The translations under genes were made by a program, and so were the position numbers. Of a DNA stretch of 64,000 nucleotides, positions 1 through 64,000 are shown piece by piece. Each line of letters begins with the position of its first letter. The stretch's first letter is position 1. This DNA comes from Sphingopyxis sp. H053 (GTDB lineage: Bacteria > Pseudomonadota > Alphaproteobacteria > Sphingomonadales > Sphingomonadaceae). The stretch lies in NCBI RefSeq assembly GCF_001468225.1, contig NZ_LNRU01000009.1, positions 62,001-126,000 of the forward strand, read 5' to 3'. The notes beneath the pieces were generated by a model, which ran no database searches, had not been told where the DNA came from, and saw nothing but the letters and a program-made list of their open reading frames with translations.

Positions 1-2
1 CA

Positions 3-1112
3 CCCGCGCCGTCCGCCGCCAAGGCGACGGCATCCGCTGCGTCGGCGCTCGCGACCGCAAGCCTCACAACGACCGTCGGCGGTTACACCTATGACTGGAC
101 AGCGCTGAAGGCCGCGATCGTCGCTGACACCGAAGTCGCTAGTGGCTATTTCATTGTCGGGAACGCGTCCGATCCCACTTATCTTTTCGAATTCGACAAG
201 GGCAGTTTTGGCATCGACCGGGTGACACCGCTCGCCTCGGCTTCCAAATGGTTTGCTGGCGCGCTCGGCATGCGCATGGTGCAGGCGGGCATTGCCACGC
301 TCGACGATCCGATGCGGCCACCACTCGCCTTCTGGACGACGAGCGGAACGAAGAAGGATGTCAAACTCAAGCATACGCTGTCGATGACATCGGGCTTTAA
401 TGCGAGCCCGCTCGTCGGCGGCTGCCAGCTTCTCCCGACTTTTGGTCTCTATAACTGCGCCAAGAGCATCCACGACCTGCGCTACGACATCCTGCGCCCG
501 GGCAATGCGCCTGGTGCTCAATATAGCTACGGTCCTCACGGCATTCAGGTCGCAGGGGCGTATTTGGAGGCCAAGGATACAAGCATAGAACCAGGAACGT
601 CGCCAGCACGCGAGCGGAACTTCCACGAACTGTTTGCGCAGCACGTCACCATCCCGCTCGGGATGTCAAGCACCACGTGGTACGATCCCCACCCCCCCGC
701 GACCGTCCCAACCAATCCGTGGGTGGCCGGCGGCGCCTTCTCCACGCCGCGCGACTATGCGAAACTGCTGCGCGCGTTCCTCGGCGGCAGCTTCATCACC
801 AACATGACGGCCTTCACGCAGCCGCGCACGATCGGACTGCCGCGTGTTTTCGTTCCGGCGAGCACAGTGAACTGGGAATATGCGCTCGGCTCCTTCGTCG
901 AATGCGACACGCCCTCGGCGTGCGCGACGTCGAAGATCAACTCTTCGCCCGGCGCCTATGGCTGGACCGGCTGGATCGATCGCGAGACCGGCTATTATGC
1001 CCTGATCGCGACCGAAATATCGAGCGGAGGCGACCGCAAGGGCGTCGAGCTCGAGCAGGTCATGCAGGATCTGATCGAGGATGCGATTGCGAACCGCACT
1101 CCGGCGCCCTGA
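3..1112 (+). CDS. Serine hydrolase, beta-lactamase/class C esterase family (5' truncated)
   Basis: The frame is open from the first bases of the window, so the start lies to the left; 369 residues are visible. A Ser-Ala-Ser-Lys tetrad at 228-242 fits the SxxK nucleophile of class C beta-lactamase-like esterases and D-aminopeptidases, and a YSYG segment near 523 fits the second catalytic Tyr motif. The first visible residues are Ala/Thr/Ser-rich, as in an exported protein after its signal peptide. Hydrolysis of an ester or amide is the family role; the substrate is unknown. The closest gene downstream is on the other strand, so no operon partner is visible. Confidence 0.72.
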   Translation, partial: PAPSAAKATASAASALATASLTTTVGGYTYDWTALKAAIVADTEVASGYFIVGNASDPTYLFEFDKGSFGIDRVTPLASASKWFAGALGMRMVQAGIATLDDPMRPPLAFWTTSGTKKDVKLKHTLSMTSGFNASPLVGGCQLLPTFGLYNCAKSIHDLRYDILRPGNAPGAQYSYGPHGIQVAGAYLEAKDTSIEPGTSPARERNFHELFAQHVTIPLGMSSTTWYDPHPPATVPTNPWVAGGAFSTPRDYAKLLRAFLGGSFITNMTAFTQPRTIGLPRVFVPASTVNWEYALGSFVECDTPSACATSKINSSPGAYGWTGWIDRETGYYALIATEISSGGDRKGVELEQVMQDLIEDAIANRTPAP

Positions 1113-1501
1113 CCCGATCGGCAAAACTTCGCCTATGGTGCCTGGGCCAGGCCGCGCCGTGAGGTAGCGGTCTGGCTCAACGGAGGGGGCTGGACACCGC
1201 GTGGTTGTGCTGACAGCCGGCTTTCGAAGGGCATGAAGGACCGCTTTCTCGATCATGGAGCGGTTCAATACGAACGCGAGTAGAGCAAGTAGAACCGAAG
1301 GCGGACCATCTCGCCCTGCGCATCTTGCTCGAGCGTTCGGCGCGACGCATGACAGCGCCAAACGCGGTGCCGCAACTATGCCCTAAGACTTAGTTCCGCT
1401 CGATAACTCGCCGCAGCCGATCAGCGATGATCAAAAGGTCGCCGAGGCAGGACCGCACCAGCACGATGGCTGCGAGAAGTGCCACGACTCTTGCGCGATG
1501 G
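1113..1501. other. Intergenic region without recognised gene
   Basis: 389 bases between two convergent genes. I see no open frame with a plausible start and ribosome site, no RNA gene and no strong hairpin with a T run. Confidence 0.5.
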
Positions 1502-1915
1502 TCAGGCGACGTAAGCACCTCTACCACTCGCTATCAAGGTTCCGTCTGCAGACACAATCCGCGTCCCGGCTATGCTTATCTGCCGACCCAGTTTGACCGG
1601 CCTGCCGATCGCCCGCATCAGCCCTGGCAAGGCCGGTCGGTGAAAATCGACGTGCAAGTTTGCCGTAGCCCGCGCAGACCCTCCCATGGCAATGACCGTG
1701 TAAAGGCCGGTAAGATCGATCAGCGCCGATAAAATGCCACCATGCGCTGCGCCGACCGTCGGATTTGAGATTATTTCGTCTCGCCAGGGCATTGAGATCA
1801 CCAACTCGTCGGTGCCGACCTCGGCGATCCTGAGCCCGAGCCAGCGGTGGAAAGGCGCAAGCAACAGCAGCTCCCCCAGTTCCTCAAGCCCAGGGGCGAC
1901 CCGTGGGGCGTTCAT
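1502..1915 (-). CDS. PaaI-type hotdog-fold thioesterase
   Basis: 137 residues, the usual length for a PaaI/YdiI-type hotdog thioesterase, which hydrolyses aromatic or short acyl-CoA esters. The hotdog helix motif HGGILSALIDLTG sits near residues 59-71, with the conserved HGG followed by an acidic residue in the helix. The start codon overlaps the stop of the upstream alpha/beta hydrolase by 4 bases (ATGA), so the two are translationally coupled. A role in recycling CoA from aromatic acyl-CoA is inferred from the catabolic surroundings. Confidence 0.82.
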   Translation of the reverse strand: MNAPRVAPGLEELGELLLLAPFHRWLGLRIAEVGTDELVISMPWRDEIISNPTVGAAHGGILSALIDLTGLYTVIAMGGSARATANLHVDFHRPALPGLMRAIGRPVKLGRQISIAGTRIVSADGTLIASGRGAYVA

Positions 1916-2787
1916 GACTTCATCTCCATTTCATGGGTGCTGAGCAAAAACTCCACAATTGACTTGCCAAACGCGTCATTCTCGTCGCCCACCACCATAT
2001 GGGTCGCATTCGCGATGTCGCTATATGCCATATGCGGGACCAATCTTCGGAAATGCTTGACGGCTTCCAGCGAAACTAGGTCGCTCGACCCACCGCGGAT
2101 CAGATGCACAGGCAAGGCTAAACTGGCAGCGGCGGCGCTCAGTTCGCTGCGGCCATTGTCGCTTGAGACACCGCCTTGCCGCGTAACTCCTTCGATGAAG
2201 GTCGGGTCCCAATGCCAATAGAAGCGCCCATCGTCCTTGCGGCGCAGATAGTGGGCGAGCCCAGGCGAGGCCTTCCGGCTAGGCCGATGGGGCAGATAGT
2301 CGGAAATGACCTCAGCGGCCTCCTCCACCGACGCAAACCCTTCGCGCGCATGGGCCGCCATGAAACCGACCACGCGGGCAACGCCGCTCGGTTCCATCTG
2401 CGGCGTGACGTCGACCAAGGTAAGCGATCCAAAACTCCCCGGTGCGCGGTTTCCCTCCGCAATGATCCCAGCCAGCCCCCCAAGCGATGCGCCGATCATC
2501 GCCGGCTTTCTTCGCATCGCCGCAGCGATCTCAACGAGATCGGCCGCGAAATCGGAAATGTCATAAGCCCCATCACTGGCCCAAGCGCTCTCGCCGTGCC
2601 CGCGCATATCGACGGCGATCGTCCGAAAACCGTGGCTCGCGAGTTGACGGGTCACCGACTTCCACGCCCGGCGGGTCTGGCCGCCGCCGTGCGCCAAAAT
2701 CACCGGAAAGCCCAGTTCCGGTCCATCGATCGACGCCGCGATTGCATGGCCCGCTTTTCCCGCAAGCGTGATCGTCCGATCATACAT
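1912..2787 (-). CDS. Alpha/beta hydrolase
   Basis: 291 residues with the alpha/beta hydrolase order: oxyanion-region HGGGQTRRAW near residue 34, DMRGHGESAW near 60, nucleophile elbow GASLGG near 98, a late acid within RGGSSDLVS and the catalytic His in NATHMVVG near 264. The family includes esterases, epoxide hydrolases and C-C hydrolases; I cannot choose a substrate. It is the first gene of a two-gene operon with the thioesterase and is divergent from a MarR-type gene across a 44-base gap holding a perfect palindrome (2798-2819), so regulation by that MarR protein is likely. Confidence 0.8.
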   Translation of the reverse strand: MYDRTITLAGKAGHAIAASIDGPELGFPVILAHGGGQTRRAWKSVTRQLASHGFRTIAVDMRGHGESAWASDGAYDISDFAADLVEIAAAMRRKPAMIGASLGGLAGIIAEGNRAPGSFGSLTLVDVTPQMEPSGVARVVGFMAAHAREGFASVEEAAEVISDYLPHRPSRKASPGLAHYLRRKDDGRFYWHWDPTFIEGVTRQGGVSSDNGRSELSAAAASLALPVHLIRGGSSDLVSLEAVKHFRRLVPHMAYSDIANATHMVVGDENDAFGKSIVEFLLSTHEMEMKS

Positions 2788-2797
2788 TCAGGCATCA

Positions 2798-2819
2798 TAC
2801 TGTATCATATCTTACAGTA
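2798..2819. promoter_or_regulatory. Perfect 7-bp-arm palindrome, probable MarR operator
   Basis: TACTGTA, 8 bases, TACAGTA: two perfectly complementary 7-base arms in the gap between the divergent hydrolase and MarR genes. A further TACAGT half-site lies at about 2848-2853, inside the annotated start of the MarR frame. MarR proteins commonly bind such palindromes between their own gene and a divergent target. Binding is inferred. Confidence 0.6.
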
Positions 2820-2831
2820 AAGCATGTTCAT

Positions 2832-3355
2832 ATGCCGATAGTGGCTTTACAGTTTCAGCCGATGGTCGACTTTCGCAGCACCAGCGATGCTTCTCTCGGG
2901 AAAAGTCTTCTGACGGACTCAGACGAGTTTGTCTTTGTCATCGAAGAAGTGCCACGCAAACTTCGCCGCTTGTTCGACGCCTCAATGGCGCGCTTCGGAT
3001 TGACCCGAACCCAGTGGCGCGCGCTCGTCTATATTTATCGGACCCCGGGCATTACCCAGACCGATCTCGCCAAATGCTCGAACTGGAGCGTGCCAGCGTT
3101 GGCCATGTTGTCGACCAGCTGGAAAGAATGACGCTCGCGGAACGGCGCGCTGCCAAGGGCGACCGGCGCGTCTGGGAGCTTCATCTCTTACCCCGAGCGA
3201 TCGAAATCCTGCCCCAGCTGCGCGCCGAAGCCGACATGATCTACGCGCGGCTGCTCCATATGATTTCACCGACTGAAATACGCGCGGTCCGCGCATTGCT
3301 GACGAAAATGTCAGGCAATCTCGAAAGCGGATCGGAAGACATGCCTCCTCGATAG
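2832..3355 (+). pseudogene. MarR-family regulator, frameshifted
   Basis: The first part (2832-3131 frame) reads an N-terminal MarR helix region through RFGLTRTQWRALVYIYRTPG and ITQTDLAK. The recognition helix and wing then continue in another frame (LELERASVGHVVDQLE, then ERRAAKGDRRVW) to a stop at 3355. Adding one A to the AAA run at 3072-3074 joins both halves into one normal MarR protein of about 174 residues. As read, the protein would lose its recognition helix. This is either a real inactivating deletion or a homopolymer sequencing error. It faces the hydrolase-thioesterase operon across the palindrome. Confidence 0.8.
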
Positions 3356-3701
3356 AAGCATTGAAAGATTTGAAATGGCCGACGCCATTCATCGTCAGCA
3401 AGCCGATTTCCCCAATTGGCGCCGCTCGCGTTTGCGGCGGCGCACCGCCGCCGTTCTGCCCCCTCTGCACCAAATCGCCAGCACTGACGACTAACGAATT
3501 GCGAATATGGCGGCAGGGAGCCCTACCTAACCTCTTGTCGTGTCAGCAAAATCGTCCGACCGAGCCGGCGATCTTTCGGCGGTGAGGGCTCTTCCTCGAG
3601 GCAGACCGCTCTTGGCTTCGCATGCCAACGCCAATTGACCGACGAGCCATTTTGTGCAACGTGTTGTCTACTAGGAAACGAATCTCTGCTTGGAGACCGA
3701 C
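3356..3701. other. Intergenic region without recognised gene
   Basis: 346 bases after the MarR remnant. Short frames exist, but none has both a plausible ribosome site and a recognisable protein. I see nothing else in it. Confidence 0.5.
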
Positions 3702-3923
3702 ATGGCTCAACCCGAGCGCTTCATGCGAGGACAGAGTGCCGGTGGCTGCGCTTGTGGCGACGGGCCGGTCTTTGAAGTGAGGCTGGGCGCCGACGGTCAG
3801 CCTCTGGCATTCGCCGACGCCTATCCCAACGCGCTTCCAATCCTGAAGAGGCTCGCACGCGGTCGGGTACCGAACAAGCTAGTGCTTCCCCTTTCGGCGG
3901 ATCGCCCGACACGACACGTCTGA
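3702..3923 (+). CDS. Small hypothetical protein or gene remnant
   Basis: 73 residues starting MAQPERFMRG, with GGAG six bases before the ATG, which supports the start. It contains GGCACGDGP and a stretch resembling a folded domain edge. I recognise no family. A protein-like frame (GDYQIALDGLAEAGRS) continues past the stop in another phase, so this may be the front part of a decayed longer gene. It lies in a gene-poor stretch between the MarR remnant and the catabolic operon. Confidence 0.3.
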   Translation: MAQPERFMRGQSAGGCACGDGPVFEVRLGADGQPLAFADAYPNALPILKRLARGRVPNKLVLPLSADRPTRHV

Positions 3924-4173
3924 TATCGGGGCAGCGGGGACTACCAGATCGCTCTCGACGGGCTCGCCGAAGCCGGCCGCTCTTTGCCTCGGGCCCTGCG
4001 CGTTGAAGGATCGAACGTTCGCGACGAGCGGGCGATAACAACCCTATGCTGCCAGGTGCCGCTCAGCACATCGCCCCGGTCATGACGACACCCCTCTCGG
4101 GACTCGCGATAAGGCTTGCCCCGAATCAAAACAAACAGTACAGACTGACTGATCATTGGATTTGAGGTGGCAA

Positions 4174-5034
4174 ATGCTGGAGCAGCTACGGTTCGTACGG
4201 ATCCCGGTTCAGTCGCTTAGCGAAGCCACGCGGCTCGCCGTTGATACCGTCGGCCTGCAGCACAGCGAACGGTTGCCGGAAGCCGAACGGTTCCGTTCTG
4301 ACTCTCGGTCCTATTGCCTGGAGTTCGACGGTTCCGGGAGCAGCCTCCGGCCCAGCGTGGCGGTGTCGCTGAGAACCGTCGAGCAGCTGCAGGAAGTCTC
4401 CGGGAAACTCAGGGAGCGAAATTGGGATGTCGAGGCGATCCCTCACGATCTGTGTCGAAGCCGCCGCTATCACGCGGGGCTCGCCTGTCGCGACCTAAGC
4501 GGCAATCTCATCGAGCTGGTCGTTCGGGCCGAGGAGAGCGGCGAGCGATATTTTCCATCGCGCGATGCGGGAATTGTCGGCCTGTCACACGTGATCCTCG
4601 GCAGCCGGGACCCGGCGTCTGACGCCGCTGTGTGGGTGGACATCCTCGGAGCGCGGATCACCGATCGGGTGGGCGACGCAATCTACCTCGGCTGGGACGA
4701 TCAGCATCACAGGATCATGATTGTGCCGAGCAAGCGCGAGAGCTTCCTCGTCGTGGGGTTTGAGGTCGAGAGCATCGACGCCGTGATGCAGTCGAAATAT
4801 TTTCTCCTTGACCGGCAGGTCGGCATTGTCCGCGGCCCAGGCAAGGAACCCGCGAGCGGTGAAGTGTTTCTGACCTTCAGCGGGCCCTCGCCCGACAGCT
4901 ATTTCACCTATTCGACCCGATCGGATCCGTCGCCCGTCGGACGCCGGCCACGGCAGTTTGCCGATTCTCCCGCCTCGCTATGCAGTTGGGGTTCGACCTC
5001 CAACCTCGAAGAATTGGGAGGAACGTTGCCATGA
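4174..5034 (+). CDS. Extradiol-dioxygenase-like VOC protein lacking iron ligands
   Basis: 286 residues. ATG 4174 is preferred over an upstream TTG because GAGGTGG precedes it by six bases. It has the two-domain vicinal-oxygen-chelate layout of BphC-type extradiol dioxygenases and aligns end to end with the next gene, including the shared closing CSWGST/CMWGAT motif. Of the three metal ligands, the first His is kept (His139 in GLSHVI). The second is Phe196 (neighbour: His198) and the third is Thr245 (neighbour: Glu246). The outer catalytic His is also replaced, by Glu225. Ring cleavage by this chain alone is therefore unlikely. The 4-base overlap with its active paralogue suggests a partner or regulatory subunit, which is inference. 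Confidence 0.8.
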   Translation: MLEQLRFVRIPVQSLSEATRLAVDTVGLQHSERLPEAERFRSDSRSYCLEFDGSGSSLRPSVAVSLRTVEQLQEVSGKLRERNWDVEAIPHDLCRSRRYHAGLACRDLSGNLIELVVRAEESGERYFPSRDAGIVGLSHVILGSRDPASDAAVWVDILGARITDRVGDAIYLGWDDQHHRIMIVPSKRESFLVVGFEVESIDAVMQSKYFLLDRQVGIVRGPGKEPASGEVFLTFSGPSPDSYFTYSTRSDPSPVGRRPRQFADSPASLCSWGSTSNLEELGGTLP

Positions 5035-5888
5035 CCATCAACATCATTGACATCGCTTATACTCGTCTCAAGACACCGGATGTCGCGGCCGCTACCGATT
5101 TCGCCACGCGAATACTTGGCCTGGAGCCTGTCGATCGCGCGGTTGATCGCCTGTCGTTTCGCTCCGATAGTCGCATGAGCACGATGAGCTACGAGATCGG
5201 CGACCCATCCGAAACGATTGTCGGCTTCGAATTGGCGAATGGGGAGGATCTCCTCAATGCGGCGAAAACGCTCGAAGCATTAGGGTATGAGGTGTGCTAC
5301 GGTTCGCATGAGGAACGCGAGCAGCGGCACGTTTCCGAATTCATAGCCTTTCGTGACCCCAGCGGGGGACGCATCGAATTCGCGGTTTCGCCGCAGATCG
5401 GTGGCAATGGCGCGCAGCTGTCTCGCGACGCGGGAATTACGGGTTTCAGTCACGTCGGTCTGTTCAGCCGGGATCCCGGTCGCGATGAGCATTTCTGGAC
5501 CCAAATATGCAATGCACGCGTCAGTGACCGGGTAGGCGAGCTCCCGCTGCTCCGTCTGAGCCAGATTCACCACAGCATCGCGCTCGTCCCCGCAGACCGG
5601 TGCGGTATCCAGCACATCAACCACCAGGTTCAGTCGATCGACGATGTGCAGCGCAGCTACGCGCTGCTTAGCCAGCATAAGGTTCCCATCGTCTTCGGAC
5701 CCGGCCGGCATCCGACTTCGGGCGCGCGGTTCGTATATTTCGAGGGTCCCGACGGGATGGTCTTTGAATATTCCGTCGGCGTGCGCGAGGTCGACGAAGA
5801 GACCTACAGGGAACGCCAGTTCGGCTTTGAACCGAAGAGCTTCTGCATGTGGGGCGCAACCCCGAAAATCAAGGAGTTGTCCACATAG
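5031..5888 (+). CDS. Extradiol ring-cleavage dioxygenase (BphC/NahC-type VOC)
   Basis: 285 residues, two VOC repeats of the type I extradiol family, which opens catecholic rings next to the hydroxyls with Fe(II) and O2. Predicted ligands are His141 (GFSHVGLF), His198 (INHQ) and Glu246 (VFEYSVG). Second-sphere catalytic histidines are His181 (IHHSIAL) and His227 (GPGRHP), in the order seen in BphC. The start overlaps the stop of the degenerate paralogue by ATGA. A Rieske oxygenase pair follows after 92 bases. The substrate is probably a bicyclic or substituted catechol; the sequence does not settle which. Confidence 0.85.
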   Translation: MTINIIDIAYTRLKTPDVAAATDFATRILGLEPVDRAVDRLSFRSDSRMSTMSYEIGDPSETIVGFELANGEDLLNAAKTLEALGYEVCYGSHEEREQRHVSEFIAFRDPSGGRIEFAVSPQIGGNGAQLSRDAGITGFSHVGLFSRDPGRDEHFWTQICNARVSDRVGELPLLRLSQIHHSIALVPADRCGIQHINHQVQSIDDVQRSYALLSQHKVPIVFGPGRHPTSGARFVYFEGPDGMVFEYSVGVREVDEETYRERQFGFEPKSFCMWGATPKIKELST

Positions 5889-5980
5889 ACTTGGGCCCCG
5901 GTGGGCAGCGGGCATGGGATGAATGTGACCGCATCGCGAGGTGACGCGGGCGGCGAAATAGCAAAGAGAAAGGATGGGAG

Positions 5981-7171
5981 ATGACGGTTCCGGAGGCTTA
6001 TCTTCAAGACATTGTCTGGCCGGCAAATTTTAACGAAATCCCCAAGGAGATTTTCGTCCGGCAAGACCTCTACCAAGCCGAGATCGACCGGATTTTCCGT
6101 GGAGCCGAGTGGCATCCCGTTGCGCACGAAAGCGAAGTGCCGCACCCGGGGGACTTCAAAACCTGCAATCTTGCGGACGTCCCCCTGCTCATCATCCGCG
6201 GCGACGACGGACGGGTCAGGGCATTCTTCAACGCCTGCTCACATCGCAGCACCCAGATCGAGGTAAAGCCTTCGGGCAATCGAGCCGAATTCGAATGCCC
6301 CTATCATCGGTGGCTGTTCAACAAAGAGGGCGAGTTGGTCGGCTGCCCCAATCAGCGCGAATTCATCCCCGGTTTCGACAAGAAAGACTATCCGCTGACC
6401 CAGCCGCGGCAGGAATCGGTCGGCGGCCTCCTGTTCGTGACGCTGTCGCCGGACACCGAAAGCCTCGACGACTTCCTGCAGGAAGCGAAAGGGTCGTTGC
6501 TGGACATCATGGCCGGTGACGGACGCCTCAAGCTGATTGGCTATCATCGGGTCCGGTATCTGACCAACTGGAAAGCCTATAGCGACAACGACGGCTATCA
6601 TCCGCCGCTCCTGCACCAGGCGTTCACGATGCTCAACTGGCAGGGCGGCGCAGGCCGCCAGTATGCGACTACCGGACGTGGCCATTATTGCATCGAAACC
6701 GAGTTGACCGTTCCCCAGCCCACGAGCGTAATCCGCGATGCTTCGGTCATCGAGTTTCGCGACGAGGGGCGGCCGAAAAACGCCAGCGTGCTCGCTCTCT
6801 TTCCGATGCTCGTCGCCTCAAATTACCTGAACGTCATCAGCATCCGTTTCGCTACGCCTGTCGCAATCGACGAGGTGGAAGTCACCTACGCCTATTTCGC
6901 GCATCAGGACGACGATGACGCGATGGTCTTGCACCGAATAAGGCAAAGCTCCAACGCGATCGGCCCGTCCGGCCTGATCAGTATGGAAGACGCCTCGGTT
7001 TTCCACCGGGTCCAGATCGGCAATCGCACCCCCGGCAAGGCCATCTTCCAAAAAGGCGTCACCGATCCATCCCGGCTCGGGTTCGAATTCCGTCAGAACG
7101 ACGAGAGCGGCAATCTTCCGCACTGGGAATATTATCGCGCCGCCATGGGCTTCCGGAGGAGGGAGGCATGA
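5981..7171 (+). CDS. Rieske ring-hydroxylating oxygenase alpha subunit (pair 1)
   Basis: 396 residues. Rieske [2Fe-2S] ligands are Cys86, His88, Cys106 and His109 (CSHR and CPYHRW). The mononuclear iron site is DNDGYHPPLLH, with His207 and His212 and Asp202/Asp204 as the bridging acids. GGATGGGAG precedes the ATG. It is the catalytic subunit that adds O2 to an aromatic ring, taking electrons from a ferredoxin. It overlaps the beta-subunit gene by ATGA. It is a close paralogue of the alpha subunit at 42455-43630: both share NFNEIPKE, the CPNQREF block and MEDAS. No ferredoxin or reductase gene lies in this operon. Confidence 0.92.
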   Translation: MTVPEAYLQDIVWPANFNEIPKEIFVRQDLYQAEIDRIFRGAEWHPVAHESEVPHPGDFKTCNLADVPLLIIRGDDGRVRAFFNACSHRSTQIEVKPSGNRAEFECPYHRWLFNKEGELVGCPNQREFIPGFDKKDYPLTQPRQESVGGLLFVTLSPDTESLDDFLQEAKGSLLDIMAGDGRLKLIGYHRVRYLTNWKAYSDNDGYHPPLLHQAFTMLNWQGGAGRQYATTGRGHYCIETELTVPQPTSVIRDASVIEFRDEGRPKNASVLALFPMLVASNYLNVISIRFATPVAIDEVEVTYAYFAHQDDDDAMVLHRIRQSSNAIGPSGLISMEDASVFHRVQIGNRTPGKAIFQKGVTDPSRLGFEFRQNDESGNLPHWEYYRAAMGFRRREA

Positions 7172-7662
7172 CGCGCTTGACGCTCGACGAGCTCGCGCGG
7201 CTCGATGAACTCCAGTCGGCATATATGTCGGCACTGGACGGGAAGAAAATGCGGTCGTGGCTCGACACGTTCGAAGATGATCCGAGCGCGAGTTACATCT
7301 GCATCGCGCGCAACGATGTCGAGAGCGGCCTGCGCGTGGCGATGATGCTCGACGACTGCCGCGACAGGTTAATCGATCGCTGCACCTTCATCGAAGACAT
7401 ATGGGCGGGTACATTCCAGGACTATCGTACCCGGCATTTCGTTCAGCGCGTGCACGCCAGCCGCCGCGCGGATGGTCTCGTCGACATGGTCTCGAACTTC
7501 TCCGTGATCTTTACCCCCGACGATACCGGGCTGCCGCAGCAGCTGGCCGCCGGGACCTACGAGGACATTATTCGAATGGAAGACGATCAATGTCGCTTTC
7601 TGTCGCGGAACGCGGTGACCGACAACGCGGTCGTGCCGCGGTATCTGGTGTTTCCTTTGTGA
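7168..7662 (+). CDS. Rieske oxygenase beta subunit (pair 1)
   Basis: 164 residues of the SnoaL-like small subunit of ring-hydroxylating oxygenases, which packs against the alpha subunit and has no redox centre. Recognisable parts are the early LDELQSAYMSALDG helix, the DDCRDRLIDR turn near residue 60 and the IWAGTFQDYRTRHF strand. It starts inside the alpha-subunit stop (ATGA) and is closely similar to the beta subunit at 43627-44124, which shares WAGTFQDYRTRHFVQRV, so the whole pair is duplicated in the island. Confidence 0.9.
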   Translation: MTRLTLDELARLDELQSAYMSALDGKKMRSWLDTFEDDPSASYICIARNDVESGLRVAMMLDDCRDRLIDRCTFIEDIWAGTFQDYRTRHFVQRVHASRRADGLVDMVSNFSVIFTPDDTGLPQQLAAGTYEDIIRMEDDQCRFLSRNAVTDNAVVPRYLVFPL

Positions 7663-7719
7663 GCGGTGACAGAATAACCTTATAAATCAATTACTAAATA
7701 ATCGGGAGGGAGACCGAAA

Positions 7720-9924
7720 ATGAAAGGCCTTTTTGCATCCAAAGCGCTGCTGATGATGACGGCAGCCGTGACCGCCGCGCCATCCATGGCGCAAACGGCG
7801 CCCGTTGGCGGTTTGTCCGCGCCCAGCCCGTCGGCCCCAGCCGAGGATCAGGATCAAACCTCGACGCAGAGCGGCCTCGTAGATATCGTCGTGACCGCGA
7901 CGCGCCGGGAACAGAAGTTGCAGGATGTGCCGGTCGCGGTGACCGCCGTGACTTCGGAATCGCTTGGCCGTTCGGGTGCGGCCGACATCCGGAATCTCAC
8001 TCAGGTCGTGCCCGGCTTCTTCGGTGGCCGCGCTGCGGGCGTGTTCCTGCCCGTTATCCGCGGGGTGGGGTCGAGCAGTATTTCGGTCGGGGACGAGTCA
8101 AACGTAGCAACCTATGTCGATGGAATCTACCAGGGAGACCCATTTTCCACCTGGACCGATCTCGTCAAGGTCGACCGCGTCGAGGTCCTGCGCGGGCCGC
8201 AGGGGACAATATTCGGTCGGAACGCGACGGGCGGGTTGATCAATGTCATTACGCCTGATCCCAGTTTCGACTTCAGCGGCATGGTTTCGGCGCGCGCGGC
8301 CGCCCTCGAGACGGGCGACGGAGACTATAATGTGCGCGGCTATCTGACTGGTGGCCTGTCCGATACGATTGCAGCCGATATCGCCGGAATTTACCGCAAA
8401 ACGGACAGTTTTGTCGACGATCTCGTGCGCGGTGGGAAAGCTGGCGGCTATCAGGTTGTCGATGTCCGCAGCAAGCTGATGTACCGCGGCGAGAACGGAA
8501 ACAAGATCGTCCTCACGGGAGAATATTTCGATCGCAAGGGCTCGGAGAATGTCTACCAGCCCTATGAGAATAACACGGCAGGTCGAGCCTTTCCCGGCGC
8601 GATCCTCCCGTTGAAACCCTGGCAGCTGTCCGCCGATCTGCGCCCCTCGCTCGCCACCCGGCGATACAGTGTCGCCTTGCAGACACGCTTCGATCTAGGC
8701 GGGGTCAATCTGGAGACGACCGGGGCATATGCCTCCAACCGAACCTCTCAGGCGACGGATTCGGATTCGTCGAATATCTTGCTCGCGACTTTTGTGGCCC
8801 CCAAAATCGCATCGGAATATTATAGTCAGGAAGTGCGCCTGCTCTCGTCCGGCTCCGGGCCGCTTCAATGGATCGCTGGTTTATATGCCTTCCACCTCTC
8901 CGGCGACGCCAACTTCATTCTGAGCAGTCGCGCTGATCCGAGCCAGCCACTGCTCGTGCGCACATTCGACCCCGTCCTGAAGACGACCTCCTATGCCGGA
9001 TTCGCCGAGGCGACGCTTGAGGTCGTCCCGCGCCTGTTCGTGACGGGCGGCATTCGCTACACCCATGAGAAAAGAAGTTTCGATCAGATCGTAAACGGCG
9101 TCGCCCTTTTTCCGCAGACAGCGGAAAAATCCTTTAACAGGGTCACGTATAAAGGCACGGTCCGGTTCGAAATCGGACCGGACACGAATATCTACGCGAC
9201 CTACAGCACCGGCTTCAAAAGCGGTGTGTTCAACATGACTGGCGTGTCGCCTCTCGCGGTCGATCCCGAGACGCTCAAAGCCCTCGAAGGCGGTATCAAG
9301 TCTGACATCACGCCCTGGCTGCGCGCCAATCTCGCCTTGTATCGTTATGATTATAAGGATTTGCAGGTCACTGCCCGCGATCCGTTGGGTCCCGGTTATG
9401 TCCTGCAGAACGCCGCGAACGCCACTCTTTACGGCGGCGAACTCGAAACCACTTTGGCGCCAACCGATCATTTCCGGGTCAACGCGGCGGTCGCCTACGC
9501 CCATGCGGAATATGACGATTTTCCGCTCGCGCAAGTTTTCATTCCCCGGCCAACGGGAGGCAATATCGTGTCGCAAGCGGATGTGTCGGGCAACCGCCTA
9601 CCGCGGGCACCTCGCTGGACCTTTAACATCGCTCCAAGTCTCGACGTACCGCTCGCATCGGGAATGTTGAACATCAACGGCACCCTGTTCCGCAGTTCGG
9701 TCGTCTATTTCGACTTCCTGAATTCCGTGAAGCAGGATCCCTATACGGCGATCAACAGCGAAATTTCGTGGCGAACGGATGACGAAAAGTTTCGGTTCTC
9801 GATCTGGGCGACGAATTTGACCAATGAGAAGATCATCCAGGAAGTTCGGCCCGGCGCGCTTGGCACCGATCTCAGGTACGAGCTGCCCCGGCGTATCGGC
9901 GCCGGCGTCGAAGTGAAATTCTGA
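7720..9924 (+). CDS. TonB-dependent outer-membrane receptor
   Basis: 734 residues with an N-terminal signal peptide ending near MAQTA (residues 22-26), a plug domain (VDIVVTATRREQKLQDVPV, then VEVLRGPQGTIFGRNATGG near residue 155) and a long beta barrel ending in an aromatic residue (EVKF). Such receptors import large or scarce molecules with TonB-ExbBD energy; in sphingomonad catabolic islands they often take up the aromatic substrate. GGGAGGGAG precedes the start, and the AT-rich 57-base gap upstream may hold a promoter. It is strongly similar to the receptor at 20049-22238. Confidence 0.93.
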   Translation: MKGLFASKALLMMTAAVTAAPSMAQTAPVGGLSAPSPSAPAEDQDQTSTQSGLVDIVVTATRREQKLQDVPVAVTAVTSESLGRSGAADIRNLTQVVPGFFGGRAAGVFLPVIRGVGSSSISVGDESNVATYVDGIYQGDPFSTWTDLVKVDRVEVLRGPQGTIFGRNATGGLINVITPDPSFDFSGMVSARAAALETGDGDYNVRGYLTGGLSDTIAADIAGIYRKTDSFVDDLVRGGKAGGYQVVDVRSKLMYRGENGNKIVLTGEYFDRKGSENVYQPYENNTAGRAFPGAILPLKPWQLSADLRPSLATRRYSVALQTRFDLGGVNLETTGAYASNRTSQATDSDSSNILLATFVAPKIASEYYSQEVRLLSSGSGPLQWIAGLYAFHLSGDANFILSSRADPSQPLLVRTFDPVLKTTSYAGFAEATLEVVPRLFVTGGIRYTHEKRSFDQIVNGVALFPQTAEKSFNRVTYKGTVRFEIGPDTNIYATYSTGFKSGVFNMTGVSPLAVDPETLKALEGGIKSDITPWLRANLALYRYDYKDLQVTARDPLGPGYVLQNAANATLYGGELETTLAPTDHFRVNAAVAYAHAEYDDFPLAQVFIPRPTGGNIVSQADVSGNRLPRAPRWTFNIAPSLDVPLASGMLNINGTLFRSSVVYFDFLNSVKQDPYTAINSEISWRTDDEKFRFSIWATNLTNEKIIQEVRPGALGTDLRYELPRRIGAGVEVKF

Positions 9925-9974
9925 TGCGATCGCCGGTCATAGGCTGGCTCGCCCCTCAAGGATTGAGAGCATAG

Positions 9975-11432
9975 ATGGCAATTCCAGATCAGTACGACCT
10001 TTACTATGATGGCGGGTGGCATGCACCGACGGCGGGCGGGTACAGTCCCTCGCACAATCCGGCCAACGGCTCGCTCATCGCACATGTCGCGCAGGCAGAA
10101 AGCGAGGATGTCGACCGGGCAGTCCTCGCTGCCGCCGTCGGATCCAGGGTCTGGCGCGATGTGCCACCCCTCGAACGTGCCCGGCTGCTGCGCGAAGTAG
10201 CGGCAGTCATTCGCCAGAATGCAAAGGAATTGGCGCAACTCGATGCTCTCGATTGCGGCAACCCGGTCCGTGAACTGGCGGCCGACTCCCATGTGGCAGC
10301 CGCGCTCATCGACTATTTCTCCGGGCTGGTGACGGAGATGAAAGGTGCTTCGGTCCCCGTCGGACCAGATGCGGTCAACTTCTCCGTCAGGCAGCCATTT
10401 GGCGTCGTCGCCCGCATTCTGGCCTTCAATCATCCGTTTCTGTTCTGCGCCGGCAAGGTTGCCGCTCCCCTTGCAGCCGGCAATGCGGTAATCGTCAAGC
10501 CATCCGAACAGGCTCCCCTGTCAGCACTCCGCTTCGCCGAGCTGATCGACGGCTTGTTGCCGTCGGGTACGTTCAGCGTCCTTACGGGAGGAGCCGAAAC
10601 GGGGGCGGCGTTAGCGGCCCACCCCAAGGTGGCGATGATCAGCTTGGTGGGGAGCGCGGCTGCAGGTCGCGCTCTGATGCGCGAGGCCAGTCCAACGCTC
10701 AAGCCAGTCTTGCTCGAACTTGGCGGCAAGAATGCCCTGATAGCCTATGGCGATGCCGATCCCGCCGAAGTAGCAAAAGCCTTGATCCAGGGCATGAATT
10801 TTGCGTGGTGCGGCCAATCATGCGGGTCGACGAGCCGGGCGTTCATACATGAGGACATCTACGACGCGGTTCTGGCTCGTATCGAGGAGGAAGCCCAGCG
10901 GTTTCAGCCGGGCGATCCGTCCAACGAGGCGACTTCGATGGGCGCGATCATCAGCGCGAAACAGCATGAGCGCATAGTCGGATTCATCGATAGCGCCCAG
11001 GCGGAAGGCGCTCGACTGATATGCGGCGGGGGGCCACCGGCCGACCAAGCTCTTGCGCGCGGCCTGTACATCGAGCCGACAGTGTTTGCCGACGTTACCC
11101 CTGACATGCGCTTGGCCCGCGAAGAGGTTTTCGGGCCGGTGCTCGGAATCCTGCGATGGTCCGACGAGCCGACGATGATCGAGGTCGTCAACGAACTGGA
11201 GTATGGATTGACCTGCTCAATCTGGACACGAGATCTCGAACGCGCGCACCGCACCGCCATGGCCGTCGACGTAGGCTATGTCTGGATCAACGAGACCTCA
11301 CGCCACATTCTTGGAGCCCCCTTCGGCGGAATGAAACAGTCGGGCATCGGCCGTGAGGAATGCCTCGGCGAACTGCTGGCGTTCACCCAGGAGAAAAATA
11401 TCTTCATCTCGTTGGGATCGGGCAACCGGTGA
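9975..11432 (+). CDS. NAD(P)-dependent aldehyde dehydrogenase
   Basis: 485 residues of the ALDH superfamily, oxidising an aldehyde to its acid. The catalytic set is present: the Asn of AFNHP near residue 154, the Glu of LELGGKN near 253, the Cys of WCGQSCGSTSR near 287, and the EEVFGPV strand near 381. It sits between the TonB receptor and an MFS transporter, and its stop overlaps the transporter start by GTGA. One of four ALDHs in the window; an aromatic aldehyde from this operon is the likely substrate (inference). Confidence 0.9.
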   Translation: MAIPDQYDLYYDGGWHAPTAGGYSPSHNPANGSLIAHVAQAESEDVDRAVLAAAVGSRVWRDVPPLERARLLREVAAVIRQNAKELAQLDALDCGNPVRELAADSHVAAALIDYFSGLVTEMKGASVPVGPDAVNFSVRQPFGVVARILAFNHPFLFCAGKVAAPLAAGNAVIVKPSEQAPLSALRFAELIDGLLPSGTFSVLTGGAETGAALAAHPKVAMISLVGSAAAGRALMREASPTLKPVLLELGGKNALIAYGDADPAEVAKALIQGMNFAWCGQSCGSTSRAFIHEDIYDAVLARIEEEAQRFQPGDPSNEATSMGAIISAKQHERIVGFIDSAQAEGARLICGGGPPADQALARGLYIEPTVFADVTPDMRLAREEVFGPVLGILRWSDEPTMIEVVNELEYGLTCSIWTRDLERAHRTAMAVDVGYVWINETSRHILGAPFGGMKQSGIGREECLGELLAFTQEKNIFISLGSGNR

Positions 11433-12829
11433 CGGGCGGGGGCGCGCCTCCTGTGCTGCAACCGGCGCTCGGCACAGCACGCACGCCGCCTGGCGAGGGC
11501 GAAGCCGCGCTGGCTGTGGCGGGGGCGGCTTTCCGCCGCCGCATCGCCATGTTTTTCCTGACCTTTGCTCTCACACTCAACTTTGTTGACCGGCAGATCG
11601 TCAACATTCTAGCCGAACCGATCCGGGAAGAGTTGCAGCTGGCGGACTGGCAAATCGGGCTGATGTCGGGCCTTGCCTTTGCCTTGCTTTATAGCGTCGC
11701 CGGAATCCCGCTCGCGCGCTGGGCGGATCGCGGCAACCGGCCAAAGATCATGGCATTTTCCGTTCTCGTCTGGAGCGGGTTCACCATCGCCTGCAGCCTC
11801 GCGCGAAGCTTTCCCCAACTTTTGGTGGGGCGTGTCGGAGTGGGGATTGGCGAGGCCGGCCTGACACCTGCCGCAAATTCGCTCATCGTCGATTATTACC
11901 CACCCGAGCGGCGCGCGTCGGCGCTTTCGCTCTACTATCTTGGCGTGCCGTTGGGAACGTTGGCGGGGATGGCATTGGGAGGGCTGGTTGCCGATGCCTA
12001 TGGCTGGCGCACCGCCTTTCTGGTGGCCGGCATACCAGGTGTCGTCCTTGCCCCCTTTTTGCTGCTGGTTTTGCGCGAACCGCGCAAGGCGCACGCCGCT
12101 CTGTTGCGAACGGCGCCGCCGGGCGCTCTCGCGGCGGTAAAGACGCTTTGGGCGGTTCGCACCTACCGGCTCATCGTGATCGCGACTGCGCTGCAAGCCG
12201 CGGTAGGATATGGCTTCGGACCTTTCATCGCATCTTTTTTTATCCGCAATCATGGCCCGGAGATCGTCGCCATGGCCACCCAGGCCGGGATGGGGGTTTC
12301 GGGGTTCCTGGGCCTGACGCTCGGTCTTTCCACAGGTCTCGCAGGCGCCGCCGGCGTGTGGCTCGGTGGGTTGCTGGCCGATCGGTTCGGCCGGAGCGAC
12401 GTCCGAGCCTATGTAACCATCCCTGCGTTTGCGTCGCTGGCGGCCCTTCCCTGTTATGCCGTCATCTTCAGCATCGACAGTGGCGCGCTGGCGCTTGCGG
12501 GCCTTGCGCTTCCCAACATGCTAGGGGCCATGTGGATGGGCCCGGTCCACAGTACCCAGCAAAGCGTCTCACCGCCGGAGATCCGTGGCGGCGCGACCGC
12601 CCTCTTCCTTCTGGTCTTGAACCTGGTCGGCGTGGGTTTGGGACCGCTGTTCGTCGGGACGGCCAGCGACGCGATCTCGTGGCAGTTCGATCAAGATTCC
12701 GGCAGGAGTTTGCGTGCCGCCCTCATCCTTACAAGCCTGGTCGCACCATTCTCCGCATTTCTTTTCTGGCGCGCGCGGTCGTCGATCGGGCGCGACATGA
12801 CCAGGTGGAAGGCCGTCAATCCAGTGTGA
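11429..12829 (+). CDS. MFS transporter
   Basis: 466 residues from GTG 11429, which overlaps the ALDH stop by four bases; this is preferred over a start inside the ALDH gene. About twelve hydrophobic segments are visible from residue 38 on. The MFS loop 2-3 signature appears as GIPLARWADRGNRPK, and an NFVDRQIVN segment in the first helix is typical of sphingomonad aromatic or hexuronate MFS proteins. It is probably an inner-membrane importer of the aromatic acid or an intermediate, inferred from position. Confidence 0.88.
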   Translation: MTGGGAPPVLQPALGTARTPPGEGEAALAVAGAAFRRRIAMFFLTFALTLNFVDRQIVNILAEPIREELQLADWQIGLMSGLAFALLYSVAGIPLARWADRGNRPKIMAFSVLVWSGFTIACSLARSFPQLLVGRVGVGIGEAGLTPAANSLIVDYYPPERRASALSLYYLGVPLGTLAGMALGGLVADAYGWRTAFLVAGIPGVVLAPFLLLVLREPRKAHAALLRTAPPGALAAVKTLWAVRTYRLIVIATALQAAVGYGFGPFIASFFIRNHGPEIVAMATQAGMGVSGFLGLTLGLSTGLAGAAGVWLGGLLADRFGRSDVRAYVTIPAFASLAALPCYAVIFSIDSGALALAGLALPNMLGAMWMGPVHSTQQSVSPPEIRGGATALFLLVLNLVGVGLGPLFVGTASDAISWQFDQDSGRSLRAALILTSLVAPFSAFLFWRARSSIGRDMTRWKAVNPV

Positions 12830-12859
12830 CACAAATTGTTCATCATCATTGTCTGGAGA

Positions 12860-14284
12860 ATGAAATTGTCAGCGGAAAATCATCTAGCAATGGGCGCCGG
12901 CGGCACCTTGCCGGCCGGCAAGGGCGATCGCGCGCCGTCAGGACCGCACCGCATGCCGGACCGCCTCGACATACGCGGCCGCGACTATGACGCGGCAGGC
13001 CTGCGATCGCTTGTGGCACCGGGCTGGATTCATTCGGCGGTGTATACCGACGCGAAGATTTTCGATCTTGAACTCGAGCGGATTTTCCACACCGGTTGGC
13101 TGTTCATCGGCCATGAGAGCGAGATTGCAAAAACGGGCGAGTTCAAGCGTCGGCAGATGGGCCGTCAACCGGTCATTTTTGTTCGCGGCCAGGATGGCGA
13201 GATCCGCGTTTTCCTGAACCGCTGCCGACACAGGGGCGCAATCGTCTGCGAGGTGGACGAAGGCAGGGACAGCTTTTTCCGCTGCTGGTATCACGGCTGG
13301 ACCTATTCCAATGCTGGCGAACTGGTCAGCGTTTCCGGGCCCGACGGCTATGGGCCGAGTTTCGACGCGAGCGAAAACGGTCTCACGCCGGTGCCGCGGG
13401 TCGAAAATTATCGCGGCTTCATATTCGCGGCTTTGAGCGAAAAGGTCCTTCCGCTCGAGGACTATCTCGGCAACGCAGCCAAGGTGATCGACATCCTGGT
13501 CGACGCGGCACCGGGCGGAGAGTTGAGCGTGCGAGCCGGATCCAACCGGACGATCTATAAAGGAAATTGGAAGCAGGTCGGGATGGATGGATATCATCCG
13601 TTGTTCGTCCATGCCTCGGTGCTGGCGACATGGGAACGACACACCGATTCGGGTCACAGCCTCGGTGCCACGCACAGTGCGAACCCCTTCGACTTCGACG
13701 GAATCTCGGAAACGCGCGACTTCGGTCATGGCCACACGATGCTCGATTTCCGTAAGCATCGGCTCAAGCACTCGGGAAAATATCGCGCGCTTCTGGAAAA
13801 CACGCCGGGAGGGGCAGACTATATCGACGCGCTCTATGCAGAGCATGATGTTGCCTGGGCGGACATGCTGCTTGCCATGGCGGGCGATCCTCACGTCGGC
13901 GTTTTTCCAAACCTGCAACTGATCAACAACCAGATCCGGATCGTTAATCCCCTGTCTGTCGACGAGACCGAGGTCGTGATGTTCCCTGTGCTGTTCTCCA
14001 ACGTCAGCACCGAAATCAATGCGCTGCGACTTCGCCAGCATGAATCCTTTTATGGACCCGCAGGATCCGGATCGACAGACGACGCCGAGATTTTCGAGCG
14101 GGTGCAACTCGGCCTGGAGGCTAATCTCGATCCGTGGATCAATATATCGCGCGGGATGGAGCGCGAGTGGGTTGATGAAGATGGGACGATCGTCGGCCAT
14201 GTTTCCGACGAGGTTCCGCAGCGCGCTCAGATCCGGCAATGGCTGGCGATGATGGCCGAAGAATCGCCCGATGGGAGGCGTTAG
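12860..14284 (+). CDS. Rieske ring-hydroxylating oxygenase alpha subunit (pair 2)
   Basis: 474 residues from ATG 12860; a TTG at 12836 and an ATG at 12953 are alternatives because the ribosome site is poor. Rieske ligands are Cys122, His124, Cys142 and His145 (CRHR and CWYHGW). The catalytic iron motif is MDGYHPLFVH in NWKQVGMDGYH. Length and motif spacing resemble the benzoate/toluate dioxygenase branch, so an aromatic carboxylate is plausible. It follows the MFS gene closely and is followed by its beta subunit and a PdxA-type dehydrogenase, the gene order expected for a dioxygenase plus diol dehydrogenase. Confidence 0.9.
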   Translation: MKLSAENHLAMGAGGTLPAGKGDRAPSGPHRMPDRLDIRGRDYDAAGLRSLVAPGWIHSAVYTDAKIFDLELERIFHTGWLFIGHESEIAKTGEFKRRQMGRQPVIFVRGQDGEIRVFLNRCRHRGAIVCEVDEGRDSFFRCWYHGWTYSNAGELVSVSGPDGYGPSFDASENGLTPVPRVENYRGFIFAALSEKVLPLEDYLGNAAKVIDILVDAAPGGELSVRAGSNRTIYKGNWKQVGMDGYHPLFVHASVLATWERHTDSGHSLGATHSANPFDFDGISETRDFGHGHTMLDFRKHRLKHSGKYRALLENTPGGADYIDALYAEHDVAWADMLLAMAGDPHVGVFPNLQLINNQIRIVNPLSVDETEVVMFPVLFSNVSTEINALRLRQHESFYGPAGSGSTDDAEIFERVQLGLEANLDPWINISRGMEREWVDEDGTIVGHVSDEVPQRAQIRQWLAMMAEESPDGRR

Positions 14285-14285
14285 G

Positions 14286-14834
14286 ATGAACATGGTAGCA
14301 GCAGATCTTTGCGATTTCACCGTCTTCTCGGAATTGAAGGAGAGCCGGGCAATCCTGCCCGGGAGCGACATTTTCGGCAAAATCGAAGCATTTTTGTATT
14401 TTGAGGCCGAATTGATGGACAGCCACGCCTATGACGATTGGCTCGCGCTCTGGGAGCCGGGCGGCCTCTACTGGGTTCCCTCCAATCAGGCCGACCTCGA
14501 CCCCGATCGGTCCGTCTCGATCATCTACGAGCATTATGACCAGATCTCGGATCGAATATTCCGCCTGAAGGATAAGCGGATGCATTCGCAAAGTCCGAAG
14601 TCGCGTCTGATCCGCATCGTCTCGAACATTACGGTCGCCGCATCCGGCGGATCCGATGTCCTTGTCAGTTCAAACTTCATCCTGGGCGAGGCGCGCTCCG
14701 GTCAGCATCAATCCTTGTTCGCGCGCGCGACCCACCTCCTGAAACAGGGGGCCGATGGCTTCAAAATCTTGGGCAAGAAGGTCTATCTGATCAACAATGA
14801 TGCGCCCATGCGCAATGTGACCTTCCTGCTATGA
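14286..14834 (+). CDS. Rieske oxygenase beta subunit (pair 2)
   Basis: 182 residues. ATG 14286 is chosen because GGGAGG lies seven bases upstream; an ATG at 14271 would overlap the alpha gene. The small-subunit pattern is clear: FLYFEAELMDSHAYDDWLAL, then the GGLYWVPSNQ strand and the RIVSNITV strand. It is the structural partner of the preceding alpha subunit. Its last codon overlaps the PdxA start by ATGA. Confidence 0.9.
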   Translation: MNMVAADLCDFTVFSELKESRAILPGSDIFGKIEAFLYFEAELMDSHAYDDWLALWEPGGLYWVPSNQADLDPDRSVSIIYEHYDQISDRIFRLKDKRMHSQSPKSRLIRIVSNITVAASGGSDVLVSSNFILGEARSGQHQSLFARATHLLKQGADGFKILGKKVYLINNDAPMRNVTFLL

Positions 14835-15841
14835 GAGGTGCAGGCGAAGGAGCGGGCAAGCCGCGCCGTGAGCAGCCACTCATCGCTACCGTCATTGGCG
14901 ATCCGGCGGGTATCGGTCCAGAGGTCTGTGTCAAGGCACTCGCCGCCGGCAACCACGCGGCGCGGCACCTATTGATCGGAAGCATCGACGCTGTCCGGTT
15001 CGCGGCCGCGGCGAGCGGGATTAGCCCTCCCATCTACCAGGTGGAAACGCCGGATGAGGTGTCCGGTGCGGTTGGCGAAATCGCCGTTCTCGACCACGGC
15101 TCGCTGGCGAGGGGGGCATGGGATATCGGACAGTCGGGCGCCGCTTCGGGCCGGGCGGTGATAGAATGGATCCGCTTGGCCGAGCAATTGGCTCGCAATG
15201 GAGAGATCGATGGCTGGATCATGGCCCCGGTCGACTCGCAATCACTCAAGGCGTCTGGCGAAATATCGTCGATCGACGATCTTCAGCCGACTGGAACCTA
15301 TCTATTGCGAGTCAGCCCCTCGTTGCGGATCGTCCCAATCACCGAGCATATCAGCATCGCCGAGGTCCCGGGCACTGTCTCTGCCGCGGCGGTGTCGTCG
15401 CTGATCGGTCTCGTTGACGAGACTTTCAGGCGTTGGGGCGTCAATGCCCCCAGGATCGGCGTCGCCGGCCTGAATCCGCACGCGATGGGAACTGAAGAAG
15501 TGCGCGAGATCGCGCCGGCGGTCGAACGGGAGCGCGCGGCGGGGCGCCGCGTCGAGGGGCCGGTGTCGCCCGATTCGATATTTCGTCTTGCCATGGAGGG
15601 GCGATACGACGTCGTTGTCTCAATGTATCATGACCAGGGCCAGATTGCGCTCAAGACGGCTGCCTTCGAAGGCGCGTGCACCATCTATATCGGCCTCGAT
15701 TATGTTCATCTGACCGTACCGCACGGATCTGCCATGGAAATTGCGGGACAGGGCATCGCCCAGCACGCCAGCATGGCCTCCGCGATGAAGATGGCCGAAT
15801 CACTCTGCTTCGGGAGAGGGTTTTATGCCGGCGACGATTGA
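14831..15841 (+). CDS. PdxA-family (TphB-like) cis-dihydrodiol dehydrogenase
   Basis: 336 residues of the 4-hydroxythreonine-4-phosphate dehydrogenase family. Visible family motifs are GDPAGIGPEV near residue 22, MAPVDSQS near 135, TEHIS near 174, GLNPHAMG near 216 and MYHDQGQIALK near 261, which carries a metal His and Asp. The family includes TphB, which oxidises and decarboxylates the cis-diol made from terephthalate. Its position directly behind Rieske pair 2, coupled by ATGA, makes that role more likely than vitamin B6 synthesis. A second copy in the same context is at 28032-29054. Confidence 0.85.
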   Translation: MRGAGEGAGKPRREQPLIATVIGDPAGIGPEVCVKALAAGNHAARHLLIGSIDAVRFAAAASGISPPIYQVETPDEVSGAVGEIAVLDHGSLARGAWDIGQSGAASGRAVIEWIRLAEQLARNGEIDGWIMAPVDSQSLKASGEISSIDDLQPTGTYLLRVSPSLRIVPITEHISIAEVPGTVSAAAVSSLIGLVDETFRRWGVNAPRIGVAGLNPHAMGTEEVREIAPAVERERAAGRRVEGPVSPDSIFRLAMEGRYDVVVSMYHDQGQIALKTAAFEGACTIYIGLDYVHLTVPHGSAMEIAGQGIAQHASMASAMKMAESLCFGRGFYAGDD

Positions 15842-16526
15842 CCCCGGACTTCAGATGCAGGTGCGCATGGCGGCGCGCGGCCTGGCGCACGCCGGGCTCG
15901 TGCACGCGTTCGGCCATTGCAGTGCGCGCATCGATGCGCGGCACTTTCTTGTCTGTGCCGCAATGCCCATGGGGCTTATCAAGGACGAACCCGGTACTAT
16001 TGTCTCGGTCGATGGCGCCCTTCCCCAAAAAGTGCTTGGCGAAGTGCGCGCGCACCAGGCGATTTATGCCGCGCGGTCCGATGTCGGCGGCATTTGTCGC
16101 ATCATGCCCGCCGCCACCATGTCGTTGTCGACGCTCGGGATCACACCGGCGGCGCGGCACGGCCTAGGCGCCTATTTCGCTCCCCGGCCGCCGCTTTGGG
16201 ACGATCCCAGGCTCCTGCGCGACGACGCTTCAGCGAGAAATCTTGCAATTGCCCTTGGCGAGGCTCGTGCGATCGTCATGCGAGGAAACGGAGCGATTAC
16301 GGTCGGGCAAGATCTGAAGGAAGCTGCGACTTTTGCCTTCTTCCTCGAAGACGCCGCGCGGGTAGAGCGCGACGTGCGCTCGATGGGGTTCGGCCCTCAA
16401 CACGGGCTTCTCGATGAAGACGAGATACGCGCGCGCCAGACCCTGGCCGGCGGCGTCGTTGAGCGGATGTGGAGTTGGCTGACGGCGATGGACGTGACCG
16501 AAGGTCGAGGAGCAAGCGGCGGATGA
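15825..16526 (+). CDS. Class II aldolase/adducin-fold protein with altered metal site
   Basis: 233 residues. GLVHAFGHCSAR near residue 19, VDGALPQKVLGEVRAHQAIYAARSDVGG near 62-89 and MRGNGAITVG near 147 match the fold shared by fuculose aldolase, adducin and hydroxyphthalate decarboxylases of phthalate pathways. The usual His-x-His after the DVG turn is replaced by CRIMP, and the later His by Asn in RGNG, so the normal Zn site is missing. It overlaps the PdxA gene by 17 bases with GGGAGAGGG upstream. A decarboxylase or aldolase step on the ring product is possible but unproven. Confidence 0.75.
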   Translation: MPATIDPGLQMQVRMAARGLAHAGLVHAFGHCSARIDARHFLVCAAMPMGLIKDEPGTIVSVDGALPQKVLGEVRAHQAIYAARSDVGGICRIMPAATMSLSTLGITPAARHGLGAYFAPRPPLWDDPRLLRDDASARNLAIALGEARAIVMRGNGAITVGQDLKEAATFAFFLEDAARVERDVRSMGFGPQHGLLDEDEIRARQTLAGGVVERMWSWLTAMDVTEGRGASGG

Positions 16527-16593
16527 CGTCAGGCGCGGTGCTCGCATATGCCCCGTTGCCTCGCCCGAATACCAGCAAGAAAGAGGAAACGAT

Positions 16594-17376
16594 ATGACCG
16601 ACATGACCAAGACAGACACCTTCGCGGGGCGCGTCGCGCTCATCACGGGCGCGGGACAAGGAATCGGGCGGGTTTTCGCCAAAGGCTTCGCGCGCGCCGG
16701 TGCGAAAATCGCCATCGTCGAACTGAACGAAGACAGCGGACGGTCGGTAGCGGCCGAGGTCGAAGCGGAATGTGGCGCCGGCACCGTTATCGCCATTCGG
16801 GCCGATGTGGCCGATCCGGCAGCCGTCGACGCCGCCATAGCGGAGACATTGGAGGCCTTTGGCCGCATTGACGTCGCCATCAACAATGCGGCGATCTTCT
16901 CGACGCTGAAAATGCGGCCCTTCGAGGAAATCCCGTTTGACGAGTGGAGACAGGTCATGCGCGTGAACGTCGATGGCGTAATGCTGGTGTCCAAGGCGTG
17001 CGCGCCGGTAATGCGAGGTAATCGTCATGGGCGCATCATCAACATCTCGTCCGGGGTGGTGACTATGGGCCGACCGCACTATTTACATTATGTGGCTTCC
17101 AAAGCGGCGGTGGTCGGTATGACGCGCGCCATGGCGCGTGAACTCGGCGCCGACGGGATCACGGTGAATGCGCTGCTTCCGGGCGCAACCTTCACGGAGA
17201 TCGAGCGCGAGACGGTGACGCCCGCGCAAAAGACCCAGATATTGAACATGCAGTGCATCAAGCGCCACGAGACCGCAGACGACTTGCTCGCCGCAGCGCT
17301 TTACCTCGCGTCCGACGGCGCAGAATTTGTGACGGGCCAGTCGATAGCCGTCGATGGCGGTACGACGTTTCGCTGA
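16594..17376 (+). CDS. Short-chain dehydrogenase/reductase
   Basis: 260 residues of classical SDR type. The cofactor loop is TGAGQGIG near residue 18, NNA is near 94, and the catalytic Ser, Tyr and Lys fall in NISSGVV and YVASKAA near 150-171. The GGTT C-terminus fits family length. An AGAGGAAA ribosome site precedes ATG 16594. It is the last enzyme gene of the 4-17 kb operon. It could oxidise a dihydrodiol or a side-chain alcohol; the substrate is not evident. Confidence 0.87.
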   Translation: MTDMTKTDTFAGRVALITGAGQGIGRVFAKGFARAGAKIAIVELNEDSGRSVAAEVEAECGAGTVIAIRADVADPAAVDAAIAETLEAFGRIDVAINNAAIFSTLKMRPFEEIPFDEWRQVMRVNVDGVMLVSKACAPVMRGNRHGRIINISSGVVTMGRPHYLHYVASKAAVVGMTRAMARELGADGITVNALLPGATFTEIERETVTPAQKTQILNMQCIKRHETADDLLAAALYLASDGAEFVTGQSIAVDGGTTFR

Positions 17377-17497
17377 ACAGGCCCGCAACGAGGCGGGCGG
17401 AATGGCCAGCCGGGTGCGGACGGCATCCTGTTGCATCTCGCAGCTATGACTTTGACAAGCCCGATAGGAAAGCTATGCCATCTGTACGTTCGGCCGC

Positions 17498-18199
17498 ATG
17501 AGGGTCTCGGCAAGAGGTGTAGCAGACGCAGTGGCGGACATTTCCCCAGCTCACGACAATTCGCACAAGCCACAAGGCGAACGCAGTAGAAAGATGCGGG
17601 CTCGAATCCTTTCGGCCGCTATCAATCTGTTGCGCGAGAAAGGTTATTCGGCGTTTCGCGTCGCAGACGTTGCCGAAAGCGCAGGCGTCTCTCGCGGAGC
17701 GCAGCTTCACCATTTTCCGACAAAGGACCAACTAGTCGCCGCCTGCCTGGAGCAGGTTTTTTCGGCAGCCCTCGAGAAGGCGACCGTTGCCGCGGGTAAG
17801 GCTATCGAAGATGACGGCCTCCTCGAGGCTGCATGCGACGATGCAGAGGCATTCTTCTACGGTGAAGATTTTTTGATCGCGCTCGACCTCGTCATCTCGG
17901 GAAACAAGCTTCGGGCCCTCGCCGACGATGTTCGCGGTATGTCGCAGCAACGACGCGTCGGGGCCGAGCAAGTCTGGGTCAGCCGTTTTGCCAAGACCGG
18001 CCTGTCTCCGTCTGACGCCGAAGACATATTGTGGCTGCTGTGGAGCGTGCTCCGCGGATTGGCGGTGCGAGCCCAGATCGGAAAGGACCCCGAGCGGGCA
18101 AGGCGCGTCACCGAGCTGACAATTGCCTTGCTGTCCGGCTATGCGCAGTCGCTGCGGGAGCGGAACGACGGGACGGGCGGCCCAGACGCTATTGGTTGA
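17498..18199 (+). CDS. TetR-family transcriptional regulator
   Basis: 233 residues. The TetR DNA-binding domain covers about residues 32-80: ARILSAAINLLREKGYSAF, then VADVAESAGVSRGAQLHHFPTKDQLV with the usual Tyr of the FxxK turn replaced by His. The C-terminal part is helical and ligand-binding in the family. The ATG has no clear ribosome site and the first 30 residues are uneven, so a GTG at 17519 or 17531 may be the real start. It is likely a local repressor of the upstream operon. A hairpin follows its stop directly. Confidence 0.85.
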   Translation: MRVSARGVADAVADISPAHDNSHKPQGERSRKMRARILSAAINLLREKGYSAFRVADVAESAGVSRGAQLHHFPTKDQLVAACLEQVFSAALEKATVAAGKAIEDDGLLEAACDDAEAFFYGEDFLIALDLVISGNKLRALADDVRGMSQQRRVGAEQVWVSRFAKTGLSPSDAEDILWLLWSVLRGLAVRAQIGKDPERARRVTELTIALLSGYAQSLRERNDGTGGPDAIG

Positions 18200-18219
18200 A
18201 GCTTGCGATGACAAGCTTC
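18198..18219. terminator. Hairpin between convergent genes
   Basis: GAAGCTTG, six bases, CAAGCTTC: a perfect 8-base inverted repeat starting in the TetR stop codon and lying before the convergent acyl-CoA ligase stop. There is no long T run, so I call it a probable bidirectional terminator by position. Confidence 0.5.
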
Positions 18220-18262
18220 TCGCCGCGCAGTGATTGCTGCCGAACCATCGGGTCCCGTTCCC

Positions 18263-19888
18263 TCAAGCCGCGTAGACATTACCATAGCGTTCGCGCAGTT
18301 GCTTCTTGTCGATTTTCCCTGTTGCCGTAAGTGGCACCGCGCCGACGAGGATGCGATCGGGCAGCTGCCATTTCGCGAATTCCGCGGATAGGGTTGATAG
18401 AATTTCCTTTTCGTCGGGAAGGATTCCATCATGAGGCTCGACGATCAAGAGCGGGCGCTCTTCCCATTTAGGGTGCGGAATGCCGACGACCGCGGCGATC
18501 TTGACCCCGCTGCACCCAGCGGCAACATTCTCAAGGTCGATTGAGCTGATCCACTCTCCTCCCGACTTGATGACATCTTTGGTGCGGTCTGTGATTCGCA
18601 TGAACCCCTGGGCGTCGAGTGTCGCAACGTCGCCGGTATCGAACCACCCGTCGACATCGGTGCAATCCGCCGGCTGACGAAAATAGCGCTGAACCACCCA
18701 CGGACCCCGCACCTGTAGCGCGCCTGCCGTCGCCCCATCGTGGGGGCAGGGGTGCCCGTCTTCGCCCAAGATGCGCATCTCGACGCCGAACTGGAGCCGT
18801 CCCTGCCGCGTCCACAATATATCCTGCATCGCTGCCTCGCCGAGGTCCGCGACGGCCGGCGTCGGTGTTGCGATCACACCGAGCGGGCAGGTCTCGGTCA
18901 TTCCCCAGAGCTGAAGGACATCGACATCATGGTCGGCCTTGAAGCTTTCTGCCATCGCGCGAGGTACGGCGGAGCCCCCGATCATAATCCGCTTGAGCGT
19001 TCCCGTGTCGCCGCCGGTTGCCTCGAGGTGGGCGAGATACATGGTCCAGATCGTGGGCACCCCACCGGTAAAAGAAACCGCCTCCCCTCGGATTAGGGCC
19101 TGGAGGCTAGGACCGTCCATGCGGTCGCCAGGAAGAACGAGCTTGGCGCCGCAGAGCGGCGCCACGAACGGAAGGCCCCAGGCGGTGGCGTGATAGAGCG
19201 AGGAGCAAGGCATCACGCAATCGAACGACGTGAGGCCGAACGCGCTCGCCAAGCCCGCTCCCATCGCATGCAGAACGACTGCCCGGTGGCTGTAGAGAAC
19301 CCCCTTGGGATCGCCTGTGGTCCCCGAGGTGTAACAAAGAAACGCCCCGGAATTTTCATCGATTTCGGGCCAGGTGATCGAGACCGGTGCCGACGCGAGC
19401 AAGGGCTCATAGGCCAGCGCCCCGAACCCCTCGCCGATGCCGACGCCTTCGTCGGACAGTACGATGTATTTTTCGATATGCGGGAGGCTGGGCGCAAGCC
19501 GCTCGACGAGCGCGGCGAGGTTGGGCTCGAACGCCAATATGCGACTCTCGGCATGGTTCAAGGTAAAGATCAGCTGATCGTCGGGGAGCCGGGGGTTGGC
19601 GGTGTGAAGCACTGCCCCAAGGCCCGGGACCGCGTAGAAGAGTTCCAAATGCCGGTGCGTGTTCCAGGCGAGCGACGATATCCGGTCACCGCTCCCGATC
19701 CCGGCAAGGGTGAACATGTTGGCAGCCTGCGCTACCCGGCGGGCGAGCGCTGCATAATCATAACGCCACAACCGATCGCTGCCGATTTCGCGCGACACCA
19801 CTTCCCGGGTTGCGTGCGCGGCGGCGGCATATGTCAGGATCGTGCCGATCGCCAGTTGCGCAGGCTGCATTTGTCCCGTGATCGTCAT
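18263..19888 (-). CDS. AMP-forming acyl-CoA ligase
   Basis: 541 residues from ATG 19888, which has AAGGA upstream; a longer frame begins at 19966. ANL-superfamily motifs are in order: [14 protein letters not shown] (P-loop) near residue 183, [12 protein letters not shown] near 333, the YRT-like [12 protein letters not shown] near 418 and the [13 protein letters not shown] lysine near 525. It activates a carboxylic acid to its CoA thioester; fatty or aromatic acid cannot be decided. It is the last gene of the minus-strand operon running from 25897. Confidence 0.88.
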
Positions 19889-20048
19889 GCATGCATCCTT
19901 CGACAAGTAGCAGTTGAACGGACCGTCTTTACGCGACAGCAAACAAAGTCCGCCAGCACAAGCCACCGAGGCTCATGCTGGCGGACACGGCGGCAGCCCG
20001 GCCGCACGCGATCCGCGGGATCAAGCCCTTGGACCGCGTTTGGGCGCG

Positions 20049-22238
20049 TCAGAACCGGAGTTCGGCGCTGACGCCCACTTTTCTTGGCTGTTCGTAAAAG
20101 CCGTCAGTTGCCTGCGCCCCGACACGAATGGTCTGGAAGACCTTTTCGTTGGTGAGGTTGGTCGCCCAGAGGCTGAATTTCCAGCGATCACCGGTTGGGG
20201 CAAAGGATATCGACGCATTGGTAAGGGTATAGCTCGGCTGGGAGAAAATATTCTGGAAGTCATAATAGAGCCGGGTCGAGTAGAAGGTGTTGACCGAGAC
20301 CCCAAGGCGCCCTGCATCGAACTCATGGCCCCAATCGACCCCCAGGTTGAACGTCCACTTCGGGGCGCGGGTCATCACGTTACCCGACGCGTCCGCCGGG
20401 GCAACAGTGTTGCCTCCGTCGGGGCGCGGGAAAAAGCTCTGCGCGAGCGGAAAATCACGATAGCGCGCGTGGCTGTAGGCCGCCGAGCCGCGGATGTTGA
20501 GATCGTCAATCGGTTGGATAATCGCCTCGAACTCGCCGCCATAGATTTTGGCGCTCGCTGCGTTCTGCAGGACGTAGCTCGGACCCGACGCGTCTTTGGC
20601 CTGAACTTGCAGATCGTCGTACGTATAGTGATAAACGGCGAGGTTCGTGCGGAGCCAATTGAAGGGGTCGACCTTGATGCCGGCCTCCCATGCCTTGATG
20701 TTCTCGGGATTGACCGGATTCGGCGATGTGCCCGCCATATTGTAGACGCCGCTTTTGAATGCGGTGCCATAGCTTGCATAAATGCTTCCGTCGGGTGCGA
20801 ACTGGTACCGGACTGCGCCGCGATAGTTGAACTTGTTGAACGACTTGGCGGTCTTCGGAACGACCAGATTTCCATTAACGACCTGTTCGAAGGTCCGCCG
20901 CTCGGTGGTGTACCGCGCGCCGACAGTGATGAACAGGTCGTCGACGATCTCGTAGGTTCCTTCGGCAAAGCCCGCGAACGAGCGACCCGATAGTGCGGGA
21001 TCAAGGTTGAGGGTGGTCGGAGGGATTCCAGGCCCCGGCGACGTGACGAGATCCAACTCAGTATGACCGCCGAACTGGTAGAAATAGCCGCCCAGGAGCC
21101 ACTGGAATCGGCCGGGGTCGGCAGACGTGAACTTGATTTCCTGGCTCCCCGATTCCGTCGCAAATGTTGCAGGGAAATTACCGAGGAAGATGTTCGAGGC
21201 GTCCGAATCGGTTTCCTGGTACCAGCGCAGATTCATGAAGCCGCTCGTCGCCTCGAGGTTGAAGCCGTCGAACTCGAGTTTTACATGCAGCGCCGCACTC
21301 CAGCGCCGTAAGTCCAGCGTAGGAATGCTGGTCAGTGACGCCTGCCAAGCGTCGGTCGGAAGTATAACGCCCGGGAAGCGACGGCCGGCCGTATTCCCAT
21401 TGACCGGCTGGGGCGAATTGGTCGTGCTGTTCTGGTCGAAGAATTCGCCGGTCAGGATGACCTTGGCATTGTCGGAAGGCTGCCACAGCAGCTTGCTGCG
21501 AAAGTTGATCACTTGCTGGTCGCCGAGCGTGCCGCCGCGCACCAGATCGTCGATATAGCCGTCGTTCTTGCGATAGAGGGCGGCAAAATCGGCAGCCAAT
21601 TTATCGCTAAGGCCGCCGGTGATATAGAAGCGGGCATCATAATCGCCCGCGTCCCTCCGCATGCGGCCGTAACGCAGCGACGCCTTGCCGCGCAGGTCAA
21701 AACTGGGGTCGGGGGTAATCACGTTGATCAGGCCGCCGGTGGCGTTGCGGCCAAATGTCGTGCCTTGCGGTCCGCGCAGCACTTCCACGCGCTCGACTTC
21801 GACGAGATCGATCCAGTTGGCGGCCGACTCTGGCTGGTAGACACCATCGACATAGGTGGCGATGTTTGGCTCGTCGCCGATCGAGATGCCGGTCGACCCG
21901 ACGCCGCGAATGACGGGCTGGAAGACACCCATGTTGCGGCTCCCGATGAATCCGGGAACCACCTGGGTCAACGAGCGCACCGTCGAAACATCTGCCGCCG
22001 AGAGCGAATCGCCGGTGATCGCGGTCACGGCGACAGCAACGTCCTGCAGACGCTCCTCGCGGCGCGTGGCCGTCACGATGATGTCGGAGATACCCGAACT
22101 CGACTGCGCCTCGGGCTCGGGTTCGGCAGCCGGGGCCGTATCCTGGGCTTGGCCGGCCGCGCTCCAGGCCAGTGCGAAAAGTGCGATGCCGCTCGCGAGG
22201 GCGCGCCCGCTATTATAACTGTTGGTCCTCATGTCCAT
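20049..22238 (-). CDS. TonB-dependent outer-membrane receptor (second copy)
   Basis: 729 residues. Signal peptide about residues 1-31, ending in WSAAGQAQ. The plug carries SDIIVTATRREERLQDVAV and VERVEVLRGPQGTTFGRNA, followed by a barrel ending in SAELRF. A GGGAGAGGGAGA ribosome site lies just before ATG 22238; a second ATG two codons in is possible. It is homologous along its length to the receptor at 7720-9924. It lies in one operon with a Rieske oxygenase and a chromene-carboxylate isomerase, so it probably imports the aromatic substrate or a related compound. Confidence 0.93.
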   Translation of the reverse strand: MDMRTNSYNSGRALASGIALFALAWSAAGQAQDTAPAAEPEPEAQSSSGISDIIVTATRREERLQDVAVAVTAITGDSLSAADVSTVRSLTQVVPGFIGSRNMGVFQPVIRGVGSTGISIGDEPNIATYVDGVYQPESAANWIDLVEVERVEVLRGPQGTTFGRNATGGLINVITPDPSFDLRGKASLRYGRMRRDAGDYDARFYITGGLSDKLAADFAALYRKNDGYIDDLVRGGTLGDQQVINFRSKLLWQPSDNAKVILTGEFFDQNSTTNSPQPVNGNTAGRRFPGVILPTDAWQASLTSIPTLDLRRWSAALHVKLEFDGFNLEATSGFMNLRWYQETDSDASNIFLGNFPATFATESGSQEIKFTSADPGRFQWLLGGYFYQFGGHTELDLVTSPGPGIPPTTLNLDPALSGRSFAGFAEGTYEIVDDLFITVGARYTTERRTFEQVVNGNLVVPKTAKSFNKFNYRGAVRYQFAPDGSIYASYGTAFKSGVYNMAGTSPNPVNPENIKAWEAGIKVDPFNWLRTNLAVYHYTYDDLQVQAKDASGPSYVLQNAASAKIYGGEFEAIIQPIDDLNIRGSAAYSHARYRDFPLAQSFFPRPDGGNTVAPADASGNVMTRAPKWTFNLGVDWGHEFDAGRLGVSVNTFYSTRLYYDFQNIFSQPSYTLTNASISFAPTGDRWKFSLWATNLTNEKVFQTIRVGAQATDGFYEQPRKVGVSAELRF

Positions 22239-22262
22239 TCTCCCTCTCCCTGATTCTTTTTT

Positions 22263-22853
22263 TCAATTCGTCCGCACATGCTCTTCAAGAAAATCCAGCC
22301 GGTCGTTTCCCCAGAATATCTGGTCGTCGACAAACATAAGCGGCGCGCCGAATACGCCGCGGGCGTAAGCTTTCGACCGCGCTTCGCGATAGGCGCGCTT
22401 GCCCTCTTTCGAATCCACGAAGGCCATGACGGCATCGGCTTCGAGACCCGCCGTTGCCGCCGAGGCGCGCAATTCGTCCCGGTCTCGCGGATCGATTCCG
22501 AGGCCCCAGATGCGCCGATAGGCATCCCGCACGAAGCCTTCGGCGGCACCGTGACGGGCCGCGAAGATTGCGGCTGTGTTCCAGCCTCCGCACTCGAAGC
22601 TCGATGGAAAGGTAAGCGGCACGTCGTACCGCCGAGCCCAACGCTGCAGATCCGCGGTCAGAACCTTTATCTTCGCCGGCACCTCGCGGTTGGACGGGCC
22701 GTAATTGCCCGCCGCAATCTTTGCTTCGGGGATGTCGATGGGATGATAGGCGAGCGCCCGGCCGTGCCGACGCGCAATCTCCGGCAGACGCAACTGTGCG
22801 AGATAGCTGAACGGGCTGATGAAATCGAAGTAGAAATCAATGGTGGCGGTCAT
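22263..22853 (-). CDS. nahD: 2-hydroxychromene-2-carboxylate isomerase-like (DsbA/GST-kappa fold)
   Basis: 196 residues. DFYFDFISPFSYLA near the start is the glutathione-binding turn of the family, with Ser in the active position, and GVFGAPLMFVDDQIFWGNDR near residue 168 is its C-terminal signature. NahD uses glutathione to isomerise 2-hydroxychromene-2-carboxylate, the spontaneous product of 1,2-dihydroxynaphthalene cleavage. It overlaps the Rieske alpha gene by ATGA and lies in an operon with a BphC/NahC-type dioxygenase. A role in a bicyclic aromatic pathway is strongly suggested; a generic thiol oxidoreductase is less likely. Confidence 0.85.
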   Translation of the reverse strand: MTATIDFYFDFISPFSYLAQLRLPEIARRHGRALAYHPIDIPEAKIAAGNYGPSNREVPAKIKVLTADLQRWARRYDVPLTFPSSFECGGWNTAAIFAARHGAAEGFVRDAYRRIWGLGIDPRDRDELRASAATAGLEADAVMAFVDSKEGKRAYREARSKAYARGVFGAPLMFVDDQIFWGNDRLDFLEEHVRTN

Positions 22854-24121
22854 GAGACCCTCTCTTCGATTCCCACCATCTCGCGGTAATTTTGCCAGAA
22901 GCCGATGATGGCCCCTTCCGTGACAAGATGATCCGCATCATCGGCGCCGCCGCCGCCCATCGCGATATAGGATCTTGCCTTTCTGTCCGAGCTGACCGCC
23001 TGCTGCACGATCTCGACCGCCTCGCCATCCTCCATCGAGATCATGCCCGCCGGTCCGATGAGGTTCGATTGCTTGAGGCGGATCGCGTCCATCTCCGCAT
23101 CATCGTCCGCATAGCCAAATTGGGTCCACACGAGCTCGAACGAATCCGGTCCGTGGGTGACGATCTGGCGAACCGCGAGCGTGTTCGAGATCTGCTGCAA
23201 AATCAGGTTGGGATAAAGGGCCAGGATGACGAGGGTGATGCCGTCCGGAAACTCGCTCCGGCCCGCGAGCAGCGACGGATCCTGGAGCGAGAAGCTCGTG
23301 TCGAAGCTGCGCGAGTCCTGATAGACTTCGCTGTCGCGCGCCGCGTCGTTGCTGCCCGCCTTCGAATAAAGGAACGAATGCCGCTTGCTCTCGTCCATCA
23401 GGCATTCGCCGGTTTGCGTCGAACGATAGAGGCCGAAAGTATTGTGAAACAGATGGAGGAGGCTTGCGTGATAGGGGTCGCGCGTATTTTCGGCGTATAG
23501 CTTCCAGTTGCCGTGGATGAACTGGCGTTGATTGCCCAATATCTTGATCGGGCGGCACATGATCCGCTCGACATGCTTGGTGATGAGCGGACCGAGATAG
23601 TCCGTCAGCGGCTCCACTTCTTGCGAGAATGTCGCGAAAACCAGCCCATTCAACGCTTCGACGCGCAGCTTGACCAAGCCATGTTGCTTGAGATCGAAAT
23701 CCGCCGGCATCCCCCCCTTGCCCTTGATCCCGCGGCGGAACGGGACGCCCATGAGGTCTCCGTTCAATTCATAAGCCCATTGATGATAAACGCATTCGAG
23801 ATGCGGCACATTGCCTTGGCGTGCGCGGCATACCGTCGCGCCGCGATGCGCGCAGCGGTTCACAACGACATGGAGGCTCTGGTCCTTGTCCCGCGTCACA
23901 ACGACCGGCGTGTCGCCGATGAAGGTCGATTTGAAATCACCGGGGTTCGGGACTTCGGCCTCGAGCGCAACGAAGTTCCAGGTGGGGCCGCGGAAGAGAT
24001 GCTCCTGTTCGGCCTTGTAAAAGGCATCATCCGTGAACACGGAATATGGTATCCGGCAGCCAATGGGCTCCTCGGTGTCGGTCGACACTTTACCTACGGC
24101 CGTATCTTGAACATTGAGCAT
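22850..24121 (-). CDS. Rieske oxygenase alpha subunit, salicylate-hydroxylase-like (pair 3)
   Basis: 423 residues. Rieske ligands Cys90, His92, Cys110 and His113 (CAHR and CVYHQW). The catalytic iron motif is AENTRDPYHASLLH near residue 209, followed by LFHNTFGLYRSTQTGE. This combination is characteristic of salicylate and anthranilate hydroxylases (NagG and sphingomonad salicylate 1-hydroxylase). GAGG precedes the start. With the neighbouring nahD-like gene it fits conversion of salicylate-type intermediates to catechol or gentisate. The catechol 2,3-dioxygenase at 30771 favours catechol, which is inference. Confidence 0.9.
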   Translation of the reverse strand: MLNVQDTAVGKVSTDTEEPIGCRIPYSVFTDDAFYKAEQEHLFRGPTWNFVALEAEVPNPGDFKSTFIGDTPVVVTRDKDQSLHVVVNRCAHRGATVCRARQGNVPHLECVYHQWAYELNGDLMGVPFRRGIKGKGGMPADFDLKQHGLVKLRVEALNGLVFATFSQEVEPLTDYLGPLITKHVERIMCRPIKILGNQRQFIHGNWKLYAENTRDPYHASLLHLFHNTFGLYRSTQTGECLMDESKRHSFLYSKAGSNDAARDSEVYQDSRSFDTSFSLQDPSLLAGRSEFPDGITLVILALYPNLILQQISNTLAVRQIVTHGPDSFELVWTQFGYADDDAEMDAIRLKQSNLIGPAGMISMEDGEAVEIVQQAVSSDRKARSYIAMGGGGADDADHLVTEGAIIGFWQNYREMVGIEERVS

Positions 24122-24140
24122 ATCGCAACCTCGAAATGGG

Positions 24141-24629
24141 CTAAATGGGGCGGACCATCAAAGTGTCGATCAGGTCCGTGTCGAAAATCGCCTTCTTTGA
24201 CCGAAAAAGAAATTTCCCGGACGAAAACACTATTTCATCGACATATTTACCAGCATTATACACAAATGATCGGCCGGTGTTTCTTGTCTGGAGCACTAGA
24301 TAGTTTGTATGTGCCACAACCGCATCTGAACGAACCTCGTGAATGCGGCTGGTGCTGATGATGTGTCGATAGTGATGGACCGGAAAAATGTTGGCGCGCC
24401 GGAGCGAGACGATGCGGTCTACAAGCATGCCCCTGCTGTCACAGAAGATCGTCGCAACCGGCAATCCGCGGTCGGCATTCTCTCGCGGCAATACGGAATA
24501 GTGGCAGTCCTCGACGAACAGATCGGGCCACGCTTCGAGCTGATCGTCGTCAATCAGCTCGGCGTGCAGGGCAATAAGGTCCGTCACTTCCCGGAGGAGC
24601 TCGGTGCGAGGCAGAGTGGAAAGGTCCAT
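24141..24629 (-). CDS. Rieske oxygenase beta subunit (pair 3)
   Basis: 162 residues from ATG 24629; a longer frame starts at 24650 inside the ferredoxin gene. The pattern VTDLIALHAELIDDDQLEAWPDLFVEDCHY and the FPVHHYRHIISTSRI strand near residues 90-105 match small subunits of salicylate and anthranilate hydroxylases. It starts just past the ferredoxin stop and is followed after 19 bases by the alpha subunit, an inverted beta-alpha order compared with the other four pairs. Confidence 0.88.
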   Translation of the reverse strand: MDLSTLPRTELLREVTDLIALHAELIDDDQLEAWPDLFVEDCHYSVLPRENADRGLPVATIFCDSRGMLVDRIVSLRRANIFPVHHYRHIISTSRIHEVRSDAVVAHTNYLVLQTRNTGRSFVYNAGKYVDEIVFSSGKFLFRSKKAIFDTDLIDTLMVRPI

Positions 24630-24633
24630 AGCC

Positions 24634-24975
24634 TCAGCTCTCCGGCGCACCGGGAGCGTCGATCGTCACCCAGCCGTCCTCGATCGTCACTTCATAGGTC
24701 TTAAGCGGGATCTGGCAGGGATAAGTTGTCGCGGCTCCGCTCGGAATGTCGAAGGCGCCGCCATGATAGGGGCATTCGATCGTCGCACCGTCCTGATAGC
24801 CATCGGTAAGCTGCGCGTTGCCGTGCGTACATGTGTTGGCCGTGACATAAATCTGGCCATCGACGTTATAGACCGCGAGCGCCGGGAAGGCGCCTGCCGG
24901 TATCGCAACCGGCTCGCCGTCCTGGGGGGCGTCAATTGGGCACAGGCGAAGTCTCTCCATTTCAATCACATCCAT
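24634..24975 (-). CDS. Rieske-type [2Fe-2S] ferredoxin
   Basis: 113 residues from ATG 24975; an ATG at 24960 is possible. The cluster-binding motifs are CTHGNAQLTDGY near residue 49 and CPYHGGAFD near 68, the soluble Rieske ferredoxin pattern that passes electrons from a reductase to the oxygenase alpha subunit. It is the only Rieske ferredoxin gene in the window although there are five oxygenase pairs, so it may serve several. It lies in an operon between the extradiol dioxygenase and the beta subunit of pair 3. Confidence 0.92.
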   Translation of the reverse strand: MDVIEMERLRLCPIDAPQDGEPVAIPAGAFPALAVYNVDGQIYVTANTCTHGNAQLTDGYQDGATIECPYHGGAFDIPSGAATTYPCQIPLKTYEVTIEDGWVTIDAPGAPES

Positions 24976-24997
24976 CTCTTGAAATATCCTAAGGTGG

Positions 24998-25897
24998 TCA
25001 GCCGAGGGGGATGTCCATTCCGTAGCCCTCGGCTTCATTTCCATGGCCGAAGAGGTCGCGCAGATAATGTTCCTGCTGCGGGCCCGCCTTTTTCGCTCCC
25101 CAGCCAAATTCCCACAGCCACCCTGACGGATTTGCGCAGTAGAATGTCAGCGCTTCGTCGTTCGCGTGCTTTCCGAGCTGGAGTGCGACATCGATCTTTC
25201 GTTCGCGCACCGAGTCGTGGGCAAGGCCAAGATCGTCGAGCTCGCTGTACTCGAGCATCAAATGGTTGATCCGCTTGTCCATCGGACCGAGGCCGAAAGC
25301 CACGGAATGTTGCCGGTCGTTGCAATGCATGAAATAGGGGGCAGCGACCTCACCGTTCGGCAAAGCGAGGTGGTACTCGACCGAGCCCCGCAGCCCGAGC
25401 AGCTGATAAAAGCGAACCGCTGCGGCCACATCATCTTGACGCAGGATGCAATGGCCGATCCCTTCGGCGCCGGTAACAAAACGACCGAACATCGGGCGGC
25501 CGGGATGAAAAGGGCGGTAATTGTCGACCTGGGGGCCGAAGAAGATTTCGGTGGGATTACCGCCCGGATCCTTGAGCTTGGCCAAGCCGAGGACCCGGCG
25601 CTCGCGCGCCGCTTCGTCGCTCGCTATTTCGACTTCGATATTCTGGACTGTCAGCTTCTCGACAATTTCGTCGAACTCTACCGGACCCGCAACGCGCCAG
25701 CCAAGATAGGCAAGATCGTCACCGCCATCAGCATGCAGCGTGATGCGGTGATGCCATTTGTCCATTCGCAGATACGCGCGGTCGCCTTCGCCTTCATCGA
25801 CATATTCCATGCCGCCGACGCCGCACGCGAAGCTCTTCCATGCATCCAGATCAGATACCGACAAGCCTAGATAACCCAGCTCGGTCACGCCCACCAT
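24998..25897 (-). CDS. Extradiol dioxygenase, BphC/NahC type
   Basis: 299 residues from ATG 25897, with GGGAG upstream; the TTG at 25912 is rejected. Two VOC domains. Ligands His149 (GIGHCIL), His212 (INHLMLE) and Glu263 (WLWEFGW), with second-sphere His197 (RQHSVA) and His244 (KHAND), reproduce the BphC arrangement. With nahD- and nahE-like genes nearby, 1,2-dihydroxynaphthalene or 2,3-dihydroxybiphenyl-like diols are the best guess. It is the first gene of the minus-strand operon and its promoter region holds the operator palindrome at 26005-26028. Confidence 0.9.
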   Translation of the reverse strand: MVGVTELGYLGLSVSDLDAWKSFACGVGGMEYVDEGEGDRAYLRMDKWHHRITLHADGGDDLAYLGWRVAGPVEFDEIVEKLTVQNIEVEIASDEAARERRVLGLAKLKDPGGNPTEIFFGPQVDNYRPFHPGRPMFGRFVTGAEGIGHCILRQDDVAAAVRFYQLLGLRGSVEYHLALPNGEVAAPYFMHCNDRQHSVAFGLGPMDKRINHLMLEYSELDDLGLAHDSVRERKIDVALQLGKHANDEALTFYCANPSGWLWEFGWGAKKAGPQQEHYLRDLFGHGNEAEGYGMDIPLG

Positions 25898-26004
25898 ATT
25901 TCGCACTCCCAAATCTCAAGCCATTTTTGGCTTTTATACGCCTGAACCAGCCTGGTTGACGTGTCGCACATGATGCAACGCGATTCGAATAGGGCAATTT
26001 AGAT

Positions 26005-26028
26005 CATTGTGCAACCCATTGCACAATG
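26005..26028. promoter_or_regulatory. Perfect 10-bp-arm palindrome, probable operator
   Basis: CATTGTGCAA, CCCA, TTGCACAATG: a perfect 24-base inverted repeat in the 247-base gap between the divergent operons starting at 25897 (-) and 26145 (+). The same ATTGTGCAAT/ATTGCACAAT core recurs upstream of other island operons, so one regulator probably controls both directions here. Confidence 0.7.
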
Positions 26029-26144
26029 AGCCACGCATGCTATGTTGGGTCATTCGGGATCGGAAGAGTCCAAAGAGTTGAGCCGAGAATCGTTGATCCA
26101 AATAGTTGACCTACGAATCTCGGTGGCCGGAAATGGAGGAGAGG

Positions 26145-27557
26145 ATGTTGCAACCTGACGGAAACGGCGCAGCCGTGGCAGAGCTTGAATCACTGCGTTC
26201 GCGTATCGATGCATGGCTCGTAAAAGACGAGGGAAGCGGCCGCTTTCAGATCGACCGGGAGGCCTTTACCGACGCGGACGTGTTCGCTCTCGAGCTGAAA
26301 TATATCTTCGAGCGCAACTGGGTCTTCATTGCGCACGAGAGCCAGGTCGCAAAGCCGAACGACTTTCTCACGACTTTTATCGGCCGCCAGCCCGTCATCC
26401 TGACCCGCGACCGGGCCGGGGAATTGCATTGTCTGATCAATGCCTGCGCGCACCGCGGCGCGCGCGTTTGCCGCGAGAAGAGCGGAAACCGCCGCAACTT
26501 CACCTGCCCCTTCCACGGTTGGACCTATAATCCCGCGGGCCAACTCCTCGACGTGACAGATGAGGCTGGGGGTGGCTACGCGCCGGGCTTCAAGCGGGAA
26601 GACTATGGTCTAGAACATGTTGCGCGCATCGAGATTTACCGGGGCTTCATTTTCGCCAGTCTCAACCCCGAGGTCGTTCCTCTTGAGGACTATCTCGCGG
26701 GCGCGAAGACATTCATCGATCTCATGGTTGATCAGTCGGTCGAAGAGAAGCTCGAAGTTCTTCCAGGCGCTACGCGCTACCGCTATCGAGGGAACTGGAA
26801 GCTGCAGGTCGAAAATGGCCTCGACGGCTATCATATCGGCACGGTGCACGCGAATTACTTCATGACGGTCGCACGCCGGGTCGACGGGACATCGAAGAAC
26901 GATACCAGGGCGTTCGATTTCGGTCGCTGGGCTCAGCTCGAGGGCGGCTCTTTCTCCTTCGACAACGGCCATTGCGTGCTCTGGAATGACTATGCAAACT
27001 ATCAGGACCGGCCGAATTACGAAATCCTGGACTGGTTGAAGCGCGAGCGCGGCGAAGAGCGCGCTACCTGGATGAACGGCCGGATACGCAATCTGGAGCT
27101 GTTCCCTAACGTCTTCCTCATGGACCAGACGAGCACCCAGATCCGTATCATCCGGCCCATCTCGGTGGATGAGACCGAGGTGACAACCTACTGCATAGCT
27201 CCGGTGGGTGAGAGTGACGACGCCCGCGCCTTGCGCATCCGCCAGTATGAAGATTTCTTCAATGCAAGCGGCATGGCTACGCCGGACGACCTGACCGAGT
27301 TCAACAATTGCCAGGTCGGTTTCGGTGGCGGGGCTGGCCGGATGAACGACATGTCGCGGGGATCGACACGGTGGGTGCAAGGCGTCAGCAGCCACGGCGA
27401 AGCCCTGGGCGTCGACGCCATCCTTAGCGGCACGGCGGTGGCCGACGAGGGGCTTTACGTCGCGATCCACGACGAATGGATATTGCGCATGCGCGGAGCC
27501 ATTGCGAGCGAAGAGGCCGAGCGCGCGTTACCCCCGAAGCCGGAGATGGCGAAATGA
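26145..27557 (+). CDS. Rieske oxygenase alpha subunit, benzoate-dioxygenase-like (pair 4)
   Basis: 470 residues from ATG 26145, with GGAGGAGAGG directly upstream; ATG 26133 and TTG 26106 are less likely. Rieske ligands Cys101, His103, Cys121 and His124 (CAHR and CPFHGW). The catalytic iron motif is ENGLDGYHIGTVH near residue 223, followed by ANYFMTVARR. That motif and the length place it near BenA/XylX (benzoate or toluate 1,2-dioxygenase). A benD-like SDR is encoded at 40483-41268. It overlaps its beta-subunit gene by ATGA. Confidence 0.92.
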   Translation: MLQPDGNGAAVAELESLRSRIDAWLVKDEGSGRFQIDREAFTDADVFALELKYIFERNWVFIAHESQVAKPNDFLTTFIGRQPVILTRDRAGELHCLINACAHRGARVCREKSGNRRNFTCPFHGWTYNPAGQLLDVTDEAGGGYAPGFKREDYGLEHVARIEIYRGFIFASLNPEVVPLEDYLAGAKTFIDLMVDQSVEEKLEVLPGATRYRYRGNWKLQVENGLDGYHIGTVHANYFMTVARRVDGTSKNDTRAFDFGRWAQLEGGSFSFDNGHCVLWNDYANYQDRPNYEILDWLKRERGEERATWMNGRIRNLELFPNVFLMDQTSTQIRIIRPISVDETEVTTYCIAPVGESDDARALRIRQYEDFFNASGMATPDDLTEFNNCQVGFGGGAGRMNDMSRGSTRWVQGVSSHGEALGVDAILSGTAVADEGLYVAIHDEWILRMRGAIASEEAERALPPKPEMAK

Positions 27558-28048
27558 GCAGCGAAGTTGCGCAATGGACCGCGATCCAGCGATTTCTCGG
27601 GCGCGAAGCGGCCGCTCTCGATGCCAAGGATTGGGATAGCTGGATCGATCTATATCATCCCGATGCCGAATATTGGGTCCCCGCGTGGGATGACAGCGGC
27701 CGATTGACCGAGGACCCAAGGCGCGAGATTTCGCTGATCTATTATCCGACCCGGGCAGGGCTCGAGGACCGCGTCTATCGCATTCGGACGGGCCGGTCGT
27801 CGGCCAGTTCGCCGGCCCCGCGCACTTCCCATATCTTTTGCCTGCTCGCGGTCGACCATGAGGACGACGTCATTCGGGCGCGGACGAATTGGTCGGTGAC
27901 CTCGGTCTTGGAGGATCGGCCGACGGTCTACAGTGGGTCGGCCATTTACGATCTCGAACCGATGGGCGACGCCTTTGTGATAAAACGCAAATATACCGTC
28001 GTCATCAACGACCTCGCGCAGACGATGCTCGATGTCTACAGCATTTGA
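27554..28048 (+). CDS. Rieske oxygenase beta subunit, BenB-like (pair 4)
   Basis: 164 residues from ATG 27554, which overlaps the alpha stop. LDAKDWDSWIDLYHPDAEYW near residue 23 and the REISLIYYPTRAGLEDRVYR block near 60-80 are typical of benzoate/toluate dioxygenase small subunits. It is the structural partner of pair 4. Its end overlaps the following PdxA-like gene by 17 bases, suggesting tight coupling. Confidence 0.92.
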   Translation: MSSEVAQWTAIQRFLGREAAALDAKDWDSWIDLYHPDAEYWVPAWDDSGRLTEDPRREISLIYYPTRAGLEDRVYRIRTGRSSASSPAPRTSHIFCLLAVDHEDDVIRARTNWSVTSVLEDRPTVYSGSAIYDLEPMGDAFVIKRKYTVVINDLAQTMLDVYSI

Positions 28049-29054
28049 GGTCGGCGTAGCGTCGCAGCAGGCCGGATTCCGGCCCTGCATCGGTACCATG
28101 GTCGGCGAGCCGGCAGGCATCGGACCCGAGGTTACCGTTCGCGCCTGGGCGTCAGGCCGCGTGCATGAGGTGTCGGTTCCCCTATTAGTGGGGTCGGCGG
28201 CCTCGGTCGAACGAGCGCTTGACCTGACTAAAGTGTCGGCCCGCCTGCGTGTCATGCGTTCGCTCGAGCCGCTCAGCGACGACCCGGCAGTCATCGATAT
28301 CCTGGATACAGGTGCGCTGGACGACCGCGCGCTCCCCTTCGCGAAAGATACGCTCGAATCGGGCATTGCGACCGCCAAGTGGCTAGCCGAACTCGATGCG
28401 CTCGCGCGCGACGGGGTCTTCGCCGGCACAGTGATGGGTCCGATCAGCACCGGATCGCTTAAACTGGCGGGAAAGCTGGATATGGTGATCAGCCCGACGC
28501 CGGGCGAGAGTTATCTGCTCCTCCTCACCGGACCGCTCCGTGTCGCCCACCTCACCGATCATATGTCGATTCGGGCGGTCTGCGACCTCATCACGCCCGA
28601 GTTGATCGATACCGCCCTACAGCAAATCGACGCGGCGCTTCGAAGCTGGGGCGTCGCCAACCCCAGGATCGTGGTCGCGGGTCTCAATCCTCATGCCATC
28701 GGCGATGAGGAAGATCGTGCCATCGGTCCTGGAGTCGCGCGCGCGCGCGCGCGCGGCATCAATGTCGATGGACCATCCGCGCCCGATACCGTCTTTCGCC
28801 AATGTATCGAAGGCCGATACGATCTCGTGCTAGCGATGTTTCACGACCAAGGCCACATAGCCGTCAAGACATGGGGATTCTCGGGAAACTGCGTGATCAT
28901 GATGGGGCCACCCTATCTCCATATGTCGGTCGCACACGGCACGGCATATGACATTGTGGGAACGGGCAAAGCCGATCCATCGATGATGCTGAGTGCCATG
29001 CGGACTTGTGGGGTGCTGACCGCCGGAAAGGGCTTTTCCGAGGTGGATCGCTGA
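28032..29054 (+). CDS. PdxA-family (TphB-like) dehydrogenase, second copy
   Basis: 340 residues with GEPAGIGPEV near residue 25, MGPISTGSLK near 135, TDHMS near 178, GLNPHAIG near 219 and MFHDQGHIAVK near 269, the metal-binding and substrate motifs of the PdxA family. As with the copy at 14831, it directly follows a Rieske alpha/beta pair, which points to cis-dihydrodiol oxidation, possibly with decarboxylation as in TphB. Housekeeping pyridoxine synthesis is less likely but not excluded. Confidence 0.85.
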   Translation: MSTAFEVGVASQQAGFRPCIGTMVGEPAGIGPEVTVRAWASGRVHEVSVPLLVGSAASVERALDLTKVSARLRVMRSLEPLSDDPAVIDILDTGALDDRALPFAKDTLESGIATAKWLAELDALARDGVFAGTVMGPISTGSLKLAGKLDMVISPTPGESYLLLLTGPLRVAHLTDHMSIRAVCDLITPELIDTALQQIDAALRSWGVANPRIVVAGLNPHAIGDEEDRAIGPGVARARARGINVDGPSAPDTVFRQCIEGRYDLVLAMFHDQGHIAVKTWGFSGNCVIMMGPPYLHMSVAHGTAYDIVGTGKADPSMMLSAMRTCGVLTAGKGFSEVDR

Positions 29055-29126
29055 CGCGCCGGCCCAACTCCGGCGTGAAGCACGGCCATTCGCGCGCTGT
29101 GCTCAAGTCGTCCACAAGGATATGAG

Positions 29127-29732
29127 ATGCTCCTTTACTATGCGCCTGGCCTTTGCTCGCTGGCACCGCACATCGCGCTGCGCCGGATAGGGGCAGAGTT
29201 CGATATTGAAAAAGTCGACATGCCCACGCGCAGAACCGAGCATGGCGCCGACTTCCGGTCGATAAAGCCTTCGGGAAAAATCCCTGCTCTCCTTCTGGAT
29301 TCGGGCGAGCTTCTCACAGAGACGATAGCGATCCTTCTCTATGTTGCCGACCTGGCACCGCGCGCGGGGCTCGCCCCGCCGGCCGGAACAATCGCTCGCT
29401 ACACGCTGACGGACAGCCTGAGCTTCATCGCCTCCGAGCTGCACAAGAGCTTCGTGCCGCTCTTCTCCAAAACCGCGGGGCCGGAGATCCGCGCTGAGGC
29501 AAAGCGGGACGTCATGCACCATCTCCAAGCGCTCGACCTGGAATTGACCGACAAGAATTATTGCTTCGGGGACGCCTTCACCGTGGCCGACGCCTATCTC
29601 TATTGCATCCTCGGGTGGCCCTCTCGAGTGGAGATCGGTCTCGCGGGCTTCCCCGCTTTGACGCGCTACCGCGCCCGGATGGAAGAGGAGCCCGGTGTCC
29701 TCGAAGCCGTGCGAGCCGAGAGCCTGAAGTGA
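29127..29732 (+). CDS. Glutathione S-transferase, beta/BphK-like
   Basis: 201 residues. The thioredoxin-like N-terminal domain starts LLYYAPGLCSLAPHIALR, with the Cys/Ser region of bacterial beta-class GSTs, and has the SGKIPALLLDSGELLTET glutathione-binding segment near residue 50. A helical C-terminal domain contains the FTVADAYLYCILGW N-capping motif near 151. BphK-type GSTs are common in aromatic meta-cleavage operons and may dehalogenate or conjugate inhibitory intermediates. It stands 72 bases after the PdxA gene. Confidence 0.88.
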   Translation: MLLYYAPGLCSLAPHIALRRIGAEFDIEKVDMPTRRTEHGADFRSIKPSGKIPALLLDSGELLTETIAILLYVADLAPRAGLAPPAGTIARYTLTDSLSFIASELHKSFVPLFSKTAGPEIRAEAKRDVMHHLQALDLELTDKNYCFGDAFTVADAYLYCILGWPSRVEIGLAGFPALTRYRARMEEEPGVLEAVRAESLK

Positions 29733-29843
29733 CCGGATCAGAGGCGCCGGTTTCATTTACCGGTTGCAAACGCGTTTCCCATGGTGCAAAACATTGTCCC
29801 AAGAGGGCTGCGACATGATGGCCCGTGGAACGGAGATTGAGTG

Positions 29844-29906
29844 ATGCTTGAAGCCGTTTGGGGGCAGGTCGCCCGACATGATGATTACATGGTTGCTGGC
29901 CAATGA
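29844..29906 (+). CDS. Possible 20-residue ORF upstream of the ring-fission hydrolase
   Basis: A short frame (MLEAVWGQVA...) ends in an ATGA overlap with the hydrolase start at 29903. That position would allow translational coupling. It could be a leader or the tail of a deleted gene. I recognise no family. Confidence 0.2.
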   Translation: MLEAVWGQVARHDDYMVAGQ

Positions 29907-30751
29907 GTTCGGCGCCCGACATGGTCCGGCCCGAAATCGGCAAGACATTCGTCGCTGACGGGATCAAAACCAACTATCATGACACCGGCGAGGGCAGGCC
30001 GGTCCTCCTCGTCCACGGTTCGGGCCCCGGGGTCACGGCATGGGCGAACTGGCGGCTTAATATGCCCGAGATTGCTAAGGAATTCCGGGTCATTGCTCCC
30101 GACATGATTGGCTTCGGCTACAGCGACTCGGTGGGTCGGATCACCGACAAGGCCATCTGGACCAATCAACTGGTCCGTCTTCTCGACGACCTGGAAATCG
30201 ACCAGGTCTCGATGGTCGGAAATTCCTTCGGCGGCGGCGTGACGCTCGCCTTCATGATCGCCCATCCCGACAGGGTCGATCGTGCCGTTTTGATGGGAGC
30301 GGCTGGACTTGAATTCCCGCTCACGCCGGCGCTCGATTTCGTCTGGGGTTATGAGCCATCCCGCGAAATGATGCATGAGTCGCTGAAGATGCTCGCATGG
30401 GACCAGAGCCGGCTGACCGACGATCTGATCGACTCCCGTTATCACGCGAGCATCCGCCCAGGAGCGCATGAGCCCTATCATGCGACGTTCGGCGGTTCCG
30501 ACCGGCAGGCCAATATTGCTATGCTGTCGAGCCGCGAGGAAGATATCGCCGCGCTTCCCCATGAAGTGCTCGTCCTGCACGGCAAGGCCGACCAAGTCAT
30601 TCCGCAAGAGGTGTCGCTGCGCCTCGGAAACCTGATCACACACTCAGACGTCCGCTTCTTTGGAGAGTGTGGCCATTGGGTACAGATCGAGCGGATGGCC
30701 AGTTTCAATCGCGCCGTGATCGAATTTTTCAGTCACGGCCTAAAATTTTAA
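29903..30751 (+). CDS. Meta-cleavage product hydrolase (alpha/beta fold C-C hydrolase)
   Basis: 282 residues. HGSGPGVTAWANW near residue 34 is the signature of XylF/BphD/CumD-type hydrolases. The catalytic triad is Ser in GNSFGGG near 104, Asp in HGKADQVIP near 229 and His in CGHWVQIE near 257. It cleaves the C-C bond of the ring-fission product, giving a 2-hydroxypentadienoate and a carboxylic acid. It is followed after 19 bases by catechol 2,3-dioxygenase. A paralogue is at 44193-45059. Confidence 0.92.
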   Translation: MSSAPDMVRPEIGKTFVADGIKTNYHDTGEGRPVLLVHGSGPGVTAWANWRLNMPEIAKEFRVIAPDMIGFGYSDSVGRITDKAIWTNQLVRLLDDLEIDQVSMVGNSFGGGVTLAFMIAHPDRVDRAVLMGAAGLEFPLTPALDFVWGYEPSREMMHESLKMLAWDQSRLTDDLIDSRYHASIRPGAHEPYHATFGGSDRQANIAMLSSREEDIAALPHEVLVLHGKADQVIPQEVSLRLGNLITHSDVRFFGECGHWVQIERMASFNRAVIEFFSHGLKF

Positions 30752-30770
30752 ATTTCCCGGGAGAGCGGTG

Positions 30771-31694
30771 ATGGCAATTACAGGCGTGATGCGACCAGGC
30801 TTTGTCCAGATGCGCGTCCTCGATCTCGAGGAGGCCATCCCCCATTATCGCGACCGGATCGGGCTGGAACTCGTCGGTCGTTCGGGTGACCGGGCATTTT
30901 TCCGCGGGTTCGACGAATTCGATCGACACAGCGTCATCCTGCGCGAGGCGGATATGCCCGGTCTTGATCGGATCGGCTTCAAGGTTTGCCGCGACAGCGA
31001 CCTCGAAATATTCGCAGACCGTTTGCAAGCCACCGGCGTCGACGTCGAATGGATCACCGCGGGCGAGGAAGAGGGCGTCGGACGCAAGCTGCGCTTCGCG
31101 GTTCCTACCGGGCATATCTTCGACCTTTACGCCGACATGGAATTATCGGCAGACGGTCCTCCCACAAAGAACCCGGACGTCTGGCACAGTGAGCCGCGCG
31201 GCATGCGCGCTATGCGATATGATCACTCGGCGCTCAACGGCATCGATGTCGCGGGATCGGCGCGAATCTTCGTCGAAGCGCTCGATTTTTCCGTTACCGA
31301 GGAACTCGTCGACGAAGCGAGCGGCACTCGGCTCGGCATCTTCCTGAGCTGTAGCAATAAGGCTCACGATATCGCGTTCCTTGCAGGCCCCGAGGATGCG
31401 AAAATCCACCATACATCGTTCCGCCTGGAATCCTGGAACGACGTCGGAAATGCTGCCGATATCATCAGTCGCTATGATATCTCACTCGATATCGGCCCGA
31501 CGCGCCACGGTATCACGCGTGGTCAGACCATATATTTCTTCGACCCTTCGGGAAATCGGAACGAGACCTTTGCCGGCGGTTATGATTATTACCCCGATAA
31601 TCCTCGCCGGTCGTGGGGCGTCGAACAGGCGGGCAAGGCGATTTTCTATTATGAAAAGGCGCTCAACGACCGCTTCATGACCGTCAATACCTGA
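30771..31694 (+). CDS. xylE: Catechol 2,3-dioxygenase (XylE family)
   Basis: 307 residues from ATG 30771 with GGGAGAG upstream; a GTG one codon earlier is possible. Fe(II) ligands are His152 (YDHSALNG), His214 (KIHHTSF) and Glu265 (NRNETFAGG). Catalytic His199 (KAHDIAF), His246 (TRHGIT) and Tyr255 also match the XylE residues almost number for number. It opens catechol to 2-hydroxymuconic semialdehyde. The genes on either side process that product, and the XylT-like ferredoxin at 37429 would reactivate its iron. Confidence 0.94.
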   Translation: MAITGVMRPGFVQMRVLDLEEAIPHYRDRIGLELVGRSGDRAFFRGFDEFDRHSVILREADMPGLDRIGFKVCRDSDLEIFADRLQATGVDVEWITAGEEEGVGRKLRFAVPTGHIFDLYADMELSADGPPTKNPDVWHSEPRGMRAMRYDHSALNGIDVAGSARIFVEALDFSVTEELVDEASGTRLGIFLSCSNKAHDIAFLAGPEDAKIHHTSFRLESWNDVGNAADIISRYDISLDIGPTRHGITRGQTIYFFDPSGNRNETFAGGYDYYPDNPRRSWGVEQAGKAIFYYEKALNDRFMTVNT

Positions 31695-31703
31695 CTTCCT
31701 GCG

Positions 31704-32129
31704 ATGGTCGAAAACTACCACACGATTGCACACGGGTCCGCCTTGGAGGCGGTCGCCGCTGCCGTAGGGCATGGCACCGCCGGCGGAACGCCCGTGGTCG
31801 CTGCGGTCGTGGGCGCGTCGGGGGAACTGGTCGCGTTCCTGAAAGGCGGCGCGGCTCCCTTTCACTCCGAAAAGATCGCTCAGGACAAAGCCTTCACGGC
31901 CGCAAGTTTCAAAGTGCCGACGGCAGCGGTCTACGAACTGGTCTCGGGCTCCGAAGCCTTATGCAACGGCATCGCGCATCAGCCGCGGGTCGTGATGTTC
32001 GGCGGCGGTGTCCCGATCATAGTCGATGGGAATTGCATCGGGGGAATTGGAGTCTCGGGCGGCTCCGAGGAGTTCGACATCGCCTGCGCCCGGGCAGCCG
32101 CCGCCTCGATTGGTGCGAAGGAGTTCTGA
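31704..32129 (+). CDS. GlcG/HbpS-like protein (DUF336 family)
   Basis: 141 residues. The pattern TPVVAAVVGASGELVAFLK near residue 28, GGGVPIIVDGNCIGGIGVSGG near 99-119 and the closing DIACARAAAA helix are those of GlcG/HbpS proteins, small cytoplasmic or exported proteins with heme or cobalamin-related binding in some members. Members recur in meta-cleavage operons with unproven function. It lies 9 bases after catechol 2,3-dioxygenase, and its stop abuts the next ATG. Confidence 0.85.
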   Translation: MVENYHTIAHGSALEAVAAAVGHGTAGGTPVVAAVVGASGELVAFLKGGAAPFHSEKIAQDKAFTAASFKVPTAAVYELVSGSEALCNGIAHQPRVVMFGGGVPIIVDGNCIGGIGVSGGSEEFDIACARAAAASIGAKEF

Positions 32130-33641
32130 ATGGTACAGGTTCAACAGCTTGCGGTCGAACCGGAAGAGAGAAACCGACCTGTCGCTGCGGATATCTTGAA
32201 CTTTATCGACGGACGGTTCGTAAAGGGCGGCTCGGGGGCGACGTTCCCCAACATCGACCCCGCCACCGGTCGGGAGACGGGGCGCGTTCATGAGGCGACC
32301 CGTGAGGATGTGGATCGCGCTGTAGCGGCGGCCAAGCGTGCGCTCACAGGACCTTGGGGCAAAATGACAACAGCCGAGCGCATTCGGCTCATCGCTGCTG
32401 TTGCGGATGAGATCGAACGGCGCTCGGAAGACTTTCTCGATGCAGAAGTGGCCGATACGGGCAAGCCGAGAGCGGTCGCGGCGCACATCGATGTTCCGCG
32501 CGGCGCGTCGAACTTCCGGATGTTCGCCGACATCGTCACGACCCTCCCGACAGAATCGTTCGGTACCCCGACGCCTGACGGGAGCGGTGCGATCAATTAC
32601 GCTGTGCGTAAACCGAAGGGTGTCATCGCGGTCGTCTGCCCGTGGAATTTCCCGCTCTTGCTGATGACCTGGAAAGTCGGCCCGGCGCTGGCCTGCGGGA
32701 ACACCGTGATCGTCAAGCCGTCCGAAGAGACGCCGCGGACGGCAGCCCTTCTCGGCGAAGTGATGGACGCGGTCGGAATGCCCACGGGGGTCTACAACGT
32801 CGTCCACGGCTTCGGCCCCGGCGCAGCAGGCGAGTTCCTCACCGCCCATCCGGACGTCGATGCCATCACCTTCACAGGCGAAACCGGCACCGGGCAGGCC
32901 ATAATGAAGCAGGCTGCCGTCGGCGTTCGCGACATCAGCTTCGAACTCGGCGGCAAAAATCCAGCGATCGTCTTCGCCGATGCCGATCTTGAGAAAGCAG
33001 CCGAAGGCATTTCGCGCGCCGCCTTTCTGAATAGCGGGCAAGTGTGCCTGGGGACCGAGCGTGTCTATGTCGAGCAATCCGTCTTCGAACCTTTCGTAGC
33101 CAAGCTTGCCGCTGCCGCTCGCGCACTGAAACCCGGGAACAAGGGTGATCCGCATTACCTCGGGCCGATGATCAGCGAAGAACATCGGCAGAAAGTGCTC
33201 GGATATTATGAGCGGGCGATCGCCGAAGGGGCAATCGCCGTTACGGGCGGCGGGGTACCCAACGTCGATGCCGCGGCGGCGGGCGGGTTCTGGGTCGAAC
33301 CCACAATCTGGACCGGCCTCGCTCATGATTCGACCGTCATGCGGGAGGAGATTTTCGGTCCTTGCTGCGGGATCATTCCCTTCGACACCGAAGACGACGC
33401 GATAAGTTGGGCGAACGACACGGATTATGGCCTGTGCGCTACCGTCTGGACAGAAAATCTCTCTCGAGCTCATCGCGTCGCGGCGGCAATGTCCGTCGGC
33501 GTGTGCTGGGTGAACTGCTGGTTCCTGCGCGACCTGCGCACGGCATTCGGCGGTTCGGGGCAATCGGGAATAGGCCGCGAGGGCGGAGCGCACAGCCTCG
33601 AATTCTACACCGAGCTCGAAAACATCTGCGTGAAGATATGA
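32130..33641 (+). CDS. xylG: 2-hydroxymuconic semialdehyde dehydrogenase
   Basis: 503 residues, ALDH superfamily. Catalytic Asn in PWNFPLL near residue 171, Glu in FELGGKN near 271, Cys in SGQVCLG near 305. The C-terminal WVNCWFLRDLRTAFGGSG near 457 is characteristic of XylG/DmpC. It oxidises 2-hydroxymuconic semialdehyde to 4-oxalocrotonate, the oxidative branch of the meta pathway. It starts at the base after the HbpS-like stop and overlaps the hydratase gene by ATGA. Confidence 0.94.
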   Translation: MVQVQQLAVEPEERNRPVAADILNFIDGRFVKGGSGATFPNIDPATGRETGRVHEATREDVDRAVAAAKRALTGPWGKMTTAERIRLIAAVADEIERRSEDFLDAEVADTGKPRAVAAHIDVPRGASNFRMFADIVTTLPTESFGTPTPDGSGAINYAVRKPKGVIAVVCPWNFPLLLMTWKVGPALACGNTVIVKPSEETPRTAALLGEVMDAVGMPTGVYNVVHGFGPGAAGEFLTAHPDVDAITFTGETGTGQAIMKQAAVGVRDISFELGGKNPAIVFADADLEKAAEGISRAAFLNSGQVCLGTERVYVEQSVFEPFVAKLAAAARALKPGNKGDPHYLGPMISEEHRQKVLGYYERAIAEGAIAVTGGGVPNVDAAAAGGFWVEPTIWTGLAHDSTVMREEIFGPCCGIIPFDTEDDAISWANDTDYGLCATVWTENLSRAHRVAAAMSVGVCWVNCWFLRDLRTAFGGSGQSGIGREGGAHSLEFYTELENICVKI

Positions 33642-34447
33642 TCATGTCCGAACAAAATACACTTGACCCTGACATCATTGAAGAAGCAGCGATCGCCCTG
33701 CGAACGGCGGCCGAAAAGCGCTCGCCGATCCCCCCGCTTCGCGAAAGCCTCAGCGGCGGTGGCGTCGCGGCGGCCTATGCGGTGCAGGAATTGAACACCC
33801 GCCACGCACTCTCCTCGGGGCGCCGTCTCGTCGGACGCAAGATCGGGCTTACCTCGCGGGCGGTCCAGAAGCAGCTCGGCGTGGACCAGCCCGACTATGG
33901 CATGCTCTTCGCTGATATGGATGTGCCCGAGGGCGAGCCGATCGGGCTCGGGCGGGTCATCCAGCCAAAGGTCGAAGCGGAAATCGCGATCGTGGTCGGG
34001 CGCGACCTCCTTCAGCCCGACCTTACGATCGCCGAACTGATCCGGGCGGTCGAATATGTCGTGCCCGCGATCGAGGTCGTGGACAGCCGCATCGCCAATT
34101 GGGACATCCGGATCTTGGACACCATCGCCGATAATGCTTCGAGCGGTCTGTTCGTGCTTGGCGCCGTTCCGCGCAAGCTCGACGGGCTCGACCTACGCGC
34201 GTGCGGGATGGTGATGGAATGCCGCGGCGAGCCTGTTTCTGTCGGCGCGGGCGTCGCCTGTCTTGGCAGCCCGATCAGTGCCTCCTTGTGGCTGGCGCGC
34301 GTCATGGCACGCGAAGGCCGTCCGCTTCTTGCCGGAGATGTTCTTCTGTCGGGCGCTCTCGGACCCATGGCAACCGTCGCGGCCGGCGACGTCGTCGAGG
34401 CCAGAATCAATGGAGTCGGGACCGTCAAAGCGGCGTTTGCAAGCTGA
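33638..34447 (+). CDS. xylJ: 2-oxopent-4-enoate hydratase
   Basis: 269 residues from ATG 33638; two earlier in-frame codons lie inside xylG. Family motifs are [17 protein letters not shown] near residue 66, DYGMLFADM, then QPKVEAEIAIVVG (metal ligands) near 111 and EVVDSRIANW near 148. It adds water to 2-hydroxypenta-2,4-dienoate, giving 4-hydroxy-2-oxovalerate. It is one of three homologues in the window, with 36447 and 45228. Gene order with the aldolase and acylating dehydrogenase makes the assignment firm. Confidence 0.93.
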   Translation: MIMSEQNTLDPDIIEEAAIALRTAAEKRSPIPPLRESLSGGGVAAAYAVQELNTRHALSSGRRLVGRKIGLTSRAVQKQLGVDQPDYGMLFADMDVPEGEPIGLGRVIQPKVEAEIAIVVGRDLLQPDLTIAELIRAVEYVVPAIEVVDSRIANWDIRILDTIADNASSGLFVLGAVPRKLDGLDLRACGMVMECRGEPVSVGAGVACLGSPISASLWLARVMAREGRPLLAGDVLLSGALGPMATVAAGDVVEARINGVGTVKAAFAS

Positions 34448-34474
34448 GGCGATCAACCGGAAAGGGATAAAGAG

Positions 34475-35410
34475 ATGGCGAAGACGAAATGCGCGATCAT
34501 CGGATCGGGCAACATCGGCACCGATCTCATGGTCAAGATATTGCGGGGCTCGAGCGAACTCGAACTTGCCGTTGTGGTAGGAATAGATCCCGCCTCCGAA
34601 GGCCTTGCGATGGCGCGCGCGCGCGGCGTAACCACGACCCACGAAGGTATCGATGGACTGCGCGCGCTTACGAATTACCCTGACATCGAGCTCGTTTTCG
34701 ACGCGACCTCAGCCTATGCGCATGTCGAACATGCCAAGGCCCTCGCAGCGGATGGAAAGCTTGTCGTCGATCTGACGCCCGCCGCGCTCGGCCCTTTCGT
34801 GGTACCGCCGGTCAACGCAGCGGTCTCCTCGGGCGCTCGCAATATCAATATGGTCACGTGCGGCGGACAGGCGACGATCCCGATTGTCGCTGCGGTGTCG
34901 AGCGTCACGCCGGTCCATTATGCGGAAATCGTCGCGTCGGTTTCGTCCCGGTCGGCCGGACCCGGTACAAGGGCCAATATCGACGAGTTCACGCGCACCA
35001 CGGCCAAGGGCATCGAGGTTGTTGGGGGAGCGGCCAAAGGCCGCGCGATCATCATTCTCAATCCGGCCGACCCGCCGATGATCATGCGCGACACGATCTT
35101 CACCCTGACCGACTTGGTTGACGAGAGCTTGGTCTGCGATGCCGTCAAGGCGATGGTCGCCGAGGTCCAGCGTTATGTGCCAGGGTATCGATTGAAGCAG
35201 GACATTCAGTTCGAACGGTTCGGATCGAACCGGCCGCTAAAGATCCCGGGCTATGGCGAATTCGAAGGAATGAAGACCAGCGTCTTCCTCGAGGTCGAAG
35301 GCGCCGGCGACTATTTGCCAAAATATGCCGGCAACCTCGATATCATGACCGCTGCGGCAAAGGCTGCCGCCGAAGTCCTCGTGCGTCAGACGGGGAGAAT
35401 CGCAGCATGA
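34475..35410 (+). CDS. xylQ: Acetaldehyde dehydrogenase (acylating)
   Basis: 311 residues. The N-terminal Rossmann motif is [14 protein letters not shown] near residue 8. The catalytic Cys is in MVTCGGQAT near 130, and [13 protein letters not shown] is near 200. This is the DmpF/BphJ family, which converts acetaldehyde, CoA and NAD to acetyl-CoA and normally forms a channelling complex with the aldolase. It overlaps that aldolase gene by ATGA, as expected for the complex. Confidence 0.95.
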
Positions 35411-36450
35411 CCTTCGATCCATCCAGCCAGTCGCTTTACATCCAGGATGTAACGCTCCGCGACGGGATGCATGCCATCCTTCACATGTATGGCACCGACA
35501 GCGTGCGAGCCATTGCAAAGGCGCTCGACGCAGCCGGGGTCGATGCCATCGAAGTCTCGCATGGCGACGGCCTCAACGGGACATCCTTTAATTACGGGTT
35601 TGGGGCCCACACCGATTGGGAGTGGATCGAGGCAGCGGCTGATGTCATCGAACATGCGGTGCTGACGACGCTTCTGGTTCCGGGCATCGGAACGGTCGAG
35701 GAACTGAGGCGCGCGCACAGTCTCGGCGTCCGCTCGGTGCGCGTCGCTACCCATTGCACCGAAGCCGACGTTGCAAAGCAGCATATCGGGATTGCGCGGG
35801 ACCTCGGCATGGACGTCTCTGGCTTCCTGATGATGAGCCATATGATCGATCCCGAAGCGCTCGCGCAGCAAGCCTTGCTCATGGAGGGATATGGCGCCCA
35901 TTGCATCTATGTAACCGACAGCGGCGGAGCCCTCGACATGGACGGCGTCCGGACCCGCTTCGAAGCTTACGATCGGGTCCTCAAGCCCGAAACGCAGCGC
36001 GGGATGCATGCGCATCACAATCTCTCGCTCGGCGTCGCAAACTCGATCGTCGCGGCGCAGGCCGGCGCGGTGCGCATCGACGCCAGTCTCGCCGGCATGG
36101 GTGCCGGGGCGGGCAATGCCCCCCTCGAGGTTTTCATCGCCGCCGCCGATCGCAAGGGCTGGAAGCACGGGTGCGACGTGATGGGCTTGATGGACGCCGC
36201 GGAAGATATTGTGCGGCCACTGCAGGACCGCCCGGTGCGCGTCGATCGCGAGACTCTCAGCTTGGGCTATGCAGGCGTTTATTCCAGTTTCCTGCGCCAT
36301 GCCGAAAAGGCGGCCGAACAATATGGTCTCGATACCCGCCAGATCCTGGTCGAGCTCGGCAGGCGGCGGATGGTCGGCGGCCAGGAAGATATGATCGTCG
36401 ATGTCGCCCTCGACCTCGTTCGGGACCAGGAACTGGCGGTGTCGCAATGA
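35407..36450 (+). CDS. xylK: 4-hydroxy-2-oxovalerate aldolase
   Basis: 347 residues of the DmpG/BphI family (HMGL-like TIM barrel). [10 protein letters not shown] near residue 16 carries the catalytic Arg and the metal Asp. The [15 protein letters not shown] segment near 201 holds the two metal His residues, and the C-terminal region carries the communication domain. It splits 4-hydroxy-2-oxovalerate to pyruvate and acetaldehyde and passes the latter to the acylating dehydrogenase encoded just before it. Confidence 0.95.
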
Positions 36451-37217
36451 GCGATTTGGCAAGTCTGGCCGAAATCCTGGACCGGGCCGCGCACGAACGC
36501 GTGGCTACGCCGCAGTTGACCCATGCCCGACCCGAGCTGACGGTTGAGGACGCTTATGAAATCCAGCGACTGTCCATCGATCGTCGCCTCCAGCGCGGCG
36601 AGCGGCGTGTCGGCGTCAAAATGGGTCTCACGAGCCGGGCCAAGATGCAACAAGTGGGCGTCGACCAGATGGCTTGGGGCCGACTCACCGACAAGATGCT
36701 GATCGAGGAAGGGGGCAGCCTTGCGCTCGCTAACTTCGTCCACCCACGCATCGAGCCGGAAATCGCCTTCCTGATGTCGGCTCCCCTCGCCGGTAGGGTT
36801 ACGATGGCCCAGGCGCTCGCCGCGGTTGCCGCGGTGGCGCCTGCGATGGAGGTGATCGACAGCCGATACGAGAATTTCAAGTTCGCGCTCGCCGATGTCA
36901 TCGCTGACAACAGTTCTTCCTCGGGCTTTGTCGTCGGAAGCTGGAACGACCCGCACCAGGATATCTCGAATCTCGGGGTCATTCTCGAAATCGACGGCGA
37001 AGTCGTCGAAGTGGGGTCCAGCGCCGCCATATTGGGGCATCCGCTACGATCGCTCGTTGCGGCCGCGCGCATGGTGTCGGAGGGCGGCGAGCGCATCGAG
37101 GCCGGGGATATCGTCCTGGCGGGCGGGATCACAGCTGCTCCGACCCTTGCCAAGGGTCAGTCGATCCGCACGACTGTCCAGAATCTCGGATCAGTTTCGA
37201 TCAGGGTTGATGCCTGA
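36447..37217 (+). CDS. xylI: 4-oxalocrotonate decarboxylase
   Basis: 256 residues from ATG 36447, overlapping the aldolase stop. It shares the hydratase fold: [19 protein letters not shown] near residue 54, [10 protein letters not shown] near 100 and [13 protein letters not shown] near 133. [11 protein letters not shown] in place of DNASSGLFVLG and the position next to the tautomerase favour the decarboxylase (DmpH/XylI) over a second hydratase. Mg2+-dependent removal of CO2 from 2-oxohex-3-enedioate is the family reaction. Confidence 0.9.
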
Positions 37218-37423
37218 TGCCGATTATCGAGGTCACCTTGCTCGAGGGACGAACGCCGGAGGCGAAGGAAGCTCTCGTCGCGGCGCTGACCGACGCCGCC
37301 GTATCCGCCGTCGGGGCGCCGATCGAGTCGGTTCGCGTCATCCTGCGTGAGGTTCCCGCAGCACATTTCGCAGTTGGCGGCCAGTCGTTCGCCGCGCGGC
37401 GCGCGCGCGAGTCCGGGGGATAG
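37217..37423 (+). CDS. xylH: 4-oxalocrotonate tautomerase
   Basis: 68 residues. Pro follows the initiator Met (the catalytic N-terminal base after Met removal), and Arg12 and Arg40 match the active-site arginines. Phe51 stands where the classic enzyme has Trp50. It interconverts the enol and keto forms of 4-oxalocrotonate in the oxidative branch. It starts at the last base of the decarboxylase stop (TGATG). Confidence 0.92.
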   Translation: MPIIEVTLLEGRTPEAKEALVAALTDAAVSAVGAPIESVRVILREVPAAHFAVGGQSFAARRARESGG

Positions 37424-37428
37424 TCGCT

Positions 37429-37707
37429 ATGCGCCCGCATCTCGTGGAAATCGTGGGAGGCAGCGCCTTTCCATGCCCGGACGGGGAGCGCGTGCTCGTT
37501 GCCATGGAGCGCAGCGGAGCGAGCGACATCGGCGTCGGATGCCGGGGCGGCGGCTGCGGAATCTGCCGGGTACGGGTTATCGAAGGCGCGCATCGGCTCG
37601 GCAAGATGAGCAAGGCGCATGTATCGGACGCGGAGCTCCAGGCGGGTTATGCCCTTGCTTGCCGGCTCTATCCTCTCGGTCGTCTGACGATCGAAGTTGT
37701 GGAATAA
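37429..37707 (+). CDS. xylT: Plant-type [2Fe-2S] ferredoxin, XylT-like
   Basis: 92 residues with cluster ligands Cys38, Cys43, Cys46 and Cys78 (GCRGGGCGIC and LACRLYP). This C-x4-C-x2-C spacing is that of chloroplast-type ferredoxins. Small ferredoxins of this kind (XylT, DmpQ, NahT) re-reduce oxidised iron in catechol 2,3-dioxygenase. Its place in the meta operon supports that role. It is not the Rieske type and is unlikely to feed the ring hydroxylases. Confidence 0.88.
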   Translation: MRPHLVEIVGGSAFPCPDGERVLVAMERSGASDIGVGCRGGGCGICRVRVIEGAHRLGKMSKAHVSDAELQAGYALACRLYPLGRLTIEVVE

Positions 37708-37721
37708 GGTGGAGAAGCGAC

Positions 37722-39227
37722 ATGTCGACAAATCTGAAGGCGATTGAAAGCAACTATGGCATTCGCGACGAATATGGCCATCTGATTGGCGGAGAATGGG
37801 TCGGGGGCGCCAGCGGCAAGACAATCGCGCTGCTCAACCCTGCTACGGGTGAGACGCTCGCCCGAATTCAAGCTGGGAACGCCGCCGATGTTGGTCGGGC
37901 CGTGGCGGCGGCAAAAGCGGCCTTTCCCGCATGGTCCCAGAGCAGCGCGGCGGAGCGGCAGGACCTTCTTTACGAAATTGCGCGCCGCCTCAAGGCGCGC
38001 CTTGAAGAATATGCCGTCCTCGAAACGCTGAACAACGGTAAGCCCATCCGCGAGTCGCTGTATTTCGACCTGCCCAACGCGATCGGCCAGTTCGAACTCT
38101 TCGCGGGTGCCGCCTACGGCCTGCATGGCCAGACGCTGGACTTTCCCGATGCGATCGGCATCGTGCACCGCGAGCCGCTGGGCGTCTGCGCCCAGATCAT
38201 ACCGTGGAATGTTCCCCTGCTCATGATGGCGTGCAAAATCGCGCCGGCTCTGGCGGCGGGCAATACGGTGGTATTGAAGCCGGCCGAAACGGTATGCCTC
38301 TCGGTGCTCGAATTTTTCGTGGAGATGGCCGATATTCTGCCGCCGGGTGTGGTGAATGTCGTCACGGGTTATGGGGCCGACGTCGGAGAGGCGCTCGTAA
38401 CCCATCCCGACGTGCGCAAAGTCGCTTTCACGGGATCGGTCGCGACCGCGCGCCGCGTGATCCAATATGCCTCGGCGAATATCATTCCGCAGACGCTCGA
38501 ACTCGGCGGAAAATCGGCGCACATCATTTGTGCCGATGCCGATATCGACGCGGCTGTCGAGAGCGCAACGATGTCGACCGTCCTTAACAAGGGCGAGGTG
38601 TGCCTCGCCGGGTCGCGCCTCTTCCTTCACGAGGCAATAGAGGAAGAGTTTCTCGAGAAATTTCGTGATGCGCTCGGCAACATCAGGCAGGGCGATCCGC
38701 TGGACCCTGCCACGCAGCTCGGAGCGCAGGCTTCGACTATGCAAATGGAGAAGATCGAATCCTACCTCGCGCTCGCGATCGAGGAAGGGGCGACGGTCTT
38801 TGCCGGCGGCGCGCGTTCGGCGGATGCCGGGCTCGCGAAAGGGCATTTCGTCCAGCCGACAATCTTCACCAAGGTCGCAAACGACATGCGAATTGCGCAA
38901 GAAGAGATCTTCGGTCCTGTTACCACAGTGCAAAGCTGGCGCGACGAGGACGAGATGATGGCGCGTGCCAATGACACGAGCTTCGGCCTCGCCGGCGGCG
39001 TGTGGACCCGCGACCTCGCGCGCGCGCATCGCATTGCAAGGAAGCTTGAAACCGGGACGGTATGGATCAACCGATATTATAACCTCAAACCAAACATGCC
39101 GCTCGGCGGATACAAGCAGAGCGGGTTTGGCCGGGAGTTTAGTCACGAGGTGCTCAACCACTATACCCAGACGAAGTCGGTGATCGTGAACCTCGACGAG
39201 GGCAAGCTTGGAATGTTCGATCAATAG
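37722..39227 (+). CDS. Aldehyde dehydrogenase
   Basis: 501 residues from ATG 37722, with AAGGTGGAG upstream. Catalytic Asn in PWNVPLL near residue 165, Glu in LELGGKS near 264 and Cys in NKGEVCLAGSR near 298, as in AldB or salicylaldehyde/benzaldehyde-type dehydrogenases. It ends the meta operon just before the ferredoxin reductase. Salicylaldehyde from the nahE-like aldolase is a plausible substrate, but this is inference. Confidence 0.87.
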   Translation: MSTNLKAIESNYGIRDEYGHLIGGEWVGGASGKTIALLNPATGETLARIQAGNAADVGRAVAAAKAAFPAWSQSSAAERQDLLYEIARRLKARLEEYAVLETLNNGKPIRESLYFDLPNAIGQFELFAGAAYGLHGQTLDFPDAIGIVHREPLGVCAQIIPWNVPLLMMACKIAPALAAGNTVVLKPAETVCLSVLEFFVEMADILPPGVVNVVTGYGADVGEALVTHPDVRKVAFTGSVATARRVIQYASANIIPQTLELGGKSAHIICADADIDAAVESATMSTVLNKGEVCLAGSRLFLHEAIEEEFLEKFRDALGNIRQGDPLDPATQLGAQASTMQMEKIESYLALAIEEGATVFAGGARSADAGLAKGHFVQPTIFTKVANDMRIAQEEIFGPVTTVQSWRDEDEMMARANDTSFGLAGGVWTRDLARAHRIARKLETGTVWINRYYNLKPNMPLGGYKQSGFGREFSHEVLNHYTQTKSVIVNLDEGKLGMFDQ

Positions 39228-39238
39228 GGTGACCAATA

Positions 39239-40471
39239 GTGATCAATAGCATTGCGGTCGTCGGCGCAAACATGGCCGGCGCAAGGGCGGCGGAATCACT
39301 GCGCAGCGCAGGTTATGACGGCCATATTCATCTCATCGGCGAGGAGCCGTGGCGCCCTTACGAACGGCCGCCGCTTTCGAAGGAGTTTCTGTGGGAAGGC
39401 GGAACGCCTTCTGGAAGCTTCTATCTTCATGACGAGCATTGGTACGCCTCGAACAAGGTCGAGCTCCGCCTGGGCGTGCGAACAACGGCGATCGACCTGC
39501 GCGCCGGCGCGCTGAGGCTCGCGTCCGGCGAAGCGGTTCAGGCGGACCGCATTCTCCTGGCAACGGGCGGCGCCGCTCGCCGCCTGCCTTTGCCAGGGGC
39601 CGAGGCTGCCAATGTGCACCATCTTCGCACCCTTGGCGACGCCGCCGGCCTTGCCGCCGATCTGCGGCCCGGCGCGCAGATCGTGATCATCGGAATGGGC
39701 GTCATCGGCGCCGAGGTTGCTGCCAGCGCGCGGCGAATGGGCTGCAATGTTACCGCTGTTGAGCCGTTCGCTTCGCCGATGATCCGGGCACTCGGGGACC
39801 ATTTTGGAGCTTGGCTCGGCGAGCATCACCGGATGCAGGGCGTTCGTGCGCTCTACGGCCGATCGGTCAAAGGTCTTCGCCTGAGCGGCGCGAAAGTCTG
39901 CGCCGTCGAGCTCGATGATGGCGAAGAACTTGCCTGCGACGCAGTTGTTGTGGGTATCGGGATCGTCCCGGCCGTCGAACTGGCAGCGGATGCCGGCCTG
40001 ATCGTCGGCAATGGGATCGTAGTCGACGCGCAATGCCGTACCAGCAATCCCGTCATCTTCGCCGCGGGCGACGTCGCCGAGCAACCCGACTTCTTCGGCG
40101 GCCGCGTGCGAATGGAGACCTATCAGAATGCAGCCGAGCAGGGCGCAGCTGCAGCGGCCGCCATGCTCGGTCAACCCGTCGAATATTGCCGCCCGTGCTG
40201 GTTCTGGAGCGACCAATATGATCTGAACATACAAGTGACCGGGCGCATCGACGCGCAGCAGCAGCTCATCATGCGCGGGAGGGTGGAGGATGATGCCTTT
40301 TGCGCATTCTTCCTCGCAGGAGATCTCGTCATGGGCGCGCTGACCGCGAACCGGTCGGCAGATATGGGAGTCGCCAAGCGCCTTGTCGAACGCCGCGCGC
40401 GCGTCGGACCGGCGGAGTTGGCCGATGTCGATGTCCCGCTGCGCGAAATATTGAAGAAGTCTGCTTCCTAG
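39239..40471 (+). CDS. Ferredoxin reductase (FAD/NADH), BphA4/ThcD-like
   Basis: 410 residues from a GTG start. FAD-binding VVGANMAGARAAESLR near residue 7, the RPYERPPLSKEFL active-site block near 42, the NAD Rossmann IIGMGVIGAEVA near 143 and the FAD closing FAAGDVAEQP near 277 define the oxygenase-coupled NADH-dependent ferredoxin reductase family. It is the only such reductase visible and would supply electrons to the Rieske ferredoxin and, through it, to several oxygenases. Confidence 0.92.
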   Translation: MINSIAVVGANMAGARAAESLRSAGYDGHIHLIGEEPWRPYERPPLSKEFLWEGGTPSGSFYLHDEHWYASNKVELRLGVRTTAIDLRAGALRLASGEAVQADRILLATGGAARRLPLPGAEAANVHHLRTLGDAAGLAADLRPGAQIVIIGMGVIGAEVAASARRMGCNVTAVEPFASPMIRALGDHFGAWLGEHHRMQGVRALYGRSVKGLRLSGAKVCAVELDDGEELACDAVVVGIGIVPAVELAADAGLIVGNGIVVDAQCRTSNPVIFAAGDVAEQPDFFGGRVRMETYQNAAEQGAAAAAAMLGQPVEYCRPCWFWSDQYDLNIQVTGRIDAQQQLIMRGRVEDDAFCAFFLAGDLVMGALTANRSADMGVAKRLVERRARVGPAELADVDVPLREILKKSAS

Positions 40472-40482
40472 GTCCCCGAACT

Positions 40483-41268
40483 TCAGCCTATCCCGCCTCC
40501 GGCAACATAGAGCGTCTGTCCGGTGATGTAGGAGGCCTCGGGGGCGCCGAGAAAACAGATGGCGGCAGCTATCTCGTCGACCTCGCCAAAGCGCGCCATC
40601 GGGGTATCGCGCAGCGTCTGCCTTACGACAGCCTCGAACCCTGCCTTGTCTGCCTCGGTGGGCTCGGCCGGATTTCTGGGTGTGACTCTCGTGACGTTCA
40701 CGCCGCCTGGCGCCACGCAATTGACCCGAATGGGCCTGTCTTCGAGATCCTGGGCAAGCGCCACGGTCAGCGCAGCAACGCCGCCCTTCGCTGCGGCATA
40801 GGGCAAGCGGTTGATCCCACGCGTCGCGACCGAGCCGACGTTGACGATCGCACCCTGGCCCGCCGCCAAAAGATGCGGGAGCACGGCATGACAGCACCAG
40901 ATCGTAGGCCAGAGCGAACGGTTGATCTCAGCCTCTATCTCCTCCGCGCAATAGTCCCAGAAGGGCTTGGCCCAGATCGTGCCGCCGACATTATGGACCG
41001 CGACATCGACGCGCCCATGCCGCTCGATCACATTCCCGTAAAGCGAACAGGCGCCGTCTCTTTTCTCAAGGTCGTGAATTTCACCATAAGCGTCGAGCCC
41101 GTCGGAACGAAGGCCCGCAACGGCCGCCATCGTGGCGTCCTCGGCGCGGTCAGCGATGGTCACTGTCGCGCCTTCCCGGGCCATTCGGGTCGCAACCGCC
41201 AATCCGATGCCTTGGGCTCCGCCCGTAACCACGGCAATTTTATCGGCATATCGCCCGGAGGAAATCAT
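40483..41268 (-). CDS. SDR, BenD-like dihydrodiol dehydrogenase
   Basis: 261 residues from ATG 41268, with GGAGAGCTC upstream; the frame extends to 41292. TGGAQGIG near residue 16, NVGGT near 92, and Ser plus YAAAK near 138-160. The loop PRNPAEPTEADKAGFEAVV near 198 resembles BenD/XylL, which oxidise and decarboxylate benzoate dihydrodiols. That fits the BenAB-like pair at 26145. It ends 12 bases from the convergent reductase and faces the nahE-like operon. Confidence 0.85.
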   Translation of the reverse strand: MISSGRYADKIAVVTGGAQGIGLAVATRMAREGATVTIADRAEDATMAAVAGLRSDGLDAYGEIHDLEKRDGACSLYGNVIERHGRVDVAVHNVGGTIWAKPFWDYCAEEIEAEINRSLWPTIWCCHAVLPHLLAAGQGAIVNVGSVATRGINRLPYAAAKGGVAALTVALAQDLEDRPIRVNCVAPGGVNVTRVTPRNPAEPTEADKAGFEAVVRQTLRDTPMARFGEVDEIAAAICFLGAPEASYITGQTLYVAGGGIG

Positions 41269-41438
41269 CGTGAGCTCTCCATTATTGCGCAACTAAAATT
41301 GATAAATATCAACTGGATAGAATTGTTACGCAATGGTTGATTCAGGAATTACATGTCGCAGCTTGCAAACACAAGGAGTAATGCATTACACTATGAACAA
41401 CGAAAGGGCCGTGATTCTGCAGGTCCAAAAGGAGAGGG

Positions 41439-42458
41439 ATGATGCGCAGCCGGCTGCTCCGACCCGATGATATCAAAGGCGCCTGGGCCATCGTGCCGAC
41501 GCCCGCTACCGAAAACGCCTCGGACTGGCGCTCAGAGAACACGGTCGACCTGGATGAAGCCGCGCGGGTGGTGAACGGGCTGATCGACGCTGGAATTGAC
41601 GGCATTCTCAGCATGGGAACTTTGGGAGAGGCGGCAACGCTCACCCACGGCGAAAAGCTCGATTATATGCGAGCGATTGTCGATGCGGCCGGCGGCCGCG
41701 TTCCCGTGTTCGTGGGCACGACCTGCCTTAACACGCGCGATACGATCGCCCTGACCCGGGAAGCGCTTGCGCTTGGCGCCGACGGGACCATGCTTGGCAT
41801 TCCGATGTGGTGCGCGCCCGCGCTCGACGTTTCCGTGCAATTCTATCGCGACGTCGCCGAGGCCGTCCCCGAAATGAATATCGCCATTTACGCCAACCCC
41901 GAAGCGTTCAAGTTCGATTTTCCGCGGGCATTCTGGGCGCAGGTCGCGGAAATTCCCCAGGTCGTGACCGCGAAATATATCGGGGTCGGTACGCTGCTGG
42001 CCGATCTCGCGGCCGTGAAGGGCAATATCAAGCTACTCCCCATCGATTTCGATTATTATGCGGCGGCGCGGATGGTCGACGAGATCGATGCCTTCTGGTC
42101 CAGTGGCGCCGTTTGCCATCCGCTCGTGACGACGAGTTTGCGCGATATTGTCGCGAAGGCGAGGGCAAGCGGCGACTGGGCGGCCGCGCGGGCGCTGCAG
42201 GCGCGTCTGGGCCCCACCGCCGCGCCCCTGTTCCCGAATGGGAGCTTCAAGGAATTTTCAACGTATAACATCGGCCTCGAGAAGGCCCGAATGGACGCTG
42301 CAGGGTGGATGAAAGCGGGACCAGTTCGGCCGCCCTATCATCTCGTACCCGAGCCGTTTCTGGCCGGGGCGCGCAAATCCGGCACGATGTGGGCCGATCT
42401 GGGACGCGAGCTGGAACGCGAGCAATCCACGCCATTATCATTGGAGGCAATCCCATGA
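41439..42458 (+). CDS. nahE: Hydratase-aldolase, NahE-like (DHDPS family)
   Basis: 339 residues. [14 protein letters not shown] near residue 68, [11 protein letters not shown] near 97 and [16 protein letters not shown] near 150 match the trans-o-hydroxybenzylidenepyruvate hydratase-aldolase subgroup; [12 protein letters not shown] is typical of NahE. The Schiff-base Lys is in [10 protein letters not shown] near 175. It cleaves the isomerised ring-fission product to an aromatic aldehyde and pyruvate. ATGA links it to Rieske pair 5. The start could also be ATG 41442; AGGAGAGGG precedes both. Confidence 0.92.
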
Positions 42459-43630
42459 CGAAGCTAGATTTGGACTGGCCTCACAATTTCAATGAGATTC
42501 CGAAGGAAGTTTTTGTACGCAAGGACGTTTACGACACCGAACTGCAGCGCATTTTTCATGGCGAGGAGTGGCATCCGGTTTGCCATGAGAGCGAGATCCC
42601 GGAACGGGGGGATTTCAAGACGTTTCGTCTCGCCGGTATTCCCCTGCTGATCGCGCGCGGCGATGATGGTATCGTTCGCGCCTTCTTCAACGCCTGCTCG
42701 CACCGCGGGAACCAGCTCGAAACCGCTCCGATGGGTAACAAGCAGGAATTCGAATGCCCATATCATCGCTGGCTGTTCAGCACGCGGGGGGACCTGGTCG
42801 GGTGTCCGAACCAGCGCGAGTTCGTGCCTGGCTTCAACCGCTCCGACTATCCCTTGGCCCAACCCCGGATGGAGAGCGTCTACGGCGTCGTGTTCGTCAC
42901 CATGTCCGCTCGAACCGAACCCCTTCTCGAATGCCTCGGATCGATCGTGGAAACGCTCCGCGAGCTCGTGGGGGGGGACGGCCGCCTCAAGCTGCTCGGC
43001 TACCAGAAGGTCCGGTACAACACGAACTGGAAGTCCTATACCGACAATGACGGCTATCATGCACCGCTCCTGCACCAGGCCTTCAATCTCCTAAACTGGC
43101 AGGGCGGTAAGGGGCGCCAGTTCACCAGCACGAAACGGGGCCATATAGGCTTTGAATCCGAGCTGTCGGTTGCCCGTGGCGATACGATGCTCGAAGATCC
43201 GTCGATCATCGAGTTCAAGGGGCAGGACCCCTCCGTCGGATCCCGGATCGTCAGCCTCTTTCCGACCTTCGTTGCAACGAAGCATTTGGACGTTATCAAC
43301 CTGCGGTTCGCGACGCCCATCGATCATGAGCGGGTCGAAGTGCATTACGCTTATTTCGCGCATGCCGATGACGATGAGGAGATGGTGCGGCACCGCTTGC
43401 GCCAAAGTTCGAACCTCTTGGGTCCGAGCGGCCTGATCAGCATGGAAGACGCGTCGATTTTTCACCGGATTCATATCGGGAACCACACGCCCGGCGCGGC
43501 CATCTTTCAAAAAGGTGTCCGTGACAAAGAGAAGATCGAGGACGAGTTCCTTCAGAACGACGAGAGCGGAAATCTTCCGAGATGGGAATATTATCGGGAA
43601 ATAATGGGTTTCGAAAGGCGCGCAGCATGA
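42455..43630 (+). CDS. Rieske oxygenase alpha subunit (pair 5)
   Basis: 391 residues from ATG 42455, with TTGGAGGC upstream. Rieske ligands Cys81, His83, Cys101 and His104 (CSHRG and CPYHRW). The iron motif is [11 protein letters not shown] near residue 197. Long identical blocks are shared with pair 1 ([33 protein letters not shown]), so the two are recent paralogues within one island. It overlaps both the nahE-like gene and its own beta-subunit gene by ATGA. Substrate unknown. Confidence 0.92.
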
Positions 43631-44124
43631 CCTTGGCGCCCGAAAACTTTAATCGCGCGCTCGACGACTTGCTCGTCGCGGACGCGGACGCACTCGACAG
43701 CAAGGATATGCAGCGCTGGCTATCCAACTATGTGGAAGAGGACGACGCATCCTATATCTGTCTGTCGCGTGAAAATGAGGAACAGGGGCTCGCGCTGGGC
43801 TTCATGTACGACGACTGCCACGCGCGCCTGCTCGACCGAGTGACCTATATCACGAAGATATGGGCCGGGACATTTCAGGACTATCGAACTCGGCATTTCG
43901 TTCAGCGCGTCGCGGCGGACCGAATTGATGATAACACCTGGAAAGCGCGGTCCAACTTCAGCGTGTTCATGACGCCCGAAGACAGCGGCGTGTCCGAAGT
44001 CCTCGCGACGGGGCAATATGAGGATCTCGTTCGAGAAGGCGCGGATGGAGATCTTAAGCTTCTTTCCCGTCGCACCCTCCTCGATACGACGGTACTACCC
44101 CGCTATCTGGTCTATCCGATCTAG
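43627..44124 (+). CDS. Rieske oxygenase beta subunit (pair 5)
   Basis: 165 residues from ATG 43627, inside the alpha stop. LVADADALDSKDMQRWLSNY, YDDCHARLLDRVTY and IWAGTFQDYRTRHFVQRV are the same small-subunit landmarks as in pair 1. It ends the plus-strand operon; a hairpin (44186-44201) follows before the convergent hydrolase. Confidence 0.9.
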   Translation: MTLAPENFNRALDDLLVADADALDSKDMQRWLSNYVEEDDASYICLSRENEEQGLALGFMYDDCHARLLDRVTYITKIWAGTFQDYRTRHFVQRVAADRIDDNTWKARSNFSVFMTPEDSGVSEVLATGQYEDLVREGADGDLKLLSRRTLLDTTVLPRYLVYPI

Positions 44125-44185
44125 TCACACCTGGGAGCGATGGTGAGAGCCAGCGCCCTTGGATATGTACGTCATCGGGGTGACA

Positions 44186-44201
44186 ACGGCCCTCAGGCCG
44201 T
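44186..44201. terminator. GC hairpin between convergent genes
   Basis: ACGGCC, CTCA, GGCCGT: a 6-base perfect stem with a four-base loop overlapping the stop codon of the convergent hydrolase. No T run follows; termination is inferred from position. Confidence 0.35.
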
Positions 44202-45059
44202 CGTCCAGTCGCGTGCGCCAAAATGGCGTTCGAGCATCGGGCGCATGATGTCCCATCGCTCAAGCTGGCTCCAGTGTCCCGACCTATCGAGAACATAGAG
44301 TTCGGCATGCTGGAGATGCTCAAGCAGATAGAGGCTCGTATCGAGAGGGACGATCCGGTCCTGCCTGCCGTGAAAAATCAGCACGTCGTGCGGAAGCTTG
44401 CCCAAGATCGACGGCGGCATTGCAAGCGTTTCGATCCCGACCTTCATCGAATCGATCATCTTCGACGCGATGGACATGACAGCGGGATCGGTCGCAATTT
44501 GATAGCGCGACGATACGATCTCTTCCATTCCTTCGAACTTGTCAGCGTCATAGGCGAAGCTGTGCATCAGCTGGCGATATCGCGCTGGGCGCGGATCGGA
44601 ATAAAAGGAGAGCAGCCGAACCAACTCCGGCGTCCGCGGCGCCGGGGCACCTATCGACCCCATGAGAATGACCTTATCGAATCGTTCGGGCGTTTCGCTC
44701 AGAAGCTGCAGTGTCAGCGCGCCGCCCATCGAATTTCCGACGATATGGGCGCTGTCGATCTCAAGCGCGTCCATCAGTCCGAGGCATTGTTCGACGCGGA
44801 CACCGATCCACGCCATGACATTGTCCGGGAACGGATCCGGTATGGTGGACTGGCCAAATCCGATCAGATCGGGTGCGATCACGAAGAAATTTTCGGCGAG
44901 ATCGGGCATTAGGTGGCGCCAGTTTGATGCGGCGTGCGCACCCGGCCCGGCGCCATGCAGAAGTAATATGGCAGGCTTCTTGGGATCGCCGGCGATCATC
45001 GTGTGCGACGTAAGCCCGCGTCCTTCGATTTTCTCTTCCCGGATGACATCCGAACCCAT
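44193..45059 (-). CDS. Meta-cleavage product hydrolase, second copy
   Basis: 288 residues from ATG 45059, with GGGAGAG upstream; the frame extends to 45116 into the operator. HGAGPGAHAASNW near residue 34, Ser in GNSMGGAL near 108, Asp in HGRQDRIVP near 231 and His in SGHWSQLE near 259 form the C-C hydrolase triad of the MhpC/BphD group. It stands alone on the minus strand, divergent from a hydratase and aldolase that would take the next two steps; all share the TTGCACAAT sites. Confidence 0.9.
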   Translation of the reverse strand: MGSDVIREEKIEGRGLTSHTMIAGDPKKPAILLLHGAGPGAHAASNWRHLMPDLAENFFVIAPDLIGFGQSTIPDPFPDNVMAWIGVRVEQCLGLMDALEIDSAHIVGNSMGGALTLQLLSETPERFDKVILMGSIGAPAPRTPELVRLLSFYSDPRPARYRQLMHSFAYDADKFEGMEEIVSSRYQIATDPAVMSIASKMIDSMKVGIETLAMPPSILGKLPHDVLIFHGRQDRIVPLDTSLYLLEHLQHAELYVLDRSGHWSQLERWDIMRPMLERHFGARDWTTA

Positions 45060-45107
45060 GAAATCTCTCCCTTCCGTCTTATCGATGGCATTCCATCCGA
45101 CCTGGAC

Positions 45108-45118
45108 ATTGCACAATG
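45108..45118. promoter_or_regulatory. ATTGCACAATG operator-like site
   Basis: Same core as the perfect palindrome at 26005-26028. It lies about 50 bases upstream of the hydrolase start in the divergent gap 45060-45227. Confidence 0.55.
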
Positions 45119-45174
45119 GCTATCGTGTTGTCCATTGTAAACTCTAGCGACCTGCCGACTGGACTCTCATATCT

Positions 45175-45186
45175 CATTGTGCAATG
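45175..45186. promoter_or_regulatory. CATTGTGCAATG operator-like site
   Basis: Second copy of the core in the same divergent gap, in opposite orientation, about 42 bases upstream of the hydratase start at 45228. A partial CATTGTAA lies between the two sites near 45133. Confidence 0.55.
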
Positions 45187-45227
45187 CATTTGCCAGATAA
45201 GCAATTGTGGGACGGGGAGTAGCCGAG

Positions 45228-46028
45228 ATGGACGACGAGACTGTTGCATCGCTCGCGCGTGAACTGGATGTCGCCGAGGCGAGCCAAACACCCGTCCGGC
45301 AGCTGTCGCTTCGCTTCCCTCAGATGACGATAGAAGATGGATATCGCATCGCCCGCGCGTGGGTTGAGCTCAAGAAGGCGGCGGGACGTCGGTCCATTGG
45401 CCGCAAGATTGGTCTGACATCGCGTGCGATGCAGGCGTCTGCTGGTATCACCGAGCCCGACTATGGCACGTTGCTCGATGACATGGCGTTCGAGGAGGGG
45501 AGCGAAATTCCCATCGATCGCTTCATCAATCCGAAGGTCGAAGTCGAATTGGCCTTCATTCTCTCCCGGCCGCTGGGTGGTCCCGATGTGACGACACGGG
45601 CTGTTCTCGCTGCCACTGAATATGTAGTGCCCGCCGTGGAGATCATCGACAGCCGCGTTCAGCCGATCGACGCGGAGACCGGCAGCGCCCGGAAAATCCA
45701 GGATACGATTGCCGACAACGCGGCGAATGCCGGGATCGTCCTCGGCGGCCGGCCCATCCGGCCGGACGCCATCGACCTGCGATGGGCCGGCGCCATATTA
45801 TCTCGCAATGCCGTCATCGAGGAAACAGGAATTGCGGCTGGCGTGCTAAACCATCCAGCGCGAGGGGTCGCGTGGTTGGCAAATCGCTTGTCGCAGTGGG
45901 GAGAAGAGTTGCAGGCGGGCGAAATCCTGCTGGGCGGTTCTTTTACCCGCCCGGTCCCTGTGTCGCGCGGCGACGTGATATCTGCGGATTATGGCAGGCT
46001 CGGCTCGATCGCGATGCGGTTTGTCTGA
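45228..46028 (+). CDS. 2-oxo-dienoate hydratase (XylJ/HpaH family)
   Basis: 266 residues from ATG 45228, with GGGGAG eight bases upstream. [18 protein letters not shown] near residue 59, [22 protein letters not shown] near 103 and [11 protein letters not shown] near 140 are the hydratase motifs. It has an insert after VQPID compared with the copy at 33638, suggesting a different, perhaps longer or acidic, dienoate. It is followed after one base by an HpaI-type aldolase, the order of HpaH-HpaI pathways. Confidence 0.88.
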
Positions 46029-46029
46029 C

Positions 46030-46800
46030 ATGTCGTCAGCAAATCCTCCCAACCATTTCAAAGTCGCGCTCGCCGAAGGGCGGACGCAGATGGGATTCTG
46101 GCTGGCGCTGGCGAACGCCGACATCGCCGAAATCTGCGCCGGACTGGGGTTCGACTGGCTCCTTGTCGATGCCGAGCACGGACCGCAAACTCTGCCCGGG
46201 ATAATCGAGCAATTGCGGGCAATAGCGTCCTGCCCGCCCTGCGCTGCCGTCGTGCGCGTGCCTTCATCAGACCCCGTCGCGATCCGTCAAATCCTCGACT
46301 TGGGAGCGACGACCCTCATGGTTCCGATGGTCGAAACGGCTGAGCAGGCCTTCCGGTTGGTCGAAGCATGCCGCTACCCCCCATCGGGCAGCCGAGGCAT
46401 CGGCGGTGCAAGGGCATCGCGCTGGGGCGGCATTGCGACCCATGTTGCCGATGCCAACGAGCGGCTTTGTCTGATTGCGCAAATCGAGACGATTCAGGGT
46501 GTCGAGAATATCGAAGCAATCGCCGGCGTCGACGGGATCGACGCGCTGTTCATCGGTCCAGCCGATCTGGCAGCGTCGGCCGGGCTCTTGGGAAGCGCCA
46601 ACCGGGAGCGGGTGCGCGAGCTCACGATGGGCGCGTTGTCCCGCATCCTTGCCGCGGGAAAGCCAGCGGGAATTCTGTCGCGCGATCTCGCGCTTCTCGA
46701 TGCACATCTCGCCGGCGGCGCAAGCTTCGTCGCTGTCGGAATAGATGCGTTCGCCCTCGCCGATGCGGCACGCGGGCTGCTCGATCGATTCCGCCAGTGA
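46030..46800 (+). CDS. HpcH/HpaI-family class II pyruvate aldolase
   Basis: 256 residues from ATG 46030. GLGFDWLLVDAEHGP near residue 35 (catalytic His), the Arg of AAVVRVP near 76, the metal Glu of AQIETIQG near 155 and the Asp of FIGPADLAAS near 180 match HpaI and related 4-hydroxy-2-oxoacid aldolases. It splits a 4-hydroxy-2-oxoacid to pyruvate and an aldehyde. It is coupled to the preceding hydratase, and together with the divergent hydrolase forms a second set of lower-pathway enzymes. Confidence 0.88.
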   Translation: MSSANPPNHFKVALAEGRTQMGFWLALANADIAEICAGLGFDWLLVDAEHGPQTLPGIIEQLRAIASCPPCAAVVRVPSSDPVAIRQILDLGATTLMVPMVETAEQAFRLVEACRYPPSGSRGIGGARASRWGGIATHVADANERLCLIAQIETIQGVENIEAIAGVDGIDALFIGPADLAASAGLLGSANRERVRELTMGALSRILAAGKPAGILSRDLALLDAHLAGGASFVAVGIDAFALADAARGLLDRFRQ

Positions 46801-46826
46801 CCGCGATCCGCGCGCCGGTTTTGGCC

Positions 46827-46835
46827 TTGCACAAT
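46827..46835. promoter_or_regulatory. TTGCACAAT operator-like site upstream of ubiX
   Basis: A copy of the island motif in the 133-base gap 46801-46933, with a weaker ATTGTATGC 9 bases downstream. It may control the UbiX to cytochrome operon. Confidence 0.45.
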
Positions 46836-46933
46836 AAGCAACGGATTGTATGCTGTGTCCAAATAGGAAATCGGGAGCGGGCTATGCTAGTGCCGAATCG
46901 ACCGGATACAGGCGGCCTCCGCCGGCGGGGGCG

Positions 46934-47557
46934 ATGACGTTGCAAAAGATCGTGATCGCGATCACCGGCGCGACAGGATCAATCTACGGTCTGCGTCTGC
47001 TGGAAATGCTGCGTGAAGATCCGAGCTGCGAAACGCACCTCGTGGTCTCCCAGGCAGCCGTGCTCAACATCCGCGAGGAACTGCCGCTAACGCTGAAAAA
47101 ATTTGAAGCGTCGGCTGACGTGGTTCATAACATACGGAATGTCGGCGCCAGTATCGCGAGCGGATCGTTTCTCTGTGACGGCATGATTGTCGCGCCCTGC
47201 TCCATGCGCACCCTTGCGGCGATCGCCAATGGGCTCTCCGACAATCTGATCACCCGAGCTGCCGACGTCATGCTCAAGGAGCGTCGTCCATTAACGCTCA
47301 TGGTGCGAGAGACGCCCCTGAACCTTGCCCATCTTCGAAACATGGCAGCCTGTACCGAAATGGGGGCGATAATTTTCCCACCCGTCCCGGCGTTCTACGC
47401 TCGGCCATCGTCGATCGACGAAATCGTCGACCATAGCTGCATCCGGGTCCTCGACCAGTTCGGCATCCATCGGGCCGCCGATCGCCGATGGACCGGACTG
47501 AAGGGCGCAGAAGTGATGCCTCTGGCGCAGGCGGATAAATCGGAAAGGACAATTTGA
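46934..47557 (+). CDS. ubiX: UbiX-type flavin prenyltransferase
   Basis: 207 residues from ATG 46934. IAITGATGSIYGLRLLEML near residue 7, the VVSQAAVLNI segment, APCSMRTLAAIANGLSDNLI near 93 and RPLTLMVRETPLNLAHLRNM near 119 are the UbiX/VdcB/Pad1 motifs. It makes prenylated FMN, the cofactor of UbiD-type decarboxylases; the UbiD partner is at 51173. With VdcD at 52648 the three genes match the vanillate/4-hydroxybenzoate decarboxylase set, here interrupted by a flavoprotein and an aldehyde dehydrogenase. Confidence 0.94.
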   Translation: MTLQKIVIAITGATGSIYGLRLLEMLREDPSCETHLVVSQAAVLNIREELPLTLKKFEASADVVHNIRNVGASIASGSFLCDGMIVAPCSMRTLAAIANGLSDNLITRAADVMLKERRPLTLMVRETPLNLAHLRNMAACTEMGAIIFPPVPAFYARPSSIDEIVDHSCIRVLDQFGIHRAADRRWTGLKGAEVMPLAQADKSERTI

Positions 47558-48129
47558 TGGCGGCAGTGCTGATGCGCCGGGAGCTATTGGGCGCCGGGGT
47601 TTTTTGCGCGGGTCTGGTTGGAGCCTCCCGCTTCCGGTCAGGAAGTGCGGCGGACGAAGAGGCCGTTCTCGTCGTCAGCCAGCCAAGGGTTGAGGAAAGC
47701 GAGCGTTTTGCCGCGTCCCTCATATCGTCTTCGAAAAAGTCTCTCGCGCTGGATGTCGGAAGCGGGCTGGATGAGTTGCTTGGCGACTGGCCCCGCGGCG
47801 CGCAGGTGATTGCAGGCCTGACCTCCGACCCCGCTGCAATGATTGCGGCCCAGTTGCTCATCGAGAGTGGAGCGGAGCCTTTGCTTCGATGGGAACATTC
47901 CTATGAGGCGGGCCGCTGGACACACCGCATCGGCGCCGCCCCCGGCTTGGGCGCGCTCCCGCAATATACTTGGCCCGCCGTCGTTGCGCAGAAAGTTCGC
48001 GATGAGCTGGACGGCCACAAATCATCACCGCGCCGGGCCGCGTGCATTTCGGGGGAATGTGCACTCGCCTCGAATAGCCCCGGCCTACTTGTGACCTGGG
48101 CCTTTCGGCTTGCCGGAGAAACGCGGTGA
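47557..48129 (+). CDS. Unknown exported protein with twin-Arg-like leader
   Basis: 190 residues from ATG 47557, which overlaps the ubiX stop by one base (TGATG) with GGAAAGGA upstream. MRRELLGAGVFCAGLVGA near residue 6 looks like a Tat or Sec leader, cleaved after about residue 30. The mature part has no motif I recognise; it is moderately acidic with one Cys pair region (AACISGECA) near residue 171. It is coupled by GTGA to the VAO-type flavoprotein, so an accessory or maturation role for that enzyme is possible. Confidence 0.6.
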   Translation: MAAVLMRRELLGAGVFCAGLVGASRFRSGSAADEEAVLVVSQPRVEESERFAASLISSSKKSLALDVGSGLDELLGDWPRGAQVIAGLTSDPAAMIAAQLLIESGAEPLLRWEHSYEAGRWTHRIGAAPGLGALPQYTWPAVVAQKVRDELDGHKSSPRRAACISGECALASNSPGLLVTWAFRLAGETR

Positions 48130-49679
48130 GGCCGCCGCTGCCCGAGGGAATTGCGGCGGCCGACTTTTCACGGGCCCTCGATGAACTCGCAGGCGTCGTC
48201 GGCAAAACCTGGGTTTTCGTCGACGAGCTTCCGCTGTCGACTTACCGCGACGCGTATTCGCCGCTTGCCGATGGCACTCTGCTTCCTTCTGCCGCCGTCG
48301 CTCCGGAAAGCGTCGAACAGGTGCAGCGGATCCTTGCCATCGCCAACAGCTTCCGATTGCCGATCTGGACCATCGGGACTGGACGGAACTTCGCATATGG
48401 CGGGCCGGCACCCCGCAAATCCGGATATCTTGTCCTCGATCTGAAACGGATGAACCGGATCATCGAAGTCAACGAAAAATATGGATATGCGCTGGTCGAG
48501 CCGGGCGTTTCCTACATGCAGCTTTATCGCCACCTGCAGCGGATCGGCAGCAAATTGTGGATCGATCCGGCAGCGCCCGCCTGGGGCGGCGTCATGGGGA
48601 ACGCGCTCGAGCATGGCGCCGGCTACACGCCCTATGGCGATCACTTCATTATGCAATGCGGGATGGAAGTTGTGCTTGCCGATGGCCAGGTCGTTCGCAC
48701 GGGCCAGGGAGGCATCTCTAACAGCAAGCATTGGCAGATCAGCAAACATGGGCTCGGACCGCAGTTCGATGGCATGTTCACCCAGTCGAATTTCGGCGTC
48801 GTCACCAAACTCGGCATCTGGCTGATGCCGGAGCCGCCCGGTTACAAGCCGTTCATGATCACCTTTCCACGCGAAGAGGATCTCGAGCAGATTTTCGAGA
48901 TCACGCGCCCGCTCAAGGTGAATCAGGTGATCCCTAACGCAGCGGTCGCGGTCGACCTATTGTGGGAGGCCTCGGCGAAGACCACGCGGCGACATTATTA
49001 TGACGGCAAGGGGCCGCTCCCGCCGTCGATCCGGACGAAGATCGCCGCGGACCTCAATCTCGGGATGTGGAATTATTACGGCGCCCTCTACGGACCACCG
49101 CCCATGATCGAGAATAATTGGAAATTGATCGAGGAGGCATTCAGCAACATTCCGGGCGCCAAGTTCCACTTCGCGCGCGAGAATGATCCTGCGTGGGATT
49201 ATCGCGTTAAGCTCATGCGCGGCGAACCCAATATGACCGAGTTCAGCATCATGAACTGGATCGGCGGAGGGGGACACGTCAACTTTTCCCCGATTTCCGC
49301 GCCCGACGGGGCGGAAGCCTTGGCTCAATATAATCTGATCAAGAAACGCTGCCACGAATTCGGCTTCGACTACATCGGGGAGTTTCTGGTCGGCTGGCGG
49401 GACATGCATCACATTTTGATGATCATGTACAATCGGGCCGATGAAACGATGCGCAAGAGCGCCCACGATCTCTTCAGTCTCCTGGTGGATGAGGCCGCGG
49501 CGGCGGGGTTCGGCGAATATCGTACTCATCTCGCCTTCATGGACCAGATTGCTGGAACCTATCGTTACAACGACGGGGCGCTTTGGGATCTCCATCACCG
49601 CCTGAAGGACGCTCTCGATCCCAACGGCATTCTTTCGCCCGGAAAGCAGGGCATATGGCCGAAGTCGGCGCGTCCCTGA
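48126..49679 (+). CDS. VAO/4-cresol methylhydroxylase-type flavoprotein
   Basis: 517 residues from GTG 48126 (GTGA overlap). FAD loop GTGRNFAYGG near residue 88, GNALEHGAGYTPYGDH near 155-170, WRDMHHILMIMYNR near 420, whose His pair lies where VAO links FAD covalently, GEYRTHLAFMDQI near 460 (substrate-binding Tyr-Arg) and DPNGILSPGKQGIWP near the end. This family oxidises para-hydroxybenzylic carbons (vanillyl alcohol, eugenol, 4-alkylphenols). The downstream cytochrome c argues for dehydrogenase use as in 4-cresol methylhydroxylase. The acid equivalent to VAO Asp170 appears to be Ala. Confidence 0.9.
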   Translation: MRPPLPEGIAAADFSRALDELAGVVGKTWVFVDELPLSTYRDAYSPLADGTLLPSAAVAPESVEQVQRILAIANSFRLPIWTIGTGRNFAYGGPAPRKSGYLVLDLKRMNRIIEVNEKYGYALVEPGVSYMQLYRHLQRIGSKLWIDPAAPAWGGVMGNALEHGAGYTPYGDHFIMQCGMEVVLADGQVVRTGQGGISNSKHWQISKHGLGPQFDGMFTQSNFGVVTKLGIWLMPEPPGYKPFMITFPREEDLEQIFEITRPLKVNQVIPNAAVAVDLLWEASAKTTRRHYYDGKGPLPPSIRTKIAADLNLGMWNYYGALYGPPPMIENNWKLIEEAFSNIPGAKFHFARENDPAWDYRVKLMRGEPNMTEFSIMNWIGGGGHVNFSPISAPDGAEALAQYNLIKKRCHEFGFDYIGEFLVGWRDMHHILMIMYNRADETMRKSAHDLFSLLVDEAAAAGFGEYRTHLAFMDQIAGTYRYNDGALWDLHHRLKDALDPNGILSPGKQGIWPKSARP

Positions 49680-49709
49680 TGCCACGCGACCCACGCTCCC
49701 AGGAGATTC

Positions 49710-51173
49710 ATGATGCGTAAGGACGAAGTGAGGGGGCTTGACCACTGGATCGGCGGGTCACCGGTTGCCCCTGGCGACGGCGCTTATTTCGAAAGCCTGA
49801 ACCCGATTGACGACAGTCTCTATTCCCGGGCGGCTGCCGGGACTCCGGCCGACGTCGATCGAGCAGTTGAGGCGGCCGACACGGCCTATCGCCGGAACCG
49901 CGACCTTTCCGCAGCCGCGCGCGAGGGATGGATGATAAAGGCTTCGGCTCTCATGGAGCGTGACGCATCGCAATTTGCCGACACGCTCGTTGATGAAATC
50001 GGCTCGCCGATCGCAAAGGCCGGTTTCGAGACCCGGTTCGCCACGAGCTTCTTGCGCGCGGCCGCAGGCGTTCCCCGGCGCATTCGCGGCGAGACTATTC
50101 CATCCGATGCGCCCGGCCGCGTCAGCATGAGTTTTCGCGAACCGGTCGGAGTCGTTGCCGGCATTACGCCGTTCAACGTCCCGCTGATCAAGGGGATCAA
50201 GCAGTCGGCCATGGCGCTCGCGACGGGCAATGCCTTCGTCCTGCTTCCGTCGGAAGCGGCACCGCGCGTGGCCGATCAACTCGCGCGCCTCTGGGAGGAA
50301 GCAGGCGTGCCCGAAGGCCTGTTCAACATTGTATATGGGGACGGCGCCAAAATCGGCGATGCGCTTACTGGCCATCCCAAGGTTCGCGCGATCACCTTCA
50401 CGGGCTCGTCCCGGGTCGGGCGGCATATCGCGCGCATCGCAGCTGAAGGCTTCAAGAAATATACCCTCGAACTCGGCGGGAAGAGTCCTCTCGTCGTCTG
50501 CGCCGACGCCGACATCGAAAAGGCCGTGGCGGCCGCGATCTTCAGCATCTTCATGTATCAGGGCCAGGTGTGCATGGGGGCGTCGCGTATCTATGTCGAA
50601 CGTCCGATCTTCGACCGGTTCTCCAAGGCTTTCGCTGCTGCAGCTGCGAAACTCTCATCCGGCGATCTGCGCGATCCCGCAACGATGCTGGGTCCTATCA
50701 TTTCCGGGCGTCAGCGCGCGCGCGTGCGGCAGCATATCGATGACGCCCGCGGCAAGGGAGCCGAAATACTCGCCGGGGGCGAATGGACGGGCCATGTGTG
50801 CCATGCGACCATCCTCTCCGGTGTCCAGCCCGGGATGGAGGTAGCGGCCCAGGAAACCTTCGGGCCGGTCACGTCGCTCTATCCGTTCGATGACCTCGAT
50901 GAAGCCCTCCGGCTTGCCAACGACACCGAATATGGCCTGAGCGCCGCGATCTTCACGCGCGACATCGACAAGGCGCTTCGGTTCGCTCGCGAAATCGAGT
51001 CCGGGATGGTCCATGTCAACGCGCCCACGTTGCACGACGAGCCTCACGTGCCGTTCGGCGGTTCCAAGGCTTCCGGATTTGGCCGCGAGGGCACCGAGGC
51101 CGATCTTGAAATCATGACCGAGTGGAAATGGGTGAGCATCCAGACCGACGCGGCCGTTGGGGGAGCACACTGA
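49710..51173 (+). CDS. Aromatic aldehyde dehydrogenase (vanillin/benzaldehyde type)
   Basis: 487 residues; AGGAG precedes two adjacent ATGs at 49710 and 49713. Catalytic Asn in TPFNVPLIKGIKQ near residue 154, Glu in LELGGKSP near 253 and Cys in QGQVCMGASR near 287. Sequence style matches vanillin and salicylaldehyde dehydrogenases. Between the flavoprotein and UbiD it would turn the aldehyde made by the flavoprotein into the acid that UbiD decarboxylates. Its stop overlaps the ubiD start (TGATG). Confidence 0.9.
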   Translation: MMRKDEVRGLDHWIGGSPVAPGDGAYFESLNPIDDSLYSRAAAGTPADVDRAVEAADTAYRRNRDLSAAAREGWMIKASALMERDASQFADTLVDEIGSPIAKAGFETRFATSFLRAAAGVPRRIRGETIPSDAPGRVSMSFREPVGVVAGITPFNVPLIKGIKQSAMALATGNAFVLLPSEAAPRVADQLARLWEEAGVPEGLFNIVYGDGAKIGDALTGHPKVRAITFTGSSRVGRHIARIAAEGFKKYTLELGGKSPLVVCADADIEKAVAAAIFSIFMYQGQVCMGASRIYVERPIFDRFSKAFAAAAAKLSSGDLRDPATMLGPIISGRQRARVRQHIDDARGKGAEILAGGEWTGHVCHATILSGVQPGMEVAAQETFGPVTSLYPFDDLDEALRLANDTEYGLSAAIFTRDIDKALRFAREIESGMVHVNAPTLHDEPHVPFGGSKASGFGREGTEADLEIMTEWKWVSIQTDAAVGGAH

Positions 51174-52651
51174 TGTCTCAAGGAAAGTCATCCATTCGCG
51201 CCAACCTCGCCGATCGCGCAAGAGGCGTCGGATCGCTGCGCGATTTTCTGGAGCTCCTCGAAGAATATGGGCAGGCCATTACCTGGACGGACCGGATCAT
51301 GCCCGAGCCCGACCTGCGCAACATTGCCGTGGCCGCCTCGCGCGATGTCAACCATGCTCCTGCGATCCTGTTCGACAATATAGCGGGCTACCCCGGGAAA
51401 CGCACGGTTGTCGGGGTGCACGGCTCTTGGGATAATATCGCGCTGCTCCTGGGTCAGCCAAAAGGCACCACAATCCGGGATATGTTCTTCGACATAGCCG
51501 GGCGCTGGGGCGATGCCTCTGCCCAGATCAGCCGCGTTTCCGAGGGGCAGGCGCCTGTCCATGAGTGCCGGCACGAGGAGAATATCAATCTCTACGACCT
51601 GCTGCCCGTGTATCGCATCAACGAGTTTGACGGGGGTTTCTATTTGGCCAAGGCGTCGGTGGCTTCGCGCGATCCGTTGGATCCGGAAAATTTCGGCAAG
51701 CAGAATGTCGGCATCTACAGGCTTCAGATCCAGGGTCCCGATCGCTTCAGCCTGATGACGATCCCGTCGCATGACATGGGACGCCAGATCCTCGCAGCGG
51801 AACGCGAAGGCCTGCCGCTCAAGATCGCCGTCATGCTCGGCAACCATCCCGGCGTCGCGTTGTTCGCAGCAACACCAATCGGCTACGACGAGTCCGAATA
51901 TGCTTATGCCTCGGCGATGATGGGAGCGCCGATCCGGCTGACGAATTCCGGCAACGGTATCGACATCCTCGCGGATAGCGAGATCGTCATCGAAGCCGAG
52001 CTCCAGCTTGGTGAGCGCGTCTTCGAAGGGCCGTTCGGTGAATTCCCAGGATCCTACAGCGGCGTGCGACGCGCCCCTGTCTTCAAGGTGACCGCCGTCT
52101 CGCACCGAAAGAACCCTATATTCGAGAATATCTACATCGGTCGTGGCTGGACGGAGCACGACACGTTGATCGGTCTTCATACGTCGGCGCCCATCTATGC
52201 ACAGTTGCGCCAGACCTTTCCCGAAGTCACCGCGGTGAATGCGCTGTACCAGCACGGACTGACAGCGATCATCGCGGTCAAGAACCGGATGGCGGGCTTC
52301 GCAAAATCCGTGGCGCTCCGCGCGCTTGGTACGCCCCATGGCCTCATGTATCTGAAAAATCTGATCATGGTCGATGGCGATATCGATCCCTTCGATCTCA
52401 ACCAGGTCATGTGGGCCCTGTCGACCCGGACGCGCGCGGAGGACATCATCGTCCTGCCGAACATGGCGATGGTCCCGATCGACCCCGCTGCCGTGACGCC
52501 GGGGAAGGGGCACCATCTGATTATCGACGCAACAAGCTATCTCCCGCCCGATCCGGTGGGCGAGGCACATCTGGTCACCCCGCCCACCGGCCAGACTATC
52601 GATGACCTCGGCAAACGGATCCAGGCGATGCAACGAGGCGAGACGCTATGA
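51173..52651 (+). CDS. UbiD-family prFMN-dependent decarboxylase (VdcC-like)
   Basis: 492 residues from ATG 51173. LRDFLELLEEYGQ near residue 22, the Arg of GIYRLQIQG near 178 and the two Glu of VIEAELQLGERVFEGPFGEFPG near 276-290 give the Arg-Glu-Glu active site of UbiD enzymes. Together with UbiX and the VdcD-like protein it resembles VdcBCD/BsdBCD, which reversibly decarboxylate vanillate or 4-hydroxybenzoate without oxygen. A 4-base overlap couples it to the VdcD gene. Confidence 0.92.
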   Translation: MSQGKSSIRANLADRARGVGSLRDFLELLEEYGQAITWTDRIMPEPDLRNIAVAASRDVNHAPAILFDNIAGYPGKRTVVGVHGSWDNIALLLGQPKGTTIRDMFFDIAGRWGDASAQISRVSEGQAPVHECRHEENINLYDLLPVYRINEFDGGFYLAKASVASRDPLDPENFGKQNVGIYRLQIQGPDRFSLMTIPSHDMGRQILAAEREGLPLKIAVMLGNHPGVALFAATPIGYDESEYAYASAMMGAPIRLTNSGNGIDILADSEIVIEAELQLGERVFEGPFGEFPGSYSGVRRAPVFKVTAVSHRKNPIFENIYIGRGWTEHDTLIGLHTSAPIYAQLRQTFPEVTAVNALYQHGLTAIIAVKNRMAGFAKSVALRALGTPHGLMYLKNLIMVDGDIDPFDLNQVMWALSTRTRAEDIIVLPNMAMVPIDPAAVTPGKGHHLIIDATSYLPPDPVGEAHLVTPPTGQTIDDLGKRIQAMQRGETL

Positions 52652-52887
52652 CTGCACCCCATTGCCCGCGATGTGGCTCCGACGCTTCGATCCCTGATTT
52701 CCGCGGCGTCGATGGCGAGAAAACGATTTGGACAATCCATCGCTGCACGGCCTGCTGTTTCTCTTGGCGCGACAGCGAGCCGGCGAGTGCGATCGACCCG
52801 CGTGTGCGCGCCGAGGAGTTCGCGATCGATGTTTCGGAGCCGGATCTTTTTCCGATCGTCCTGCAACCTTCGACCATGCGGAAATAG
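52648..52887 (+). CDS. vdcD: VdcD/BsdD-like small decarboxylase subunit
   Basis: 79 residues. CPRCGSDASIPDFRG near the start, WTIHRCTACCFSWRDSEPAS near 28-47 and a short acidic tail reproduce the VdcD/BsdD pattern with two CxxC pairs, probably a zinc ribbon. In Streptomyces and Bacillus systems this protein is needed for full decarboxylase activity. It is directly coupled to the UbiD gene. Confidence 0.88.
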   Translation: MTAPHCPRCGSDASIPDFRGVDGEKTIWTIHRCTACCFSWRDSEPASAIDPRVRAEEFAIDVSEPDLFPIVLQPSTMRK

Positions 52888-52899
52888 GGGGTGATCAAG

Positions 52900-54360
52900 A
52901 TGGACGCAAATCGCCAAGCCGCCGCGCTCGACGCGCTAGAAGCACTGGTCGGTGCCGATGGGGTAACGCGCGATCCGGCGGCGCTCGCACCCTTCCATTC
53001 CGGAGTCGCCCTGCCCCTGGGTATCATCGCGCCGCGCGACACCGAGCAACTTGCCAAGGTCCTCGCGGTGGCGAGCGAGGCCGGAGCGGCGCTTCAACCT
53101 GTGTGCCGCGCGGTCGCAGGTCAGGAGGTGGCGGCACGCGACAAGATCATATTGCTCGATCTTGGCCGCATGAATGAGATTCTCGAGATCAATGAGAACT
53201 TGGCTTACTGCCTCGTCGAGCCAGGCGTCACCTTTCGGCAACTCTCCGAACAGATAGGCGAGCGGGGGCTCAAGCTCTGGGTCGATTGCCCGGGTGAGCC
53301 CGACGAATCGGTGGCGAGCGCCTTTCTGAAGCGGCGCGTGGGCTATACCCCATATGCCGATCATTATCTTATGCAATGCGGGCTTGAGTTGATGCTGGCC
53401 GACGGCCGCAGTGTCCGGACAGGGATGGGTGCTATGCCCAAGAGTACCTGCTGGCAGCTCTTCAAATTTGGTTACGGGCCCTGGATCGACGGGCTCTTCA
53501 CACAATCCGATCTTGGCGTCGTGACCAAGCTCGGCCTCTGGCTCATGCCCCAGCCCCCGGCAGCGCAATCCTTTGCTGTCACGGTGCCGGACGAAGACGA
53601 TCTTGGCAAACTTCTCGATGTACTGGGCCCGCTCAAGACCAATATGGTCGTCCCCAATGGCGTGGCGGTGGCAAATGCGCTGCACGAAGCAGCGCGTTCG
53701 GGCAAGGTACGCCGCGACTTCGGCGGCACCGGCCCAATGTCCGCCGGCGAGGTTCGAAAAGCCGGGGAGTCGATCGGGCTTGGCTACTGGACTCTTTACG
53801 GCTCGCTTTACGGGCTCCCCGACAATGTTCGCATCGCTTGGTCGATGGTCCAGGACGCGTTCGCATCGATCAAAGGCTCGCGGGTGCTGGCCGCTCCCGC
53901 AGCCGGGATGGAAGGACTGTGGGCGTGGCGAAAAGGCATGATGCTTGGTTCGGTCGGTAATGCACTTGGCCGCCCTTCGGCCTGGGCCGGAGGATCCTCT
54001 CTCGACATCGGCCCCATCAGCCCGGTTGATGGCAAGGAAGGGCTTCGCCTTTATGACTTGTCGCGCGATATTTCCGGCCGGCACGGTTTCGATTTTGTCG
54101 GAGAAACGAATGCCGTCTGGCGCTCTGCCCAGCATCGGCAGTATTTGTGCTTCGATGGCAGTCCCGCGGGCAGTAAACGGGCGAGAGACTGCGCTATCGA
54201 GCTGATCGATGCGCAGGCAGGTGCCGGATTTGGACAGACGCACGTCGAGCCGGCGCTCGCCGCCTCTGCTAGGGCGACCTATGAAAGCGGCGCGATAACT
54301 CAACTGCACGCGCGCGTGAAACGCGCGCTCGATCCCGCGAACCTCTTTCTGTCGGCCTGA
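52900..54360 (+). CDS. Degenerate VAO-family flavoprotein paralogue
   Basis: 486 residues from ATG 52900, with AGGGGGTG upstream. It is homologous along its length to the flavoprotein at 48126 (VEPGVTFRQL, RRVGYTPYADHYLMQCG, FTQSDLGVVTKLGLWLMP, ALDPANLFLS). The FAD loop GTGRNxxYGG is replaced by PVCRAVAGQE near residue 69. The GN before the GYTPY block is SA. The MHH segment reads AQHR, and the EYRTH Tyr-Arg pair is deleted. It may bind FAD weakly or not at all and could be a structural partner of the active flavoprotein; that is inference. Confidence 0.8.
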   Translation: MDANRQAAALDALEALVGADGVTRDPAALAPFHSGVALPLGIIAPRDTEQLAKVLAVASEAGAALQPVCRAVAGQEVAARDKIILLDLGRMNEILEINENLAYCLVEPGVTFRQLSEQIGERGLKLWVDCPGEPDESVASAFLKRRVGYTPYADHYLMQCGLELMLADGRSVRTGMGAMPKSTCWQLFKFGYGPWIDGLFTQSDLGVVTKLGLWLMPQPPAAQSFAVTVPDEDDLGKLLDVLGPLKTNMVVPNGVAVANALHEAARSGKVRRDFGGTGPMSAGEVRKAGESIGLGYWTLYGSLYGLPDNVRIAWSMVQDAFASIKGSRVLAAPAAGMEGLWAWRKGMMLGSVGNALGRPSAWAGGSSLDIGPISPVDGKEGLRLYDLSRDISGRHGFDFVGETNAVWRSAQHRQYLCFDGSPAGSKRARDCAIELIDAQAGAGFGQTHVEPALAASARATYESGAITQLHARVKRALDPANLFLSA

Positions 54361-54383
54361 CCTCAAACAAGGGAATCGAAAGC

Positions 54384-54725
54384 ATGAAGATGGGATTGCT
54401 GGCGGTCGCTCTGCTGATGCTAACCGCTTGTTCGAAATCGTCAGATGCGGACAAACCGGACGGTGCAGAATTATATGCCCTGAACTGCGCGGGTTGTCAC
54501 GACCCGGGCCCGGGTCATCCCGCCACTATGCTGCTTGAAGAGATGGAGCGACCCGTTGCGCCCCTCATTGGCCGCAAGGACCTCGACAAGGACTATGTCC
54601 ACTCGGTCGTCCGAAACGGGCTGATCGAAATGCCGCCATTCCGCCCAACCGAGCTGACAGACGCCGATGTGGATCTTGTATTCACCTACATCAAGACGGC
54701 AAAGGGTCCTTCGAACGCTCCTTGA
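54384..54725 (+). CDS. Lipoprotein c-type cytochrome (PchC-like)
   Basis: 113 residues. A lipoprotein signal peptide with lipobox LTAC (Cys16), the heme motif CAGCH at 35-39 and a likely Met ligand in IEMPPF near residue 80. Small cytochromes c of this size are the electron-accepting subunit of 4-cresol methylhydroxylase (PchC). Its place after two VAO-family genes supports that role, passing electrons to the respiratory chain from the periplasm. Its last 35 bases overlap a convergent gene. Confidence 0.88.
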   Translation: MKMGLLAVALLMLTACSKSSDADKPDGAELYALNCAGCHDPGPGHPATMLLEEMERPVAPLIGRKDLDKDYVHSVVRNGLIEMPPFRPTELTDADVDLVFTYIKTAKGPSNAP

Positions 54726-55224
54726 CGACGAGGCGCGCAAGGCTTTGCAAGGCATCGGCAGCGTCAGTCTCGTTAACGATCCGCGTATAGGCCGTCAGAC
54801 TGAGGTTTGCGGCGTTCATTCGGTCCGCGCAGCTCTCAGCTCCAAGCGCACTCGCCGCGCTGATTAGCAGGTGCTGCGCCAGCCGTTCCCCTTCGAGTTC
54901 GGCCATCTTTACGAGGCGCCGGACACGCTGCGCCTTGGCAGCCGAGGCCCCGCTGGTACTGGCGGGAGCTTTCAGCCACCGGCGGGCCTGACGCAGTGGC
55001 CCGATGACTTCTGAATTTGTCGCCTCAATTTCTGCGAGGAGAAAACGCAATTCCGTCTCGCTAAGCACGATCGACCGCAGCTGCGCTAACCAGCAGCACA
55101 GAAGCAGGAGGTTGACATCGAAGCCATGGTCGTCCTGCAAGCTGAGGCAAATATCCGCTACACCGGGCTGCGCATAAGCTGATACCGAGAAACGCCAGAA
55201 GGTGTCGGGATCGAGTGGCTTCAC
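54691..55224 (-). CDS. TIGR02444-like conserved hypothetical protein
   Basis: 177 residues. FWRFSVSAYAQPGVADICLSLQ near residue 9 and HGFDVNLLLLCCWLA near 33-47 are the landmarks of the proteobacterial TIGR02444 family; its function is unknown to me. It converges on the cytochrome gene and overlaps its end by 35 bases. It is usually a core gene, so its presence here may mark an insertion or a captured fragment. It may be cotranscribed with the IclR gene 72 bases upstream. Confidence 0.75.
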   Translation of the reverse strand: MKPLDPDTFWRFSVSAYAQPGVADICLSLQDDHGFDVNLLLLCCWLAQLRSIVLSETELRFLLAEIEATNSEVIGPLRQARRWLKAPASTSGASAAKAQRVRRLVKMAELEGERLAQHLLISAASALGAESCADRMNAANLSLTAYTRIVNETDAADALQSLARLVVKERSKDPLPS

Positions 55225-55296
55225 GTCCTGCCCCCGAAATCCCCTCGCATGCCAGCGCCCGGGAGGCTCCCGTTTATGGCGATCGCACCAAGCGGG

Positions 55297-56109
55297 TCAG
55301 GAATCCCCACGCATCTCCTCCGGCTGCCAGCCCATTGCGTTGCTGGCTTTGAGAGCGGCGGCCTGGACTTTGTCGATATTGCTCTGGCAAAAGAATTTTT
55401 CGTCGGTCATCCGGCCAAGTACGCCAATCACCGCGATCAGCTTTTCCTGCATGTCGAATACCGGGACTGAAATGGCAGCGAGCCCCGGTACCACTTGGCC
55501 GTCCACCTTGGCGTAGCCTTGCCTCCGGATCTCCGTCAGCATAGCTTGCAGCTCGATTTCATCGATGGACGTCCGCGCAGCGCGCTCACGTTCAAGCAGC
55601 CGCTTATAGGCAGGGAGTGGCTGGAAAGCCATGAAAACTAGCCCTGCAGACGAATGCTGAATGGGAAGGACCGATCCGACGTGCAAAGACGTCGCAATTG
55701 GAACGCCGCCATCGAGCCAACGGATGATCGTCGGCCCATAGTCACCCCATATCGAGAGCAGACCAGTGGTCTCGAGATCATCCGCAAGCTGCCGCAGATA
55801 GGCGGTGGTGATGCGAATAACGTCGAGCCTCGACAAGGCCGAGAGTCCGATCTTGAGGGCGGTTGGACCGAGAGAATAGCGACCGTCCGCAGGCTCCTGC
55901 TGGACCAGCCCAGTATTAATGTAGGCCTGGAGATATCGGTGCGCCTGGCTGCGCGACATCTCGGCTCCCGCGGCGATATCGCGAAGGGGTGCGCAGCCGC
56001 CGGGACAAGATATCAGCGCTTCGAGCACGCGGACCCCAGTCTCTACCGACTGGATACTCTTGCGAGGCTTTTGCGCAACATCGCGCGGCGATTTGGAAGA
56101 GGCGGACAT
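55297..56109 (-). CDS. IclR-family transcriptional regulator
   Basis: 270 residues from ATG 56109; the frame runs on to 56166 with GTG and TTG choices and the ribosome site is weak. The winged-helix HTH is at residues 20-80 (SVETGVRVLEALIS, then LRDIAAGAEMSRSQAHRYLQAY), followed by the IclR ligand domain (GLVFMAFQP near 165, VDGQVVPGLAAISVPVFD near 215). IclR members often control aromatic catabolism. A TTGTGCAAC site resembling the island operator lies at 56266-56274 upstream, making it a candidate regulon regulator (inference). Confidence 0.87.
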   Translation of the reverse strand: MSASSKSPRDVAQKPRKSIQSVETGVRVLEALISCPGGCAPLRDIAAGAEMSRSQAHRYLQAYINTGLVQQEPADGRYSLGPTALKIGLSALSRLDVIRITTAYLRQLADDLETTGLLSIWGDYGPTIIRWLDGGVPIATSLHVGSVLPIQHSSAGLVFMAFQPLPAYKRLLERERAARTSIDEIELQAMLTEIRRQGYAKVDGQVVPGLAAISVPVFDMQEKLIAVIGVLGRMTDEKFFCQSNIDKVQAAALKASNAMGWQPEEMRGDS

Positions 56110-56385
56110 ATCGGAGTGATCGTCTTCAAGCTCTGTCACTCTCACGCTTTTTGCCTGACGTTCCAAACTTCTTCCATTCTCTTATTTTGTCCCTTTTGCA
56201 GGGATACGAGGGTTCTAGGAAGCAACAACAGATACAATTCATATCTCAAGATGCAAAGTCGTTTCTTGTGCAACTGCCCGCGCGGCATTCCTATGCAATG
56301 GCAGATTGCGCCCTGTTGCCAGCCATTCGCGCGTATCCGCTCTCCTGCCGTGTGCCAGTGTCCGCCGGCAAATCGAACGTGAAAA
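56110..56385. other. Intergenic region upstream of the IclR gene
   Basis: 276 bases, AT-richer than the surroundings in its left part. It holds TTGTGCAAC at 56266-56274 and TATGCAATGG near 56293, both partly like the island operator. No gene seen. Confidence 0.4.
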
Positions 56386-57354
56386 TTAGCGCGGCGAGGA
56401 TGCAGCCTCGACGGCCACAGTTTCGACGCGGCCTGCTGCTGGCTGCTCGTCCTCGCGGCGTGTCGCCATGAACACCCCTGCACCGACAAGTGCCGCGCCC
56501 GCAATGTGAAAGGGAGCGAGATGTTCTCCAAGCAGGAGAATTGCAAGCGCAACCCCAAAGACTGGGGGCAGATTCATATAGATACTCGCGCGAGCGACAC
56601 CGATCAAATCCACTGAACGGTTGAAAAAGAAATATGCAAGGAGCGAAGGGAAAATTCCGACATAAAGGATGGCGAGCGGAACCTCAATCCTCGCCGCCAT
56701 ATAATGGCCGTGCGCAATCTCCAGAAGATACGGGATGGCAATGCTTGCGGCCCCGACCGCGAACAGCGTTACGAGAAAGCTGAGCTGATGTATGGCGGGT
56801 TTCTTCCGCAAAAGGGTCGAGTAGAGCGAGTAGAGAAAAACGCCGAAAAGGGCGGCGGCATCTCCGCGGTTGAACGTCATGGCCAGAATATTGGCTAGGC
56901 TTCCTTGCGCGACGATGACGAGCAAACCGGCCAGTGATACGAGCGTGCCTGCCAACTGACCGATCGTAATTCGGTCTCGAAAGATCACTGTCGAAAGCAG
57001 GAGTATCATCGAAGGCATGGCGCCCTGCATCATCAGGTTATTCGTCGCCGTTGTATATTGAAGGCCCCAATAAACCACGAGGGCGAACGCTCCGATCCCA
57101 AGCGTTCCGAGAAACGACAGCATTTTCCAATTCTGCAGAATTGCGCGACGATCCGCGACAAGATGCGGCCAAGCGAAAAGTAAGCCTACCCCCATTGCTA
57201 CGACCCATCGCCAAAAGGCCATGCCGAGGGGGGTAACGAGGTGGTGAACTGCGCGCGCAACAATGGGGTTGAGGGCCCAAAAAAGCGAGGCTGCACAAAG
57301 CAATAAGCCAGCAGAACCCCAGGCTCGCTGAAATATTGGAAATCGATGCGTCAA
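56386..57354 (-). CDS. EamA/DMT-family transporter
   Basis: 322 residues from TTG 57354, chosen because AGGGG lies six bases upstream and the first membrane segment starts ten residues later; in-frame ATGs at 57435 and 57471 would give a long hydrophilic head. About ten hydrophobic segments in two EamA repeats are visible, the second closing with PPVFGVALAILLLGEHL. These inner-membrane carriers usually export metabolites or amino acids. It is divergent from the CoA-transferase gene. Substrate unknown. Confidence 0.82.
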   Translation of the reverse strand: MTHRFPIFQRAWGSAGLLLCAASLFWALNPIVARAVHHLVTPLGMAFWRWVVAMGVGLLFAWPHLVADRRAILQNWKMLSFLGTLGIGAFALVVYWGLQYTTATNNLMMQGAMPSMILLLSTVIFRDRITIGQLAGTLVSLAGLLVIVAQGSLANILAMTFNRGDAAALFGVFLYSLYSTLLRKKPAIHQLSFLVTLFAVGAASIAIPYLLEIAHGHYMAARIEVPLAILYVGIFPSLLAYFFFNRSVDLIGVARASIYMNLPPVFGVALAILLLGEHLAPFHIAGAALVGAGVFMATRREDEQPAAGRVETVAVEAASSPR

Positions 57355-57457
57355 TGGATGCCCCTTTTGGTCAGTTTGCCGATCTGGTGCGCCGCCCTGC
57401 GCTTCTTCTGGCTCGCAAAATTTGGCTTGAACCATGATCCGATCTGCGTCATCGCGT

Positions 57458-57470
57458 TGCACATAGTGCA
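57458..57470. promoter_or_regulatory. TGCAC-ATA-GTGCA palindrome
   Basis: A perfect 5-base inverted repeat in the divergent gap between the transporter and the CoA-transferase. Related in wording to the island TTGCAC core but with different spacing. Confidence 0.35.
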
Positions 57471-57529
57471 TCACATTTTTCTAAATGCAATAAGGAAGCG
57501 CATAAGGTGGCGCTCGCTGGAGGGGCACC

Positions 57530-58735
57530 ATGACCCGAATGTTAGAAGGAATTCGGATTCTTGACCTCAGTCGGGTCCTTGCTGGACCTTGGGCAACGCA
57601 GCTCATGGCCGATTTGGGCGCCACAGTTATCAAGGTCGAACGCCCGCTCGAAGGGGACGACACGCGTCGTTGGGGGCCGCCTTGGCTTTATGCCGGCGGA
57701 GAGGCAACGTCTGCCTATTATCTGTGCGCAAATCGGGGAAAGGAAGCGATTGCCGTCGATTTCACCGACGCCGAGGGACAGCAGATTATTCGAGATTTGG
57801 CGGCCGGTTGCGACGTTGTCGTTGAGAATTTCAAAGTCGGGACGCTCAAGCGCTACGGGCTCGACGCTGCGAGGCTGCGAGAGGCCAACCCGGCCCTGGT
57901 CTATTGTTCCGTGACGGGCTTTGGCCAAGACGGCCCCTATAGCGGCCGGCCCGGTTATGATTTTATCGCGCAGGGCATGGGCGGATTAATGAGCGTCACG
58001 GGTTCGCAGGAAAGTGGCCCGATGAAGACGGGCGTTGCCCTGTCTGACATCATGACGGGTCTCTACTCGGCGATCGCGATCCTGGCAGCTCTTGTCCGGC
58101 GGGGAAATACCGGCGAGGGCGCTCATCTCGACGTGTCGTTGCTCGATGTCACCGTTGCCACCCTTGCAAATCAAGCCTTTAACTTTTTCGCCACGGGGGA
58201 GAATCCGCCCCGTTATGGCAACGCTCACCCCAACATCGTGCCATACCAGTCTTTCCCGACAGCCGACCGCGGGATCAATCTCGCAATCGGGAACGACTCT
58301 CAGTTTCGTCGGCTGTGCGACGCAATTGGGCGGAGTGACCTTGCTGACGACCCACGCTTTGGCACCAATGGTTCGCGGGCCGGAAACAAACAGGCGCTGG
58401 AAGATGAGTTGGCGCCGATCTTTGTAGGCGCGGGCGCAGCTTCATGGATAGAACGGCTCGACGCCGCCGATGTCCCGGCTGGTCCGATCAATGAAATTTC
58501 GGACGTCTTTAAGGACGCTCATGTTCTGCACCGTGGAATGAAGATTTCGCTCAACCACAAGGAATTGGGTGATCTTCCAGGCATAGCCAGCCCCATCAAA
58601 GTCGATGGCGAGCGCGCGGTTGCCTCCACACCACCACCGCTCTTGGGCGAGAATACTGATTCCGTTCTGCGGAGAGAGCTCGGACTGGGCGACTTAGAAG
58701 TAGTGGGGCTAAAGACAAGAGGAGTAATAGGGTGA
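57530..58735 (+). CDS. Class III CoA-transferase (CaiB/BaiF family)
   Basis: 401 residues. GIRILDLSRVLAGPWATQLMADLGA near residue 7, VENFKVGTLKRYGLD near 98, CSVTGFGQDGPYSGRPGYD near 127 and the catalytic Asp in VALSDIMTGL near 168 are the family-III motifs. It moves CoA between carboxylic acids. It stands between the transporter and a GntR gene and may activate an acid related to the thioesterase and ligase substrates elsewhere in the window; the acid is unknown. Confidence 0.9.
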   Translation: MTRMLEGIRILDLSRVLAGPWATQLMADLGATVIKVERPLEGDDTRRWGPPWLYAGGEATSAYYLCANRGKEAIAVDFTDAEGQQIIRDLAAGCDVVVENFKVGTLKRYGLDAARLREANPALVYCSVTGFGQDGPYSGRPGYDFIAQGMGGLMSVTGSQESGPMKTGVALSDIMTGLYSAIAILAALVRRGNTGEGAHLDVSLLDVTVATLANQAFNFFATGENPPRYGNAHPNIVPYQSFPTADRGINLAIGNDSQFRRLCDAIGRSDLADDPRFGTNGSRAGNKQALEDELAPIFVGAGAASWIERLDAADVPAGPINEISDVFKDAHVLHRGMKISLNHKELGDLPGIASPIKVDGERAVASTPPPLLGENTDSVLRRELGLGDLEVVGLKTRGVIG

Positions 58736-58809
58736 TCCTCATCGACCGCACCGAGCGACGATGGAGCCTCCGATCATGCCCTTCCTCACCATGCTCTCAT
58801 GAATATTAG

Positions 58810-59463
58810 TTAGGCGGCGGCGCGATGTTTTCGCAGGCCCGCCAACGCCGACGAGGCGACCGCGCCGATGTGTGATTCTGCCAGCCCGCGCGCGCGGGCA
58901 GGAGATTTGGAAGCGATCGCCTCAATGATTTCATCATGTTCACGTGCGGTATCGGCCATGAAATGATTGAAACCACCGGCTTGGTTGATGAAGAAATCAG
59001 ACATGTCAAAATTGCTGTTCTGCCGCGCGTCGAGAAAGGGCGACTGAGCCATATCGTGGATGAGCTGATGGAAGGCACGGTTGAGTTCGCAATAAATTAC
59101 CGCGCTGCGCGGCTCGTCAAAGTCGATCGTGAGAATACGTGCTTGCAGCGCGCGCAAATCGCGCGTTTGCGAATCGGTCCGACGCGCTGCCGCCAGTTCC
59201 GTCAGCAGTCCCTCGAGCCTTTCAAACATGATATAGAAATCTGCGATCTGGTCATAGCTTGGATTTATCACCTCGCAACCGACCTGCGGAATTATGCGAA
59301 CAAATCCTTCCGAACTCAAACGGTTGAGCGCGGCCATGATCGGCTGGCGGCTCGCTCCGGTATCGCTCACAAGATCCTTGACCGACAGCCGCTGGCCAAA
59401 ATTATATTGCGCGCCAACCATTCGGCTAACGAGAAGATCGTAAATTTCATCCTTCTTGTTCAC
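58810..59463 (-). CDS. GntR-family regulator (FCD domain)
   Basis: 217 residues from GTG 59463, with GGAGA nine bases upstream; the frame runs on to 59661 but the extra part is not GntR-like. The winged HTH is FGQRLSVKDLVSDTGASRQPIMAALNRLSSEGFVRIIP. The FCD ligand domain follows with the expected metal residues in NRAFHQLIHD and AREHDEIIEAI. It is convergent with the CoA-transferase gene and may regulate it (inference). Confidence 0.87.
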   Translation of the reverse strand: MNKKDEIYDLLVSRMVGAQYNFGQRLSVKDLVSDTGASRQPIMAALNRLSSEGFVRIIPQVGCEVINPSYDQIADFYIMFERLEGLLTELAAARRTDSQTRDLRALQARILTIDFDEPRSAVIYCELNRAFHQLIHDMAQSPFLDARQNSNFDMSDFFINQAGGFNHFMADTAREHDEIIEAIASKSPARARGLAESHIGAVASSALAGLRKHRAAA

Positions 59464-59654
59464 TCGAATTGTCTCCAACTTTGGCGCTGCTACGCACGCC
59501 GCGAATATCCCCCTTGATTCAGCAAGAACGCAAGAGTCAGTCGTTGGCGAACGGATCCGGCTGCAAGAGCTGTTCGCAACGGAAATCGACAGATTCACTC
59601 TGCATATTTTGTTCGGCGCAATCGATCGTGGACAGCAAGTCTTTTTATAAGCGC
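59464..59654. other. Intergenic gap between the GntR start and the integrase stop
   Basis: 191 bases containing the GntR promoter region. Nothing else recognised. Confidence 0.35.
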
Positions 59655-60881
59655 TTACCATGCGCGATCACGCGCCATATTCGCCAAACGAATGATCGCC
59701 GCCAGATGATCGTTCCAACTCTTCATTGCTTCGCGCTTCTCGTCCTTCCAGTCGTGGCGCTGGTAGATACCGGCGACGCCCGCGCGGGAACCTCCGACGT
59801 GATTGAGCACAGCTTCGGTCACTTCAAATCGAACGCCTAGCCGTTGAAACCCGGTTGCAAGAGTTCGTCTCAAGTCATGCAGTCGCCAGTCCGGTAACGG
59901 TTCGCGGCCGTCTTGCGACATAAGCAGGTCGAGCTTGATCTTGCCTTTGCTATATCCGGTGAACCTTCCGCCCCTGGAGGTCGTGAACATCCTGCCGCTA
60001 CGCGGCCAGATAGCCGACCCGGCAACCTCGTCGAGGATCGCAACTGCAAGTTCGTTGAGCGGAATTCGGTTGGGCTCGCCATTCTTTGCCCGTTCGCCGG
60101 GCAGGGTCCATAGGAGATCTTTACGGTTGAGTTCCTCCCAACGCAGCGACGAAACCTCCTCTCGTCGCTGACCGGTGACGATCAGAAGGCGGATGATGGG
60201 TCCGAAACAGGAATGCGTGTTTGGCGCCGCCATCCAGATGCGGCCAAGCTCCTCGTCTGAAAGCCAGCGATCGCGAGGTTTGACCGGGGGCGGGGTTTCC
60301 ATGCCTTCCATCGGACTCCGATCGATATCTCCCCGGCTGACGGCCCAGCGCAAAAGGCGGCGCAAAACAGCGAAGACGTTACGGATATTTGCGATCTGCG
60401 CGCGCGGCATGCGGTCGAAGACGGCAACGATGTCGATTCGCGTAAGATTGGGAAGGGGCTTTGATCCCAAGACCGGCTTTACATGCAGCTCGAGGCTGCG
60501 CTTGACGAGGCGCCTCCAGCCTTCTCCAACGCAGGCCTCAGCGAAGCGATCAGAGTAATTATCGAAGGCTAGATCGACCGACTCTCGCCGTCGTTGCCGC
60601 TCTGCTTCGCCTGGATCGATTCCCTGGGCGATCAGAATAGCCAGTCGCTCCGCTTCGGCTCTGGCGGTGGCTGGCGTCCATGGCGAGCCATGGCTGCCTA
60701 TCGTGTAGCGACGCGTCTTAGATTCGCGACCGCCCATTCGGAATTGCAACACGTAAGACACGGCGCCAGCTTTGGTTCGCTTTGCGCCAAAACCCTTTAT
60801 GCTATCATCCCAAAGAATGTCATGTTGCCCGCTCGAAATGAGAGCATCGACCGACCGTTTTGTGATCTTTCCGCTTGCCAT
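59655..60881 (-). CDS. Tyrosine recombinase/integrase (P4-like, DUF4102 N-terminus)
   Basis: 408 residues from ATG 60881, with GGGAGA upstream; the frame extends to 60968. The N-terminal KITKRSVDAL arm-binding domain includes DSIKGFGAKRTKAGAVSYV, typical of phage P4-like island integrases. Catalytic residues: Arg in TGQRREEVSSLRW near 250, HDLRRT near 335, a His in HVGGSR and Tyr in GIYQRHDW near 375-385. It reads away from trmB, with core genes beyond it, as at the edge of an integrated island. Confidence 0.9.
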   Translation of the reverse strand: MASGKITKRSVDALISSGQHDILWDDSIKGFGAKRTKAGAVSYVLQFRMGGRESKTRRYTIGSHGSPWTPATARAEAERLAILIAQGIDPGEAERQRRRESVDLAFDNYSDRFAEACVGEGWRRLVKRSLELHVKPVLGSKPLPNLTRIDIVAVFDRMPRAQIANIRNVFAVLRRLLRWAVSRGDIDRSPMEGMETPPPVKPRDRWLSDEELGRIWMAAPNTHSCFGPIIRLLIVTGQRREEVSSLRWEELNRKDLLWTLPGERAKNGEPNRIPLNELAVAILDEVAGSAIWPRSGRMFTTSRGGRFTGYSKGKIKLDLLMSQDGREPLPDWRLHDLRRTLATGFQRLGVRFEVTEAVLNHVGGSRAGVAGIYQRHDWKDEKREAMKSWNDHLAAIIRLANMARDRAW

Positions 60882-60966
60882 AAATTGGTCTCCCAATACG
60901 GCGTTTCCAGCAATCACCCGGCAATCACCGTGGCGGAAATTGCCGCGTAATTGGGGAAAAGATAGC

Positions 60967-61017
60967 ATAGGGAGTGGCTATAAAAAACTAGCCTTTTCAA
61001 CCCTATAGCACTCCTAT
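60967..61017. repeat. Imperfect inverted repeat at the island/core junction
   Basis: A 16-base arm (ATAGGGAGTGGCTATA, 60967-60982) pairs with a 14-base arm (TATAGCACTCCTAT, 61004-61017) with two single-base bulges; a nested GGCTA/TAGCC stem is followed by TTTT. It lies between the integrase promoter and the trmB stop. It could be a terminator for trmB or an integrase core or arm site; no second copy was found by eye. Confidence 0.4.
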
Positions 61018-61727
61018 ATACGCCTCCAGCGAAAATACCAGACCTCGTGCCCGTGCGCGCGCGCCTTGGCTTCGTAGCGTGTCTCGGGCCAGCCGCCAGG
61101 GCGGACCTGGAAATCCTGCGAATCCTGCGCCAGCCATTCGAACTGATGGCGGTGGCGGCGCATCACCATCAGCGCGTGCTGCAGATAGATGGGGTGGTCG
61201 GTGCCGAAGCGGAACTCGCCGCCGGGTTTGAGCTTTGCCGCGATCAGGTCGAGCGGGCCGTCGTTCATCATCCGCCGCTTGGCGTGGCGCGCCTTCGGCC
61301 AGGGATCGGGGTGGAGCAGATAGGCGAAGCTGAGCGCGCCATCGGGGATGCGCCGCAGCACTTCCAGCGCGTCGCCGTGATGGATTCGAACGTTACCGAT
61401 GGGGAGCCGCGCGCCATGATCGCCCGCGACGTGGACCAGTGCCTGGGCGACGCCGTTGATGAAGGGTTCGCCGCCGATGAAGCCATGGTCGGGCAGCATG
61501 TCGGCGCGCCCCGCCATATGCTCGCCGCCGCCAAAGCCGATCTCGAAATGGAGCGGGCGGTCGTAACCGAACAGCGCTTCGGCGGTGACTTCGCCCTCGG
61601 TGGGAACCGCGATCTGCGGCAGCAACGTGTCGATCAGGTCCTGCTGGCCCGCGCGCAGGGGCTTGCCCTTTGAACGGCCGTAGAGGCGGTTGATCGTCGT
61701 CGGATCGCCGGGCTTATGTGCAGTCAT
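61014..61727 (-). CDS. trmB: tRNA (guanine-N7)-methyltransferase
   Basis: 237 residues from ATG 61727; a longer frame starts at 61778. LHFEIGFGGGEHMAGRAD near residue 60 is the SAM loop, HHGDALEVL near 113, and LLHPDPWPKARHAKRRM near 137 is the TrmB signature. It methylates G46 of tRNAs. It is a core housekeeping gene that marks the chromosomal side of the island edge. Confidence 0.94.
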   Translation of the reverse strand: MTAHKPGDPTTINRLYGRSKGKPLRAGQQDLIDTLLPQIAVPTEGEVTAEALFGYDRPLHFEIGFGGGEHMAGRADMLPDHGFIGGEPFINGVAQALVHVAGDHGARLPIGNVRIHHGDALEVLRRIPDGALSFAYLLHPDPWPKARHAKRRMMNDGPLDLIAAKLKPGGEFRFGTDHPIYLQHALMVMRRHRHQFEWLAQDSQDFQVRPGGWPETRYEAKARAHGHEVWYFRWRRI

Positions 61728-61749
61728 GGGGCGCGCCCTAGCCGCGCGA

Positions 61750-61775
61750 CCGGGCGGCGGCAACCCGCCACCCGG
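61750..61775. terminator. Possible GC-rich hairpin after metK
   Basis: CCGGGCGG and CCGCCACCCGG can form a stem around a short loop in the metK-trmB gap on the minus strand. No T run; weak call. Confidence 0.3.
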
Positions 61776-61798
61776 CATAATGCGACATCAAATGAGCG

Positions 61799-63019
61799 TC
61801 AGGCGGCGAGCGCTGCCTTGAGCTTGTCGACCAGGTCGGTGCGTTCCCACGGGAAGCTGTCGCCCTCCGACGTGCGGCCGAAATGGCCGTACGCCGCGGT
61901 CTGCTTGTAGATCGGCTTGTTGAGGCCGAGGTGCGTGCGGATGCCCTTCGGCGTCAGGCGCACGAGCTGCGGGATGACCGCCTCGATCTTGCCTTCGTCA
62001 ACGGTACCGGTGCCGTGCAGGTCGACATAGATCGACAGCGGCTCGGCGACGCCGATCGCGTAGCTGAGCTGGATCGTGCAGCGGCGCGCGAGGCCCGCGG
62101 CGACGATGTTCTTCGCCAGATAGCGGGTGATGTACGCCGCCGAGCGGTCGACCTTGGTCGGGTCCTTGCCGCTGAACGCGCCGCCGCCGTGCGGGCTCGC
62201 GCCGCCATAGGTGTCGACGATGATCTTGCGGCCGGTCACGCCGGCGTCGCCGTCGGGGCCACCGATCTCGAAACGCCCGGTCGGGTTAATGTGATAGACG
62301 GTGTTCGCGGTGAGCAGTTCGGCGGGAAGCACATCGGCGATCACGCCGAGCACATATTTGCGCAGCTCGGTGTATTTTGCTTCGTCGCCTTCGCCATTGT
62401 GGAAATAATAGCCGGGCGCGTGCTGGGTCGACACGACGATCGCGGTCGCCTCAACCGGACGCTCGTTGGCGTAGCGCAGCGTGACCTGGCTCTTGGTATC
62501 GGGTTCGAGGAAGGGTGCGGTGCCCGCCTTGCGGTCGGCGGCCATACGCTCGAGGATCTTGTGGCTGTAATCGAGCGTCGCGGGCATCAGGTCGGGGGTC
62601 TCGTCCGACGCATAGCCGAACATGATACCCTGGTCGCCGGCGCCTTCGTCCTTGTCGCCGCTTTCGTCGACGCCCTGCGCGATATGCGCCGACTGGGCGT
62701 GGAGATTATTCTCGAAGCGGAAGCTTTCCCAGTGAAAGCCAGCCTGCTCGTACCCGATGTCCTTCACCGTCTTGCGCACAGTGGCTTCGATCTCGTCGAG
62801 CGCGCCCGGTGCCCACTCGTCATTCTCGAACACGCCCTTGCAGCGGATTTCGCCGGCCAGCACGACGAGCTGGGTGGTGGTCAGCGTCTCGCACGCGATT
62901 CGGGCTTCGGGATCCTTCGACAGGAACAGGTCGACGATCGAATCGCTGATCTGGTCGGCCACCTTGTCGGGATGTCCTTCGGACACGCTTTCGGAGGTGA
63001 AGAGGAAGCTGTTGCGCAT
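61799..63019 (-). CDS. metK: S-adenosylmethionine synthase
   Basis: 406 residues from ATG 63019; the open frame continues upstream into the lnt shadow, but [19 protein letters not shown] is the conserved start. [12 protein letters not shown] near residue 15, [10 protein letters not shown] near 130 and [19 protein letters not shown] near 268 are MetK motifs for ATP, metal and Met binding. A core gene, just before which an ATAAAG/CTTTAT stem (63042-63056) lies in the leader. Confidence 0.96.
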
Positions 63020-63068
63020 GGAGAGCCTTCTGTGAACGGATATAAAGGAAGCTTTATGTGAGGTGCTG
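63020..63068 (-). promoter_or_regulatory. metK leader with short stem
   Basis: 49 bases between lnt and metK. ATAAAG and CTTTAT at 63042-63056 can pair around a four-base loop on the metK transcript. It is too short for the SAM riboswitch classes I know, so I make no functional claim. Confidence 0.25.
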
Positions 63069-64000
63069 TTAGCGTCCGCGCCGACGAAAGGCAATGGCCA
63101 GCGCGAGCAACAGCAACGCAAACCCGACCGGCAGCATGTTGCCATAGCGCGCGAAGAGCGTGGGGGCATGCGCCTTCGGAACGAAGGTGTCGATGCGTCC
63201 CGCCGCATGCATCGGCAGCGATTCGACGATGCGGCCGTCGGCATCGATGACGGCGCTGATTCCCGTCGGGGTCGCGCGCACGACCGGCAACCCTTCCTCG
63301 ATTGCGCGGAGCCGCGCTTGCGCCAGATGTTGCGGCGGGCCCCAGCCGCCGAACCAGGCATCGTTCGAGGGATTGAAGATGAAATCGGGGCGGTGCGCCC
63401 GGTCGACCACCTGGCCTGAAAAGATGATCTCGTAGCAGATTTGCAGCCCGGCCCGACCAAAGGCGCCGAGGTCGAGGGTGCGGGCGCCGGGGCCCGGCCA
63501 GAAATCGATGTCGCCGGGGGCGAGCCGCGACAGGCCGATCGCCGACAGGATCGGGCGCATCGGCAGATATTCGCCGTAAGGGACAAGATGCGCCTTGTCG
63601 TAGCGCGGGCCGAGCGTGCCGTCGGCATGGACCGTCATCACCGCGTTGCGCGCGCCGACGACATCGCCCGTCTTGTCGAGTTCGAGCTTGAGCGCACCCA
63701 GAAGCATCAGGTCGTCGGGGTTCATCAGTTTGATGAGCCGCATACGCGCCTCGACGGGCGAGCGATCGTAATAAGGGGCGGGATAGCCCGCTTCGAGATA
63801 ATCGGGCACCGCCGCCTCGGGCCACAGGATCAGGCGCGGCGTGTCATCCTTCGGCGTCGTCAGACGCGCGAGCTTTTCGAAATTGAGGTCGGCCTTGCTG
63901 CCCTCCCATTTGTCTTCCTGTCCGACATTGGGCTGGACGACGGTGATGGGGATGCGCTGCGTACCCTTAACGCGAACGGCGGCATCGACGTTGCTGCCCG
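63069..64000 (-). CDS. lnt: Apolipoprotein N-acyltransferase (5' end beyond the window)
   Basis: The C-terminal part of about 310 residues is visible and the frame stays open to the window edge. The nitrilase domain carries the catalytic Glu in [13 protein letters not shown], Lys in [14 protein letters not shown] and Cys in LQICYEIIF, with a final membrane segment ([13 protein letters not shown]). Lnt adds the N-acyl chain to periplasmic lipoproteins. It is a core gene preceding metK. Confidence 0.93.

Follow-up and report, generated by a model that had tools for sequence, protein, structure and literature searches.

The flavoprotein paralogue FP2, encoded in a 64,000-nucleotide stretch of DNA from Sphingopyxis sp. 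H053 (the window), is probably a conserved FAD-free alpha-prime subunit, which would form a 4-alkylphenol (p-cresol-like) dehydrogenase together with the flavoprotein FP1 and a c-type cytochrome. FP2 has long been kept in several lineages despite its lost cofactor site and active site, which points to a non-catalytic partner subunit and not to a dying gene. The following genes of the locus are relevant here; the coordinates given in the original prediction were correct.

46925..47557, + strand: UbiX-type flavin prenyltransferase (hydroxyarylic acid decarboxylase subunit B); NCBIfam PRK06029 above cut-off
47554..48129, + strand: orf191, small protein, N-terminal twin Arg invariant; putative carrier of the signal-less flavoproteins through Tat
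48126..49679, + strand: FP1, 517 aa, putative catalytic flavoprotein of the 4-phenol-oxidising VAO/PCMH subgroup, predicted cytochrome-dependent dehydrogenase; from its PDB match and active-site motifs
49710..51173, + strand: aldehyde dehydrogenase (ALDH); Pfam Aldedh, constant position in the operon
51170..52651, + strand: UbiD-type decarboxylase subunit C (VdcC); NCBIfam VdcC 670 bits, cut-off 650
52648..52887, + strand: decarboxylase subunit D (VdcD), 79 aa; NCBIfam VdcD 54.7 bits, cut-off 30
52891..54360, + strand: FP2, degenerate paralogue, 489 aa from GTG or 486 aa from ATG at 52900; from motif losses, model, clade and dN/dS
54384..54725, + strand: lipoprotein mono-haem c-type cytochrome, 113 aa, with lipobox, CAGCH and MPPFRP; from Pfam Cytochrome_CBB3 and alignment

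A ribosome-binding site makes the ATG the more likely start of FP2; translation could also begin at the GTG at 52891. The decarboxylase genes were assigned to VdcBCD, as C and D exceed their NCBIfam cut-offs and B belongs to the UbiX family (257 bits against NCBIfam VdcB, under the cut-off of 290). The expected substrate of the ALDH is a 4-hydroxybenzaldehyde-type product.

The best PDB match of FP1 was 8s7p, a vanillyl-alcohol dehydrogenase (VAD; E 4e-205), and the Pfam domains FAD_binding_4 (116.7 bits) and FAD-oxidase_C (95.7 bits) were both found over cut-off. FP1 holds the residues of the phenolate site (Y91, Y465-R466), the FAD loop (G86-N88), the GN block (G158-N159) and H384 for covalent binding of FAD. 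We compared 35 distinct sequences, 31 partners of FP2 and four other plasmid homologues, with residues given in FP1 numbering. N88, N159, Y465, R466, G506 and H428 were each kept in 35/35 sequences. H384 was present in 33 of the 35; the remaining two carry Ser, as PCMH types do. The Pro at the flavin N5 position, which marks VAD-type dehydrogenases (PMC7617285, in the part available), is P151 in FP1 and was found in 34/35 sequences, the exception being a homologue from Rhodococcus that has no cytochrome gene beside it. The Tyr-linked FAD of the P. putida-type PCMH is not expected for FP1, which has M376 where the PCMH-like sequences L047, L049 and L058 have Tyr, and the VAO-type His384 instead. 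Judged by its sequence, FP1 looks active, as originally predicted, and has the active-site motifs of a 4-phenol-oxidising VAO/PCMH dehydrogenase.

FP2 was found on 39 contigs, and the part of the locus that each of them covers is arranged as FP1-ALDH-UbiD-FP2-cytochrome. In Novosphingobium aromaticivorans the cluster lies on pNL1. A full-length FP1 gene was present upstream of FP2 in 35/39 contigs; in the other four the contig ended before FP1 (two), FP1 was partial at the contig end (one) or the start of FP1 was rearranged (one). The cytochrome gene adjoined FP2 in 38/39 contigs (as two frames in one MAG), and the 39th contig ended before it. Split frames in the MAG L004 (orf191, UbiD, cytochrome) and in L033 (UbiD) were counted as gene-bearing, while the FP1 label at L031, L034 and L040 in the gene-order list was a cross-hit of FP2 and was left out of the counts. 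Within the order, 11 of 396 genomes carried an FP2-type gene, with FP1 nearby in 11/11. Nine of these pairs were assigned by score and place (eight of them without fetched sequence) and two by fetched sequence. These counts bear out the original prediction that FP2 remains in an operon with FP1 and the cytochrome.

FP2 relatives were also found on two Paraburkholderia plasmids and in two other Sphingomonadaceae triads. At phylum level, 398 genomes were searched; 11 contained a member of the family at 1e-40, and an FP2 score was reached only in the window's own genome. In 299 genomes, presumed Burkholderiaceae, the FP1-FP2 pair was not seen: there were 73 matches at 1e-40, one in each genome, and three of three matches fetched were of the active type. 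Sequence was retrieved for 80 regions overall, with the phylum and family searches contributing six. Of the matches from the order search, all those over 250 bits were either retrieved or part of the nine pairs assigned by score and place; those with lower scores were retrieved only partly, and more FP2-like genes may have escaped notice (one triad FP2 scored 245 bits).

FP2 could also function separately from FP1: as a homodimer that carries the cytochrome, as a chaperone that helps to load FP1 with FAD, or as an assembly factor in the cytoplasm. We consider this unlikely. It would fit the position of FP2 directly 5' of the cytochrome gene in sphingomonads and also the comparison of L036 and L038, in which FP2 and the cytochrome were nearly identical (dS of 0.02 and 0.00) while dS exceeded 1.2 for FP1, ALDH and UbiX. 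FP1 differed by 10% between these two loci, so FP2 is not required to track FP1 closely. In addition, no signal peptide was visible by eye or simple pattern in FP1 or FP2 of the window, and a signal-less FP2 may reside in the cytoplasm. However, the cytochrome gene follows FP1, not FP2, in Paraburkholderia and lies between FP1 and FP2 in the triads. The genes for FP1, FP2 and the cytochrome co-occur, which is consistent with one complex. In the two triads a Tat signal is present on FP1 itself and absent from FP2, as expected for co-export of FP2 with FP1.

The cytochrome has a single CxxCH, an MPPFRP segment and the lipobox LTAC, which L051 and the relatives from Paraburkholderia lack. In orf191, R8-R9 was invariant in 16/16 aligned rows (15 distinct sequences, as the rows of the window and of L007 are identical), followed by a hydrophobic stretch as judged by eye. 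From its gene position, orf191 may export the signal-less flavoproteins via Tat. It had no match in Pfam or NCBIfam, its model was poor (pLDDT 64.4) and gave no PDB match at E 0.001. Comparison with three small proteins encoded beside other flavoproteins revealed no clear homology (Sulfuricurvum, E 0.0038 and 8.8% probability; nothing for the other two).

FP1 and FP2 share 36% identity across 492 aligned columns. Among 33 distinct FP2 sequences, N88, N159, H384, H428, Y465 and G506 were each found in 0/33 (the row of L040 ends at the contig edge before Y465), and R466 was kept in 2/33, both from Paraburkholderia. Some flanking residues survived in part: G86 is kept in 26/33 sequences, and 11/33 have a Tyr at the place of Y91. 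The losses of the FAD loop, the GN element and the Tyr-Arg pair that had been predicted for FP2 were therefore confirmed. For the His pair this was true of the first residue only, since the second (FP2 H415) was invariant in alignment A2. We also used a set of columns chosen independently of motifs, taking the 65 for which 90% or more of 103 non-FP2 homologues agree. Of these columns, the FP2 of the window keeps 46 and loses 19, and 11 columns were lost in 14/14 FP2-type rows (P79, P96, G100, N159, N222, F387, Y465, D473, P505, G506, G509). We rejected chance or an alignment artefact as the source of the losses, because the motif-free columns showed losses at the same places.

It is quite unlikely that FP2, with its pocket remodelled, still holds FAD without a covalent link and catalyzes a further reaction, such as one on the alcohol intermediate. 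The family does have non-covalent members (PMC7617285 and PMC12724174, in the parts available), Pfam FAD_binding_4 was still detected in FP2 with 70 bits (117 in FP1), and the GYTPY, MQCG and RTGMGA blocks are mostly retained. Against this, the FAD loop has become shorter or has a changed sequence, the GN element is gone along with the PG tail and the Tyr-Arg pair, FAD-oxidase_C gave no match, and P151 beside flavin N5 was lost in 33/33 sequences. FP2 thus appears unable to hold FAD or to bind phenolate, as far as its residues indicate.

The AlphaFold2 model of FP2 (pLDDT 80.1, pTM 0.80) has the full VAO/PCMH fold, with pLDDT below 50 for residues 149-157 and 182-199. Foldseek matched it to 8s7p with E 2.5e-45, and Z scores were 37.8 to 9ffk, 36.9 to 8s7n (a VAD mutant) and 35.7 to 1dii (PCMH). 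Since 18/45 rows of the underlying alignment were FP1, the family fold is partly forced on the model. By this model FP2 retains the fold of the VAO/PCMH flavoenzyme family, while its sequence is without the FAD loop, GN block and Tyr-Arg pair, and it appears full length despite the losses, as the original prediction had it.

In a tree of 118 rows, the 14 FP2s formed one clade (support 99) and the 14 FP1 partners another, which included no unpaired member (support 95). A more careful tree of 52 rows gave 100/100 for the FP2s and 99/98 for the FP1 partners. When either set of long FP2 rows was removed (36 and 35 rows), support was 100/100 and 100/99 for FP2 and 99/97 and 99/96 for the FP1 partners. 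These values were counted against all other rows, while the earlier pruned trees and the AU grouping counted each group against the other only. AU tests with 37 of the 52 rows rejected a separate duplication in each lineage (p of 9.5e-6, 2.7e-4 and 4.3e-6) and thereby independent degeneration; the tests share the long-branch pull of the model, and the groups were named once the first tree had been seen. FP2 sits on a long branch whose placement among the active homologues is weak (support 51 in the 118-row tree). As far as the trees go, the FP2s form a conserved clade and appear to share one common origin.

FP2 is under purifying selection. Pairwise dN/dS (NG86; some dS above 1 and some pairs with very few changes) was 0.07-0.16 for FP2 in 11 pairs and 0.025-0.073 for FP1. 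The values for FP2 are 1.6 to 5 times those for FP1, which is compatible with a relaxed role as well as with a structural role. That FP2 is a decaying duplicate without function, as the lost catalytic residues and its faster evolution could suggest, is highly improbable and was rejected: the frame is open in 39/39 contigs (one cut by the contig end), the 33 distinct sequences share the key losses (two keep R466), dN/dS is about 0.1 and the origin of FP2 is common to Paraburkholderia and the triads.

For the preferred reading of FP2 as a non-catalytic subunit, we propose the following mechanism. FP1 would be the sole carrier of FAD, predicted to be linked to His384, and would accept a hydride from a p-cresol-like substrate; water would add to the quinone methide. 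The electrons would pass to the lipoprotein cytochrome. FP2 would take the second protomer position in a dimer of the VAO/PCMH type, join FP1 to the cytochrome and shape the substrate chamber at the subunit interface. ALDH would then form the acid, and VdcBCD would convert it to a phenol and CO2. We infer the absence of FAD from FP2, its pairing with FP1, the docking of the cytochrome, the periplasmic location and the substrate.

A more far-reaching version is put forward only tentatively. FP1 and FP2 may be an obligate heterodimer, in which the pseudoenzyme rebuilds the interface chamber and docks the cytochrome, thereby setting substrate range or electron transfer. The pair might cross the membrane by Tat as a folded unit, with the signal provided by orf191 in trans or by FP1 in cis. 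It might have arisen once, spread across Alpha- and Betaproteobacteria partly on catabolic plasmids, and represent a second, sequence-defined form of the alpha-alpha' type.

The PCMH of Geobacter metallireducens was reportedly purified by Johannes et al. in 2008 as alpha-alpha'-beta2, with an FAD-free alpha' that was judged inactive. Given this reported precedent, the architecture of FP1, FP2 and cytochrome is not wholly new, contrary to the original prediction. Geobacter has two PCMH flavoproteins, PcmI and PcmJ (PMC12724174, in the part available), and the Geobacter system (PcmI/PcmJ/PcmG), like the window, combines two flavoprotein paralogues with a c-type cytochrome. The second paralogue of the window is predicted from its sequence to be FAD-free. 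Its losses are visible in the sequence, while the Geobacter alpha', described as an isoform, is likened to FP2 by description, not by sequence; the hosts here are sphingomonads and Paraburkholderia. FP1-FP2-cytochrome would be a variant of the alpha-alpha' PCMH architecture. No description of a degenerate second flavoprotein in sphingomonads was found in the literature searched; prior publication is still possible.

PchCF of Pseudomonas putida (PDB 1dii, 1wve) has the same fold and expected chemistry, and there as here the genes for flavoprotein and c-type cytochrome go together (38/39 contigs in our set). It is an alpha2beta2 enzyme with Tyr-linked FAD in each flavoprotein subunit (PMC13416013 and PMC12724174, in the parts available), whereas the window has the VAO-type His in FP1 and a second, degenerate flavoprotein gene. 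Among solved structures, VAD of Marinicaulis flavus (8s7p) is the nearest in sequence to both FP1 and FP2. The available part of PMC7617285 describes VAD as a dimer of a single flavoprotein with a chamber at the monomer interface and does not mention a degenerate partner. Plasmid pBN2 of Paraburkholderia aromaticivorans BN5 (L046) carries FP1, the cytochrome, ALDH, VdcCD and an FP2-type gene. From toluene-grown BN5 cells 4-hydroxybenzoate was detected, and the pathway account, in the part available, names PchCF and PchA and no second flavoprotein (PMC6351602). The published pchCF genes are likely those of L046.

Glycolate oxidase, with GlcD and GlcE, also has two PCMH-related subunits in one enzyme, and GlcE is thought to bind flavin. 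A benzene-induced flavoprotein pair, BzS1_12970/12990, is assumed by its authors to form a complex (PMC13416013, in the part available). Both pairs would resemble the proposed FP1/FP2 pair in having two PCMH-related subunits in one enzyme, but differ in that the second subunit is presumed to bind flavin and that an Fe-S protein takes the place of cytochrome c as partner.

For a well-studied flavoenzyme family, the locus provides a clear case of a probable pseudoenzyme subunit whose clade, partner clade and residue-level losses are all defined. If the proposed role is true, it would give a sequence basis for FAD on half of the flavoprotein subunits, as reported for Geobacter. The annotation of FP2 as 'FAD-binding oxidoreductase' may mislead, and FP1 and the cytochrome expressed alone in another host may lack a required subunit. 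The Tat observation hints at how signal-less PCMH flavoproteins may get to the periplasm.

FP1, the predicted catalytic flavoprotein of the VAO/PCMH type, and its degenerate paralogue FP2 belong to a single gene run, which extends from a UbiX-type prenyltransferase to a lipoprotein cytochrome c:

46925-54725, + strand: UbiX-type prenyltransferase, orf191, FP1, aldehyde dehydrogenase (ALDH), UbiD-type decarboxylase C, small subunit D, FP2 and cytochrome, in this order
48126-49679, + strand: FP1
52891-54360, + strand: FP2
54384-54725, + strand: cytochrome
59655-60968, - strand: phage-type integrase (Pfam Phage_integrase and Arm-DNA-bind_3)

The decarboxylase subunits were VdcC and VdcD, both above the NCBIfam cut-off; the B subunit passed the cut-off for the UbiX family, not that for VdcB. 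An aromatic-degradation island with Rieske oxygenases, catechol 2,3-dioxygenase, acetaldehyde dehydrogenase and HpaH-like and HpaI-like enzymes surrounds the operon. FP1 and FP2 were the only subgroup members in the genome, besides one weak match at 1e-9. The integrase gene follows on the right-hand side of this island, in a part where the GC content falls to 56%, which suggests that the island is possibly mobile.

When a single genome of each species was scanned, FP2 was found on 39 contigs (57-100% identity), almost all from Sphingomonadales (Sphingopyxis, Novosphingobium, Sphingobium, Croceicoccus, Erythrobacter and others); one MAG was labelled Hoeflea and one Alphaproteobacteria only. The gene order was constant as far as each contig reached. 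FP1 was complete upstream of FP2 in 35 of the 39, cut by the contig end in three and rearranged in one, and the cytochrome adjoined FP2 in 38 and was cut off in one. The FP1-FP2 cluster was also present on plasmid pNL1, which is described as carrying catabolic genes for m-xylene, p-cresol, biphenyl and naphthalene (PMC3946609). For 11 pairs, dN/dS (NG86; some of the pairs approach saturation or differ by very few changes) was 0.07-0.16 for FP2, 0.025-0.073 for FP1, 0-0.10 for UbiD and 0.11-0.38 for orf191; for the cytochrome it was defined in 10 of the pairs and ranged over 0.07-0.46. Between loci L036 and L038, FP2 (dS 0.02) and the cytochrome (dS 0.00) were nearly identical, while dS exceeded 1.2 for UbiX, orf191, FP1 and ALDH and was 0.66 for UbiD. 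From this contrast, an exchange that involved just the block of FP2 and cytochrome is probable. FP1 of Sphingopyxis sp. H073 (L009:3033-4789) lacked the first ~65 residues, and by eye the upstream DNA carried the start of a Rieske-type oxygenase entering the FP1 gene in a different frame; we attribute the altered start to recombination or misassembly.

The solved structures closest to FP1 in a PDB search were vanillyl-alcohol dehydrogenase (VAD), eugenol oxidase, VAO and PCMH, and FP2 matched the same list far more weakly. The original prediction had FP2 losing the FAD loop, the GN before the GYTPY block, the His pair context and the Tyr-Arg substrate pair. These losses are confirmed with one exception, the second His of the pair, which sphingomonad FP2s retain. 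The C-terminal PG motif and P151 (FP1 numbering), beside flavin N5, are lost as well. The FP2 model showed the entire family fold (pLDDT 80.1), with Z 37.8 against 9ffk, Z 36.9 against 8s7n (rmsd 2.5 over 466 residues) and Z 35.7 against 1dii (rmsd 2.6 over 463 residues); this fold is partly assumed, since 18 of the 45 rows in the underlying alignment were FP1. An FP1 homologue on a Rhodococcus opacus plasmid (L048:5001-6581) has Leu at position 151 and no annotated cytochrome gene adjoining, as would be expected of an oxidase.

Two plasmids of Paraburkholderia aromaticivorans BN5 carried the order FP1, cytochrome, ALDH, VdcC, VdcD, FP2-type gene (34% identity to FP2 of the window) and UbiX. 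On pBN3, the FP1 gene (L044:3985-5352) encodes a shorter protein of 455 aa and directly adjoins an IS5 transposase, and FP2 of the same copy is open; the FP1 of this copy may be broken. In toluene-grown BN5 cells 4-hydroxybenzoate was detected, for which the authors propose pchCF and pchA as the source (PMC6351602). Two Sphingomonadaceae genomes (L051, L052) had a tight FP1-cytochrome-FP2 triad, with no decarboxylase within the fetched stretch. Among 396 genomes of the order, a family member was present in 50 (1e-30) and an FP2-type gene in 11, nine recognized by score and two by tree and motif; FP1 lay ~4.7 kb upstream of each of the nine, the sequence being read for the window's pair only. 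Screening for the motifs covered 119 rows, 101 of them family ORFs from L043-L129 and 18 references, and picked out 11 rows of FP2 type together with a fragment of 130 residues; the crude pattern missed the remaining three FP2 rows through a chance 'AYG'.

In a careful tree of 52 rows, all 14 rows of FP2 type grouped together with support of 100/100. Their 14 FP1 partners formed a second group (99/98), which contained no unpaired member. A quick tree of 118 rows, including 90 other homologues, gave the same groups (quick-tree support 99 and 95), so that FP2, whose phylogeny had been proposed as a check, is a conserved clade. The tree programme warned that long branches meet within FP2; with the Paraburkholderia or the triad FP2s omitted, support against all other rows was 100/100 and 100/99 for FP2 and 99/97 and 99/96 for the FP1 partners. 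Separate duplications in each lineage were rejected (37 rows), as forced grouping of FP1 with FP2 gave p values of 9.5e-6 for Paraburkholderia, 2.7e-4 for the triads and 4.3e-6 for the sphingomonads. As far as these data go, the tree groups and this rejection argue for an old FP1-FP2 pair of single origin, whose members were inherited together.

No signal peptide was seen by eye in FP1 or FP2. Maturation of haem c proteins must take place in the periplasm. The twin-Arg N terminus of orf191 was invariant in 16 of 16 rows. We surveyed 100 family ORFs for Tat signals, five of them FP2s, after dropping one of 101 as a fragment; 67 had a cytochrome-like ORF nearby. A Tat-like small ORF was next door in 2 of the 16 cytochrome-linked ORFs with their own Tat signal and in 38 of the 51 without signal (Fisher p 1.5e-5; the rows are related and the Tat pattern makes errors). 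The pattern was positive in 11 of 31 rows lacking signal and cytochrome, two UbiX genes included, and missed a Paraburkholderia ORF upstream of FP1 with a Tat-like N terminus by eye. Both triads combine an FP1 that bears a Tat signal with an FP2 that lacks one. Small Tat-signal proteins often adjoin signal-less PCMH-type flavoproteins, and most flavoproteins with a Tat signal of their own have no such neighbour; examples of these small proteins are:

47554-48129, + strand: orf191 of the window
L045:8904-9473
L047:4389-4967
L058:6397-6915
L062:4101-4757

Three that were compared showed no clear sequence likeness to orf191. Tat export in trans is possibly general for PCMH-type flavoproteins, judging from gene neighborhoods; the glucose dehydrogenase of Burkholderia cepacia offers a published case of an FAD dehydrogenase with a Tat hitchhiker (PMC6719666).

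FP2 and a homologue from Sphingobium yanoikuyae SJTF8 share 37.7% identity. The PCMH of Geobacter metallireducens is reportedly alpha-alpha'-beta2 with an alpha' lacking FAD. Geobacter, like the operon with FP1 and FP2, has two flavoproteins, PcmI and PcmJ, for which identities to BpfA of 41% and 39% are given; BpfA is itself 100% identical to the SJTF8 protein (PMC12724174). Identity alone cannot tell whether PcmJ is degenerate, because FP2 itself reaches 37.7%. In view of the Geobacter enzyme, and contrary to the original prediction, we do not rate the FP1-FP2 architecture as new in kind.

FP1 has the dehydrogenase-type Pro at 151, and Leu at the matching residue of VAD made this dehydrogenase an oxidase (PMC7617285); electrons from FP1 should therefore be expected to go to the cytochrome. 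VAD is described as a dimer with a chamber where its monomers meet (PMC7617285). We infer that FP1 and FP2 pair: FP2, with the fold kept and predicted to be cofactor-free, would take the second place in a VAD-type dimer, form one half of the wall of this chamber and keep the cytochrome in place. ALDH would then receive the aldehyde product, and VdcBCD the resulting 4-hydroxybenzoate-type acid.
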